Assembly (NCBI GenBank): GCA_026018925.1
Contig: JAKSZU010000029.1
Location: 13,927,778 to 13,991,777, forward strand
Origin: Tupaia tana
Taxonomy: Eukaryota; Chordata; Mammalia; Scandentia; Tupaiidae
DNA: 64,000 nt
Direction: 5' to 3'
Part shown: piece after piece, positions 1-64,000 of the stretch
Numbering within the stretch: position 1 is the stretch's first letter
Layout: every line of letters begins with the position of its first letter
Notes under the pieces: generated by a model
The model's input: the letters and a program-made list of their open reading frames with translations, nothing else
Database searches by the model: none
Told to the model about the DNA's origin: nothing
Translations under genes and position numbers: made by a program

Positions 1-172
1 GCTATAGAGCATGTATGCTTACTTAAGAGACACAGTGAGGGAAAATGAGAAATCACTCCACAGAGAGGATAGCCATCCCCATTCTCCTCAGGATTCTGGG
101 CATGTATGCGGGGGCACCCAGTGTGATTTAAAAGCTGCTGGGTCTCAAAATTAAACTACAGGGTTAGCTGCA
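1..172 (-). repeat. tRNA-derived SINE, truncated by window edge
   Basis: The plus strand reads the reverse complement of the SINE body, starting in the tail-proximal GCTATAG motif and running through GAGAAATCAC, the CTCCTCAGGATTCTGGGCATG block and the CTGCTGGGTC block. CpG sites have decayed, so it is an old copy. The tRNA-like head is poorly preserved near 170. Confidence 0.75.
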
Positions 173-321
173 GGATTGTTTTAAAATAGTTTTAAATAGC
201 TGTGTGTGAGAGAGAATTGACTTAATTAGTTTTAAATTGTTTTTAAATTTTGTTTAAATAATTCTTATTTTTTTCTTTTCAAATAATTATTTATTAAATT
301 TATTTATTTATTTTCTTTTAA

Positions 322-442
322 ATTTGACCAGAGAGAAAGAGAGTGAAGGAATGTGAGAAACCAAGCCATTAGGTTCAGAACTCAAACCATGGTTGACCAT
401 GTGGGAGTCCAGCACATTAACTACCACATCACCTGCTGGCCC
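322..442 (-). repeat. Short-form old SINE
   Basis: Reverse-oriented SINE lacking the central body. The sequence goes from the GACCAGAGAGAAAG tail block directly to the tRNA-like head (AACCATGGTTGACCATGTGGGAGTCCAGCAC in reverse sense, ending CTGCTGGCCC). Several other old copies in the window have the same deletion, so it is a subfamily rather than a private loss. Confidence 0.75.
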
Positions 443-816
443 ATTGTTTTAATAATTCTGTTTGAATTAACAAAGATTCTCTGCTTGACCAAAATTTAAT
501 CAGGCTTCTCAAGGTCTGTTTGTTTTCTATGAAATCAAGGTAGGTGGATTTGAGCAAAATCCCCTTTAACCCTAAAGTTACCTAATGTAATTTGCTATCT
601 ACTGACCTCCACCCTGTTACATGGTACTAGGTTCACACTTGACTATTCTATATTCAGAGTTGAGTTCATTCTCTCTCACACACTATCTCATTGTCCTAGT
701 TCCTATACATATCTCCACGGTCTCTATTAAAATATTATTATTTACTGTGCTACCTAAGTAGATATATTACCTAATTTTAATGCTACATTATAATTTTGTA
801 ATTACACATATTTTAA
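443..816. other. AT-rich sequence without recognised gene
   Basis: No coding potential, repeat family or RNA gene is recognised in this AT-rich stretch between two SINEs. Confidence 0.6.
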
Positions 817-1032
817 GGGTGGGCGTGCTCACCAGAGAGAAAGAGACAGAGAGACAGAAAATGAGATATCACCTCCCAGGGGTAATGGTTATGGCACCAT
901 CCCATTTTAGTTCTCCTCTTGGGAATTTGGGCATGTGCTCTGTGTGACTTTCAAGCTGCTAGATCCAGGAGTCAAACCGCAGTGTGCCATATGGAAGTCC
1001 AGCACCTTAACCACTACACCACCTTCTGGTCC
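817..1032 (-). repeat. Old SINE
   Basis: Full-body reverse-oriented copy: GGGCGTGCTCACCAGAGAG, ATCACCTCCCAGGGG, the CTCCTCTTGGGAATTTGGGCATG block, and a degraded head ending in CTTCTGGTCC. Confidence 0.8.
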
Positions 1033-1092
1033 TTGGAATTTAAAACTTTTATCTGTTGCCTAAAGATGGTCTAATTTTGTTATCCTATTTTT

Positions 1093-1415
1093 TGAGGTTT
1101 TTGCCTTAGGTGGGTGTGCTCCCTTGAGAGAGAGAGGAAGACAGAGACTGTGAGAAAGTGAGAAATCACCCAATCTGGAAGATGGCCACACTGCAATCTC
1201 TTTTCTTCCATTTTCCTCCCAGAATCTTGGACACATACAGATGTGTCCAGTGTGATTCTTTTTTCTCCATTCCCCTCTCAAGGTTTTGGACATACACACA
1301 CACACACACACACACACATGCACTGCGTGTGATTTTCAAGCCAGCAGGTCCAGGACTCAAACCAGTTGGCCATGTGGGAATCTAGTGCCTTAATCAGCAT
1401 GGCATCTGCTGGCCC
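1093..1415 (-). repeat. Old SINE with internal duplication and (AC)n
   Basis: Reverse-oriented SINE, longer than its relatives because the block from the TCTCC/TCCATT motif to the GTGTGATT motif is present twice (about 1201-1258 and 1259-1333). The second block holds an (AC)n run at about 1293-1318. The head ends in CTGCTGGCCCC. Confidence 0.8.
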
Positions 1416-1426
1416 CATGTGTAACT

Positions 1427-1678
1427 TTTTTTGTTATTTTTTTTTTTTTTTTTTTTTTTTTTTGCCATAAGGCACATGCACTCACTGGAGAGAAAGAGTA
1501 GCTCTGAAATAGAAAGAGAAATCACCACCACAGGGAATGGTCATGCTGCAGTCCCTTCTCCTCACTTCTTCTATATGAATTTTGGACACACACACACATT
1601 CCTGACTTGAGCTTCAAGCCACTGGGTTGACCAGTGTGGGAGTCCAGTGCCTTATACATTATGCCACCTGCTGGCCCT
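1427..1678 (-). repeat. Old SINE with long T (A-tail) run
   Basis: A T run at about 1436-1463 is the tail of a reverse-oriented SINE. The body and head follow and end in CTGCTGGCCCTG. Confidence 0.85.
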
Positions 1679-1685
1679 GTACTAC

Positions 1686-1706
1686 ATACATATATATATA
1701 TATATT
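1686..1706. repeat. (TA)n simple repeat
   Basis: A short alternating TA tract directly next to the preceding SINE head. Confidence 0.8.
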
Positions 1707-1709
1707 AAT

Positions 1710-2510
1710 ATGAAAAACAAGAAAAGTAATAATAAACAAAGTTACATAAAACTAAAATGATTCTGTCCAACAAATTAAATAAAAACATATTTGAAGAACT
1801 GCATAATGATTGACATGATATGTTATATATTACATAAAAAGTTAATATTCAAAATGAATTAAAAACTTAATGTTCAGAAAACAAATAACTGAGAGGCAAA
1901 AGTGCAAAAGACTTGGATAGAAATTTTTCAGAAGAAAGTATACAAATGGCCAATAGGTATATGAATAAACACTTGACATCACTAATCATTAGGAAAATAA
2001 TGAAAACAATCATGAAATATCACATCATGTCTCATTTTCTTAAAAAAACTTTTAAAATTTATTTTATCTACTTGTTTGTTGTTTTTATTTTCTAGTTTGA
2101 CCAGATAAAGAGAGAAAAAGAAAGTGAGAAAGCAAGGCACCAGTTCCAGGACTCAAGACATAGTCAGCCATGTGGGAGTCCAGTGCCTCAATAATCACAC
2201 CACCTGCCAGCCCCCACCTCACACCTCTTAAGATAGCTATTCTTAAAAATATACAATTCAATAGATACAAGAAGGAAAGAGAACTATTGAACATTGTTGG
2301 TAAAAATATAAATTGGTTAAACACAATGGAAAATAGTTTTCTAAGGTTTTTCACAAAATTAAAAATAGTACTGCCATGTGACATAAGAATTACATAATTG
2401 GTTATGTGTAAAAACTATACTATTAATATATCAAAAATATATTCATGCTTCCACATTCATTGCAAATTTATTCATAATAGTCATGATAAAACATTAACAT
2501 AGCTATTACA
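1710..2510 (+). mobile_element. Ancient L1 3' fragment, split by a SINE
   Basis: Translation around 1913-2030 gives a degenerate match to the L1 ORF2 C-terminal region (FSEESIQMANRYM, then SLIIRKIMKT and MKYHIMSHF in place of MRYHLTPVR). After a SINE at 2092-2213 the match resumes at 2214 with the same downstream L1 sequence (Q-rich stretch, GKNINWLN, then the ORF2 end). Many stops and indels mark it as an old copy. It is not functional. Confidence 0.7.
2092..2213 (-). repeat. Short-form SINE inside L1 fragment
   Basis: Same short subfamily as 322-442: TTGACCAGATAAAGAGAG followed directly by the head region ending CCTGCCAGCCCC. It splits the ancient L1 fragment. Confidence 0.75.
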
Positions 2511-2534
2511 CACAAATGGATAAAACATGTTACA

Positions 2535-2690
2535 GGGACCAGCAAGTGCTGTGGTGTTTGAGGTGCTGGTCCCACATGGTTGATCACAGTTCAAGTCTCA
2601 GACCTGTCAGCTTGCTCCCTCACTTTCCCTCTCTTTATTGCTATCTGTTTCTCTCTAGTGAGCATATGTCCAATAGAAAACTAAATAAAA
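2535..2690 (+). repeat. Short-form SINE, forward
   Basis: Starts GGGACCAGCAAGTGCTGTGG with a tRNA-like head including TTCAAGTC, then jumps to the pyrimidine-rich 3' body (TCTCTCTAGTGAGCATATG) and a poor A tail. The central body is absent. Confidence 0.7.
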
Positions 2691-2720
2691 ATAATGATGA
2701 ATTAAATATTTTTAAGAAAA

Positions 2721-2992
2721 CCTTTTTTTTTTCTTTTTTTGGAGAGGTTTTTGCTATAGGGCACGTGCGCTTGCCAGACAGACAGAGAGAGACAGAGAGA
2801 CAGAAAGCAGGAAATCACCCCCCAGGGGGGATAGCCATGCCAAAATCCTTTCTCCTCCATTCTCCTCTCGGGATCTTGGGCACGCACGCACACGCGCCCG
2901 GCGTGAGTTTAAGCTGCCGGGTCCAGGACTTGAACCGCGGTCTACTACATGGGAGTCCAGCGACATAGCCATTACGCTAACTGCTGGTCCCC
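2721..2992 (-). repeat. Young SINE
   Basis: A nearly consensus reverse copy with intact CpGs (GCACACGCGCCCGGCGTG), a T-run tail on the left and GCTAACTGCTGGTCCCC on the right. Its low divergence marks recent activity of the family. Confidence 0.9.
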
Positions 2993-3029
2993 CTGGAACT
3001 CTGATCTTTTAAACATTAGGCTATGAAGC

Positions 3030-3092
3030 TGGTATGCAGAATTTTATTTTCAAGGCTGGATAATATTCTATTGGATGCATATATAAAAGGTT
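3030..3092 (-). mobile_element. L1 3' fragment
   Basis: GGCTGGATAATATTCTATTGGATGCATAT is the complement of the L1 ORF2-end motif that normally encodes the MEYYSAIKN region. It is short and old. Confidence 0.5.
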
Positions 3093-3096
3093 TTCT

Positions 3097-3357
3097 TGGG
3101 ACCAGCAGTTAGCGTAATGGCTATGTCGCTGAACTCCCATGTAGTCTGCCACGGTTTGCGTCTCGTACTCGGTGGCTTAAACTCAAGCTGGGTGCGTGAG
3201 CGTGCGTGCCCAAGATCCTGAGAGGAGAATGGAGGAGAAAGGATTTTGGCATGGCTATCCCCCCTGGGGGGTGATTTCTTGCTTTCTCTCTCTGTCTCTC
3301 TCTGTCTGGCAAGTGCATACTCCCTATAGCAAAAAACTCTTCAAAAAAAAAAAAAAA
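3097..3357 (+). repeat. Young SINE, forward
   Basis: Starts GGGACCAGCAGTTAGCGTAATGG (A-box-like TAGCGTAATGG) and runs through the body to a 14-base A tail. It is nearly consensus. Confidence 0.9.
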
Positions 3358-3559
3358 TCAGGGTTCCACATAAGTGACCATGATTTGAATCCCATTTTTG
3401 TTGGCTTAAAAAGCACACTACGTATATGTGTGTGCATTCTTGAAATCCTGACAGAATAGAGAAACGGAGAAGGGATTGAAGCATGATGAAGCTCCATTGG
3501 GAAGTGTTTCTCTCTCCCTTAGTCTCTGGTGATCACATGGACCCTAAAATTAACAAAAC

Positions 3560-3735
3560 ATATTACATTATTACAACAACAGGGATGAACTTGGAGGACA
3601 TTATGCTGATTGAAATAACTCAGGTACACAATAACATACACCTCATCATCCTACATGTAAGTAGAGTATTAAAAACTAAAATTCACAGAAGCAGAGAATA
3701 ATATGACAGCTACTACTGTTTGAGGGTAGCCAGGT
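3560..3735 (+). mobile_element. Ancient L1 ORF2 end and 3' UTR
   Basis: Reads ACTTGGAGGACATTATGCTGATTGAAATAACTCAGG (MNLEDIMLIEITQ), the conserved end of L1 ORF2. The CACAGAAGCAGAGAATAATATG segment that follows is typical of old mammalian L1 3' UTRs. Confidence 0.75.
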
Positions 3736-3753
3736 TTTAAAAATGTTGGTCAA

Positions 3754-4273
3754 GAAAGCAGATGATGGTGTAATGGTTAGGTTGCTGGGCTCCCAGGTAG
3801 ACCACAAATTAGTCGTTCACCCAGTGGCTTAAAACTCATGCCAGAACCATGTATGTGTTTGCCCAAAATCCCAAGAGGAGAATAGAGGAGAGGGATTGCA
3901 GTGTGACCATCCTCCTGAGGTTGCTTTCTTGATTTGTGTCTGTCTGTGTCTCTCCAGCAAACATATAAGCCCTATAGAAAAATTCTCTTTTTTTAATTAA
4001 TTAATTTATATATATTCAATCACATTGTTTAGCTTACACAGTGAATATTTCAACATGTGAACATTTCTCCCCAGTCCAGTTGATCAAAATATCTTCAACA
4101 TATAACACCACAACTTCCCATCCTGTCAATGCTCTGCCTCTGTACCCCTCCACCAAATGTCTTTCCCTAGGCCCCACCCCTCCACACACACCATATCTGG
4201 CATTCACACCCATATCTTGTGTTCATATATCTTTTAGCAAAATTCTCTCTAAAAATAAATTAAATTAAAATTG
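3754..4273 (+). repeat. Old SINE split by an L1 3' end
   Basis: A forward SINE starts in CAGATGATGGTGTAATGG and ends at the A-rich tail near 4270. The 13-bp direct repeat AAATGTTGGTCAA at 3741-3753 and 4274-4286 is its target-site duplication (TSD). The body is interrupted by a minus-strand L1 piece at 3989-4238. Confidence 0.8.
3989..4238 (-). mobile_element. Truncated L1 3' UTR nested in SINE
   Basis: About 250 bp of L1 3' UTR in reverse, with T-rich tail on the left. It matches, in reverse, the 3' UTR at 59337-59560 (CCAGATATGGTGTG, GATCAACTGGACTGGGGAGAAATGTTCACAT). A 10-bp TSD, AAAATTCTCT, lies at 3979-3988 and 4239-4248. Confidence 0.85.
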
Positions 4274-4496
4274 AAATGTTGGTCAAAAAACATTGCATTT
4301 CAGTTAGACAAGAGGAATAAGTTCAAATGTTCTAATGTACATCGTATCAGTGTAATTAATTACATTATATTGTATACCTGAATAATTCTCTGAAATAGAT
4401 ATTGTGATCTCACCTCAGAAACAAGTTGTGAGGTAACATGTATGTTGATTTTACTTAATTATTTTATATAATTTTATTTATTACTATGATTTATTA

Positions 4497-4615
4497 ATTT
4501 TGACCAAATTGAAAGAGGGAAATTGAGAAAGCAAGCTGCCAAGTCTGGAACTTAAACTGCAGTCAGCCATGTGGAAGTACAACAACTTCACCACCACACC
4601 ACCTGCCAACCCTAG
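4497..4615 (-). repeat. Short-form old SINE
   Basis: Same central-deletion subfamily as 322-442, ending CCTGCCAACCCT. Confidence 0.7.
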
Positions 4616-4755
4616 TAATAATGCTAAATGGCTCAATTAAGCCATCACTCAAAGTTTACATCAGTTAAAATATCTTTCTGCATTTCGTATTTTTAAAAAA
4701 TCAAAAAATAGAAGTACAAAAATAAATGAACAAACAAGTCATGAAAAATCTTTAA

Positions 4756-5477
4756 GAGAGAAGAAGGTTCCACATAGCTCCAGCCAAGTAGATATTTCAG
4801 GGAATGAAGATTTTCTACTGATAATTCAGCCTCCAGCAAACGAGCTAGTGGTAGGGAGCCCCCCTGTACCCCAGCCTTCTATCTCTGTTTCTGTGTCTTT
4901 TTTCTGTCTCTCCCTGCTTCTGTTTCCCTTTTTTGGTAACTTTTCCTTTTTACACTTTTTTTAAAAGGCAAAGTTTTTCTCTTGCTCCCAGCTCCACTTT
5001 TTATCTTGTTAATTATCGCTCTGGTCCTCCCACCCAGGCAGAAGAGGCTGGGCCTTCAGAAGAAGGTTCCACATGACTCCAGCGAAGTAGATATTTCACG
5101 TGGTGCTTGTGCACCACACGGTTTCCTATTTTGTGATTTTTTTTTTAAAAAGAACAGTAATTAAAATTTTTTATTTTTTTATTTTTTTGTCTTTTCTTTC
5201 TCTTTTTGTTGTTGTTTCTCTCTCTCTTTTTCATTTTCTTTTTTCCTTTTCTCTCTACCCTCTAATATCCATTCAATGTGTTTTTAGACAGATCTAAGAG
5301 CACTGTAGATAAACATCCAAATACTAATAGGGTTAAAATATTCCCCAATATCTACTAAATCTGCTGCACCAGTGATCACAACAGAATGGCAAAGAGATTA
5401 TAGATCATCTCTGTCTGCTTGCTTCTGAACATTCAGGCTGAACTTCAAGAATTTGAAAGAAACACACCATCCATCAG
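4756..5477 (+). promoter_or_regulatory. 5' UTR of HAL1-like element 1
   Basis: Contains two copies, about 299 bp apart, of a GAAGGTTCCACAT / AGTAGATATTTCA unit, with a pyrimidine- and T-rich stretch between them. A tandem promoter monomer is the likely explanation by analogy with other mammalian L1s. Confidence 0.6.
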
Positions 5478-6479
5478 ATGACAAGAAATCACCACCAGAT
5501 TACAAGAAATATGGGAAAACAAGAAAATACCTCTCCTCCAAGGGAAAAGAATAACTCTTCTTCATCCACAAGCAGTTCGGTGAAAATCATGGAAATGTCT
5601 GATAAGGAATTTAGATCATTCATAATGTCGAAGCTAACAGAGATGGAAGAGAAGAGAGATAATGAACTGCTAAAGAGAAAGGAGAAAGAAGTTGACGAGT
5701 TTCAGGAGATGAGGAAATTCTTGCAAGATCTAAAAGAGGAATTACACCCTTTGCAAAAGATTCGAACGTAACTGCTAGAGATGAAGTCTATAATACAAAA
5801 AGTCAAAATCTCCCTTGAAAGTATTAAAAGCAGACTAGATCATACAGAAAATAGAATCTCAGATTTAGAAGAGAAAATGTCTTGCCTAGAAAAATCCACC
5901 ATGAAGACTGAGAAAATGGCCCCAAAATTTGAGAATGATATGCAAGAATTACTGGATACCATCAAACGTCCAAATATCCGGATAATTGGCATTCCATAAG
6001 GTGAAGAGACCCATAAGGGCATTGATAATCTATTCCATGAAATCCTGCAAGAAAACTTTCCAAACCTAGAGAGGCATTCGAAGATCCAGTCCCAGGAAAT
6101 ACAAAGGACCCCAAATAGAATCAACCCAAGAAGATCTTCTCCAAGACACATTATAGCCAGGTTGACCAAAACCACAGACAAAGACAAGATACTAAGATTG
6201 GCAAGAGAAAAACAACAAGTTACCTACAAAGGACATCCCATCAGGCTAACAGCAGATCTCTCATCAGAAACAATGTGAGTGAGGAGAGAATGGGAAAATA
6301 TATTCAAAGCGTTAAGAGAGAAGCAATTTCAGCCAAGAATACTGTACCCGGCAAGATCATCTTTCAGGTGGGAAGAAAAGACTAGAACTTTCTCAGATAA
6401 ACAAAACCTGAAAGAATTTACCAGCACCAGACCAGATCTCCAAGAAGTTCTCAAGGATGTGCTGTATCAGGAAAATTAA
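5478..6479 (+). pseudogene. L1-type ORF1 (RNA-binding chaperone) of HAL1-like element 1
   Basis: The frame starts MTRNHHQITRNMGK and continues in one register to DVLYQEN. ORF1p of the L1 family is a trimeric RNA-binding protein with a coiled coil, an RRM-like domain and a C-terminal domain. Visible here are a charged coiled-coil region (MSDKEFRSFIMSKLTEMEEKRDNE onward), the RRM-type segment around RPNIRIIGIP, and the C-terminal block REKQFQPRILYPARSSF. Three in-frame stops break it: TAA 5769-5771, TAA 5997-5999 and TGA 6276-6278. There is no net frameshift. Sequence around the first stop (KRKEKEVDEFQ) differs from L1-B and looks specific to the HAL1-like family, because a related stretch (AKGADEFQE-type) occurs in element 2. 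Confidence 0.9.
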
Positions 6480-7495
6480 ATACAGACACACGGAAATAAG
6501 AGGTCAAAAACTAAGAAAGTGGCCAACTTAATCATAGGGACAAGTCTGGAGTTGAATATTATATACCAGAATTTAATCAGGAAAATTGAACCAGAACAGA
6601 AGATAAAAGTACATCAGACTGATAGGTTCATGCACCTACCATTTGAACAGAATCCTAACCTGTTTCCTGGCTTTAAGCAAAGTTCCTTGGAGTTTCTTTG
6701 ATTTAAGTCAAAACTTGTTTTCTTAGTAATAATGAGTGAACTCACCATTGAAAATAGTTAGATTATGTAGGAAATTGTGTGATCAATGCAATGTGGGTGG
6801 GAAGGGAATGGAGGACAATTGTGGACACAGACGGTGGTGTGAGAGGAGGGTGGGAAGGGACAGAGGGTCAGAAAGAGGGGTGGAAATAATTCTAGGAACT
6901 AGAAATGGAAAATTTTTTAAAATGTGCATAATTGAGTCACTATGCAGTGTGTACTGATGGGAGATCGCATTTTGTGTGCTGTTATGATGCTTAGGGAAGG
7001 AATGTAAATTGAGTTACAAAAAAAAGTTTCAGGAAAAAAATATATATCTATTCAGTGACTGCAGTAGGATATGTAGCCCCAGCTAGGTGCTACTTTATAG
7101 GATACATAAAGTTAGACTTGTGTTCATGGAAATGTGTGTGTCATCTGTGTTTGCTATGAGGGTATTTGGATTGATTAGGGTCTTTGGTGATTCAATAAAA
7201 TGTGGGGGGAAAACAGTATAGAAAGCAAACATAGATACCAGAGACAGTGTGGGAGGAGAATGGGAGATGGCAGAGGGTACGAGATAGGGAATCAAGGATG
7301 GGGGGAAAAAGCAAAACATACAGAAAACAAGAAATGGGAGATCATTTGCTGACAAAAACATGTTTGTTGATGTGCTTGATTGAGACAATATACAGTGTAC
7401 CCTGGATGGAAAATCTCATTTTGTATGCTGTAATGATGTACAGTGAATGAATGCAAATAAATAAATTGAAAGAAAAAAAGAAAAAAAATCTTTAA

Positions 7496-7904
7496 AAATG
7501 TTTTTTATAAAGACTGGTAAGAGAAAAAAATGTAACAGATAAATGTTGGGTCAAGAATAGAGTTATTTTTAGTTATTACATATTAAATCATGTCATGAGT
7601 ACTTGACACCTGAACTATCAGTGGATAGAGCAGAGAATATAATTTTTAGGGGAATGTGGATTAATTTTATGGAACATTGGAATTTAAAAATAATCTAATC
7701 TTTTCTGGAAAGTATCCTACTTGTTTGTCAGTTATAAGGCTCATTTGTGCCATGATGGTGTTGCAGACCTGAGAGTGATATTGGACATAGTAGTGAAATG
7801 CCTTCTGTACACTAGTGAGGAAGCCACCAATGACTGACATTATTCATTCCCCTTCTTTTTAAAGTATCATACAGAATTAGGTAATTGTGGATTTATTTAT
7901 TTAT
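7496..7904. other. Unique sequence, nothing recognised
   Basis: No open frame of note, repeat or RNA gene is seen in this 400-bp stretch. Confidence 0.6.
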
Positions 7905-8151
7905 TTTTTATTTAGAGAGATGTTTTTGCTATAGGACACATGTGATTGCCAGAGAGAGAGAAAAAAAGTGAAAAATCACCCCCTAAGGAGAATGGTTACA
8001 CCACAATTTCTTCTCCATTTTCTTTCATTTCAGGATTTTTGGCATGCATGCACAAGTGCTCAGCATGAGTTTTACACTCCAGGGTCCAGGGGTCAAACCA
8101 TAGTCCATAATGTGGGAGTCCAGTTTGTTAACTACTATGCCACCTGCTACT
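7905..8151 (-). repeat. Old SINE
   Basis: Reverse copy: TTTTTGCTATAGGACACATG, GAAAAATCACCCCC, and a degraded head near CACCTGCTAC. Confidence 0.8.
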
Positions 8152-8726
8152 CTAACTTTTTTATATTTTAACACCATTTTTAAAAGTCTAAATTATAAGA
8201 GCAGTTGTGTGATACAGATACTTTGGCTTCTCTTAGTCACAAAATTACAAAACTTGTTGTGTGAGAATAGGATGGTCCCCAAAGCCTTACCTGACCATTA
8301 TGAAATCATAAAGTCTGGGGGAGAAAAACAGTGCAAAACATGTTTTTCCCAAATTGTTTTTCACTAAAATGGAAGGTGACAGGTGCAGAGCCCCAGGGCA
8401 GAGAAATCCCCAGAGCCCCGGGGTGGGACTTAAGTGAAACAATAAAAAGACAGGGAAACCAGAGCTGTTCAAATAAAGCACAAGGCTCAGCATCGTGGCT
8501 TCTGTAGAAATGCCTTTTTAAAAGTTCTAGTTATGTCCCTGTCTGTCATGCCAGTCTTGAACACATTTGTAGAGGTTGAGGAAAAACTGTAGAAGTGAGA
8601 ATCCTCTGTGCCCTCCACAGAGTTGACTCTCCCGGCAGAGGACTGAGCCTGCAGACACAATCCAGTTCCATCTCCTCCTCTACTCTCACACATAGGGCTT
8701 TTTATCTGTATTGGGCCAGCTCAGAC
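8152..8726. other. Unique sequence upstream of V2R-like exon
   Basis: No repeat is recognised. There is a short GC-richer patch at about 8375-8425. No gene can be assigned. Confidence 0.5.
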
Positions 8727-8947
8727 ATGTCATTACCTTTGATTAGTGTCATGCTACTTATGCAGCCTTTACAAATGGCATGTGAGATGAAAAATTTTAC
8801 CTGTTCTGGATACTGTAATCCAAGTGTCTACAAGGATGGGGACCTGGTACTGGGTGGATTTTTCCCTCTTATCATCATGGAAGAGAACTAAACTGTAAGC
8901 CAACTACATTTTCTGATGAAGCCACCTCAAGAAGTGTCAACACCTAT
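8727..8947 (+). pseudogene. V2R-type (family C GPCR) vomeronasal receptor, first-exon relic
   Basis: An ATG at 8727 opens a hydrophobic, signal-peptide-like start (MSLPLISVMLLMQPLQMAC). The segment CNPSVYKDGDLVLGGFFPL follows, which is the hallmark beginning of the ligand-binding Venus-flytrap domain in V2R and other family C receptors (GD(L/V)(V/I)(L/I)GGFFPL). A TAA at 8889-8891 interrupts the frame, but the same frame then continues about 19 codons to a strong splice donor, GTAAGT, at 8948-8953, where the first exon of such genes would end. No further exon is recognised downstream. T1R taste receptors and the calcium-sensing receptor share this motif less closely, so a V2R is favoured. Recognition is by motif only. 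Confidence 0.6.
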
Positions 8948-8953
8948 GTAAGT
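8948..8953 (+). promoter_or_regulatory. Splice donor after V2R-like exon
   Basis: GTAAGT, a consensus 5' splice site, in the position expected for the end of the signal-peptide exon of a V2R-type gene. Confidence 0.5.
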
Positions 8954-9439
8954 TGTTGGTTATATGTATGTGTAAATGTGTTTATATATGTGTAATAATG
9001 TAGTTAGCATATATGTTTGTGTGATTAATCCCATTGAGAATAATCAAGTGGGCACAGAAATGAGAGAAGAGCACAGTTGTGAACTCAGGGTGCCTTGTTA
9101 TGCTTATATCATCTTTCTTCTTCTCATTTTTAGTGTTTCTTCATTTCTTTCAAGACAGAAGAGAGAATTAATATAGCTTGTTGTCCACTCCATCAGCACT
9201 ATCTTTATATTTAGTGGGAGGCTCAGAATGAGTGAGATTGTTGGTACCTTTGCACTTTTCATACCAAAACTCATGTAGTGAGGCCTGCATGCATATTGTG
9301 ACACTGAGCTCCTGACATGAAGTTAATGTTACAATCAAGGTGCTGACTCTGAGTGCTTGCTGCTGACTGCGGAATGGTAAAAGTATGCTGTGTAGAGAAG
9401 CTATAGGTATCTGAAGGCTGCCACCATATACAAACCAGT
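8954..9439. other. Unique sequence, possible first intron of V2R relic
   Basis: No exon or repeat is recognised. Confidence 0.4.
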
Positions 9440-9602
9440 GATGATATCCACACCCCAATTTCTGCTCTATTCTCCTCTCAGGATTTTGGGCATGCATGCA
9501 CAAGTTTCTGTCATAATTTTCAAGATTCCAGGCCCAAGCCATGTACTGTGGTCAGCCATGTGAGAATCCAGTACCTTAACCACCATGCCACCTCCTGGTC
9601 CC
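9440..9602 (-). repeat. Old SINE, 3' part missing
   Basis: The reverse copy begins in mid-body (CTCCTCTCAGGATTTTGGGCATGCATG) and runs to the head, ending CCTCCTGGTCCC. Confidence 0.75.
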
Positions 9603-10194
9603 TTCATGATATCTTTTACAGAACAGTAAAGAAAGCTTCCTTTAAAGTCTCAAAATATACATGGGAAATGTGGCCATGAGATTTTGCAGTAGTTCAAGAA
9701 TATTAGGTTCAAATCTGAATATATCGAGGATAAGTAAAATTTGTACCCAAAGAGCAAGGTGGGAATAATTGTATAGAAAATTACTAAGTAGTAACATTAG
9801 AGGTAATAGAGATTCTGGCCAAATCCACTTGTATGGATTATATACAAGTTTCCAGATAGGCCTGGGAGAATTTTCAGATGTCTGGTTAAAGCTTTCTTTA
9901 TCTAGCAAAAGCCAGCAAGTAGAATAGTGGTCGAGGTGTTGTACTCTGATGTGGTCATGATTCTAATTGTAAACCCAGAGGCTTGAATCTCACAATTCGT
10001 GCTCCACACAGTGATTGATTTCAGTCTGATTTTAGACCACCTAATGGGGAATCATAAATTCCTCTGAAACTAGTAATGGGGTCATAGTGAACATTCACCA
10101 GACCACAGAAAGAAAACCACAGTAACTGCTTTATGCTGAGTTCATCTCCTATCTACTTAGAGTGGGGTCTAACTCCTAACTCAGCATAGATCTT
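9603..10194. other. Mostly unique; weak SINE head at about 9909-9990
   Basis: GCCAGCAAGTAGAATAGTGG near 9910 resembles the SINE 5' head but loses similarity after about 80 bp. Nothing else is recognised. Confidence 0.4.
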
Positions 10195-10350
10195 AAGGAA
10201 GCTGCTTCCCACATGGCTGACTACATGGTTGGGGTCCTGAATTGAGTTGTTTGAAAAACATGAGAGGTGGGGGTATGACTGCATGTACAATAGGCCCAAG
10301 AGCAGAATGGAAGAGAAGGCATCATGGCATGACTTTCTCCCCAGGAAATG

Positions 10351-10428
<78 letters not shown>

Positions 10429-10477
10429 CACTCTGGTGAGTGCACACAGACTATAGCCAAAAAAAAAAAAAAAAAAA
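10195..10477 (+). repeat. SINE with expanded microsatellite
   Basis: Forward SINE without its first about 40 bp. The normally short CA and CT tracts of the body have expanded into (AC)n at about 10349-10380 followed by (CT)n at 10381-10424, then GTGAGTGCACACAGACTATAGCC and a 20-base A tail. Confidence 0.85.
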
Positions 10478-10570
10478 GGAAAGAAAATAAAATGTAAGAA
10501 CCAATTCAGGAAAAACAGAGTTCAGATTACATAAAAATCTTTAGTCTACCATGCTTTATTAACAAATCTG

Positions 10571-10815
10571 GGGAACAGGAGATGGTGGAGCATTAAGTCC
10601 TTGAACTCCCACTTGGCTGATTGCAGTTTGAATCCTGAACTTGATGTCTTAAAAATTATGCTGGGAACATGTAAGTGTGGCCCCAAAAGAAAATGAAGGA
10701 GAAGGGATTGCAGCATGACCATACCTTCTTGGGGGATGATTTCTCACTCTTTCTCTCATGGTCTCTCTCTCTCTAAAGTACACTCACTATGACCACAACC
10801 TTTCAAAGAAGAAAA
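10571..10815 (+). repeat. Old SINE, forward
   Basis: Head GGGAACAGGAGATGGTGGAGC, mid-body AAATGAAGGAGAAGGGATTGCAGCATG, tail ACTATGACCACAACCTTTCAAAG. Confidence 0.8.
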
Positions 10816-10929
10816 GAAAAAACACTTTGAATGTTTAAATTAAGAAATGTAAGATGTAAGAAATTAACACCAGAATAATTACACAGAGAATAGAGAAACA
10901 ATTAAAGACAATATATAACACAAATTTAA

Positions 10930-11520
10930 TAACCAAAACGTGAGGGTTTTTTTTATCATTATTTCTTTAATTTCCTTTTCTTTTATACATTCAATAGCAT
11001 TATATTTGGCTTAAAAATGGATATTTCAACAGGTGAGCATTTCTCCCTAGTACAGTTGATAAAACTACAAAATATCTTCAACAGATAATACCACATTTCT
11101 TTGTGCCATTAATGCTTTGCCTCCCTATTTTTCTTCTAAATGTACTTCCTCAGACCCTCCTCTTCTTTTTTTTTTTTTTAGTTTTTTTTTTTTTTTTGAG
11201 AGGTTTTCACTATAGGGTGTGTGTGGTCACCAGACAGACATAGAGACAGAAAGCGAGAAATCACCCCCCAGGGGGGATGGTCACGCCACAATCCCTGATC
11301 CTCCATTCTCCTCTCGGGATCTTGGGCACGCACACACACATGCCTGGTGTGAGTTTTAAGCCACTGGGTCCGGAACGCGAACCACGGTCGACTATGTGGG
11401 AGTCCATCGACAGCCATTACGCCAACTGCTGGTTCCCTCAGACCCTCTTTTACACACACTATATCTGGTATTTACTACTATATACTGTGTCTCTATATCC
11501 TTTAGTCAATTAGATTCAGT
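10930..11520 (-). mobile_element. L1 3' UTR fragment split by a SINE
   Basis: Reverse L1 3' end matching the one at 3989-4238 (AACAGGTGAGCATTTCTCCC, ATATCTTCAACAGATAATACC). It resumes after the SINE at 11160-11435 with CACACACTATATCTGGTATTTACTAC. Confidence 0.8.
11160..11435 (-). repeat. Young SINE with clear TSD
   Basis: Inserted in the L1 3' UTR. The 12-bp TSD CCTCAGACCCTC is at 11148-11159 and 11436-11447. CpGs are largely intact. Confidence 0.9.
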
Positions 11521-11904
11521 CATGAGCTATTTTTAAAACTCAAAACATACTTTTAGCAAATATTCTTTTAAAAGCTAAGAATTTCTAAGGGGAAAATAAA
11601 CAATTATGAAGACCAATTAACTACAGGGAAAAATTTTTTTTACAAATTTGTAAAACAACTTGATGCTGCCAGTTATTGACTAAAAGATTTAAATTAAATG
11701 TTCAATTTTGGACAAAAACGTATTTAAAACAGTTTTTTAGAATTAACATTATAGTGTATAAAATATAAAAAAGCCCAAATGTACTTGAAATATGCCAAGT
11801 AGTTGAAAAGCTGGCAAGCAAGATACTATTTATACTTTCTTTACTTCTTTAAAGAATTATTTATTTAATATTATTTACCATTATTATTTTGTTTTTCATT
11901 TGTA
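11521..11904. other. AT-rich sequence, nothing recognised
   Basis: No repeat family or coding frame is recognised. Confidence 0.5.
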
Positions 11905-12042
11905 ACAGGCATGTGTGCTCACCAGAGAGATAGAGACGAGTGGGGAGAAAGTGAGAAATCAAGCCACCAGGTCTGAGACTTGAAATGTGGTTGACCATGT
12001 GTGAGTCCAGAGCCTTAAACACCATGCCACCTGCTGGCCCTG
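11905..12042 (-). repeat. Short-form old SINE
   Basis: GGCATGTGTGCTCACCAGAGAG joined directly to the head region, ending CTGCTGGCCCTG. Confidence 0.75.
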
Positions 12043-12308
12043 TCAGGTGTTATTTAAATGTTCCAGAATATAAGAAAAATAAGAAATACTTTAATCATGG
12101 TTTCTGGAACTAAATAGAAACAAAGTGACATGTGAGATATACCCAATTCTAGAAGGGTTATGAAGGTGAATGTATGCATGGTGACTGTAACTCACAATTG
12201 AGTACTATTCTAATACTGCCAAAAGACTATGATACTAAAGTTCTCATCACAGATGTGAAATATTTCAGGTGATATATGTAGTAATGGCCTTAGTCCAATT
12301 GTTGATGT
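12043..12308. other. Unique or very old repeat sequence
   Basis: The stretch near 12180-12215 faintly resembles old L1 3' UTRs, but I cannot support a call. Confidence 0.3.
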
Positions 12309-12324
12309 CATATTTAAAAATCTT

Positions 12325-12595
12325 TTCTTTTTTTTTTTTTTTGGAGAGGTTTTCGCTATAGGGCGCGCGTGCTCGCCAAACAGACAGAGAGAGACATAGA
12401 GACAGAAAGTGAGAAATCACTCCCCAGAGGGGATGGTCACGCTGCAATCCCTTCCTTTCAATTCTCCTTTAAGGATCTTGGGCAAGCACGCACACGCACC
12501 CAGCATGAGTTTTAAGCCACCGGGTCCGGGACGCGAACCGCGGTTGACTACGTGGGAGTCCAGCGACATAGCCATTACGCTAACTGCTGGTTCCC
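12325..12595 (-). repeat. Young SINE with 16-bp TSD
   Basis: Nearly consensus reverse copy. TSD CATATTTAAAAATCTT at 12309-12324 and 12596-12611. Confidence 0.92.
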
Positions 12596-12711
12596 CATAT
12601 TTAAAAATCTTAAAATTACTTTGTATTTTATAAATATGCATATCTGTGATTTGTCTATATATAAATCTTTTAAGAGTATGAATGTAGAGAATGTGTGCAT
12701 TTTAGTCCTAT

Positions 12712-13762
12712 TCTTTTTAAAATTAATTTAAAAAATTATTATTCATACATTAAAACGCTATACATTATTTAGATTGTGAAGACGTTAACCAGCATGATAT
12801 ACACCTCAGTCCAGCCCAGTTAAGACTATTGTACACATCCTCATCAACACATTAAAAAACTATCTGCATCCCACAAGTGTCTTACCTCTCCTTTTTCCCC
12901 CTAATTTCTTTTCTATGCTCTTTCCCTCCCACACTGTATTTCCACTTGTCTCTAGTGTCCATTACAATTTTTAATGCTTTTATGTTCTCCAGTCTTTCAG
13001 TCTTTACCATGGAGTGCAGACAGTTGGTATATGTTAAGTGAAAACATATAATGTCTCTCTTGCATAGCCTGAATTCCTTCACTCAGCAACAAATCTTCCA
13101 TATTCATCCACTTTCTATTAAATTCCAGGGCCTTATTGTTTTTTATGGCTGAATAGTATTCTATGGGATATATGTGCCATAATTTTTCAATCCATTCATC
13201 TGTTTGTGGACATTCAGGTTGGTTCCATGACTTAGCAATCATGAATAATGCTTTAATGTAAATAGTTGTGCAAGCGCTTTTTCACTGAGTGCTCTCCCAT
13301 TCTTTGGGTAGATACCCAGGAGTGGAATTGCCAGATCATATGGTAGTTCAATATGAAGGTCTTTGATGAAGCTCCATATCATTCTCCGCAGTGGCTGGAC
13401 CTATTTACATTCCCAGCAACAGTGTAGGAGTGTCCCCCTTTCACCATATCCTCTCCAGCACTTATTATTATGTATTTTTTTAATCTTCGCCATTCTAACT
13501 GGGGTTAGCTGGTATCTTATTGTGGTTTTGATCTGTATCTCCCTTACAACGAGGCTTGTTGAGCATTCTTTCGTATGCTTTTTGGCTATTCCTGTCTCCC
13601 TTGGATGGTTTTTTTTTTTTTTTTTCAGCTCATTTTCCCATATTTTAATTGAGTTAATCATTTTCTTCTGGGTAAGCTGCTTGAGTTCCCTGTGTATTCT
13701 GGTTATCAGTTCCTTAGCTGAGGCACAGTTAAAAATAATTCTCCCCCATTCCAAGGTTTGGC
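12712..13762 (-). mobile_element. 5'-truncated L1, minus strand
   Basis: The 3' UTR lies at the left (about 12712-12995). ORF2 C-terminal sequence lies to the right in reverse, including [29 protein letters not shown] and the Cys/His segment [18 protein letters not shown]. It stops abruptly at 13762, where plus-strand L1-A begins. Its ORF2 sequence differs from L1-A in the region both contain, so they are separate insertions. Confidence 0.85.
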
Positions 13763-14051
13763 GATTCACACTAATTATGGTGTGCTTGCTGTGTCATACA
13801 AAGGTCACCCCATCAGGCTAACACTGGACTTCTCAATGGAAACAATGCAAACAAGGAAAGAATGGGAAGATGTATTGAAAGTGTTAAGAGAGAAACAATT
13901 TCAACCAAGATTATTGTATCCTGCTAGATTATCCTTCATATGGGAAAAAAAGATTAAAATCTTCTCAGACAAACAAAACTTGAAAGAATTTGCCAGCACC
14001 AGGCCAGCTCTCCATGAAACCCTGAAAAAAGTACTGTTCCAGGAAAACTAA
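13763..14051 (+). pseudogene. L1-A ORF1, C-terminal part only
   Basis: Encodes the conserved ORF1p C-terminal domain from [13 protein letters not shown] to the end (KQNLKEFASTRPALHETLKKVLFQEN). The coiled-coil and RRM-like parts are absent because the element is truncated at 13763. This fragment is non-functional. Confidence 0.85.
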
Positions 14052-15282
14052 AGAAGTAACAGCCAGAAACAAAAGAGTAAAAGGCAACTAAGACAATGGC
14101 CAACTTTAACGTCGAGACAGATCAATTAACATCGATAATAACATTGAATGTTAATGGATTAAATTCTCCAATCAAGAGACACAGACTGGCTGAATGGGTA
14201 AAAAAACAAACGAACAAACAAACAAACAAAAAAACCTTTCTATCTGTTGCCTACAGGAAATCCACTTCATGGATAAAGATGTACATAGACTGAAAGTGAA
14301 GGGTTAGAAAAAGATTTTCCATGCAAATGGGAACCAAAAAAGAGCTGGAGTCACAATACTAATCTCTGACAAAATGGGTTTCAAAACAAAAACTGTTTGA
14401 AGAGACAAAAAAGGGCACTATATTGTAGTAAAAGGATCAATAGATCAAGAAGATATAACGCTTATTAATATCTATGCGCCTAACACAGGAGAACCCAAAT
14501 ATGTGAAGAAAAGGCTGCTGGATCGAAAAAGTGAGATAGACTGCAACACAGTAATTGTTGGAGACCACAACACTACACTATCTCCCCTGGATAGATCATC
14601 TAGACAAAAAATAGGTAAAGAGATAAAAGATCTAAATGATATCATAAATCAAATGGACTTAACAGACATCTATAGAACTTTCCATCCCAAAACCTCGAGA
14701 TACACTTTTTTCTCACCGCCACATGGAACATTCTCAAAGATTGACCACATCATTGGGCACAATGCAAGCCTCTACAGATTCAAAAGCATAGAAACTATAC
14801 CCAGCATCTTCACCGACCATGATGGAATTAAACTTGAGTTTAATTTCAAGAGAAATCCTCAAAAATACTCAAATACATGGAAACTTAATAACCTACTCCT
14901 GATTGACTCCTCAACTACTGAAGAAATAAAGACTGAAATCAAATGGTTCATGGAAGGCAATGACAATGAGGACATGAGTTTCCATAATCTATGAGACACT
15001 GCTAAAGCAGTCATAAGAGGGAAGTTCATAGCAATTAGTGCACATAAGAGGAACATGGAAAGAAGGCACATGGATCACCTAACATCATGCCTCACAGAAT
15101 TGGAAAAGCAACAGCAAAAAGATCCAAAAAACTCCAGGAGAAAGGAATAAAAATACAAGCAGAAATAAATGAAATGGAAAATAAATGAACTATACAGAAA
15201 ATAAATGAAAGTAAAATCTGGTTCTTTGAAAAGATAAACAAAATTGATACTCCACTAGTGAGACTTATTAAGAAGAAGAGAG

Positions 15283-15580
15283 CCCCACCGTTTCTTCTCC
15301 TTGGACCCCATGTTGGTTGTCTGGGACTTTAAGGCGAACTCCCACCCCACCCTACCCGCAATCCGGATCGAGCAGGCCAGCAGTTCCGGGCTCCAGGCGG
15401 ACTGAGGCTGCAGGCCCGACCCTTCTGAATCTCCACGCATCCCCACTGTTTCTCCTCCTTGGACCCCAGGTTGGTTGTCTGGGACTTTAAGGCGAACTCC
15501 CACCCCACCCCACCCGCAATCCAGATCGAGCCGGCCAGCAGTTCCAGGCTCCAGGCAGACTCAGGCTGCAAGCCCGACCA
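15283..15580 (+). repeat. L1-B promoter monomers (158-bp type)
   Basis: Two tandem units start with CCCCAC(C/T)GTTTCT at 15283 and 15441. Each carries GGTTGGTTGTCTGGGACTTT and CAGGCTGCA/GAGGCTGCA. They are GC-rich, unlike the AT-rich surroundings, as expected of an L1 promoter. The unit is unrelated to the 128/216-bp monomers of L1-C and L1-D. Confidence 0.8.
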
Positions 15581-15907
15581 ACCTGGTCCTGTCAGTCATC
15601 TCCTGACCCTTTCCCACTAGCCTTTGGACTCTTTGTATTCTGGTGATTTGAATAGTGTAGCGCGGATGCGCGCCGCGCGATTTTCTTTTTTCATTCTGTT
15701 TTTCTTTGCTCTTGGGGTGTTGCTTATTCAGTCACTTGAAGGCTCATCTCTCTTTAGAGACAGTGAGGACTTTGGGCCATCGAGGGTAGTGGCAACTGTT
15801 AATGGTAATTGTGAGCAACAGGTAGGCCAACCATAAGGGAAATCATCAATTTTCTAAGCCTGTACAACTTTTAACAATCAGTTGGGAAGAAACATACAGA
15901 TTACCTG

Positions 15908-16878
15908 ATGACTAGGAACAATTGCAGAGGCTCAAGAAATATGAGCAACCAAGAAAAGGCCTCTCCCCCAAGGGAAATCATCAAGCCTACATCACCCACA
16001 GTCAATACAATGGACGTCGTGGACATGTCTGATAAGGAATTCAGATTATTTGTAGTGACCAAACTAACTGAGATGGAAGAGAAAAGAGACAAGGAGCTAC
16101 AGGAGATGAGGAAGTCCTTCAATGACTTGAAAGAAGAAATGGATACCTTAAACAAGAACCAGATGGAATTTTTAGGATTGAAGAATGTGATACAGGAAAT
16201 CAAAACCTCCCTTGAAAGTATTAAAAGTAGGTTAGACCAGGCAGAAGATCGAATCTCCAACGTAGAAGACAAAACATCTGACCTAGAAAAAAGTATCAAG
16301 AAGATTGAGAAAACAACCATGAAAAATGAGGATAAAATACGAGGAATACTGGATACTATCAAGGGCCCCAACATCCGGATAATTGGTATTCCAGAAGAGG
16401 AAGAAAATAATAAGGGCCTAGATAATTTATTCCACGAGATCCTGGAAGAAAACTTTCCAAATCTAGAAAGGCATTCAAGTATCCAGACCCAGGAAATACA
16501 TAGGACCCCGGGTAGAATCAACCCAAGAAGATCTTCTCCAAGGCACATCATACCCAGACTGGAAAAAACACAACAGACAAAGACAAGATACTAAAGTTGG
16601 CAAGAGGGAAACGCCAGGTTACTTACAAAGGTCACCCCATCAGGGTAACATTGGACCTCTCGGCGGAAACAATGCAGGAAAGGAAAGAATGGGGAAGCAT
16701 AGTAAAAGTGTTGAGTGAAAAACAATTTCAACCAAGAATACTATACCCGGCAAAATTATCTTTCATATGGGAAAAAAAGATAAAAACATTCTCGAATACA
16801 CAAAATTTGAAGGAATTTACCAACTCGAGACCAGCTCTTCAAGAGGTTCTGAAGGGAGTATTATACCAGGAAAGCTAA
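15908..16878 (+). pseudogene. L1-B ORF1
   Basis: Starts MTRNNCRGSRNMSNQEKASPP. A coiled coil follows (about residues 35-130, e.g. LKEEMDTLNKNQMEFLGLKN), then the RRM-like domain (GPNIRIIGIPEEEENNKGLDNLFHEIL) and the C-terminal domain (VTYKGHPIRVTLDLSAETM to RPALQEVLKGVLYQES). The product is the L1 RNA chaperone that packages L1 RNA in the cytoplasm. A +2 frameshift near 16566-16572 (compare the GGCAAAAACAACAG equivalent in L1-E) ends the first frame at 16594; the C-terminal part resumes at 16597. The unbroken length would be about 322 residues, normal for the family. Confidence 0.92.
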
Positions 16879-16921
16879 AAAGTCAGAGACAGTTATACAA
16901 GAACAAAAAGCAACCAAGAAA

Positions 16922-19900
16922 ATGGCTCACTTAATGATAGGATCAGGTACAGAAATATTGATAATTACATTGAATGTCAATGGATTAAATTCTCCAGTTA
17001 AGAGACATAGACTGGCTGAATGGATAAGAAAACAGAAACCCTCTATCTGTTGCCTACAAGAAACTCACCTTATGGATAAAGACATACATAGACTAAAAGT
17101 CAAGGGCTGGAAAAAGATACTCCATGCAAATGGAAATCAAAAAAGGCTGGAGTAGCGATATTGATCTCAGACAAAATAGATTTCAAGACAAAGACTGTAA
17201 GAAGAGACAAAGAAGGGCATTATATAATAGTAAATGGGGTAATCCAGCAAGAAGACATAACCCTTATAAATATCTACGCACACAACTCAGGTGCACCTAA
17301 ATATGTGAAGGAAAGACTGCTGGAGCTAAAAGGAGAAATAGGGAGAAATACTATAATTGTTGGAGATCTCAACACCCCATTGTCTCCTATAGACAGATCT
17401 TCTAGACAGAAAATAAATATAGAGATACAGGACTTAAATGATACTATAAATTGAATGGGCTTGACAGATATCTATAGAACTTTCCACCCTACATCCACAA
17501 CATATACATTTTTCTCACCCCGACATGGAACCTTTTCAAAGACAGATCATATATTATGACACAAATCAAGCCTTTACAGATTCAAAGGCATAGAAACTGT
17601 ACCCAGCATCTTCTCTGACCATGATGGAATTAAACTCAAGATTAATTTCAAGACACAACCCCGAAAATACACGAACACATGGAAACTGAACAACCTACTT
17701 CTGAAGGACTTCTTCACTACTGAAGAAAATTAAGGCTGAAATAAAAAATTTTATGGAAACTAATGATAATGAGTACACAAGTGTCCAGAATCTATGGGAC
17801 ACAGCAAAAGCTGTCATAAGAGGGAAATTCATAGCAATTAGTGCACATAAAAAAAGGATAGAAAGATGGAAAGTAGATAACTTATCATCATGCCTCAGAG
17901 AATTGGAAAAACAACAACAAACAAACCCCCAAAATGCCAGGCAAAAAGAAATAATAAAGATTCTTGCAGAAATAAATGAAATAGAAAATAAACGAACCAT
18001 AAAGAAAATAAATGAAAGCAAAAGCTGGTTCTTTGAAAAGATTAACAAGATCGACACACCATTGGCTAGACTGATTAAGAAGAAGAAAGAAAGAAACCAG
18101 ATTAATCAAATGTGTGATGAAACAGGCAATATTACCACAGACATAGCAGAAATACAAAATATCATTAGAGGATACTATGAGCAACTTTACGCCAACAAAC
18201 AAGATAACCTGGAGGAGATGGACAAATTCCTGGATGCATATAATCTACCAAGATTGGATCAGGAAGACATAGAGAACCTGAATAGACCCATAACAAGCCA
18301 GGAGATTGAATCAGTAATAAATAACCTCCCAACAAAGAAAAGCCCAGGCCCAGATGGCTTCACTTGTGAATTCTACAAAACTTTTAAGGAAGAGTTAACC
18401 CCTATCCTACTAAAATTATTTCTAAAGATTCAAAAGGAGGGAAACCTTCCAAATTCATTTTATGAAGCCTCCATCATCCTCATCCCCAAAACACATAAAG
18501 ATATGACAAAAAAGGAAAACTACAGACCGATATCTTTGATGAATATAAACGCGAAAATTCTCAACAAGATACTCGCAAATCGTATCCAACAACATATAAC
18601 AAAGATCATTCATCACGATCAGGTAGGCTTTATACCAGGGATGCAAGGGTGGTTTAATATACACAAGACCATAAATATAATACACCACATTAACAGAAAT
18701 AAAGATAAAAACCATATGATCATCTCAATTGATGCGGAGAAAGCATTTGATAAAATACAACATCCGTTTATGATTAAGACTCTCAGTAAGATTGGTATAG
18801 AAGGGTCATTTCTGAACACAATAAAAGCAATCTATGACAAACCTACAGCTAACATTATACTGAATGGGGAAAAGCTGAAAGCTTTTCTTCTGAAAACAGG
18901 TACTAGGCAAGGCTGCCCACTTTCTCCACTGCTCTTTAATATAGTACTGGAAGTCTTAGCTATTGCAATCAGAGAAGAGAATATTATTAAAGGCATTCCA
19001 ATAGGCAAAGAAGAATTGAAAATATCTTTATTTGCCGATGACATGATGGTATACTTAGAAGACCCAAAGGTATCCATGAAAAAACTGCTTGAAGTAATAA
19101 GTGAATACAGTAAGGTGGCAGGATACAAAATCAATATCCAAAAATCTATAGCATTTCTATTTATGAACAACAAGTTGAATGAAGCAGAGCTGAAGAAAGG
19201 AATCCCTTTCACCGTAGCCACAAGGTGTATAAGATACCTAGGGATAAACCTAACTAAGAAAGTCAAAGACCTTTATAAAGAAAACTACGAAAATCTTAAA
19301 AGAGACATTGAAAGCGACATAAAAATGTGGAAGGACATCCCATGCTCCTGGATTGGAAGAATTAACGTAATCAAAATGGCAATTCTACCCAAATTAATCT
19401 ACATGTTTAATGCAATTCCAATCAAAATACCAGAGATATTCTTCAGAGATCTAGAAAAGGCAATCATAGAATTTGTCTGGAACCATAAAAGGCCTCGTAT
19501 TGCAAAAGCAATCCTGCGCAAGAAGAATGGAGTAGGAGGCATATCACTCCCTGATCCCAAGATATACTATAAAGCTGTGGTCATCAAAACAGCATGGTAT
19601 TGGCATAAAAACAGACATGTGGACCAATGGAATAGAATAGAGACCCCAGAAATAACCCCCAAAGCTTACAGCCAACTGATCTTTGACAAAGGATATTAGT
19701 CAATCCATTGGGAAAAGGAAAACATCTTTAGTAAATGGTGCTGGAAAAACTGGGTATCCACCTGCAGAAAGATGAAACTAAACCCCCATCTTTCACCATT
19801 AAAACAGTCAACTCAAAATGGATCAAAGATCTGAACCTAAGACCTCAAAAAATAAAACTACTTGTGGAAAATGCTGGGGAAACTCTGGGGGACATTGGAG

Positions 19901-20740
19901 TAGACAAAGACTTCTTAAATAAGACTCCCAAAGCACAGGCAATAACCCCTAAAATAGACAAGTGGGACTATATTAGACTAAGAAGTTTCTGCACAGCAAA
20001 GGACACAGTAACAAGTGCGAACCGACAACCCTCATAATGGGAAAATATTTTTGTTAAATATGCCTCAGACAAGGGACTGATAACCAGAATACATAGGGAA
20101 CTCAAGTGCCTTATGCGAAAAAAAATGATGAACCCAATTAAAAGATGGGGAAATGAACTGAACAAAAGTCTCTCTAAGGAAGACATACGAACAGCCAAAA
20201 AGCATATGAGGAAATGCTCAACATCCCTCATCATAAGGGAGATGCAGATACCACCTAACCCCTGTCAGAATGGCAAAGATTAAGAATATAAAAAGTGACA
20301 AGAGTTGGCGCGGATGTGGTGAAAAGGGAACCCTCCTACACTGTTGGTGGGAATGTAAACTAGTTCAACCACTGTGGAGTACAATATGGAGGTTCCTCAA
20401 GGATCTACAAATAGAACTACCATTTGACCCAGCAATCCCACTTCTGGGTATTTACCCAAAAGACAGGAAAACGCTCAGTCAGAAAAGTGCTTGCACATCA
20501 ATGTTTATTGCAGCATTATTCACAATTGCCAAGACATGGAACCAACCTAAATGTCCACAAACTGATGAATGGATTGGAAAAGTGTGGTATATATACTCTA
20601 TGGAATACTACTCAGCCATAAAAAATAACAAGACCCTGGAATTTGATAGAAAGTGGTCAGATACGGAGGATATATTGCTGAGTTAAGTAAGCCAGGCTAT
20701 GAAAGAAAGATATTGTATGTATCCACTCAATATATAACGA
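16922..20740 (+). pseudogene. L1-B ORF2 (endonuclease/reverse transcriptase)
   Basis: Starts MAHLMIGSGTEILIITLNVNG. Endonuclease residues are visible as N in NVNG, E in LQETHL, D/N in VGDLN and DH in FSDHDG. A 648-codon open block (17753-19699) holds the whole RT core: [38 protein letters not shown] (18905-18928) and catalytic FADD (19031-19042). The C-terminal Cys/His segment near 20310 reads [18 protein letters not shown], with the usual first Cys replaced by Ser. Damage: 2-nt loss near 17145, TGA 17452-17454, 1-nt gain near 17728, TAG 19697-19699, frameshift near 19800, TAA 20035-20037, and a deletion near 20251. It is not functional. Confidence 0.92.
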
Positions 20741-21252
20741 CTATCAGCACTCTATAATAGAGAGCAAAAAATTGGAGGAAATAAAAGTAGTGAAGGTACT
20801 TAATGAGAATAGGACAGTGTGGAATGGGGAAATGAAGAGAAGAGGATAAAGAAAGATAACAAGTGAACAATAGAGAGGCAGGGCGTTAGTGAGAAACAGA
20901 TACGGCTTATTAACTGTTGATGTTGACATGTATAGTATTCTCAACTGGATTGGTCTGAAAAGTATTTCATGATGGGCAAAGTATTTATACAAGCAAAATG
21001 AGAAATAGCAATTGACTGTTTTAAAAAATAATTAGAATAATAATAATAATGATTGGGGAAAACATAGAAAAGATATTGAATGTTGAAGTGGGGAGATTAA
21101 TGTCTCTGTACTGACTGACATGCATGGCATTCCCTTTTGATAAAGCAATGTAATACACTGTAAAGTTATATGTAATTCAATGTAATATAAAGAAGAATAT
21201 GATGATAATAAAAAATTAAAAATTAAAAAATAAAAAATAAAAAATAAAAAAA
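20741..21252 (+). other. L1-B 3' UTR and A-rich tail
   Basis: Follows the ORF2 end (LLS stop at 20684-20686 in place of LLSEASQAM). It contains a purine-rich segment, then GATGATAATAAAAAATTAAAAATT and an (AAAAAT)n tail to 21252. Confidence 0.8.
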
Positions 21253-22111
21253 AGAAGAAGAGAGAAAAGAACCAGGTGAATCAGATCTGCAATGAAGCAG
21301 GCAAAATAACTACAGACATAGTAGAAATAAAGCATTATTAGAGGGTACTATGAACATCTGTATGCCAAGAAACAAGATAATTTGGATGAGATGGACAAAT
21401 TCCTGGACATGTATAATCTACCTAGATTGAGCCAGGAGGATATAGAAAGTCTGAATAGGTCCATAACAAGCCAGGATATCGAGTCAGTTATAAATAACCT
21501 CCCAACAAAGAAAAGCCCTGGCCCTGATGGATTCACCTCTGAATTCTACAAAACTTTCAAAGAAGAATTAACCCCCATTCTGCTCAAGTTATTTCCAGAG
21601 ATCCAAAAAGGTGAATCTCTCCCTAATTCATTCTATGAAGCCTCTATTACCCTTATCCTTAAAACAAATAAGGACAGGAAAAGGAAGGAAAACTATAGAC
21701 CAATATCTCTGATAAATATAGATGCAAAGATTCTAAACAAGATACTAGCAAATTGTATCCAACAACTTATAAAAAAGATCATACACCATGATCAGGTAGG
21801 CTTTATTCCAGGAATGCAAGGTTGGTTCAACATAAGCAAAACCGTAAATGTAATATATCATATTAACAGGAATAAAGAGAAAAACCATATGGTCATATCA
21901 ATTAATGCAGAAAAAGCATTTGATAAGATACAACATCCCTTCATGATGAAGACTCTCAGCAAAATCGGTATAGAAGGGCCATTTCTCAACACACAAAAAA
22001 GCCATCTATGAAAAACCCATAGTGAACATCATCCTGAATGAAGAAAAGCTGAAAGCTTTCCCACTAAACACAGGAACAAGACAAGGATGCCCACTTTCTC
22101 CACTCCTTTTT

Positions 22112-22398
22112 CTTTTTTTTTTCTTTTTTCTTTTTTTTTTTTTTTTTGGAGAGGTTTTTGCTATAGGGCGCGTGCGCTCGCCAGACAGACAGAGAGAGAC
22201 AGAGAGATAGAAAGCAGGAAATCACCCCCCAGGGGGGATGGCCACGCCGCAATCCCTTCTCCTCCATTCTCCTCTCGGGATCTTGGGCATGCACGCACAC
22301 GCACCCGGCATGAGTTTAAGCCGCCGGGTCCGGGACTCGAACTGCGGTCGACCACGTGGGAGTCCAGCGACATAGCCATTACGCTAACTGCTGGTCCC
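22112..22398 (-). repeat. Young SINE in L1-A ORF2
   Basis: Nearly consensus reverse copy with a long T-rich tail on the left and a B-box-like GGTTCGAGTCC equivalent (reverse GGACTCGAAC). TSD TCTCCACTCCTTTTT at 22097-22111 and 22399-22413. Confidence 0.93.
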
Positions 22399-23770
22399 TC
22401 TCCACTCCTTTTTAATATAGTATTGGAAGTCCTCGCCAATGCAATCAGAAAAGAGGAAAAAATGAAAGGCATTCTAATAGGAAAAGAAGAGGTGAAACTC
22501 TCTCTACTCACAGATGATATTATTGTATACATAGAAGACCCAATGGTCTCCATGGAAAAATTACTGGAAGTAATACATGATTACAGTAAAGTTGCAGGAT
22601 ATAAAATCAATATACAGAATTCGATATCATTTCGATATATGAATAACAGGCAGAATGAGATAGAACTGAAAAAAGTTATTCTGTTTACCATAGCCACCAA
22701 AAGTATACGATATTTAGGAATAAATCTAACCAAAGAAGTTAAAAACCTCCACAAGGAAAACTATCAGAAGCTAAAAAAGGAAATTGAAAATGACACCAAA
22801 AAGTGGAAGGACATCCCATGTTCATGGATTGGAAGAATTAATATAATCAAAATGGCAATTCTACCCAAATTAATCTACATATTTAATGCAATGTCAATCA
22901 AAGTACGAGAGACATTCTTCACAGATCTAGGAAAGACAATCATAAAGTTTGTCTGAAATCATAAGAGACCCCATATTGCCAAAGCAGTTCTGCACAAGAA
23001 GAGTGGATTGGGCAGCATCTCACTCACTGACCTAAAATATACTACAAAGCTGTCCTAATCAAAACAGCATGGTACTGGCACAGAAACAGACACGTGGACC
23101 AATGGAACACAATAGAGACCCCAGAAATAAATTCCCAAACATACAGTCAACTGATTTTTGACAAGGAATACCAGTCAATCCAATGGGAAATGGAAATCCT
23201 CCTCAGCAAATGGTGCTGGAAAAACTGGATTTCCACTTGCAAAAAGGTGAATCTGAACCCCTACCTCTCACCTTTGACAACAACCAGGTCAAAGTGGATT
23301 AAGGATCTAAATCTAAGACCTCAAACTATAAAGCTACTCTTGGAAAAAACTGGGGAAACTCTGGGAGACATTGGTGTAGGGAAAGACTTCTTAATTAAGA
23401 CCCTTAAAGCACAGTCGATCATCCCCAAAATAGACAGGTGGGATTACATCAGACTAAAAAGTTTCTGCATGGCAAAGACACAGTAATTAGTGTGAATCGA
23501 CAGCCCTCAGAATGTGAAAATATTTTTGTAAATTATGTATCAGATAATGGACTGATAACCAGAATACACAAGGAACTAATGAAGCTATTTGGGAAAAAGA
23601 TGATAAACCCTATTAAAAGATGGGAGAAGGATTTGAAAAAAACACTCTCTAAAGATGACATCCGAATAGCCAAAAGGCATATGAAAAAATATTCAACATT
23701 CCTCATCATAAGGGAAATGTAGATCAAAACAACAATGAGGTACCACCTAACCCCAGTCAGAATGTCTAAG

Positions 23771-23806
<36 letters not shown>

Positions 23807-24088
23807 GTGTTGGCGGGAATGTCGTGAAATGTAAACTCTTTTACACTGCTGGTGGGATTGTAAATTGGTCCAGCCACTGTGGAGAACAATTTGGAGATTC
23901 CTCAAAAATCTACAAATAGATCTACCATATGATCTAGTAATATCACTCCTCAGTATCTATCCAAGGACAGAATAATCCTTCATTGGAATAGTGCTTGCAC
24001 ATTGATGTTTATTGCAGCACTATTCATGGTTGCTAAGACACGGAACCAACCCAAATGTCCCTGTATGGATGAATAGATTGAAAAATTG

Positions 24089-24445
24089 GACACTCCCATC
24101 TTTCGACCCCTGGGCCAGGATCTTTGAGGGAGGACTGCCCCCCAGTAGCTCCAGCCCCGGGACCCCAAGCCAGACTCCCCTCTTTCAGCCAGGTACATTT
24201 TTTTCCCTTTTTTTTCTCTGTCCTGTTACCCACGTCTTTCATTTGTAAATTTCTCTCTTCTGATTAACACATAGGAACGCCCTCAGTTCATCCACACCAC
24301 ACTCCCATCTTTAGACCTCTGGGCCAGGATCTTCGAGGGAGGACTGCCCCCCAGTAGCTACAGCCCCGGGACCCCAAGCAAGACTCCCCTCTTTCAGCCA
24401 GGTACATTTTTTTCCCTTTTTTTTTCTCTGTCCTGTTACCCACGT
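24089..24445 (+). promoter_or_regulatory. L1-C promoter monomers
   Basis: The first unit (from about 24091) and the second (from about 24301) each read CCATCTTT(C/A)GACC(C/T)CTGGGCCAGGATC. Both are of the long type, with the GTACATTT...-containing segment. The second merges with the downstream leader (GACTTTTTCTTTATTC) inside that segment. Confidence 0.8.
24193..24274 (+). other. Intron-like segment in L1-C monomer (82 nt)
   Basis: Begins CAG|GTACATTT and ends AACACATAG|GAACG, with a T/C-rich interior and a candidate branch site CTGAT. This is the segment that is precisely missing from the short monomers of L1-D. Confidence 0.6.
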
Positions 24446-24789
24446 GCGACTTTTTCTTTATTCTACATATTATTTTCTTCCCAGTTTCTCAATTTTCACT
24501 TCCTTTATCTGAACCATCCCTGGCTGTCCAGATAGGTCTAGAATTACAATTCTGAAACATTCTAGCATTTTAAGACTCTCTAGAATCCTCCATTTCCCTG
24601 AAACACCTGCGAAGAAGGAGATACATTTCTTTGGACACCTGAAGAGAATACTTTTTCTTGGATTACATTACTAAACACAGTTGAAGATAGACTTGGGCTG
24701 TCTACATTCCACATCAGAAAGGAAACACACTTGCTCCTATTAGAAGAAACCTTCTCATAAAAGGTCTTTCAAAGGGAACACATCTCCCA

Positions 24790-26028
24790 ATGGTTAGAAG
24801 TACAAGAACCTCAGGCCTGAATAAAGCAGGAAATATATCTCCATCAAAGGAACACAGTAACTCCCTTCCTGTTCCTGAAAAAATAGAGGACATTACCAAA
24901 ATGTCCGAGATAGAGTTTAGAACATTCATGTTGAACAAGTACTATGAGCTGGAACAGAAAAGAGACAATGAATTACAGGAGATGAGAAAGTCCTTCAGTG
25001 ATATGAAGGAAGAAATTCTGAGGAAGAATAAAACAGAACTATTAGAGGTGAAGTCTGAAATACAGGAAATCAAAAACTCTCTTGAAAATATTAAAAGTCG
25101 ATTAGACCATGCTGAAGGTTGAATCTCTGATGTAGAAGATAAAACTTCTGACCTAGAGAAAACCACCAAAAAGATAGAGAAAATAACAAAAAAAACATGA
25201 AGATAACATACGAGAATTACTAGATTCCATTAGACGTCCTAACGTCCAGATAATTGGTATCCCAGAAGGTGAAGAAACTAATAAGAGCATGGAAAACCTA
25301 TTCCATGAAATCTTGGAAGAAAATTTCCCAAGCATAGAGAGGCACTCCAACATCCAGACCCAAGAAATACAAAGGACCCCAAATAGAATCAACCCAAGAA
25401 GATCTTCCCCAACGCATATCATAGCCAGACTGTCTAAGACCACAGATAGAGATAAGATACTAAAACTGGCAAGAGAGAAACGACAAGTGACTTACAAAGG
25501 TCACCCCATCAGGCTAACACCGGACTTCTCAACGGAAACAATGCAAGCAAGGAAAGAATGGGAAGATGTATCGAAAGTGTTAAGAGAGAAACAATTTCAA
25601 CCAAGACTATTGTATCCTGCAAGATTATCCTTCATATGAGAGAAAAAGATTAAAATATTTTTTTATTTTTTTGTGAGGTTTTTCGCTATAGGGCGCGTGC
25701 GCTCGCCAGACAGACAGAGAGAGACAGAGAGACAGAAAGCGAGAAATCACCCCCCGGGGGGATGGTCACGCCGCAATCCCTTCTCCTCCATTCTCCTCTT
25801 GGGATCTTGGGCACGCACGCACACGCGCCCGGCGTGAGTTGTAAGCCACCGGGTCCGAGACGTGAACCGCGGTCGACTACGTGGGAGTCCAGCGACATAG
25901 CCATTACGCTAACTGCTGGTTCCCAAAAGATTAAAATCTTCTCAGACAAACAGAACCTGAAAGAATTTGCCAGCACCAGGCCAGCTCTCCATGAAACCCT
26001 GAAGAAAGTACTGTTCCAGGAAAACTAA
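24790..26028 (+). pseudogene. L1-C ORF1, split by a SINE
   Basis: Starts MVRSTRTSGLNKAGNISPSKEH, an N-terminus unlike L1-B. The coiled coil (MSEIEFRTFMLNKYYELEQKRDNE) runs to a TGA at 25120-25122, the same stop as in L1-D. The RRM-like part (MENLFHEILEENFPSIERH) is open from 25289. A one-base excess near 25190 and a second TGA near 25637 add damage. A SINE occupies 25657-25924, then the C-terminus resumes (KQNLKEFASTRPALHETLKKVLFQEN). It is not functional. Confidence 0.9.
25657..25924 (-). repeat. Young SINE in L1-C ORF1
   Basis: Near-consensus copy. TSD AAAAGATTAAAAT at 25644-25656 and 25925-25937. It is later than L1-C and absent from the same position in L1-D. Confidence 0.93.
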
Positions 26029-26072
26029 AGAAGTAACAGCCAGAAACAAAAGAGTAAAAGGCAACTAAGACA

Positions 26073-29000
26073 ATGGCTAACTTAAACGTCGGGACAGATC
26101 CATTAACATCAATAATAACATTGAATGTTAAAGGATTAAACTCTCCAATCAAGAGACACAGACTGGCTGAATGGGTTAAAAAACAAAATCCCTCTATCTG
26201 TTGCCTACAGGAAACCCACTTCATGGATAAAGATATACATAGACTGAAAGTGAAGGGTTGGAAAAAGATTTTCCATGCAAATGGGAACCAAAAAAGAGCT
26301 GGAGTCGCAATACTGATCTCTGACAAAATAGGCTTTAAAACAAAAACTGTTCAAAGAGACAAAGAAGGGCACTATATTATAGTAAAAGGATCAATCAATC
26401 AAGAAGATATAATGCTTATTAATATCTTTGCACCCAACACAGGAGCACCCAAATATGTGAAGGAAAGACCGCTAGATCTAAAAAGGGAGATAGACTGCAA
26501 CACACTAATTGTTGGAGACCTCAACACTGCACTCTCCCCCCTGGATAGATCATCTAGACAAAAAATAGGTAAAGAGATAAAAGATCTAAATGATATCATA
26601 AATCAAATGGACTTAACAGGCATCTATAGAACTTTCCATCCTAAAACCTCAAGATACACTTTTTTCTCGCCACCACATGGAACATTCTCGAAGATTGACC
26701 ACATCATTGGGCACAAAGCAAGCCTCTACAGATTCAAAAGCATAGAAACTATACCCAGCATCTTCACCGACCATGATGGAATTAAACTTGAGTTTAATTT
26801 CAAGAGAAATCCTCAAAAATACTCAAATACATGGAAACTTAATAACCTACTCCTGAATGACTCCACAACTACTGAAGATATAAAGACTGAAATCAAAAGG
26901 TTCATGGAAGCCAATGACAATGAGGACACGAGTTTCCATAATCTTTGGGACACTGCTAAAGCAGTCATAAGAGGGAAGTTCTTACCAATTAGTGCACATA
27001 AGAGGAACATGGAAAGAAGGCACATGGATCAACTAACATCATGCCTCACAGAATTGGAAAAGCAACAGCAAAAAGATCCAAAAAAACTCCAGGAGAAAGG
27101 AAATAATAAAGATACGAGCAGAAATAAATGAAATAGAAAATAAACGAACTATACAGAAAATAAATGAAAGTAAAAGCTGGTTCTTTGAAAAGATGAAGAA
27201 AATTGATACACCACTAGCGAGACTTATTAAGAAGAAGAAAGAAAAGAACCAGGTGAATGAGATCTGCAATGAAGCAGGCAAAATAACAACAGACATAGTA
27301 GAAATAAAAAACATTATTAGAGGATACTATGAACATCTGTATGCCAAGAAACAAGATAATTTGGATGAGATGGACAAATTTCTGGACAGGTATAATCTAC
27401 CTAGATTGAGCCAGGAGGATATAGAAAGTCTGAATAGGTCCATTACAAGCCAGGAGATCAAATCAGTTATAAATAACCTCCTAACAAAGAAAAGCCCTGG
27501 CCCTGATGGATTCACCTCTGAATTCTACAAAACTTTCAAAGAAGAGTTAACCCCCATTCTGCTCAAGTTATTTCTAAATATCCAAAAGGGTGAATCTCTC
27601 CCTAATTCATTCTAGGAAGCCTCTATCACCCTTATCCTTAAAACTGATAAGGACAGGGCAAGGAAGGAAAACTATAGACCAATATCACTGATGAATATAG
27701 ATGCGAAGATTCTCAACAAGGTACTAGCAAATCATATACAACAACTTATCAAAAAGATTACACATCATGATCACGTAGGCTTTATCCCAGGAATGCAAGG
27801 TTGGTTCAACATACGCAAAACCATAAATGTAATACACCATATTAATAGGAAGAAAGATAAAAACCATATGGTCATATCAATTGATGCAGAAAAAGCATTT
27901 GATAAGATACAATATCCCTTCATGATCAAGACTCTCAGCAAAATGGGCATAGAAGGGCCATTTCTCAACACAATAAAAGCTATCTATGAAAAACCCATAG
28001 CGAACATCATCCTCAATGGAGAAAAGCTGAAAGCTTTTCCACTAAAAACGGGTAGAAGACAAGGATGTCCACTTTCTCCACTCCTCTTCAATATAGTACT
28101 AGAAGTCTTGGCCATTGCAATCAGGAAAGAGGAAAAAATAAAAGGCATTCAAATAGGAAAAGAAGAGGTGAAACACTCTCTATTTGCAGATGACATGATT
28201 GTATACATAGAAGACCCAATGGTTTCCATAAAATAATTTCTGGAAGTAAAACATGAATACAGTAACATTGCAGGATACAAAATTAATATCCAGAAATCTA
28301 TAGCATTTCTGTATACAAACAACAGGCAGACTGAGATGGAACTGAAAAAAGTTGTTTCATTTACCATAGCCACAAAAAGTATAAGATACTTAGGGATAAA
28401 TCTAACCAAAGAAGTTAAAGACCTCCATAAGGAAAACTATGAGAAGATAAAAAAAGAAACTGAAAATGACACAAAAAAGTGGAAGGACATCCCATGTTCC
28501 TGGATTGGAAGAGTTAATATAATCAAAATGGCAATCTTACCCAAATTAATCTACCTATTTAATGCAATGCCAATCAAAGTACCAGACACATTCTTCACAG
28601 ATCTAGGAAAGACAATTAAAACTTTTGTCTGGAATCATAAAAGACCCCGTATTGCCAAAGCAGTTTTGCACAAGAAGAATGGAGTGGGCGGCATCTCACT
28701 CCCTGACCCAAAAATATACTACAAAGCTGTGGTAATCAAAACAGCATGGTACTGGCACAGGAACAGACAGGTGGACCAATGGAACAGAATAGAGTCCCCA
28801 GAAATGAATGCTCAAACATACAGCCAACTGATTTTTGACAAGGGGCACCAGTCAATCCTGTGGGAAAAGGAAAACCTCTTCAGCAAATGGTGCTGGCAAA
28901 ACTGGATCTCCACTTGCAGAAAGATGAATCTGAACCCCTACCTCTCACCTCTGACAAAAATAAAGTCAAGGTGGATCAAAGATCTAAATCTAAGACCTCA

Positions 29001-29924
29001 AACTATACAACTCCTCCTTGAAAACACCGGGGAAACTCTGGGAGACATTGGGGTAGGGAAAAACTTCTTAAATAAGACTCCGAACGCACAGTCTATGATC
29101 CCTAAAATAGACAAGTGGGATTACATCAGACTAAGAAGTTTCTGCATGGCAAAAGACACAGTGATTAATGTGAACAGACAGCCCTCAGAATGGGAAAATA
29201 TTTTTGTAAACTATGCATCAGACAAGGGACTGCTAACCAGAATCCACAAGGAACTCAAGCGGCTGTTTCGGAAAAAGACAATCAATCCTATTAAAAGATG
29301 GGAGAATGAGTTGAAAAAACCACTTTCTAAAGATGACATACGAATAGCTAAAAGGCATATGAAAAAATGCTCAACATCCCTCATTGTAAGAGAAATGCAG
29401 ATCAAAACAACAATGAGATATCACCTAACCCCAGTCAGAATGTCTAAGATTAATAAAACAAAAATGATAAGTGCTGGAGGGGGTGTGGTGAAAAGGGAAC
29501 TCTCTTACACTGCTGGTGGGACTGTAAATTGGTACAACCACTGTGGAGAACAATTTGGAGATTCCTCCAAAATCTACAAATAGAACTACCACATGATCTA
29601 GCAATCCCACTCCTTGGTATCTACCCGAAGGGCAGAAGAATACTTAATCGAAAAAGTGCTTGCACATCGATGTTTATTTCGGCACTTTTCATGATTGCTA
29701 AGTCATGGAAACAACCTAAATGCCCACGACCTAATGAATGGTTAGAAAAACTGTGGCACATATACTCAATGGAATACTATTCATCCATAAAAAACAACAA
29801 ATCCCTGGCTTTTGAAAGGAAGTGGATGAATATGGAAGACTTACTGTTGAGTGAAGCAAGCCATACTATGAAGGAGAGGCATTGTATGTCCCCACTTAAT
29901 ATATACCGAGTGTCTGCACTCTAA
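26073..29924 (+). pseudogene. L1-C ORF2
   Basis: The first 352 codons are open and contain the whole endonuclease (TLNVKGLNSP, LQETHF, VGDLNTALSP, FTDHDG). An extra A near 27090 shifts the frame. The RT region lies in several blocks: [13 protein letters not shown], a TAG at 27613-27615, [26 protein letters not shown] at 28183-28194, and a TAA at 28234-28236. The C-terminal part is open from 28336 to 29583. It is then frameshifted near 29470-29530 and resumes to 29924 with [18 protein letters not shown]. The TAG and TAA are shared with L1-D. Confidence 0.92.
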
Positions 29925-29935
29925 ATGTGTGTGTG

Positions 29936-29970
<35 letters not shown>

Positions 29971-30175
29971 GAAACCATTCTGCTTCTGTTGTTATAGAGT
30001 TTTAAAATTATACAAAATTATAAGACATATTTTGAACATTATCTTTAAAATTCAGTATTTTGAGATTTTGAAAGTTGTTTGTAAACTGTCAAGAATTATG
30101 GAGTATGAGCTAAAATTTTTTGCTATGTAAAGTAAATGTTTGTGGAAAAATGTAAAAATAAATAAATGAAAAAAA
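29925..30175 (+). other. L1-C 3' UTR with TG/TA tract
   Basis: Begins at the ORF2 stop with ATGTGTGTGTGTATATATG and (TA)n, followed by about 200 bp unique to this L1 type (GAAACCATTCTGCTTCTGTTG) and an A-rich tail. L1-D has the same 3' UTR. Confidence 0.85.
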
Positions 30176-30238
30176 AGACTGTGGCACATATACTCTCTGG
30201 AATACTATTCAGGCATAAAAACCAACAAAATCCTGGTT

Positions 30239-30266
30239 GCGCCCTATAGCAAAAACCTCTCAAAAA
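30239..30266 (+). repeat. SINE 3' tail fragment
   Basis: GCGCCCTATAGCAAAAACCTCTC is the last about 28 bp of a young forward SINE. It is fused to L1-A on the left and to a reverse SINE on the right, which points to a deletion junction. Confidence 0.75.
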
Positions 30267-30267
30267 T

Positions 30268-30497
30268 ATTTTTCTATAGGGTGCATGCCTTCACCAGGAG
30301 ACACAAAGAGAGAGGAAAAGTGGGAAATCAGTCCCTTATGGGTGATGGCCATGCCACAGCCCCTTCTCTACCATTCTCCATTCAGGATTTTGGGCACTCA
30401 TGCACAACGTTTCCAAGTCACCAGGTCCTGGACATGAACCGTTCAGTCAACCCTGTAGGATCTGGCTACCTTAACCTCTATGCCACCTGTTGGCCCA
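30268..30497 (-). repeat. Old SINE
   Basis: CTATAGGGTGCATGCCTTCACC through to CCACCTGTTGGCCC. A paralogous copy lies at 61036-61275. Confidence 0.8.
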
Positions 30498-30499
30498 CC

Positions 30500-30692
30500 C
30501 CTCTGTTGATATTTGTGTTAGATAATTCTCTGTGATAGATGTTGTCCTGTGCTTTCTAAGATGTTGAGCATCTCCTTGCCTTCAACCCACTAAGTATCAG
30601 GTACACCTCCTCAGTAATAACAACCAAAATCTTCTCCAGACACTACTGAGTGTCCTCTAGGGGCACAATTATCCATGTTGATAATCACTGGG
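30500..30692 (-). mobile_element. MER5A (hAT-Charlie MITE)
   Basis: Recognised in reverse: GTTGTCCTGTGC, AACCCACTAAGTATCAGG, AACAACCAAAATCTTCTCCAGAC and the terminal part GATAATCACTGG, matching the MER5A end CAGTGGTTCTCAACC when complemented. It is a fossil DNA transposon. Confidence 0.8.
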
Positions 30693-30739
30693 CAGGAGCA
30701 TGAGACCTGGAAACATCTCAACAAAGTCTGAATTAAAAC

Positions 30740-30860
30740 TAACCCTTATAGGGTAGGTAACTTGGGCAGATCAGTTAAGCCTTCTGAGTCCCATTTCTGC
30801 AAATGTAGAAAAAGCTCCTAATAGTATAATCTCTTGGCATTTTAACATGTAAAAATTAAA
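30740..30860 (+). repeat. MIR SINE fragment
   Basis: AACTTGGGCAGATCAGTTAAGCCTTCTGAGTCCCATTTCTGCAAATGTAG matches the MIR core pattern (CTTGGGCAAGTCACTTAACC...CTGTAAAATG). Confidence 0.7.
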
Positions 30861-30969
30861 TAATACAATCCATGTAGTAATCAAATCTCAGCCCATGGTG
30901 TATTAAGAGATCTAAATACACTTCCTTTAATTACCGAATGTTTTAGAAAGGAAGGTTAAGTGACAGCTC

Positions 30970-31217
30970 TTTTTTTTTTTTAGAGACATTTTGCATAGGG
31001 CACATACACTCACAACAGAGACAGAGAGACACAGAAAGTGAGAAGTCACCACTCCATAGGGAATGGCCAAGGGGCAATCCCTTCTCCATTCTCCTCTCAG
31101 AATTTTGGGCATGCAGACACATGCCCAGAGTGAGGTTTAAGCCCCAGGTCTTGAACTCAAACCATGACCCACTATGTGGGAGTCCAGCAACATAACCATT
31201 ACACCATCTGCTGATCC
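30970..31217 (-). repeat. Old SINE
   Basis: T-run tail, CATAGGGCACATACACTC, and head ending CTGCTGATCCCC. A paralogue lies at 62120-62358. Confidence 0.8.
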
Positions 31218-31224
31218 CCTGAAA

Positions 31225-31450
31225 GCTTTTTGAAAAACAGTTTTTTATTAATTTTTATTTTTTATAAAGCAAAAATTACCAAACATTTTTTAACAGAGAA
31301 CTTTACATTCTTTTGTTTGTTAAATTTTTTTTCCCTTTTCCCCTGCCCCCACTATCTACCACCCACTTCCCTCCCTTACAGTCTGTGGTATCTACACTTA
31401 TCTTCTCTACTATCATATCTTTGAAATTATTGTTTGATGCAAAGTGACGA
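31225..31450 (-). mobile_element. L1 3' UTR fragment
   Basis: TTTATAAAGCAAAAATTACC...TCTTTTGTTTGTTAAATTTTTTTTCCC...CAGTCTGTGGTATCTACACTTATC. The same 3' UTR type recurs right after it at 31520. Confidence 0.7.
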
Positions 31451-31519
31451 TTATAGATGACTTAATGGCAAATAGAAAGACTTGAAGATATGACAAATCT
31501 TAACTTTGCTACAAGTTTG

Positions 31520-32415
31520 AATTTTTTTATAAAGTTTTTTATTTTCAGTTTTATAAAGCAAAATTACAGGACTTTTTCCTCCACAGATAAATTTATATTC
31601 TTTTGTTTGTTAAATGTTTCTTCCCTTTGAACCTTCACCCACACTTCGACATCCACCACCTACCACTCATTTCCTTCCTTACAGTCTCTGGTATCTACGC
31701 TTATTCTCTTTACTCTTGTAGTTTTGAATCTTTCAATTTCTGATATAAAGTGCAAACTTTCAGTACATATTGAGTGGGGATATACAGTGTGTATCTTTCA
31801 ATGTCTGTCTCATTAGGCTTCACATTAAGTCCTCTCTATTCATCTACTTTTTTTTTTTTTTTGGAGAGATTTTTCACTCTAGGGCGCGTGCGCTTGCCAG
31901 ACAGACAGAGAGAGACAGAGAGATAGAAAGTGAGAAATCACCCCCCAGGGGGGATGGTCACGCCGCAATCCCTTCTCCTCCATTCTCCTCTCGGGATCTT
32001 GGGCACGCACGCACACGCGCCCGGCGTGAGTTTTAAGCCACCGGGTCCGGGAGGTGAACCGCGGTCGACTACGTGGGAGTCCAGCGACATAGCCATTACG
32101 CTAACTGCTGGTTCCCTCTATTCATCTACTCTGTAAATCAACTAAAGAGAAGACTGTCCCTGAAAGATTTATGAATGGTCAAAAGGCATGTGAAAAAAAT
32201 GTGTGAAGTCTCTTTTCATAAAGGAAATGCAAATTAAAATACAAAGAAATACCATCAAACCCCAGTTAGAATGGCTAGGGTCAAAAAAAGAATAATTGTC
32301 AGTGAGGCTGTGGTGAAAAGGAAACTCTCTTACACTGTCCGTGGAAAAGTAAATTAGTACAACCTCTAATATGGAGGTTTCTCAAAAATCTTTAAGTAGA
32401 ACTACCATATACTAA
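31520..32415 (-). mobile_element. L1 with 5' inversion, split by a SINE
   Basis: The minus-strand 3' UTR and ORF2 end (31520 to about 32150, e.g. the complement of ACATATTGAGTGGGGATATAC) are directly followed by plus-strand ORF2 sequence (about 32160-32415: TGGTCAAAAGGCATGTGAAAAAA, ACCCCAGTTAGAATGGCTA). The inverted piece lies just upstream in ORF2 of the point where the minus piece ends, as expected for twin priming. The plus-strand part is encoded in inverted sense. Confidence 0.65.
31849..32115 (-). repeat. Young SINE with 15-bp TSD
   Basis: Near-consensus. TSD CTCTATTCATCTACT at 31834-31848 and 32116-32130. Confidence 0.93.
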
Positions 32416-33189
32416 GTATAAAATTTTTATGTGTCTCATGAAAAGCATTGCTAATCTAAGAATTGTGGTAGCTGTCTAAGGTTTTATAGCATAATGCAAT
32501 TCTCTCTCTTGATGAGTAAAGGACAGCAACTTTCTATAGATATCAGGTACTCAGTCTACATCACAGTTCAACATTTGCAGTTCCAAAGGACCTAGTTAGA
32601 TATCTCAGACTTTGATGAACAGTTTAAGTTGGGATTGGTCAAAGTGCTAAGGAGGTTAGATATCAAGAGGAAAGTGAGTTCAAGGAGCAATAATAATGAC
32701 AGTATTTACCTGATTTCTAACTTGATCTCTTGGGATAAGAGAGTGATCAGAAAAGTATTTCTTTCTGCCCTGACCAGTGTCCCACAGGGACATCAAGTGC
32801 CCAGGAGTTGGATTTACAGGAGAGAGAGGTGCCAAATGAGCAGATATTGGGATCTGTAAATGTCTCCTATGTTGTCCTTGACAGGATGTGGTTGACTTTC
32901 TATGTAGTCCTAAATCTAGCTATGAAATTGATGCTTTATTCCTTCCTGCTGCCTCGTCTGAGAACAAAGCTTTAGTCTTTATGATTATCCATCCAGGGAG
33001 GAATTCAGACTTCCACATGGACACTGCCTTCTCAGCAACCCCAACTAAGTGAGTCTGAGAACCCAACAGGTATTGTAAGAAAGGGTCACAGAAAATGGGA
33101 ACTGAGAATGTTCACCTGAGAGCCCAAACGAGTATAGCCCAGAGTCACAAAATCACTGTGGTTGCTTGCTTGTTTGACTAATTAATTTA

Positions 33190-33590
33190 TAGTTAATTTA
33201 TTGAATACGTTAAAAAATTTGTCTCTTATATGGTTAACTTGATGCTGATCCCCCTTGATTCCCTCTTTCTCATCATCCATAATTTCCCACCTTCCTCTCA
33301 CACTGTCTCTGGTGTCCATTGTTGCTCTCCATGTCTTTATACCATCATTTATTTCAGTTTCTGCATTAGAGTGCAGACATTTATTATAAATTAAGCAGAA
33401 ACATACAATTCCTCTCTTTTATAGTCTAGCTTGCTTCACTTAGACAATATTTATGGATATCTTTGATTGAGCTGATATGCAGTGTACCATGGTTGTGAAA
33501 ATTAATTTTATATGTTGCAATGATATGGAGTAAGTGAATATAAAGCAAATAAAATTTTAAAATAACACAAAAAGAAAACAAACAAAAACA
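33190..33590. mobile_element. Two abutting L1 3' fragments (minus then plus)
   Basis: 33190-33445 is a reverse L1 3' UTR (CACACTGTCTCTGGTGTCC, AGTGCAGACATTTATTATAAATTAAG). 33450-33590 is a forward L1/HAL1-like 3' end (GCAGTGTACCATGGTTGTG, GTTGCAATGATATGGAGTAAGTGAAT) with an A-rich tail. Both are absent from the paired arm. Confidence 0.65.
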
Positions 33591-34239
33591 AAAGTGTCTG
33601 TTAGAATCAGCATGCTGGTGAGTATATAAACCCAATTGGAGAAAAATAAAGGGGTGTCAATAAATTTAGCACATTTCCATGGAGATTTTCAATAAGTGAG
33701 TAGGAAAATGTAATATTTTGTTTTAAGGAACGTGCACTGAAGGGTGGGCTGTTTCACTTAATTTTTAAAATGGTTGCTGTATTTATCATAAAAATCAGAT
33801 CAATGGATGACTTACAAACATTACTTTGCAACAGCAGCTCATGAGACATACATTTTGAAGTATCTTCTCTCAAGTTGGGTAGTCACAAGGGAAAAAAATC
33901 AGTTTCATTTGACAGGACACTGGGAAAAACGAAAGAGTTACACATGAGTTATTTCATTACTGCTGAAACTGAAAGCATTTTGTAATTTGCTAGCCTTTTC
34001 TTTGTAGAAATTGTCTTTGCAGATCTTTGCTTTTTCATATCAAGGGTTCTTTGATTTTATTCTTTCTAAGAATCAGGGTTTTTGCACTGTTTGCTATTTT
34101 CTTTTTAGCTATGACAAATGGATAGATAAATTTCTTGAGGAGTTCTATGTGTAAAGTTTAAAATTTGGTGTGGTCACATTTATTAGTCAGTCATTTCACA
34201 CTCCTCATTGCTTTATGCATTTTAGTTTATTATCTGGGA

Positions 34240-34497
34240 CTCATGTGATCACTACAGAGAGGGAGAGCTAGAGCGAGAGCGAGAGCGAGAGAGAGAGAGA
34301 GAAATAATGAGAAATCATCCCCCAGGGATAATGGCCACACCACAATTCCCTCTCTTTCGCTTTCTTGTCAAGATTTTTGGCATGGATGCCCATGTGCCCA
34401 GTGTGATTTTCAAGCTGCCGGGTTCAGGACTTGAACCACACTATCGGCCATGTGAGATCCAGTGCCTCAATCTCTATGTCACTTGTTGGGCATCCTC
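34240..34497 (-). repeat. Old SINE with (GAGC/GAGA)n
   Basis: Reverse SINE with expanded purine tract at about 34268-34302. The paired arm has the same SINE at 54007-54250, so it predates the duplication. Confidence 0.8.
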
Positions 34498-35575
34498 TTT
34501 ACATTTTTATTTTATTTTTAGTATACATTTAATCAGTATATATCTTTACAGTGTACAACATTGCTATTTCCGGCATGAATACTATACCTGTCAAGACAAA
34601 CACATTACCACACATGTTTTTATCAGAAAATAACATTTCATTTCTATGTCAATTTAACATGTTTTTCCTGTTTCCCTCCATCCCTCCCTCCCTCTATTAC
34701 CCATTGCCATATTACCCCTATCCTTACTATCTCTAGTATCTGCAGTTGCCCTCCCTACTACTATACTTTCCAAACACTTTATTTTTATGATAGAGTGAAG
34801 GAATTGTGTACATATTGAGTGGGGACATACAAAGTCTGTATTTTATGGTCTGGTTTGCTTTTCTTAGCATTAAGTCTTCCATATTTATCCACTTCGTATC
34901 AAATGTCAGGGTCTCATTGTTTTCATGGCTAAGTAGTATTTCATAGAATACATATGTCACATTTTTTCAACTCACTCATCTATTTTTGGACATTTGGGCT
35001 GATTCCATTTCTTAGCAATTATAAATAATGCTGCAATAAACATGGATGTGCAAGCGTTTTTCAGACTGAGGAATTTTCTATCCTTTGGGTAAATATATAA
35101 GAGTGGAATTATTGGGTCATATTGTAGTTCTATTTGTAAGTTTCTGAGGAATCTCCGTATCATTCTCCACAGTGGTTATTCTAATTTGCATTCACACCCA
35201 CAGTGTAGCAGAGTTCCCTTTTCACCACAGCCTTTCCAGCATTTATCATTCTTTATATTTTTAATTTTAGCCATTCTGACTGAAGTTAAGTGGTATCTCA
35301 TTGTGGTGCTGATTTGCATTTCCCTTATGATAAGAGATGTTGAGCATGTTTTCACATGCTTTTTGGCCATTCAGATGTCTTCTTTGGGGGATTTTCTGTT
35401 CAACTCATTTTCCCATCTTTTAATTGGATTGATTATTGTTTTGTGAGTAAACTGCTTGAGTTCCGTGTATATTCTGGTTATCAGTCTCTTATCTGAGGTG
35501 TAGTTTGCAAATATTTGCAAATATATTCTCCCACTCTGAGGGTTGCCTTCTCACTCTAACTATTGTTTCTTTTGC
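34498..35575 (-). mobile_element. 5'-truncated L1, minus strand
   Basis: A 3' UTR on the left, then ORF2 C-terminal sequence in reverse: [38 protein letters not shown] and [18 protein letters not shown]. It is broken by stops. A (TCCC)n patch lies at about 34671-34692. Confidence 0.82.
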
Positions 35576-35599
35576 TATGCAGATATCTTTGCTTTTTTT

Positions 35600-36734
35600 T
35601 TTTTACTTTAGGGTGTCTTCTGAATCTTTTGTATAAAAAATTTTCTCTGTAACATTTGTCATCTTATGTCACATTTGTTTTATTATTACTTATTCCACAT
35701 GAGTTTTGTGATTAAATTATTTATTTTAACTTAATGATAATTTGATACCATCTTATAAACACATTATTTTGTGTTCACCTAAAATCATGTATATATTTTC
35801 ATTAGCATATTTGGATCCATTAGTTTGTATGGTACAAAATTTTATCAATAGATACTCTTTTCCCACTGCTTCTTTAAAAATATATATTTTAATATTATAT
35901 ATCTAGATCTTTTCGATTTAACCTGAAATTAGAGACCTTGGTTGATATGGTTCAATAAACATTTTAAAGTGTTTCTTCAATAACTTATTTTGTATTCTCA
36001 GTTCATTTTATTAAATACAGTTGTTTTGAATCTGTTCTATTTACTTGGTTATATATTCCCTATATTTCTCTCTTTTTAAATGTTTCTATAAATACATAGC
36101 ACAAAGTATTCATATCAGAATGTACTCCCAAGTCCAAGGGAAGCTTGCCAACTGGAATCTTGCTGCTATTTCTCCACTATTACAGGGCTACATTCATGGA
36201 GTACTAGGACAGCGTGTGGCTGAAGAACCTTCAGTGTCTTCATATTTCTGCATAAACAGGTTCCCTCATTCCTCAACATCCCCTGATACCATCAATTAGT
36301 CTCCCTCTTATTCACTTTTATGCAAGATGCCCACTTTCCCAGACGTCCTTGCAGCTCCTGCCCTCTCTTACTTGAAGTCTCTACTCAAAGATCAACTTAT
36401 CTGCCAGTTAAGAGAACACTTGTCCACTCTCTCATTTCTACATAATTTCATTGTCTTCAAAACACCTGTTAATATGTGATGTGTCACACAATTATTTTTT
36501 TATCAGCTCATACTATCCAGCAATAATTCTTAAGTGTTTTAGTTTCTTAGCAACTTGAATATCCATTATCCATATAGTACATGGAATTTGGTGGGCTTTC
36601 AGTTTATATTATGCAAATTATGTAAAAAGTTGGGGAAAGGTTAGAATGGGAAAGAAATTCCCAATCAGACACAACCTGGGAGGGTAGGGTGTACTAAAGA
36701 GGAGAGGAACCATATACAAAATAAAGATAATGTG
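35600..36734 (+). other. Unique part of the left arm, no gene
   Basis: Non-repetitive, AT-rich DNA that aligns in inverted sense to 52900-53990. No coding frame is conserved between the arms. Confidence 0.6.
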
Positions 36735-36862
36735 ACAGCCCAGCAGCCTAGCAATTCATGAGGCTGGATCTCACATAGTGGACCATAGTTCAAATCTTGG
36801 CGCTGGCTAATTGAAATACCCTCTTTGTATGTGTGCACACATACTAAAAATCATGGCTGAAT
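36735..36862 (+). repeat. Old SINE, 5' half
   Basis: CAGCAGCCTAGCAATTCATG head and body up to the L1-D insertion point; it continues at 43464. It is paired with the SINE at 52430-52900 in the other arm. Confidence 0.65.
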
Positions 36863-37357
36863 AAAGAAAGAGAGGAGATCTTTCGACCCCTGGGCCAGGA
36901 TCTCCGAGGGAGGACTGCCGCCCAGTAGTTCCAGCCCTGGGACCCCCAGGCCAGAGCCCCCTCTTTCAGCCAGGAACGCCCTCAGTTCATCCACACCACA
37001 CCCCCATCTTTCGACCCCTGGGCCAGGATCTCCGAGGGAGGACTGCCCCCCAGTAGTTCCAGCCCCAGGACCCCCAGGCCAGAGCCCCCTCTTTCAGCCA
37101 GGAAAGCCCTCAGTTCATCCACACCACACCCCCATCTTTCGACCCCTGGGCAAGGATCTCCGAAGGAGGACTGCCCCCCAGTAGTTCCAGCCCCAGGACC
37201 CCCAGGCCAGAGCCCCCTCTTTCAGCCAGGAACGCCCTCAGTTCATCCACACCACACCCCCATCTTTCGACCCCTGGGCCAGGATCTCCGAGGGAGGACT
37301 GCCCCCCAGTAGTTCCAGCCCCGGGACTCCCAGGCCAGAGCCCCCTCTTTCAGCCAG

Positions 37358-37447
37358 GTACATTTTTTTTTCCTTTTTTTTTTTCTTTCTCTGTCCTGTT
37401 ATCCACATCTTTCCATTGTAAATTTCTCTCTTCTGATCAACACACAG
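37358..37447 (+). other. Intron-like segment, long monomer 4 (90 nt)
   Basis: CAG|GTACATTTTT...CTGATCAACACACAG|GAACG: GT start, AG end, long T/C tract, candidate branch site CTGAT. Absent from the three upstream monomers. Confidence 0.7.
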
Positions 37448-37575
37448 GAACGCCCTCAGTTCATCCACACCACACCCCCATCTTTCGATCCCTGGGCCAG
37501 GATCTCCGAGGGAGGACTGCTCCCCAGTAGTTCCAGCCCCAGAACCCCCAGGCCAGAGACCCCTCTTTCAGCCAG

Positions 37576-37663
37576 GTACATTTATTTTCCTTTTTTTTTT
37601 CTTTCTCTGTCCTGTTATCCACATCTTTCAATTGTAAATTTCTCTCTTCTGATCAACACACAG
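37576..37663 (+). other. Intron-like segment, long monomer 5 (88 nt)
   Basis: Same boundaries and interior as the segment in monomer 4. Confidence 0.7.
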
Positions 37664-37791
37664 GAACGCCCTCAGTTCATCCACACCACACCCCCATCTT
37701 TCGACCCCTGGGCCAGGATCTCCGAGGGAGGACTGCCCCCCAGTAGTTCCAGCCCTGGGAACCCCAGGCCAGAGCCCCCTCTTTCAGCCAG

Positions 37792-37879
37792 GTACATTTT
37801 TTTTCCTTTTTTTTTTCTTTCTCTGTCCTTTTATCCACATCTTTCAATTGTAAATTTCTCTCTTCTGATCAACACACAG
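37792..37879 (+). other. Intron-like segment, long monomer 6 (88 nt)
   Basis: Same boundaries and interior. This is the last unit before the leader. Confidence 0.7.
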
Positions 37880-38296
37880 GAACGCCCTCAGTTCATCCAC
37901 ACCACACCCCCATCTTTCGACCCCTGGCGAAATCGCGCGCTGTGTGCGGCGTGCAACTTTTTCTTTATTCTACATATTATTTTCTTCCCAGTTTCCGAAT
38001 CCTCACATCCTTTATCTGCACCATCCCTGGATGTCCAGATAGGTCTAGAATTACAATTCTGAAACATTCTAGCATTTTAAGACTCTCTAGAGTCCTCCAG
38101 TTCCCTGAAACACCTGTGAAGAAGGAGATACATTTCTTTGGACACCTGAAGTGAATACTTTTTCTTGGTTTATATTACTAAACACAATTGAAGATAGACT
38201 TCGGCTCTCTCCCTTCCATATCAGAAAGGAAACACACTTGTTTCTATTAGAAGAAACCTTCTCGTAAAAGGTTTTTCAAAGGGAACACATCTCCCA

Positions 38297-39249
38297 ATGG
38301 GTAGAAGTACAAGAACCTCAGGCCTGAATAAAGCAGGAAATATGTCTCCATCAAAGGAACACAGTAACTCCCTTCCTGTTCCTGAAAAAATTGAGGATGT
38401 TACCAAAATGTCCGAGATAGAGTTTAGAACATTAATGTTGAACAAGTACTATGAGCTGGAACAGAAAAGAGACAATGAATTACAGGAGATGAGAAAGTCC
38501 TTCAGCGATATGAAGGAAGAAATTCTGAGGAAGAATAATACAGAACTATTAGAGGTGAAGTCTGAAATACAGGAAATCAAAAACTCTCTTGAAAGTATTA
38601 AAAGTCGATTAGACCATGCTGAAGGTTGAATCTCTGATGTAGAAGATAAAACTTCTGACCTAGAGAAAACCACCAAAAAGAGAAAATAACAAAAAAACAT
38701 GAAGATAATATACGAGAATTACTAGATTCCATTAGACGTCCTAACGTCCGCATAATTGGTATCCCAGAAGGTGAAGAAACTAATAAGAGCATGGAAAACC
38801 TATTCCATGAAATCTTGGAAGAAAATTTCCCAAGCATAGAGAGGCCCTCCAACATCCAGACCCAGGAAATTCAAAGGACACCAAATAGAATCAACCCAAG
38901 AAGATCTTCCCCAAGGCATATCATAGCCAGACTGGCTAAGACCACAGATAGAGATAAGATACTAAAACTAGCAAGAGAGAAACGACAAGTGACTTACAAA
39001 GGTCACCTCATCAGGCTAACACCGGACTTCTCAACGGAAACAATGCAAGCAAGGAAAGAATGGGAAGATGTATCGAAAGTGTTAAGAGAGAAACAATTTC
39101 AACCAAGACTATTGTATCCTGCAAGATTATCCCTCATATGGGAAAAAAAGATTAAAATCTTCTCAGACAAACAAAACCTGAAAGAATTTGCCAGCACCAG
39201 GCCAGCTCTCCATGAAACCCTGAAGAAAGTACTGTTCCAGGATAACTAA
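38297..39249 (+). pseudogene. L1-D ORF1
   Basis: Starts MGRSTRTSGLNKAGNMSPSKEH. The coiled-coil part runs to TGA 38627-38629 (the L1-C stop). A 4-nt loss near 38680 shifts the frame relative to L1-C. From 38791 an open stretch carries the RRM-like end (MENLFHEILEENFPSIERP) and the complete C-terminal domain to VLFQDN. The expected product is the L1 RNA chaperone; this copy is not functional. Confidence 0.92.
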
Positions 39250-39293
39250 AGAAGTAACAGCCAGAAACAAAAGAGTAAAAGGCAACTAAGACA

Positions 39294-42200
39294 ATGGCCA
39301 ACTTAAATGCCGGGACAGATCCATTAACATCAATAATAACATTGAATGTTAATGGATTAAACTCTCCAATCAATAGACACAGACTGGCTGAATGGGTTAA
39401 AAAACAAAAACCCTCTATCTGTTGCCTACAGGAAACCCACTTCATGGATAAAGATATACATAGACTGAAAATGAAGGGTTGGAAAAAGATTTTCCATGCA
39501 AATGGGAACCAAAAAAGAGCTGGAGTCGCAATACTGATCTCTGACAAAATAGGCTTTAAAACAAAAACTGTTCGGAGAGACAAAGAAGGGCACTATATTG
39601 TAGTAAAAGGATCAATCGATCAAGAAGATATAACGCTTATTAATATCTATGCGCCCAACACAGGAGCACCCAAATATGTAAAGGAAAGACTGCTAGATCT
39701 AAAAAGGGAGATAGACTGCAACACACTAATTGTTGGAGACCTCAACACTGCACTATCCCCCCTGGATAGATCATCTAGACAAAAAATAGGTAAAGAGATA
39801 AAAGATCTAAATGATATCATAAATCAAATGGACTTAACAGACATCTATAGAACTTTCCATCCTAAAACCTCAAGATACAGTTTTTTTCTCGCCGCCACAT
39901 GGAACATTCTCGAAGATTGACCACATCATTGGGCACAAAGCAAGCCTCTACAGATTCAAAAGCATAGAAACTATACCCAGCATCTTCACCGACCAAGATG
40001 GAATTAAACTTGAGTTTAATTTCAAGAGAAATCCTCAAAAATACTCAAATACATGGAAACTTAATAACCTACTCCTGAATGACTCCACAACTACTGAAGA
40101 TATAAAGACTGAAATCAAAAGGTTCATGGAAGCCAATGACAATGAGGACACGAGTTTCCATAATCTTTGGGACACTACTAAAGCAGTCATAAGAGGGAAG
40201 TTCATAGCAATTAGTGCACATAAGAGGAGCATGGAAAGAAGGCAAATGGATCACCTAACATCATGCCTCACAGAATTGGAAAAGCAACAGCAAAAAGATC
40301 CAAAAAACTCCAGGAGAAAGGAAATAATAAAGATACGAGCAGAAATAAATGAAATAGAAAATAAACGAACTATACAGAAAATAAATTAAAGTAAAAGCTG
40401 GTTCTTTGAAAAGGTAAACAAAATTGATACACCACTAACGAGACTTATTAAGAAGAAGAGAGAAAAGAACCAGGTGAATCAGATCTGCAATGAAGCAGGC
40501 AAAATAACAACAGACATAGTAGAAATAAAAACATTATTAGGGGATACTATGAACATCTGTATGCCAAGAAACAAGATAATTTGGATGAGATGGACAAATT
40601 TCTGGACAGGTATCATCTACCTAGATTGAGCCAGGAGGATATAGAAAGTCTGAATAGGTCCATAACAAGCCAGGAGATCAAATCAGTTATAAATAACCTC
40701 CCAACAAAGAAAAGCCCTGGCCCTGATGGATTCACCTCTGAATTCTACAAATCTTTCAAAGAAGAGTTAACCCCCATTCTGCTCAAGTTATTTCTAAATA
40801 TCCAAAAGGGTGAATCTCTCCCTAATTCATTCTAGGAAGCCTCTATCACCGTTATCCTTAAAACTGATAAGGACAGGACAAGGAAGGAAAACTATAGACC
40901 AATATCCCTGATGAATATAGACGCGAAGATTCTCAACAAGGTACTAGCAAATCGTATACAACAACTTATCAAAAAGATTATACATCATGATCAGGTAGGC
41001 TTTATCCCAGGAATGCAAGGTTGGTTCAACATACGCAAAACCATAAATGTAATACACCATATTAATAGGAAGAAAGATAAAAACCATATGGTCATATCAA
41101 TTGATGCAGAAAAAGCATTTGATAAGATACAACATCCCTTCATGATCAAGACTCTCAGCAAAATGGGCATAGAAGGGCCATTTCTCAACACAATAAAAGC
41201 TATCTATGAAAAACCCATAGCGAACATCATCCTCAATGGAGAAAAGCTGAAAGCTTTTCCACTAAGAACGGGTACAAGACAAGGATGTCCACTTTCTCCA
41301 CTCCTCTTCAATATAGTACTAGAAGTCTTGGCCATTGCAATCAGAAAAGAGGAAAAAATAAAAGGCATTCAAATAGGAAAAAAAGAGGTGAAACTCTCTC
41401 TATTTGCAGATGACATGATTGTATACATAGAAGACCCAATGGTTTCCATAAAATAATTTCTGGAAGTAATACATGAATACAGTAACGTTGCAGGATACAA
41501 AATTAATATCCAGAAATCTATAGCTTTTCTGTATACGAACAACAGGCAGACTGAGATGGAACTGAAAAAAGTTGTTTCATTTACCATAGCCACAAAAAGT
41601 ATAAGATACTTAGGGATAAATCTAACTAAAGAAGTTAAAGACCTCCATAAGGAAAACTATGAGAAGATAAAAAAAGAAATTGAAAATGACACAAAAAAGT
41701 GGAAGGACATCCCATGTTCCTGGATTGGAAGAGTTAATATAATCAAAATGGCAATCTTACCCAAATTAATCTACCTATTTAATGCAATGCCAATCAAAGT
41801 ACCAGACACATTCTTCACAGATCTAGGAAAGACAATTAAAACGTTTGTCTGGAATCATAAAAGACCCCGTATTGCCAAAGCAGTTTTGCACAAGAAGAAT
41901 GGAGTGGGCGGCCTCTCACTCCCTGACCCAAAAATATACTACAAAGCTGTGGTAATAAAAACAGCCTGGTACTGGCACAGGAACAGACAGGTGGACCAAT
42001 GGAACAGAATAGAGTCCCCAGAAATGAATGCTCAAACATACAGCCAAGTGATTTTTGACAAGGGACGCCAGTCAATCCTGTGGGAAAAGGATAACCTCTT
42101 CAGCAAATGGTGCTGGCAAAACTGGATCTCCACTTGCAGAAAGATGAATCTGAACCCCTACCTCTCACCTCTGACAAAAATAAAGTCAAGGTGGATCAAA

Positions 42201-43145
42201 GATCTAAACCTAAGACCTCAAACTATAAAACTGCTCCTGGAAAACACCGGGGAAACTCTGGGAGACATTGGGGTAGGGAAAAACTTCTTAAATAAGACTC
42301 CCAATGCACAGTCTATGATCCCTAAAATAGACAAGTGGGATTACATCAGACTAAGAAGTTTCTGCATGGCAAAAGACACAGTGATTAATGTGAACAGATA
42401 GCCCTCAGAATGGGAAAATATTTTTGTAAACTATGCATCAGACAAGGGACTGCTAACCAGAATCCACAAGGAACTCAAGCGGCTGTTTCGGAAAAAGACA
42501 ATCAATCCTATTAAAAGATGGGAGAATGAGTTGAAAAAACCACTTTCTAAAGATGACATACGAATAGCTAAAAGGCATATGAAAAAATGCTCAACATCCC
42601 TCATTGTAAGAGAAATGCAGATCAAAACAACAATGAGATATCACCTAACCCCAGTCAGAATGTCTAAGATTAAAAAAACAAAAAATGATAAGTGCTGGAG
42701 GGGGTGTGGTGAAAAGGGAACTCTCTTACACTGCTGGTGGGTCTGTAAATTGGTACAACCACTGTGGAGAACAATTTGGAGATTCCTCCAAAATCTACAA
42801 ATAGAACTACCATATGATCCAGCAATCCCACTCCTTGGTATCTACCCGAAGGACAGAAGAATACTTAATCGAAAAAGTGCTTGCACATCGATGTTTATTG
42901 CGGCACTTTTCACGATTGCTAAGTCATGGAAACAACCTAAATGCCCACGACCTGATGAATGGTTAGAAAAACTGTGGCACATATACTCAATGGAATACTA
43001 TTCATCCATAAAAAACAACAAATCCCTGACTTTTGAAAGGAAGTGGATGAATATGGAAGACTTACTGTTGAGTGAAGCAAGCCATGCTATGAAGGAGAGA
43101 CATTGTATGTCCCCACTTAATATATACCGAGTGTCTGCACTCTAA
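39294..43145 (+). pseudogene. L1-D ORF2
   Basis: The endonuclease part is open to a frameshift near 39885 (TLNVNGLNSP, LQETHF, VGDLNTALSP). A TAA at 40387-40389, the shared TAG at 40833-40835 and the shared TAA at 41454-41456 break the RT region, which otherwise keeps [19 protein letters not shown] and FADD (41403-41414). The C-terminal segment is long and open from 41556 to a TAG near 42401. It then runs from about 42531 to 43145 with [18 protein letters not shown] and ends YRVSAL. It is not functional. Confidence 0.93.
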
Positions 43146-43393
43146 ATGTGTATATATATATACACATATATATTTGTATATATATGTATATATATATATA
43201 TTTGAAACCATTCTGCTTCTGTTGTTATAGAGTTTTAAAATTATACAAAATTATAAGACATATTTTGAACATTATCTTTAAAATTCAGTATTTTGAGATC
43301 TTGAAAGTTGTTTGTAAACTGTCAAGAATTATGGAGTATGAGCTAAAATTTTTTTGTTATGTAAAGTAAATGTTTGTGGAAAAATGTAAAAAT

Positions 43394-43399
43394 AAAAAA

Positions 43400-43434
<35 letters not shown>

Positions 43435-43436
43435 AA
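43394..43436 (+). repeat. (AAAT)n tail of L1-D
   Basis: A run of AAAT units within the L1-D tail. Confidence 0.85.
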
Positions 43437-43463
43437 TTATAAAAAAAAAAAAAGAAAGAGAGG

Positions 43464-43565
43464 GGAAGGTCACATGACATGCCATGCTTCATCAGGGTGT
43501 GCTTTATCTCCTCACCCTATTTTTCTGTTTCTTTAGCAAGTACATGCACTCTCTGGCAGTTAAAA
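43464..43565 (+). repeat. Old SINE, 3' half (continues 36735-36862)
   Basis: GCTTCATCAGGGTGTGC, TTTCTGTTTCTTTAGCAAGTACATGC: the pyrimidine-rich SINE 3' body after the L1-D insertion. Confidence 0.6.
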
Positions 43566-43788
43566 AATGTGGAGAGATCAATTTATCCACTGAAAATCAT
43601 TAATTGGAGCATTTCAACCATGGAAGTAATTTTAAAAATTATCATTTAATTATTTATCCCAGTATGAATGCATTGTATGTTGGTACAAATTTATTAACAT
43701 ATACATTATCTTTGTCAGGAAAAGTTACTACTTTTTGTGAACTGTGTGAACCTACTGTGAGCTATTCTGAGAGACAAATGAGTCACAG

Positions 43789-43808
43789 TAATTTTTTTTT
43801 CCTGGTAG
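43789..43808 (+). promoter_or_regulatory. Candidate splice acceptor before OR coding exon
   Basis: T9-CCTGGTAG ends 13 nt before the start position of the OR frame. OR genes usually have an untranslated upstream exon spliced just before a single coding exon. The paired pseudogene keeps a similar acceptor (CCTCCGATAG in reverse near 52302-52311). An in-frame TAA at 43789-43791 lies within it, so nothing upstream can be read through without splicing. Confidence 0.5.
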
Positions 43809-43821
43809 TCACGTCCATCAC

Positions 43822-44793
43822 CTGGAACCAGATAATGATACAAGAATTTCAGATTTTCTTCTTTTGGGACTTTCAGAAGAACCAGAATTACAGCCCCTCC
43901 TATTTGGGATTTTCCTCTCCATGTACCTGCTCACCATGATTGGAAACCTGCTCATTATCCTGGCCATCATTTCTGATTCTCACCTGCACACCCCCATGTA
44001 CTTCTTCCTCTCCAACCTGTCCTTCATAGACATCTGTTTCACCTCCACCACTATTCCAAAGATGCTGGTAAACATCCAGACACAGAGCAAGGTCATCACT
44101 TATGCAGGCTGCGTCACCCATATGTACTTCTTCATGCTCTTCATAGCATTAGGTGACTTTCTCCTAGCAGTGATGGCCTATGACCGGTATGTGGCCATCT
44201 GTCACCCTCTACACTACACGGTCATCATGAACCCTCAGCTCTGTGTGTTGCTAGTTCTTTTTTCCTGGATTGTGAGTGTACTGATTTCATTATTACATAC
44301 CTTAATGACATTGCAGCTGTCCTTTTGTACACGAGTGGAAATCTCCCATTTTTTCTGTGAACTTAATCAAGTGGTCCACCTTGCCTGCTCTGACACTTTT
44401 CTTAATGACATGGTGATCTACTTTGCATCTCTGCTGCTGGTTGGTGGTCCATTCTCTGGGATTCTTTACTCTTACTGTAAGATAGTTTCCTCTATTCATG
44501 CAATCTCATCAGCTCAGGGAAAGTATAAAGCATTTTCCACCTGTGCCTCTCACCTCTCAGGTGTCTCTTTATTTTATAGTACAATTATAATTGTGTACCT
44601 TAGTTCTTCTGTTATCCACAATTCTCACTCAAGTGCAGCAGCCTCAGTGATGTATACCTTGGTCATACCCATGCTGAACCCTTTCATCTACAGTCTGAGG
44701 AACAAAGATGTAAAGACAGCTCTGAGAAATTTCCTGTGGAGGAAAACTATTAATAGATCAACTTTCCTCATAATGAAGAAATGTGCTTGTTAG
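43822..44793 (+). CDS. Olfactory receptor, family 7-like, start codon lost (ATG to CTG)
   Basis: A single-exon rhodopsin-class odorant receptor of the olfactory cilia membrane, coupled to the Golf/cAMP pathway. The frame is open for 323 codons from CTG at 43822 to TAG at 44791-44793. Residues, counting CTG as 1: N-glycosylation site N5-D-T; TM1 around [21 protein letters not shown] in the TM2 region; conserved Cys 97; [15 protein letters not shown] from 118; SFC and CEL in the second extracellular loop; [10 protein letters not shown] from 236; [16 protein letters not shown] from 283. The peptide following the first codon ([26 protein letters not shown]) is the standard family-7 N-terminus, so CTG sits where ATG should be. 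The first in-frame ATG is 43921 (residue 34, inside TM1). Either it is a new pseudogene or the start comes from CTG or an upstream exon. A paired, decayed copy lies at 51367-52290 on the minus strand. Confidence 0.9.
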
Positions 44794-45179
44794 CAGGACT
44801 GAAAGCATCAGGAAATAATGGTGAAAATCCATCCAGATTCTGGAAGTGGATTTTTTCCATTCAGTTATATCCTGGATTGTCCATACCTTTGTTTTCAACC
44901 TCTCTATTTAATATAAATACTTTGCTTTTCCACTCTGATATCTAGATAGTTTTTTCCTTTGTTCATTTTTGTATTTTCACAAGGTTATCCCAACCATAGA
45001 TCCGAAATACTTGGAAATCCCCATTAATATCATGGAGCAACATGAATTTGTTAAAAATATTTTTCTGCATGACACATACTGAATAAGTTTTCCTTTATTC
45101 TATGAAAATATCATATGCTGTACTTTATTTATGGGAACAAGATAACTACAATGGATTGCTAAGGTCAAAAATATAATTC

Positions 45180-45432
45180 AGGGGCAAGTTGGTGGCATAG
45201 TGGTTAATGTGCTGACTGGCACATGGCAGACTGTGGTTCAAGTTCTGGAACCGGCAGCTTGAAAATCATGTTGGGTGAGTTTGCATTTGTGCCTAAAATC
45301 CAGACAGGAGAAGGTATTACAGTATGACCATCCCAACTTTAGAGTGATGTCTCACTTTCCTTCTCATTGTATCTTTCTCTCTTTCTCTCCAGCGAGTGTA
45401 CACACCCTATAGCAGACACCTTCAATGACAAC
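45180..45432 (+). repeat. Old SINE, forward
   Basis: GGGGCAAGTTGGTGGCATAGTGG head, TTCAAGTTC B-box-like motif, CACCCTATAGCAGACACC tail. Confidence 0.82.
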
Positions 45433-46420
45433 AAAACTTGAAAGTAGAAAAAAAAAAATCTGATATAATTTTAAAATATTCTGCCCATAATTCCATGAAA
45501 TGGTACAGTTTAGCACAGAAACTTTAGTATATAACTTGTCATTAGATTTTATTCCCATCTGTAAGATCATATGTCTTTCCTAGCCTGGTGCCTTCAGTGC
45601 CTTCATTGTCACCAGAAATAAGCCATTGCTATCTACATTACTCCAGGTAGAATCTGGTTGTAAAGATACCTTTCAATAAATGGTTTGTCTTTTTATGGCC
45701 TTAATGTCAGAGATCAATTTAAAGATGATTCCCCAAATTTTCAGCTATGAATTGTACTACTATGCAGAGTATTTTTGTTTAATTCTCTTTATCTACTTAG
45801 TTATGTGTAAAAGATTGGGGTTCATGTATAAAGGGGATTATTCAATTTGGTGAAGGCTGATTTGGTTTGACTTATGCTTTATTATTAAAATATCATCCTA
45901 CTTCATATTGAAAACTTCCTGTGCTGGCTAAATATACAAAAACCAATGAAACCCTGGCATTTGATATGAAGTGGACAAATATGAAAGATTTACTGCTAAA
46001 TGAAGCAAGCTAGACTAATCTATTTCTCTAAATGGAACATATCCACCTTTTCTAAAGTTTGCCACAATCATCAAAGAGGCAATGAGTGGCTATTGTCAGT
46101 ATCATCTATATCTCCTTTATGCATAGATATATATTTTAATATTCATGATCAAAGCATTCCTCACAAGTAACCTTGAATTTCTGTGCAGTTATGCTATTCT
46201 GAGTTACAAGTATTTCTGCACAAACATACATATCTGGCTAACCTCTCCTAGTTTCCTGGAAAGGAATCTTGTCTTAGTTACTTTCTAACACAATCTTGTC
46301 AAACAACTAAATAACAAAATAATTATGAATGCACTGTTCAAAGATCAGAAAAAAAAGGAGTCAAAATACAAAGCAGAAGATTATTAGGACTGCCCTTCAT
46401 TCTGTTCACTTTGCTATTGT
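45433..46420. other. Mostly unique; short L1 ORF2-end relic at about 45930-46012
   Basis: AAAACCAATGAAACCCTGGCATTTGATATGAAG...TTTACTGCTAAATGAAGCAAGC is an isolated plus-strand L1 ORF2-end fragment. Nothing else is recognised. Confidence 0.55.
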
Positions 46421-46740
46421 ATTAGTTAGTTACTGCTGCATATCAAGCCATCCTAAAGAAAATGATTTCTTGTAATACATTAGTTAGCTGATGTGATTAC
46501 TTGAGGGGCAATATTCCTGAGGTTTTCTGGTCTCCAAATGAATCTGTAGTTATCTGCAAGTCAAATGAGGAAGTACAGCTGATTTTGGCAGAGGTTCCTC
46601 ATCTATTGAGAACTTGGCAGTCTATTGTCTGATTTAGGGGCAGTCTTGACTACGACAACTAACCTCTTCCACATTTTCTCTCCTTCTGTAGCTGAGTAGC
46701 ATGGATTTGTTCACATGGATGTGACAGGGTTCCATGAAAT
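46421..46740. repeat. Possible ancient repeat, unassigned
   Basis: TTAGTTAGTTACTGCTGCATATCAAGCCATCC resembles a widespread ancient mammalian repeat that contains ACTGCTGCATAACAAATCACCCC. I cannot name the family with confidence. Confidence 0.35.
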
Positions 46741-46990
46741 TGCAAAAATGGACCATTGTGAATAATTGCAAATGTCAACATATTCAAATGGTCAAAGCAA
46801 ATTAAAACTTCTACATCTGGCTCAAGTCTTAAATAACAAGGCTTTGCCCTCAGTGTCTGAGTAATCTTAGAGAAATAAATGTGAATAAAGCCCCTATGGA
46901 AATTCTACATCAGGATTTTAAGCCCCTCACAGAGGTAAATATTAATTGTTTGTCCCTCACTTCCAAGTCCCTATCCATATCTAAAAAAGA
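46740..46990 (+). repeat. Paralogous segment, uninterrupted copy
   Basis: Matches in the same orientation 56995-57072 joined to 60605-60760 (for example GGTCAAAGCAAATTAAAAC then CTACATCTGGCTCAAGTC). It therefore shows the state before HAL1-like element 2 inserted. Confidence 0.7.
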
Positions 46991-47349
46991 AATAATTTGT
47001 TTTCCTTAAGAAAATGTGCCCAGTGTTGGGACCTCATGTCTAAATGTTAATTAATAGACTAGCTATAAACTGTTTTAGTAATATTTTTCATGTTGTCCCC
47101 ATTCTCATCATATATCGCCTGTCTTGTGACAGAACTCTTCATTTCATAAGACCCCCCAAATTTGTACTGGTATTTATTAAGAACCTTTATTAGAAGAGCT
47201 GACAAGTGAAATGCAAATAAACAACAGAAATACAAGAATTTAAATGAAGATGGAGAATTAAGGTGTAAGTCCATTGTAGATGCCCTGAATATAAGGCTTG
47301 AGAAGATATGGGAGTCACTAGAGACTTCAAGTTACTTTGGGGTACCTGG
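46991..47349. other. Unique sequence, nothing recognised
   Basis: No gene, repeat or RNA is recognised. Confidence 0.5.
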
Positions 47350-47930
47350 TCTCCTCACTTAACCATACACGTTATCATCAACAGATAATTTTCCATTTTC
47401 GTGTCCCTTAAATGTTTTTTTTTTTTTTGAGAGGTTTTCACTATAAGGCTAGTGCACTCACCAGAAAGACAGAGAGAGACAGAAAGTGAGAGATCACCCC
47501 CCACTGGGGAGGATGGCCACACCACAATCCCTTCTCCTCCATTCTCCTCTCAGGGTCTTGGGCATGCATGCACACACACCCTGCATGAGTTTAAGCCACC
47601 GGTCTGGGACTCAAACCACGGTTGACTACATAGGAGTCCAGTGACATAGCCATTACGCTAGCTACTGGTACATTTTTGTATCCCTTAAATGTTTATCTTT
47701 TTCAGCTTGATTCCATCCCTTCCACAAGTTTCCAATTTCCCATCCTCCTCCTACACTGTCTCTAGTACTCACAGTTGCTCTCTATGGTTTTACGCCTTCC
47801 AATCTTTCAGTTTTTGCAAGTGCAGGCATTCAGTATATATTAAGTGAGGACATACAATGCCTCTCTTTCAGATTCTGGGATATTCTTTGTGGGTAAATTT
47901 TGTTTACCATGTCAATTCTTTTAACACTTG
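47350..47930 (-). mobile_element. L1 3' fragment split by a SINE
   Basis: Reverse 3' UTR, e.g. ACGTTATCATCAACAGATAATTTTCC before the SINE and TACACTGTCTCTAGTACTCACAGTTGC after it. Confidence 0.75.
47418..47669 (-). repeat. SINE in L1 3' UTR
   Basis: Moderately diverged reverse copy. The flanks carry the repeat TCCCTTAAATGTTT (about 47403 and 47682), its TSD. Confidence 0.85.
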
Positions 47931-47954
47931 TAAGATAATTTATATTTCTATTCT

Positions 47955-48209
47955 TTTTTATTTTTAAGAGATATTTTTTGCTATAGGGCACATGTGCTTG
48001 CCAGAGAGACAGAGAAGGACAGGTAGAAAGAGATCACCTTCTCCCTCATGGAGGAAAGGCACACAGCAATCCTTTCTTCTCCTCTTAGGACCTTGGGCAC
48101 ACACACACACATGCCTGGTATGAGATTTAAGCCAGTGGGTCCAGGGCTCAAACTGTTGTTGACTACATGGGAGATCAGTGATGTAAACCTTATGCCATCA
48201 CCTGATTCC
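47955..48209 (-). repeat. Old SINE
   Basis: TTTTTTGCTATAGGGCACATGTGC and head ending CATCACCTGATTCC. It borders the OR pseudogene. Confidence 0.8.
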
Positions 48210-48224
48210 AAGATTTCAATTTTT

Positions 48225-48910
48225 ATTGCCTGTGTGTAGCACCAGCACTAAGATACCCTCTTAAGCTTATACAATAAAATAAGGAGACAACTGAGAGGTG
48301 AGAGGACAGGTGGAAAATACTTTTACTTCTCCTGAGCTGATGAGATTCTACATATAAAGGAAACTGTCTTAGAGTAAGAATAAAGAATCCCAGAAAAGGT
48401 TCCACACTCTACCAGTAAATATGCAAAATTCATCATCATGTCATCAAGAGAGGTGTCAGAACAAGAACCTGTAAAAGTTCACAGAACATGTGGTGGATTT
48501 CCAAGTTGTACAGAAAGACAGTCACAGCACCAGTAAGAGATGCAACAAAGAAGTCAGGGCACTGATGATCCAGGACAACAGACCGGTAGTTACAGAGATG
48601 TCGACAGTCAATGATCACTGTAGTTCAGGGAATGACAGATGGCCACAAACCAGTCTAGTCCATCATGGTCAGCACAAAAATATCCCACCCTGAAGAGAGC
48701 ATGAAAAAGTATATGTGGGTGATGCAGCCTGCAGAGGTGATGACCTTGCTCTGTGTCTGGATGTTCACTAGCATTTTAGGACAGTTTGGAGAGGAAGAAG
48801 TACATGGGTGCTTGTAGGTTAGAGTCCAATATGGTGACCAGGATGATTTGCAGGTTTCCTAACATAGTCATCATGGGGAGGAATAGCACAAAGAGAGGGT
48901 TGTAGTTCAA
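48225..48910 (-). pseudogene. Olfactory receptor pseudogene, family 7-like
   Basis: Reading in reverse, fragments in shifting frames match an OR. They comprise the TM1-TM2 region (near 48790-48900, a NLQIILVTI / MYFFLSKLS type), a loop segment LEIHHMFCELLQV near 48440-48500, and a TM6 region SKSIFHLSSHLSVVSLFYC near 48280-48330. Several frameshifts and stops are present; the DRY region and the C-terminal NPFIYS are not preserved. It lies in the spacer between the two inverted arms and is a third OR copy in the window. It is not functional. Confidence 0.8.
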
Positions 48911-48949
48911 AATCATACAGAGATTAAGAGCTGTCAATTAACACTTCAC

Positions 48950-49258
48950 TCATAAAAAAAATAGAAATAAAAAAGGAATAGATACCAAATGACTGCAATC
49001 TATGGCAGAAACTGAAATATCAGAAGGTATAATAACAGAGATGGCAAGTGTAGATACCATAAACTATATAGAAGAGGGTGTTTGGAGGGGATGTTTGGAG
49101 GGGGTGGTTGAAAGGGGCTCAGGGAAAATAAATTAACAGGCATAACAATAGAAAATTATCCATTGAGAGTTATTTATATAGCAACATCATTGACTTGATC
49201 AGTGTGCAATGGATGTATGTTTTGGAAAGCCTTATTTTATGCTATTAAGATGTACAAT
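48950..49258 (+). mobile_element. L1 3' UTR fragment
   Basis: Forward: GGCAAGTGTAGATACCATAAAC, GAGTTATTTATATAGCAACATC, TCAGTGTGCAATGGATGTATG, TATGCTATTAAGATGTACAATGA. Confidence 0.6.
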
Positions 49259-49262
49259 GATT

Positions 49263-49470
49263 GGGGCCAGCAAATGGTGTAGTGGTTACATAAATGGACT
49301 CCCACATGGCCACCCACAGTTCAATTCCTGGGTCTGAGAACTCAGACCCAATGCTTATGTGCGTGTTCCCCACATCCGAGCAGGAGAATGGAGGAGAAGG
49401 TATTGCAGTGTGGTCATCACTCCTTTCACTGTCAGTCTATTTGTTGAGTGCATGTCTTAAGGAAACAATT
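49263..49470 (+). repeat. Old SINE, forward
   Basis: GGGGCCAGCAAATGGTGTAGTGG head and GGAGAATGGAGGAGAAGGTATTGCAG mid-body. The 3' body is shortened. Confidence 0.8.
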
Positions 49471-49826
49471 TTTAAAAAGATGTAATATAATTAGAAGTAA
49501 AAGAAAAGCTAAAAAAATAATTTTTCTACAATTTCTACTGAGATAAGCACATTGCAAGAACTGATTTTTGTGATTAAATGTAGTATTAAGAAACTGATTT
49601 TTTTTCAATTTATTTTTAAATGATATACATCTGTATGTATTTACTCTACAGGTTTTGGGTTATATAGATAATTTTTGGAATGGTTAAATCTAGATACTTA
49701 ATTGATACCTCTTATCACATGGCTATCATTGTGGTGGTGAGAGCACCACTTGCAGGAATAGAAGTTGTTTGGATGAGTCCATGAGTGAATCATGAATGAA
49801 CATTAGAACCTAGAAAACTACTGTAT
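49471..49826. other. AT-rich sequence, nothing recognised
   Basis: No repeat or gene is recognised with confidence. Confidence 0.45.
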
Positions 49827-49838
49827 TCCACTGTACAC

Positions 49839-50082
49839 ATTTTTTTGAGAGGTTTTTGCTATAGGGTGTGTGCTCACCAGCAAGATAGACAGAGAGACAG
49901 AAAGCAAGAAATTACCTCCCAGGGGGGATGGCCATGCTGCAATCCCTTCTCCTCCATTTTCCACTTGGGATGTTGGGCACGTGTCTGTACGTGTGAGTTT
50001 AAGCTGCCAAGTCTGGGACTCGAACTGCGGTTGGCTACATGACAGTCTAGCAACATAGCCATTACGCCAACTGCTGGTCCCA
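49839..50082 (-). repeat. SINE with TSD
   Basis: Moderately young reverse copy. TSD TCCACTGTACAC at 49827-49838 and 50083-50094. Confidence 0.88.
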
Positions 50083-50169
50083 TCCACTGTACACTTTTTA
50101 AACACTGTACCTTTCCCCTACCCTAAATTTTAACTATTTTTTTGTTTAAGGATAAATTAAGACCAGCGG

Positions 50170-50690
50170 ACTGTAATTTCATTTTTTATTATTATTTATA
50201 AATTTAATCGCTATACATCTTCACAGTGTGCAACATGGTTTTTCCCAGCATGATTACAGTACATATTAGTCAAGTTAGAGACATTACTATATACATTATC
50301 ATCAATAAATAACTATTTTTGTGTCTCTTAAATATTTTGTTTGTTTTTATCCTAAATCCCACCTTCCCATCCATGATTACTGACTTCCTTCTATACTGCC
50401 TTTAGAATCCACATTTGCCCTTCCTACTATTATATCTTTTAATCTTTCCATTTCTCCTATAGAGGACAGACATTCGGTGTGTATTAAGCACAATCACACA
50501 ATGCCTACCTTTCACTTAGCATTAAATCTTCAATATTCATCCACTTTCTATAAAATGTCGTGATCTTGTTTTTTTTAGTGGCTGAGTAGTATTCCACAAT
50601 GTACACCTGCCACATTTCTTTCTGTCTATGTGTCTGTTCTTGAATGTTTGAGTTGATTCCATGTCCTAGCAATTGTTAATTTTTTAGCTA
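50170..50690 (-). mobile_element. 5'-truncated L1, minus strand
   Basis: Reverse 3' UTR (CACAGTGTGCAACATGG, CCCAGCATGATTAC) followed by the ORF2 end in reverse (TGGCTGAGTAGTATTCCACAATG). Confidence 0.75.
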
Positions 50691-50739
50691 TCAAACAGAG
50701 TGAACAAGTGAGATATTTAAATTGTACAGAGAGGAAGAA

Positions 50740-50985
50740 ATCTTCATTTTTTTCTTGTTTTCTTTACAATTCAAAAACCACATATCTTTGCAGCATACAA
50801 AATGAATCTTCCCAGCATGAATACACTGCCTCTTAGTCCAGTCAAAGATTTTACCATACATATCATTCTTTTTTTATCCACATTCGTGTTTATTGAAGTA
50901 TTCACATTAGTTAAGACAAAGAATCAACCTAAGTGTTGAATAACTAATGAACAGATTAAAACAATGTGGCAGGAGGGCAAAAGAA
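50740..50985. mobile_element. L1 3' fragment with 5' inversion
   Basis: Reverse 3' UTR at 50740-50872 (CTTTGCAGCATACAAAATG) is followed at once by forward ORF2-end sequence at 50875-50985 (GTGTTTATTGAAGTATTCACATTAGTTAAG). This is compatible with a small twin-priming inversion. Confidence 0.5.
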
Positions 50986-51054
50986 GGAAGGGAGCCTCAG
51001 GAGGTGGTGAGGACCCTGGAGAAGTTACACCCAGCTTTGTTATTTTTTGTTTTG

Positions 51055-51165
51055 TTCTTCTTTATATATTTTTGCTATGGGATGCATATGCTTTCTGTAG
51101 AGACAGAAAGAGAGAAATCAACCCTAGGGGGATGGTCATGCTGCAACCCCTTTATACATATAATT
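51055..51165 (-). repeat. SINE 3' fragment
   Basis: TTTTGCTATGGGATGCATATGC to ATGGTCATGCTGCAACCCC only; the head is missing. Confidence 0.65.
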
Positions 51166-51366
51166 CTTAACATATAATTTTACACTTTGGGATCTGTTAA
51201 ATATTTTATCATAGAAATTCTAGGAGATAATCAAATAAAACAAGTTCTACTTCCAGACTCTAATCAAGTATTCACCATTTCTGCCTCTGGTGCTTTGAGT
51301 CACATTAACAAGTGCAATTCTGCACTTCTTCAGTACCAGGATCATTTATGATTTGATAGTTTCCCT

Positions 51367-52290
51367 TCAAAGGAGACTTCTCAGAGCCCTCATTATGTCT
51401 TTATTCTTCAAACTGTAGATGAAGGGGTTCAGTATGGGTGTGGCCACACTACACATCATTGAGGCTGTTGTACTAGAGTGTGAGTTGTAGGTATTAGTAG
51501 AACTAAGGTCCACACTTATCATTGTACAATAAAATAAAGAAACAACCAAGAGATGAGAAGTACAGATGGAAAATACTTTGTACTTCCCCTGAGTTGATGA
51601 GATTGAATGAAGGGAGGAAACTATCTTATAGTAAGAATAAAGGATCCCAGTGAAGGGACTGCCAGCTAGCACTACAGAGGTAAAATAGATCACTATGTCA
51701 TTAATAAATGTGTCAGAGAAGGCAAGGAGGCCACCTGATTAAGTTCACAAAAATAATGTGGGATTTCCAATGGCATACAGATGGAGAGTCGCAACACCAT
51801 TAAGCTATGTAACAATGAAATCAGGACAGTCATGACCCAGGACAATAGAATCAGCAAGACACCAAGCCAAGGGTTCATGATGACAGTGTAGTGTAGAGAG
51901 TGAGAAATCTCTAAAAACCAGCCATAGGCCATCACAGTGAGGAAGATGTTATCCAATCCTGTAAAGAATAGGAAAAAAGAACATCTAGGTGATGCAGACT
52001 GTGTAGGTGATGACCTTGCTCTGTGTCTGGATGTTCACCAGCATCTTTGCGACAGTGGTGGAGGTGAGACCAATGTCCACAAGGGATAGGCTGGAGAGGA
52101 AGAAGTACATAGGGGTATGCAGCTGGGAGTCTGAGATGTGGCCAGGATGATAAGCAGGTTTCCAATCACAGTGATCATGTACATGATCAGGAAAATCCCA
52201 TATAGGAGGGGCTGAAATTTGGGTTTCCCTGAAAAATCCAGAAGAAGAAATTCTAAAATTCTTGTGTCATTCTCTTGTTTTATGTGATAG
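51367..52290 (-). pseudogene. Olfactory receptor pseudogene, partner of the 43.8-kb gene
   Basis: Reverse frames give an N-terminus without ATG (ATA at the start position; then NDTRI and [10 protein letters not shown]). A frameshifted TM1-TM3 region follows at about 51932-52165. Then comes [24 protein letters not shown], in which the DRY motif is YGW, then SFC-type loop sequence ([18 protein letters not shown]). The last part is open: [27 protein letters not shown] to [22 protein letters not shown] (51367-51693). At least two frameshifts, near 51693 and 51940, make it a pseudogene. It is the inverted copy of 43822-44793. Confidence 0.88.
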
Positions 52291-52429
52291 AAGTTACTAT
52301 CGGAGGAAAGAAACTAAAGCAACTATTTCGCTCAAAATGGCTCACATAGTTGGCTAACACAGTTCACAAAATTACATATTTCAATTCTACAGTTTATGAC
52401 TTGAGTAAAGAAATTAATAGCTGTGTTTT

Positions 52430-52900
52430 TTCATTACAGGGGGGCATATACTTGTCAGAGAGACAGAAATGGGGTGGGATCATGGTTATGGGACAATCCA
52501 TTCTTCTCTATCTCTTCATTCTTCCATGATTTCAATATGCATGTACACACACCCAGAGTGTTTTTTTTTTTTTTTTTTTTTTTTGCCAGCTTTTTTGCCA
52601 TAGGGTGCGTGTACTAGCCAGAAAGACAGAGAGACAGAAAGCGAGAAATCACCCCCAGGGGGGATGGCCATGCCGTAATCCCCTCTCCATTCTCCTCTCG
52701 GGATCCTGCGCACGCACGCACACGCACACAGTGTGAGTTTAAGCTGCCAGTTCCAGGACTCGAACCACGGTCGACTACATGGGATTCCAGTGACATAGCC
52801 ATTACACTAACTGTTGGTCCCCCAGAGTGTTTTTTTTTTTAAGCAACCAAGGCTGGGACTCCCAACCATGTGAGATCCAGCTTCTTGAATTGATAGACTA
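52430..52900 (-). repeat. Old SINE split by a young SINE
   Basis: Old reverse copy (GGGGGGCATATACTTGTCAGAG ... TGTACACACACCCAGAGTG ... AAGCAACCAAGGCTGGGACTCCC), interrupted at 52561-52820. The same old SINE is at 36735/43464 in the left arm. Confidence 0.75.
52561..52820 (-). repeat. Young SINE nested in old SINE
   Basis: Reverse copy with T-run tail. Flanking repeat CCCAGAGTGTTTTT at about 52551 and 52821 is its TSD. Confidence 0.88.
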
Positions 52901-54006
52901 CAGGGTGACCTAGTATTTATTTTGTGTATGGTTCCTCTTCCCTATAGCACACCCAATCTTCTCAGGCTATGTCTGATTGAGGCTATCCCATTCCCAACCT
53001 TTCTTCAAATTTTCACATGCATTTGAGTAATATAATCCGATAGCCCACCAAATTCCATGTACTGTCTGAGTAATAAATGTAAATTGCTAAGAAACTAAAA
53101 TACTTAACAATGATTGATGGGTAGTATAAACTGATTTTAAAAATCATGTGACATATCACATATTAAAAAGTGCTTCAAAGACAATAAAATTACATAGAAA
53201 TGTCCGAGTGAACAAGGGGACTATTAATTGGCTGATGGGTTGGCTTTTGAAAAAAGACCTCAGAGAAGAGAGAGTGGGAGCTGCAATGCTATCTGGGGAA
53301 GTGATAATAATCAGATGGTGTAAAGATTTGTTGAGGAATGAGGGGACTTGCTGATGCTCAAATGCGAAGACATCAAGGGTTCTTCAGTCATGTGCTGTCC
53401 CAGTCCTTTATAAATTCAGCTCTCTAAGAATATGGACACAGCAGGGAGATTTCAGTTGTCAAGCTTCCCATGGACATGTAAAGTTGGGTCCACTTTATGC
53501 TATGACTTTGTGCTGTGTATTTATAGAAACATTTAAAAACAGAGAATTATGGGAATATTTGACCAAGTAAATAGTACAGATTGGAAACAACCATATTCAA
53601 TAAAATGGAATGAGACTATTAATAAATAATTAAAGGAAAACTTTTAAATAACTTATTCAGATCAGCATAGGTTTCTAATTTCAGAATAAGTGGAAAAGAC
53701 CTGTACATAAAATATTAAAATATATTTTTTAAAGAAGCAGTGGAAGAAAAAGTATCAACACTATAATTTGGTACTGAACAAATGAACGGATTCAAATACA
53801 TTTATGTAAAAAACATTAATTATCTTAGGTGTACACAAAATGTGTTGTACAAGGTGGTTGAAAATGTTAAGTTACAAAAAAATCACAAAACACATGTTGT
53901 AGTACTAAGAAAAAAATGTGAAATAAGATGTTGAAAGTTATACAAGAAAAATTATTACTAATAATGATTCAAAAGACCTTCCTTAGTTTAGAAAGCAATG
54001 AAAGAT

Positions 54007-54250
54007 CCCAGTAGGTGGTGTAAAGGTTGTGGCATTTGATTCTGATGGGTGAACTGCACGGTTCTAGTCCCAGACCTGGTGTCTTGAAAAAAACATCAGG
54101 GATGTGTGCATGCAAGCCCCAAATTATGAGAGAAGAATGGAGGAGAGGAAACTGTGACATGACCATACCCCGAGAAATGTGGTTTCTCACTCTCTCTCTC
54201 TCTCTCTTTCTCTCTCTGGCAAGCTCATATGTCATAGAGCAAAAATTCAA
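54007..54250 (+). repeat. Old SINE with (TC)n
   Basis: CCCAGTAGGTGGTGTAAAGG head, (TC)n at about 54188-54208, tail GTCATAGAGCAAAAATTC. It is paired with 34240-34497. Confidence 0.82.
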
Positions 54251-54452
54251 ACCAAACCAAACCAAAACTGAAAAAAGGGAAGAGTATGCAACATGATTGA
54301 GAAATAGATGCAATCACACCGAATTTAAAATTTTTCACAAAGAACACTTCACAATATTTATATATTATTTATATTTCATAACTAAATAGAAAATAGCAAA
54401 CTTACTGCAAAAACATCAGTTCTTAGAAAGGATAAAATCAAAAGACCCTATG

Positions 54453-55312
54453 CGGTAAGGAGAAGTAAAGAATTATCTAAAGAAAGAAGAAATAAAAACA
54501 TCTTACCTTTCTGGCAGAGAGGGAGGGTGGGCTGGAGCTAGAGCTCTAATGGGAGCCAACTGATGGTCATGCTAATTTTCCCTCTGTGGAAAAATGGGAA
54601 CTCTTCTACACTGCTGGTGGCAATGTAATTTGGTCCAGCCACTGTATGGAACAATATGGAAATTCCTCAAAGATCTACAAGTAGAACTACCATAATATCC
54701 AGCAATCTCACTCTTCAGTATCTACCAAAGGACGGAAGAATGCTTATCTAGGAAAGTGTTTGCAAATCTATGTTTAATATGGCATTATTCACAATTGCTA
54801 AGATGTGGAACCAATCTAAATGTCCACAAACAGAGAAATGGATTGAAAAAGTTTGGCACATATTCTCTATGGCATACTACTCAGCCATAAAAACCAACAA
54901 GACTCTTCCTTTTGACAGAAACTGAATGAATATGAAAGATTTACTGCTGAGTGAAGCAAGCTAGGCTATGGAAAGACATTGTATGTCTCCATTCTATATA
55001 CTGACTATTCACACTCTATGGCTGAAACGGAATGTCTAGATGATATAGAAACATAGAAAAGAATTATAGATACCAGATACGGTGTGGGACGAGGGTGGGA
55101 GAAGGAGTAGTGTATGAGAAAAGAGATTAAGGAGAAAAATAGAGAGGCAAGACATTTATGGGACAAAGAAATGGGTTATTATCTGTTGAAGATAACATGT
55201 ATAGTATCCTCAACTGGAATGGTGAGAAATGTATTCATATTGGAACATTCACTTTACAAGCTTAGTGACATATGTGGTTAAATGTATAAAAGAAATTAAA
55301 ATAAAATTTAAA
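54453..55312 (+). mobile_element. 5'-truncated L1 with non-L1 5' segment
   Basis: L1 ORF2 C-terminal sequence starts near 54585 (AATGGGAACTCTTCTACACTGC) and runs through the ORF2 end and 3' UTR to an A-rich tail at 55312. TCAAAAGACC near 54440 and 55316 is the TSD. The left arm shows the empty site. About 130 bp between the left TSD and the L1 start is not L1 and not in the other arm. Confidence 0.75.
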
Positions 55313-55439
55313 AAAATTCAAAAGACCTTGGTATGAAAAAGCAAAGATATTGCCAAGACTTCTCAGTACAGAAAAGTCTAACAAACTCCAAAATGTTTTC
55401 AGTCTCAGCAGTAATGAAACAATTGATGTATCAAATTGA

Positions 55440-55701
55440 GGGAACCAGCAGTTAGCGTAATGGCTATGTCGCTGGACTCCCACGCGTCCCGGACCCGGTG
55501 GCTTAAAACTCATGACGGGCGCGTGTGTGTGTGTGCCCAAGATCCTGAGAGGAGAATGCAGGAGAAGGGATTGAGGCGTGACCATCCCCTCTGGGGGGGG
55601 GTGTGTGATTTCTTGCTTTCTGTCTCTATGTCTCTCTCTCTCTGTCTGGTGAGCGCACGCACCCTATAGCAAAAACCTCTCAAAAAACAAAACAAAACAA
55701 A
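55440..55701 (+). repeat. Young SINE lacking B box
   Basis: Head GGGAACCAGCAGTTAGCGTAATGG is intact, but CCCACGCGTCCCGGACCC shows a deletion of about 24 bp that removes the B-box region present in other copies. TSD AATTGATGTATC at 55421-55432 and 55702-55713. The tail is AAAACAAAAC-like. Confidence 0.9.
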
Positions 55702-56884
55702 AATTGATGTATCTTTAGTTTTCCCTAGTGTTCTATCAAGTAAAACTGATTTTTTTTCTTGTACCTACCCAACTTGGAAGATGATAATGCAAAATGTTTT
55801 CCTCATGAGCTCCTGTTGCAAGGTAATATTTGGAAGCCATCTATTGGTCTGATCTTTGTGATGAGTATTGAAACAAGCCTAAACACATTCCATCTTAAAA
55901 AGTAAATAAAATAGCCCACACTTCAGTGCACATCCCTTCAAACAAAGTATTAAATTTCCTTTTTACTTATTGCAAATCTCCATGGAAATGTGCTAACTTT
56001 ATTGAAACCCTTTACTTTTCCTGTTCCTTCTTTGGTATTTTCCAATTGGGTTTTCATTCTCATCATTTACTTCTCACCTGCATTGTTTAGTCCAAGACAC
56101 TTCTTTCAAAAATAGAAAAAATAAATTAACAACAAATTAATTAGTCAAGCAAGCAAGCAAGCATAGCAATCTTGTGGCTCTGGGCTATACTGGTTAGGGT
56201 TTTCAGTGACCTCAGGTGAACATTCTTAGCTTCCATTCTCTGTAAACCTTTCCAGCAGTACCTTCTGGGCTCTCAGACTTTCCTGATTGGGATACTGAGA
56301 AGGTGGTGTCCATGTGGGAGTCTGAATTCCTCCCTGGATGGATGATCACAAATACTAAAGCTCTGTTCTCAAACAAGACAGCAGGAAGGAATTTAGAATT
56401 ATTTTCATAGCTAGATTTAGGACTACAAAAGAAAAGTCAACCATATTCTTTCCTGCACAAGGACAACAGCACAAGAGGTATTTACAGCTCCCAATATTGC
56501 CTCATTTGACAACTTTCTGTCCTGTAACTCAACTGCTGGGTACTTGATATCCCTGTGGGACACTGGTCTGGGCATCACTCTCTTTCGCCAAGAGGTCGAG
56601 TTATAAGTCAGGTGAATACTGTCATTATTCCTCCTTGAACCCATCTTCCCTTAGAGGTCTCATTAGCACTTTGCCTAATTCAAAGTTAAACTGTTCTCAA
56701 AAATCTGAGATACATGACCAGGTCCCTTGGAAATGAAAAGCATTGAATTGTGATGAGGACACAGTACTTCATATCTCTAAAAAGTTCCTGTTCTTTCTTC
56801 ATCAAGGTCAGGAACTGTGTTACACTCTAAAACCTTGCAGAGCTACTAGAATCCTTAGGTTCAGAAGTTTTTGATGAAGTACAA

Positions 56885-56995
56885 AAAATTTAAAACTTGA
56901 TCATAGGGTAGTTCTATTTGTACATTTTTGAGGGACTTCCATATCACAGGTGTACTAATTTATATTCCCACCAACAACATAAGAGAGTTTCCATT
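56885..56995 (-). mobile_element. L1 ORF2-end fragment
   Basis: ATAGGGTAGTTCTATTTGTACATTTTTGAGGGACTTCCATATC...TTTATATTCCCACCAAC is the complement of the ORF2 C-terminal region. Confidence 0.6.
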
Positions 56996-57223
56996 GTGCA
57001 GAAATGCAGAAAAGACCACTGTAATCTACTGTATATGGCAACTTATTTTAATGGTCAAAGCCAATTAAAACCTTTTTTTTATTTTTTGTTTTTTAATTAA
57101 TTAATTTACATTCATTCACTGAGCATTGTAACAGCATACTAAATGTGATTTCCCATCCAGAATATCCTGCATAGTGGCTTAATCATACATGTTATCATTA
57201 ATAATTTTCCATTTCTAGTTTCA

Positions 57224-57275
57224 CATATATATATATATATTATATATGTGTGTGTGTATGAAAACACTATATATG

Positions 57276-57344
<69 letters not shown>
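57224..57344. repeat. (AT)n/(AC)n microsatellite in HAL1-like 3' UTR
   Basis: TATATA, TGTGTGTGTG, then (AC)n and (AT)n: a compound, partly self-complementary tract that could form a hairpin. Element 1 lacks it. Confidence 0.85.
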
Positions 57345-57347
<3 letters not shown>

Positions 57348-57853
57348 CCCATTTCTCACCCTCTTCCATTTCCCACCCTCATCCCACACTATCTAAGGTA
57401 TGCAGAGTTGTTTTCCATTCCCTTTTTCCCCCACATTTTATTGATTCACAAAATTTCTTAAATAATCTAACTACTTTCAATAGCAAGTTCTGCTGATGTA
57501 TACATATCTATGAATACATGTCTGACTTTAGGCATAAAACTCAGAGTAGAATGAATATACTATAAGTTATACTATAAGGTAGCACCTAGCTGATGCTATA
57601 TAGTTTACTGCGGTTATTAATTATGTATTTTTTACTATATATTTAATTTTAAGAAAAGCAGATTTAGCTTTAATAAATCAAAGAAATACTAAGGAAATGC
57701 TTAAAACTTAAAGCCAGGAAACAGGTTGGGATTCTGTTCACGTAGTAAATCACAAACCTATCAGCAGCTCAAGACAAGACAAAAATCCTTAAAACTGTAA
57801 AACAAAGCCTAGAAGAAAATCATCAATGTTTTAGTCAAAAGTCATAAAATTCT

Positions 57854-58108
57854 TGGGACCAGCAGTTAGCATAATGGCTATGTCGCTGGATTTCCACGTA
57901 GTTGACTGCAGTTCACGTCCCGGACCCGGTGGCTTAAAACTCATGCCGGGCGTGTGTGCGTGCGTGCCCAAGATCCCGAGAGGAGAATGGAGGAGAAGGG
58001 ATTGTGGCATGGCCCTCCCCCCTGGGGGGTGATTTCTCGCTTTCTGTCTCTCTATTTCTCTCTGTCTGGCGAGCGCACGTGCCCTATAGCAAAAACCTCT
58101 CAAAAAAA
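57854..58108 (+). repeat. Young SINE with 15-bp TSD
   Basis: Forward, near-consensus. TSD AAGTCATAAAATTCT at 57839-57853 and 58109-58123. Confidence 0.93.
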
Positions 58109-58234
58109 AAGTCATAAAATTCTATTTCACCAGTTCAGTCTCATGTACTTAATCTATCTTCTGTTGTCTTGTCTCACACAATTAAGTTGGCCACTTTCTT
58201 AGTTTTTGAACTCTTTATTTCTGTGTGAATGTAT

Positions 58235-59820
58235 TTAGCTTCCCTGGTATGGCACTCCCTGAAGCACTTCTTGGAGATCTGGTCTGGTGCTGGTCAATTC
58301 TTTCAGGTTTTGTTTATCTGAGAATGTTCTTGTCTTTTCTTCCTATGTGAAGTATAATCTTGCCAGGTATAGTATCCTTGGTTGCAATTGCTTTTCTTTT
58401 AACACTTTGAATATATTTTCTCATTCTTTCCTCACTGTTATTGTTTCTGATGAGAGATCCACTGTCAGCCTGATGGTATATTCTTTGTAGAAAACTTGCC
58501 ATTTTTCTCTTGTCAATCTTAGTATCTTGTCTTTGTCTGTGGTTTTGCTCAATCTGGCTATAATGTATCTTGGAGAAGATCTTCTTGAGCTGATTCTATT
58601 TGGGGTCCTTTGTATTTCGTAGGACTAGATGTTTGAATGACTCTCTAGGTTTGGAAAGTTTTCTTCCAAGATTTCATGGAATAGATTGTCAATGCCCTTA
58701 TGGGTCTCTTCCCCGTCTGGGATACCAATTATCCAGGTGTTTGGACATTTGATGGTATCTAGTAGTTCTCATATAATATTCACACTTTTGGGGGTAATTT
58801 GCTCTGTCTCCATGGTGGATTTTTCTAGGCCAGTGAGTCTATCTTCTACATCTGAGATTCGATTTTCTGTATGATCTAGTTTGCTTTTAATACTTTCAAG
58901 AGAGGTTTTGACTTCCTGTATTATAGTCTTCATATCTAACAGGTCCATTTGATCCTATTTTTTTAGACTGTGAATGCCCTCTCTTAGATCTTGCAAATAT
59001 TTCCTCCCCTCCTGAAACTCGTCAGCTCCTTTTGCCTGCCTATTTGGCAGTTCTTTGTCTCTCTTCTCTTCAAACTGTGGCACTATTCACGATTGCTAAG
59101 ATATGGAACCAACCCAAATTCCCCCATACAGATGAATGGACTGAAAAACTGTGGCACATATACTCTATGGAATATTATTCAGCCATAAAAAACCCTGGCT
59201 TTTGACAGAAAGTGGAAGAATATGAAATATTTACTGCTGAGTGAAGCAAGTCAGGCTATGAAGGAGAGACAATGTGTGTCCCCACTTAATATATACTGAG
59301 TGTCTGCACTCTTTGACTGAAACTCATTGACTAAAGGTTGTACAAACACAAGAGATGGGTGTGAATGCCAGATATGGTGTGTGTGGAGGAGTGAGACCTA
59401 AGGAGGAGGGATACGAAGGCAGAACATTGACGGGATGGGGGAGGTGTGGTGTTATTGATTGAAGATATTTTGATCAACTGGACTGGGGAGAAATGTTCAC
59501 ATATGGAAATGTTCACTTTGTAAGCTAAATAATGTGATTGAATGTATATAAAAAATTAAAAAAACTCTGTGAACTTTGTCACCATGAAAATTCTAAATTC
59601 TTTATTTGACATTTCCATGAATTTCAACATAATGTCTGAGAATGAAGAGGAGTTATTATTTTTTCTTTTTCACCATGAAAATTCTAAATTCTTTATCTGA
59701 CAGTTCCATGAATTTCATCATACTGTCTGAGGATGAAGAAGTGTTATTATTTTTCCTCAGAGGAGAGATATTTTTCTGTTTTTCCATATTTCTTGTGACC
59801 CTGCAATGATTTCTAGTCAT
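58235..59820 (-). pseudogene. ORF1 of HAL1-like element 2, split by an L1
   Basis: In reverse the frame starts MTRNH at 59820 and ends at TAA 58235-58237. Recognisable parts are the coiled-coil start, the RRM-like block near 58690-58740 (IIGIPDGEETHKGIDNLFHE type) and the C-terminal part near 58270-58350 (KQNLKELTSTRPDLQEV type). An N-terminal segment of about 100 bp is duplicated (about 59571-59660 and 59668-59755). A plus-strand L1 interrupts at about 59078-59572, and point stops are present. It is not functional. Confidence 0.82.
59078..59572 (+). mobile_element. 5'-truncated L1
   Basis: Begins near GTGGCACTATTCACGATTGC and contains the ORF2 end (CATATACTCTATGGAATATTATTCAGCC). The 3' UTR (CCAGATATGGTGTGTG ... 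GACTGGGGAGAAATGTTCAC) ends TATATAAAAAATTAAAAAAA. It is inserted in the HAL1-like ORF1. Confidence 0.85.
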
Positions 59821-60029
59821 CTGATGGGTGGTGCATTTCTTCTAATTCTTGAAGTTCAATCTGAGTATTCAGAAGCATGCAGGAGGAGATGATCTGAAGT
59901 CTCTCTTCCTTTCTGGTATCACTGTGCATCAGAATCAGTGGTAATAGAGAAATATTCTGATCCTAATTGTATTCAGATGTTTAGATCCTGTTCACTTGGA
60001 CCTGTCTAGACATTTACTGTGTAGGAGCT

Positions 60030-60604
60030 GAGAAACTAATGAGTAAAGATAAAGAAAATAATTAGATAAAAGGAAAGAAGAAAATATAAAATTAAAATTA
60101 AAAAGAATAATAAATAACTATGGATTTTTAATTTTAGAAAGCAAAAATAGAAAACTGTGTGACACACAAGTGCACTGCATGAAAGCAATATTTCACAAGT
60201 GAAGTTCAGGATCCATGTGGAGATGGGCCTGAGTTTGTGCCTTTCCTTAACAGAATGGGGAGAGACACCAATTAACAAAATAAAGGGGCTTGAGAGCCCA
60301 GAGAATACTTTCCCTTAAAATTTTTAAAAATTAAAAGACTCAGGGATACATAGAGAGACAGAGAGAAATGGAGACAAAGAGAAAGGTAACACTACCCACT
60401 AGAAATAAGTGAAGAAGTCTCAGCAGAAAATCTTTATTTTAAGTCTCTGAAAGCAATATTTTACAGCTGAAGTTCAGGATCCATGTGGAGATGGGCCTGG
60501 GTTTGTGCCTTTTTAGAAATAAGTGAGAAAGCAGTCTCAGCAGAAAATCTTCATTTTAAGTCTCTGAAAGCAACATTTCACAGCTGAAGTTCAGGATCCA
60601 TGTG
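60030..60604 (-). promoter_or_regulatory. 5' UTR units of HAL1-like element 2
   Basis: GAAGTTCAGGATCCATGTGGAG occurs at about 60200, 60470 and 60585, each with nearby TCTGAAAGCAA/CATTTCACAGC. These are the counterparts of the repeated units in element 1. Confidence 0.65.
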
Positions 60605-61030
60605 GAGCAAAACTACATCTGACACAAGCCTTAAAGTATGTCCTCTTTCACCCTTTCCCTCTGTGGTTGGGTTCTCTTAGAGAAAAAAATGAGAATGAAA
60701 GTATATGCTTAATGAGCTCTTATGGAAATTCTATTTTAGGGCTCAAGTCCCCTCACAGGTTGCATTTTTCAGCACCAATCAGTCTTCAATCAGGCAGAGG
60801 AAAAATAATATTTTCTCCTTCTGGTTAACCTATTATTTTTGTTTTTGGATTTCTCAGCATGTCAGTAGCTCTCCTATGCAGTCTTCTAATTTTTTAAGAT
60901 AATTTTATGTACAATTCAATCAAATAATAGAAAATTATTTACTATAATAATTTCACTTATTATAATATACATATGGAATTTGACCAATTTTCATGCCCAT
61001 AGATTTTTTGATTACTTTTTATTGATTTTT
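60605..61030. other. Unique or duplicated flank
   Basis: 60605-60760 matches 46805-46960; the rest is AT-rich. No gene is seen. Confidence 0.55.
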
Positions 61031-61035
61031 TTTTT

Positions 61036-61275
61036 GCTATATGGCATGTGTTCTTTCCAGAGCAACAGAGACAGAAACAGAGAGAAAGTGAGAAATCACC
61101 CCCCAGGGGAGATGTCCATGCCACAATCCCTAATCTTCCTTTCTCCTCTCAGGATTTTGGTCACTTATGCATGTGTGCCTGAGATGACCTTGAAGCAAGT
61201 GGGCTCTGGACATGAACTGTGCAGTCAGCTATGTGGTATCTAGCTGCCTTAACTGCCATGCAACATGCTGGCCTA
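61036..61275 (-). repeat. Old SINE
   Basis: TTTGCTATATGGCATGTG through ATCACCCCCCAGGGG to ACATGCTGGCC. Paralogue of 30268-30497. Confidence 0.8.
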
Positions 61276-61279
61276 TCTT

Positions 61280-61475
61280 ATCACTGACTTTTGTGCTAGA
61301 TAATTTTCTGTGGTGCTTGTTGTCCTGTGCATTCTAGGATTTTGAGCAGCTCCTTGGCTTCAACCCATTAGGAACCCGGGGAACCTCCTCAGTTGTAACA
61401 ACCAAAAAGTTCTCCAGACATTCCCAAGTGTTCCCTGGAGGTACCATTCTCTAAATTGAAAACCATTGGCCCAGA
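61280..61475 (-). mobile_element. MER5A (hAT-Charlie MITE)
   Basis: TGTTGTCCTGTGCATTCTAGG, AACAACCAAAAAGTTCTCCAGAC and ATTGAAAACCATTGG, reverse orientation. Paralogue of 30500-30692. Confidence 0.85.
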
Positions 61476-61524
61476 GCATGAGATCTAGAAATTTCTCAGT
61501 GGAGTCTGAATCAAAGTCAACCTT

Positions 61525-61625
61525 TTCTTGATTTATAGCTTGGGCAGAACACGTAACCCTTCTGAGTCCCATTTCTGCAAATGTAGAATAAGTTCCTAAT
61601 AGTATGATGTCATGGGATGGTCATA
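61525..61625 (+). repeat. MIR SINE fragment
   Basis: GCTTGGGCAGAACACGTAACCCTTCTGAGTCCC...CTGCAAATGTAGAATAAG. Paralogue of 30740-30860. Confidence 0.7.
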
Positions 61626-61689
61626 TGTAAAATCAAAATGATACACTCCATATAATATTCAAATTTCAGCCCATGGGCATAAAGAGATC

Positions 61690-62055
61690 AAAGGAAAACA
61701 TGTTCAGCCAAGAATATTATACCCAGAAAGTTTATCTTGCATATGGGAATAGGAAGGAGAAAAATATTCTTCGATAAACAAAAGCTGAAAGAATTCACCA
61801 GAAGTGGGCCAGTTCTTCAGAAAATACTTAAGGGAACACTACATCTGAAAAATTAAAGGGGGCTAAACAAAAGCAAGAGAACAGAAAACAAATAGGAAAA
61901 AAGGGGGAGGAGGCGGAATGATAGAGCTGAGTCCCAACATATTGATAATAATTTTGAATGTGAATGGAGGAGGGATACGGAGGCATAAAATTCATGGGAT
62001 GACCAAGATTGGCTCAATGGAGAAAAAAACAAGAGCCCTCTACATGTTGGTTTTG
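61690..62055 (+). pseudogene. Old L1 fragment: ORF1 end and ORF2 start, no tail
   Basis: Reads the ORF1 C-terminal region (TTCAGCCAAGAATATTATACCC, AAGCTGAAAGAATTCACC) and then the ORF2 start (CCAACATATTGATAATAATTTTG; AAAACAAGAGCCCTCTACATG). It begins and ends at the short direct repeat GAGATC (near 61686 and 62056) and has no A tail. The first duplication copy lacks it. Confidence 0.65.
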
Positions 62056-62119
62056 AGATCTAAATACATTTCCTATGGTCATCAAAAGTTTTATAAATGA
62101 AGGTATAAAAGGAAGCACT

Positions 62120-62358
62120 TTTCTTTCCAGGTTTTTGCCATAGACGTATGCACTTGACAGAGAGAGAAAATAAGATGGAATTCCCCTGGGGGGAATTATG
62201 GCCATGCCATAATCCCTTCTCCTCCATTCTCATCTTGACATTTTGGACATGCATGCACACATGCCTGGTGTGATTTTCAAGCACCACGTCTGGGACTTGA
62301 ACTGTGGTTAACATATGGGAGTTCAGCATATTAATCATTATGCCACTTGCCGGACCTG
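62120..62358 (-). repeat. Old SINE (donor of a templated insertion)
   Basis: TTTTTGCCATAGACGTATGCAC to CACTTGCCGGACC. Paralogue of 30970-31217. Its segment 62235-62261 is identical to 63149-63175 in L1-E ORF1. Confidence 0.8.
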
Positions 62359-62420
62359 AAAATGGTAGCTCTTAACTTGTACTATGAGTTTGAAATTTCT
62401 ATGTGTCTTATCTAAAGCAT

Positions 62421-62625
62421 CAGGCCGGCCAGCAGTTCTGGACACCAGGCGGACTGAGGCTGCAGGTCCGACCCTTCCGAATCTCTGCTCATCCCCACCG
62501 TTCCTCCTCCTTGTCCCCAGGTTGGTTGTCTGGAACTTTAAGGCGAACTCCCACCCCACCCCACCCTCAATCCGGATCGAGCTGGCCAGCAGTTCTGGAA
62601 ACCAGGTGGACTGAGGCTCCAGGCC
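62421..62625 (+). promoter_or_regulatory. L1-E promoter monomers
   Basis: A partial unit followed by one unit beginning CCCCACCGTTCCTCC near 62494, with GGTTGGTTGTCTGGAACTTT. Homologous to the L1-B units at 15283-15580. Confidence 0.75.
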
Positions 62626-62963
62626 CAACCAACGTGGTCCTGTCACTCATCTGATGCTTTCCCACTAGCCTTTGGACTCTTTGAATTTTGGTGATTTGAA
62701 TAGTTTGTGCGACGCGCGATTTCCTTTTTTCCTTTTGTTTTTCTTTGCTCTTGGGGTGTTGCTTATTAGGTCAGTTGAAGGCTCACCACTCCTTAGAAAC
62801 AACGAGAACTTTGGGCCATCAAGGGCTAGTGGCAACAGTTAGTGGTAATTGTGAGCAACAGGTAGGACAACCATAAGAGAAATCATCAATTTTCTAAGCC
62901 TGTACAACTTTTAACAATCAAAGATACCTTAAATAAGTTAGGAAGAAACATATAGATTACCTG

Positions 62964-63957
62964 ATGACTAGGAACAATAGCAGAGGCTCAAGAAATATGA
63001 GCAACCAACAAAAGGCTTCACCCTCAGGGGAAATCATGAAGCCTACATCACCCACAGTCAATACTATGGACATCGTGGACATGTCTGATAAGGAATTCAG
63101 AATATTTGTAGTGACCAAACTAACTGAGATGGAAGAGAAAAGAGACATTTGACATTTTGGACATGCATGCACACAAGAGCTCCAGGAGATGAGGAAGTCC
63201 TGCAATGTCTTGAAAGAAATGGATACCTTAAACAAGAACCAGATGGAACTTTTAGGATTGAAGAATGTGATACAGGAAATCAAAATCTCCCTTGAAAGTA
63301 TTAAAAGTAGGTTAGACCAGGAAGAAGATCGAAACTCTAACGTAGAAGACAAAACATCTGACCTAGAAAAAAGAATCAAGAAGATTGAGAAAACAACCAT
63401 GAAAAATGAGGAAAACATACAAGGAATAAGGGATACCATCAAGCACCACAACATCTGGATAATTGGTATTCCAGAAGAGGAAGAAAATAATAAGGGCCTA
63501 GATAATTTATTCCATGAGATCCTGGAAGAAAACTTCCCAAATCTAGAAAGGCATTCAAATATCCAAACCCAAGAAATACATAGGACCCCGAGTAGAATCA
63601 ACCCAAGAAGATCCTCTCCAAGGCACATCATAGCCAGACTGGCAAAAACAACAGACAAAGACAAGATACTAAAGTTGGCAAGAGGGAAACATCAAGTTAC
63701 TTACAAAGGTCACCCCACCAAGCTAACATCGGATCTCTCGGCGGAAACAATGCAGGAAAGGAAAGAATGGGGAAGCATAGTAAAAGTGTTGAGTGAAAAA
63801 CAATTTCAACCAAGAATACTATACCCGACAAAATTATCTTTCATATGGGAAAAAAAAGATAAAAACATTCTCGAATAAACAAAATTTGAAGGATTTTACC
63901 AACTCCAGACCAGCTCTTCAAGAGGTTCTGAAGGGAGTATTATACCAGGAAAACTAA
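62964..63957 (+). pseudogene. L1-E ORF1
   Basis: Starts MTRNNSRGSRNMSNQQKASPS and matches L1-B ORF1. A templated insertion of about 27 nt at 63149-63175 introduces TGA 63150-63152. The remainder is in the same frame (63189 onward) with the coiled coil and RRM-like block (IWIIGIPEEEENNKGLDNLFHEIL). An extra A in the run near 63850 shifts the last part, ending the open frame at 63878, while homology goes on to YQEN and TAA 63955-63957. It is not functional. Confidence 0.9.
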
Positions 63958-64000
63958 AAAATCAGAGACAGTTATACGAGAAAAAAAAGCAACCAAGAAA

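Follow-up and report, generated by a model that had tools for sequence, protein, structure and literature searches.

The window analysed here is a 64,000-nt stretch of the Tupaia tana genome (contig JAKSZU010000029.1, positions 13,927,778–13,991,777), and positions are counted from its first letter. It contains an L1 element of ~6.6 kb, whose features are all given on the forward strand. The element has a 13-nt target site duplication (TSD), AAAGAAAGAGAGG, at both ends, with the 5′ copy at 36863–36875 and the paired 3′ copy at 43451–43463, directly after the A-rich tail. Its 5′ UTR is an array of six promoter monomers, namely three short units of 128 bp (36878–37005, 37006–37133 and 37134–37261) followed by three long units of 218 bp (37262–37479), 216 bp (37480–37695) and 216 bp (37696–37911). 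A partial monomer of 16 nt (37912–37927) adjoins the linker (37928–38296), which is unspliced in this copy and leads to ORF1, whose ATG was placed by eye at 38297. The order of monomers, linker and ORF1 is that of a monomeric L1 and was found both in the window and in the sampled copies from elsewhere in the genome. Unit parsing confirmed the two length classes of the original prediction, in the order S S S L L L (S, short; L, long), and the periods reported by Tandem Repeats Finder (128 and 216) match the unit lengths. The array had been predicted to start at 36876; the first unit begins 2 nt later.

The long units differ from the short ones by one GT…AG segment of 88–90 nt at CAG/G, where the slash marks the junction. 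This segment, the putative intron, occupies 37358–37447 in monomer 4 (90 nt, GTACAT…ACACAG), 37576–37663 in monomer 5 (88 nt) and 37792–37879 in monomer 6 (88 nt). All three segments start with CAG/GTACAT and end with ACACAG/GAACG, and skipping them yields the exact short-unit junction in each of the three long units, as the original prediction had stated. With a rough consensus score, the donors of the three introns are the three best-scoring donors of the window 5′ UTR. Two acceptors in the linker (37976–37992, first exon base 37992; 38206–38225, first exon base 38225) also score well in this way, and the monomer's own acceptor is modest. The monomer donor differs from the consensus at +4 and +5. 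The proposed branch site CTGAT is doubtful, since a branch point would not usually lie as near to the acceptor AG as ~12 nt; a different A further upstream may serve instead. The tetranucleotide CAGG is common to both intron ends, and CCAG is common to the donor and the first linker acceptor. Because of such microhomology, each junction taken alone, that of the monomer and that at the first linker acceptor, could also result from a DNA-level deletion; in the monomers, slippage or end joining between the flanking CAGG repeats would remove the segment unit by unit. The same CAGG on both sides could also be read as the target duplication of a segment inserted later into ancestral short units.

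A diverged L1 of the same kind lies at 24090–24443 on the forward strand and comprises one long monomer, from 24098, plus a second unit that is cut inside the insert and joined to the linker. The segment is also present in its long monomer (24193–24274, 82 nt, with the end placed by eye). At 24402–24450, the last monomer is cut within the intron and fused to the linker, a boundary unlike that of the copy at 36878, and the last donor could pair only with a linker acceptor. A SINE-like element of ~270 bp, repeated in the window (25658–25924 and elsewhere), breaks into this second L1 at 25658. The window also holds an inverted pair of 77% identity (43733–44884 and 51211–52371), of which the first member resembles an olfactory receptor gene by eye.

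The genome containing the window (2.95 Gb) was searched for the junctions at ≤1 mismatch. The short junction gave 3433 matches (0 with the reversed-pattern control) and the long donor site 10550 (1 with the control), counts that vary with the mismatch limits but far exceed chance. Among the 100 short-junction places listed, 78 fall in one array of ~52 kb on C66. A chosen, non-random set of 20 stretches around the best matches comprised 15 with long units only and five (L009–L013) with mixed arrays. In the 207 short units that were parsed, the junction stays at one position in all of the 40 most frequent forms printed, bar point changes, so that the varying junction position named beforehand as evidence against splicing did not appear.

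If the segment is removed by splicing, the same donor should sometimes be joined to an acceptor between the array and ORF1. Such joins were found for both linker acceptors. The join CTTTCAGCCAG/TTTC…, which uses the acceptor at 37992, occurs at 18 other places in the genome (14 exact), and the join CTTTCAGCCAG/AAAGG…, which uses the acceptor at 38225, at three (2 exact); the reversed-pattern control gave 0 for each. The two exact joins to the second acceptor proved on retrieval to lie in L1 copies; the remaining place has 2 mismatches. The donor- and acceptor-bounded internal gap that characterises SpIREs, which are re-inserted spliced L1s, is seen here through the junctions CAG/GAACG, CAG/TTTC and CAG/AAAGG. 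The share of spliced linkers at the first acceptor (18 joined versus 242 unjoined places) is a rough one, since the search patterns were unlike and the 242 may include copies truncated 5′ of the monomers.

The joined copies differ from the others in the units that precede the linker. In the fetched stretches, 38 short and 6 long units lie upstream of the 18 first-acceptor joins, two of the long ones in L033 and four in L045, and the two second-acceptor joins are preceded by five short units and no long one. The unit nearest to the first-acceptor join is short in 14 copies, long in one and absent in three. Of the 101 last units that adjoin an intact linker start, 97 are long and four short. The contrast (14:1 versus 4:97) corresponds to a Fisher p of ~1e-13, although related copies are not independent. 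The copy L029 is a fully spliced 5′ UTR, with ten short units, a linker join, a 16-nt TSD and an A-rich tail, and L033 contains both kinds in the order S L S L S S S. The exception, L045, has a spliced linker beneath an array of long units only. Its four long units were counted in a 1.25-kb stretch at the end of a giant array, of which the neighbouring stretch, L022, contributes a further 45 parsed long units; the ratio of 38:6 would reverse if this array were counted whole, but the count per copy is unaffected.

These counts bear on deletion and on gain of the segment. A deletion acting unit by unit is favoured by the CAGG on either side of the segment, by the CCAG that donor and first linker acceptor have in common, and by L045, which has a linker join without loss in the upstream units. 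It is largely refuted, however, by the company in which removal from the linker is found, with removal from the nearest unit in 14 of 15 copies, and in all five units of two more, as against 4 of 101. Deletion also leaves it unexplained that the partners of the join are acceptor-like, and we regard it as extremely improbable. The idea that short units are ancestral and gained the segment draws on the flanking CAGG, but an insertion makes no donor-to-linker junctions, and the units beside an intact linker start are overwhelmingly long. Splicing accounts for both kinds of junction. Against it stand the four copies that end in a short unit before an unspliced linker, the mixture of both kinds of unit in L033, the long units of L045, and the off-consensus donor and modest acceptor of the monomer.

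Most of the copies with a spliced linker that were checked carry the marks of separate insertions. A TSD of 10–21 nt next to an A-rich tail, as in SpIREs, was found in 14 of the 17 copies whose 3′ ends were fetched, a set that excludes L045; three of these TSDs are only 10 nt long, and none was found in L040, L042 and L043. Thirteen TSDs were called by script beside an A-rich stretch. The fourteenth, that of L033, was assigned by eye as AAAAGGGAGGTGTG after the match proposed by the script, which lay away from the tail, had been dropped. The window copy also has such a duplication, of 13 nt. In L029, L032, L034 and L035, an extra G that is absent from the monomer at that point follows directly after the TSD, near the unit start; in L044, the same G appears only when the TSD is lengthened by eye. 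An extra 5′ G would fit a capped full-length RNA. The TSDs argue further against deletion within existing copies, and the original proposal that a multi-monomer transcript was spliced and then re-inserted is supported by them together with the donor-to-linker joins and the short units that accompany these.

A related possibility is that spliced L1 RNA or cDNA served as a repair template within existing arrays. The irregular order of short and long units in mixed arrays would be in keeping with it, and a paper on the repair of breaks from RNA templates in human cells uses the term "intron loss" 28 times (PMC12065846). The TSDs mark most of the spliced-linker copies as insertions instead, and the repeated order of units on C66 is already accounted for by block duplication, as described below. 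Such repair is compatible with splicing and re-insertion and may act besides, but as the source of the short units within existing arrays we consider it quite unlikely.

Whether the short units go back to one event can be judged from the monomer types. Six sites separate the L1 at 24098 from the units of the window copy, and four of the six (27, 72, 79 and 80) split the sampled monomers, with few stray letters, into types termed older, middle and younger according to their presumed age. Short units are found in the older (L034, L040, L043, L065), middle (L037, L038, L046) and younger type (e.g. L029–L031, L035, L041). Long units are likewise found in the older (the window L1 at 24098 and L065), middle (L069, L070) and younger type (L001, L066–L068). 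The presence of both states in each of the three types refutes the gain of the segment for the types sampled, and its overall probability is next to nil; the prior expectation under which splicing would have failed, that short units are ancestral, was not borne out.

A tree was calculated from 28 linkers, 18 spliced and 10 unspliced; the latter are seven fetched for the purpose, L001, L012 and that of the second L1 of the window. L018, whose internal linker gap spoils the alignment, was excluded, and L071 and L072 are also outside the tree. A single spliced clade was rejected (p-AU 6e-5). The tree requires 8 state changes, at least three of them forced by well-supported branches, and among these 28 linkers the changes are not fewer than with shuffled labels. 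Since they are no fewer than expected from shuffling, and since a single gain followed by two losses may account for the three that are forced, the tree shows scatter and gives no count of events; a loss on it would require the intron to be regained exactly. Splicing and re-insertion have recurred, because three monomer types hold both states and a single spliced clade is rejected. The long form looks like the persistent state, with the short form arising repeatedly. A tendency for short units to come first (S S S L L L in the window, S L in L066 and L067) was dropped as a rule in this small sample, as it is broken by L065 (S L S) and L033.

A single origin, in which one founding short monomer gave rise to all others through L1 amplification and unequal exchange, was weighed against these data and against the relationships among units. 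For this comparison, the 96-nt and 32-nt parts of each unit were projected separately; a whole-unit MAFFT alignment misplaced the gap, created false diagnostic sites and was discarded. In a set of 298 units, taken from the mixed arrays and from the window, a unit and its closest relative share the same state in 92% of cases versus 58% after shuffling, as a single origin would have it. Short and long units nevertheless share one common consensus, and their mean distances are alike (0.072 between short units, 0.068 between short and long, 0.062 between long). Together with the diagnostic letters of three types in the short units and the rejected clade, this makes a single origin for all short monomers very improbable. 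For the copies inside C66, the argument for one origin is valid. A run of 10 equal short-unit spacings recurs there at an offset of 22.6 kb, and 300 shuffles reach runs of no more than 7. Because this run recurs beyond what shuffling yields, at least the giant mixed C66 array grew through the copying of DNA blocks, and the alternative in the original prediction, later amplification of a spliced unit, holds as well, for this array at least.

Satellite-like monomer arrays of ~10 to 52 kb (as fetched or listed), composed of long units only or mixed, were seen at loci L009–L028, on C66 (0.2–52.6k), C419 (8.258–8.278 Mb), C707 (46–76k), C660 (42–51k), C797, C1065, C650 and C785. Three long arrays (L012, L018, and L022 with L045) end in an L1 linker and ORF1, and for that reason we regard them as overgrown L1 promoters. 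L018, on C660, is a long-unit array whose linker, at about 50.9 kb of C660, starts normally and has an internal gap to about linker position 113 that removes the first linker acceptor. In the long-unit arrays L019–L021 (C797), the full A segment of a unit is often preceded by an additional, partial one, which is perhaps another monomer variant.

The introns retained in mixed arrays (89 units) were compared with those of pure arrays (581 units) for splice-site damage. In the mixed arrays, GT is kept in all 89 units as printed, and the last G is either G or unaligned. The main difference on the donor side is a C-to-T change at −3 (15% versus <2%), which was set aside as evidence, since it may be a single amplified variant.

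We are highly confident that the short monomers arose when monomer introns were spliced from multi-monomer RNA that was then re-inserted, and that the C66 array was later amplified as DNA. Each monomer would carry a short, leaky spliceosomal intron of 88–90 nt, CAG/GTACAT…ACACAG/G, and a transcript begun at an upstream monomer would contain several such introns and two linker acceptors before ORF1. Some transcripts would be spliced monomer by monomer, in some or all of their monomers, and in the more fully spliced RNAs the last donor would also be joined to a linker acceptor. Target-primed reverse transcription by the L1 would then insert the RNA, each removed intron leaving a 128-bp monomer in DNA. 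At one locus at least, C66, a mixed array later expanded at the DNA level, to a block of ~52 kb. This reading builds on the junctions, their co-occurrence, the TSDs and A-rich tails, the recurrence in three types and the C66 block duplication, all of which were observed; the existence of spliced RNA, the sequence in which introns leave a partly spliced transcript and any influence on the strength of the promoter are inferred. The window copy, with three short units, three long units and an unspliced linker, most likely stems from partial splicing, either of its own RNA or of that of a parent copy.

Human SpIREs are L1 copies whose RNA was spliced, inside the 5′ UTR or on into ORF1, before it was re-inserted, and they make up 131 of 6609 full-length copies (~2%); as far as excerpts of the source go, they use one donor, G98U99, lose sequence required for transcription and are termed dead on arrival (PMC5860796). 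One of them later co-opted a gene promoter, according to an excerpt of PMC13174262. Like these, the copies described here are spliced L1 RNAs re-inserted with a TSD and an A tail, use a donor in the 5′ UTR and form a minor share of copies. Unlike in the human case as excerpted, a donor and an acceptor are present in every long monomer, a single RNA can lose several introns, and 128 of the 216 nt of a monomer survive. The mouse element L1spa (Tf) resembles the present L1 in its monomer array and linker (tether) before ORF1 and in splicing within the array into the tether. Excerpts of PMC9022269 report cryptic donors predicted in two of its monomers (M8, M7), with the acceptors located in M1 and in the tether, and, citing Belancio 2006, 22 genomic copies possibly derived from such splicing. 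The mouse donors lie in two monomers with acceptors elsewhere, and these excerpts do not describe a unit-by-unit intron or an array of two unit lengths. Splice sites of mouse L1, above all on the antisense strand, are the subject of PMC2176070 by its excerpt. TE-derived satellite arrays, as excerpted from PMC6947457, are alike in that element sequence has turned into tandem repeats, but the short and long units here mirror splicing states. Judged by title and the start of the abstract, and with most subscription papers outside the scope, the literature searches brought up nothing on introns repeated in each monomer or on arrays whose short and long units stem from splicing.

It seems unlikely to us that the monomer intron has a function in the L1 life cycle and is maintained for it, instead of being an accident. 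If it were, intron-bearing transcripts could ease export or expression, or soften the HUSH-type silencing of intronless transcripts; the HUSH part is weakened by the limited or absent protection that short introns give, as stated in excerpts of PMC8770142. Spliced copies could then also be promoters and found lineages, with 128 of 216 nt left, and the 128 nt retained per monomer may still be a putative promoter.

An intron in each promoter repeat is odd for a retrotransposon, as it can be lost whenever the element passes through RNA. Even so, the long form has persisted in all three sampled monomer types of this L1 while short ones keep arising. The array would be a DNA record of the splicing of one RNA, intron by intron, and splicing followed by re-insertion would be a new way for the length and make-up of L1 promoter arrays to change. 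Such arrays would also put to the test, in a natural setting, whether a monomer remains a promoter once spliced.
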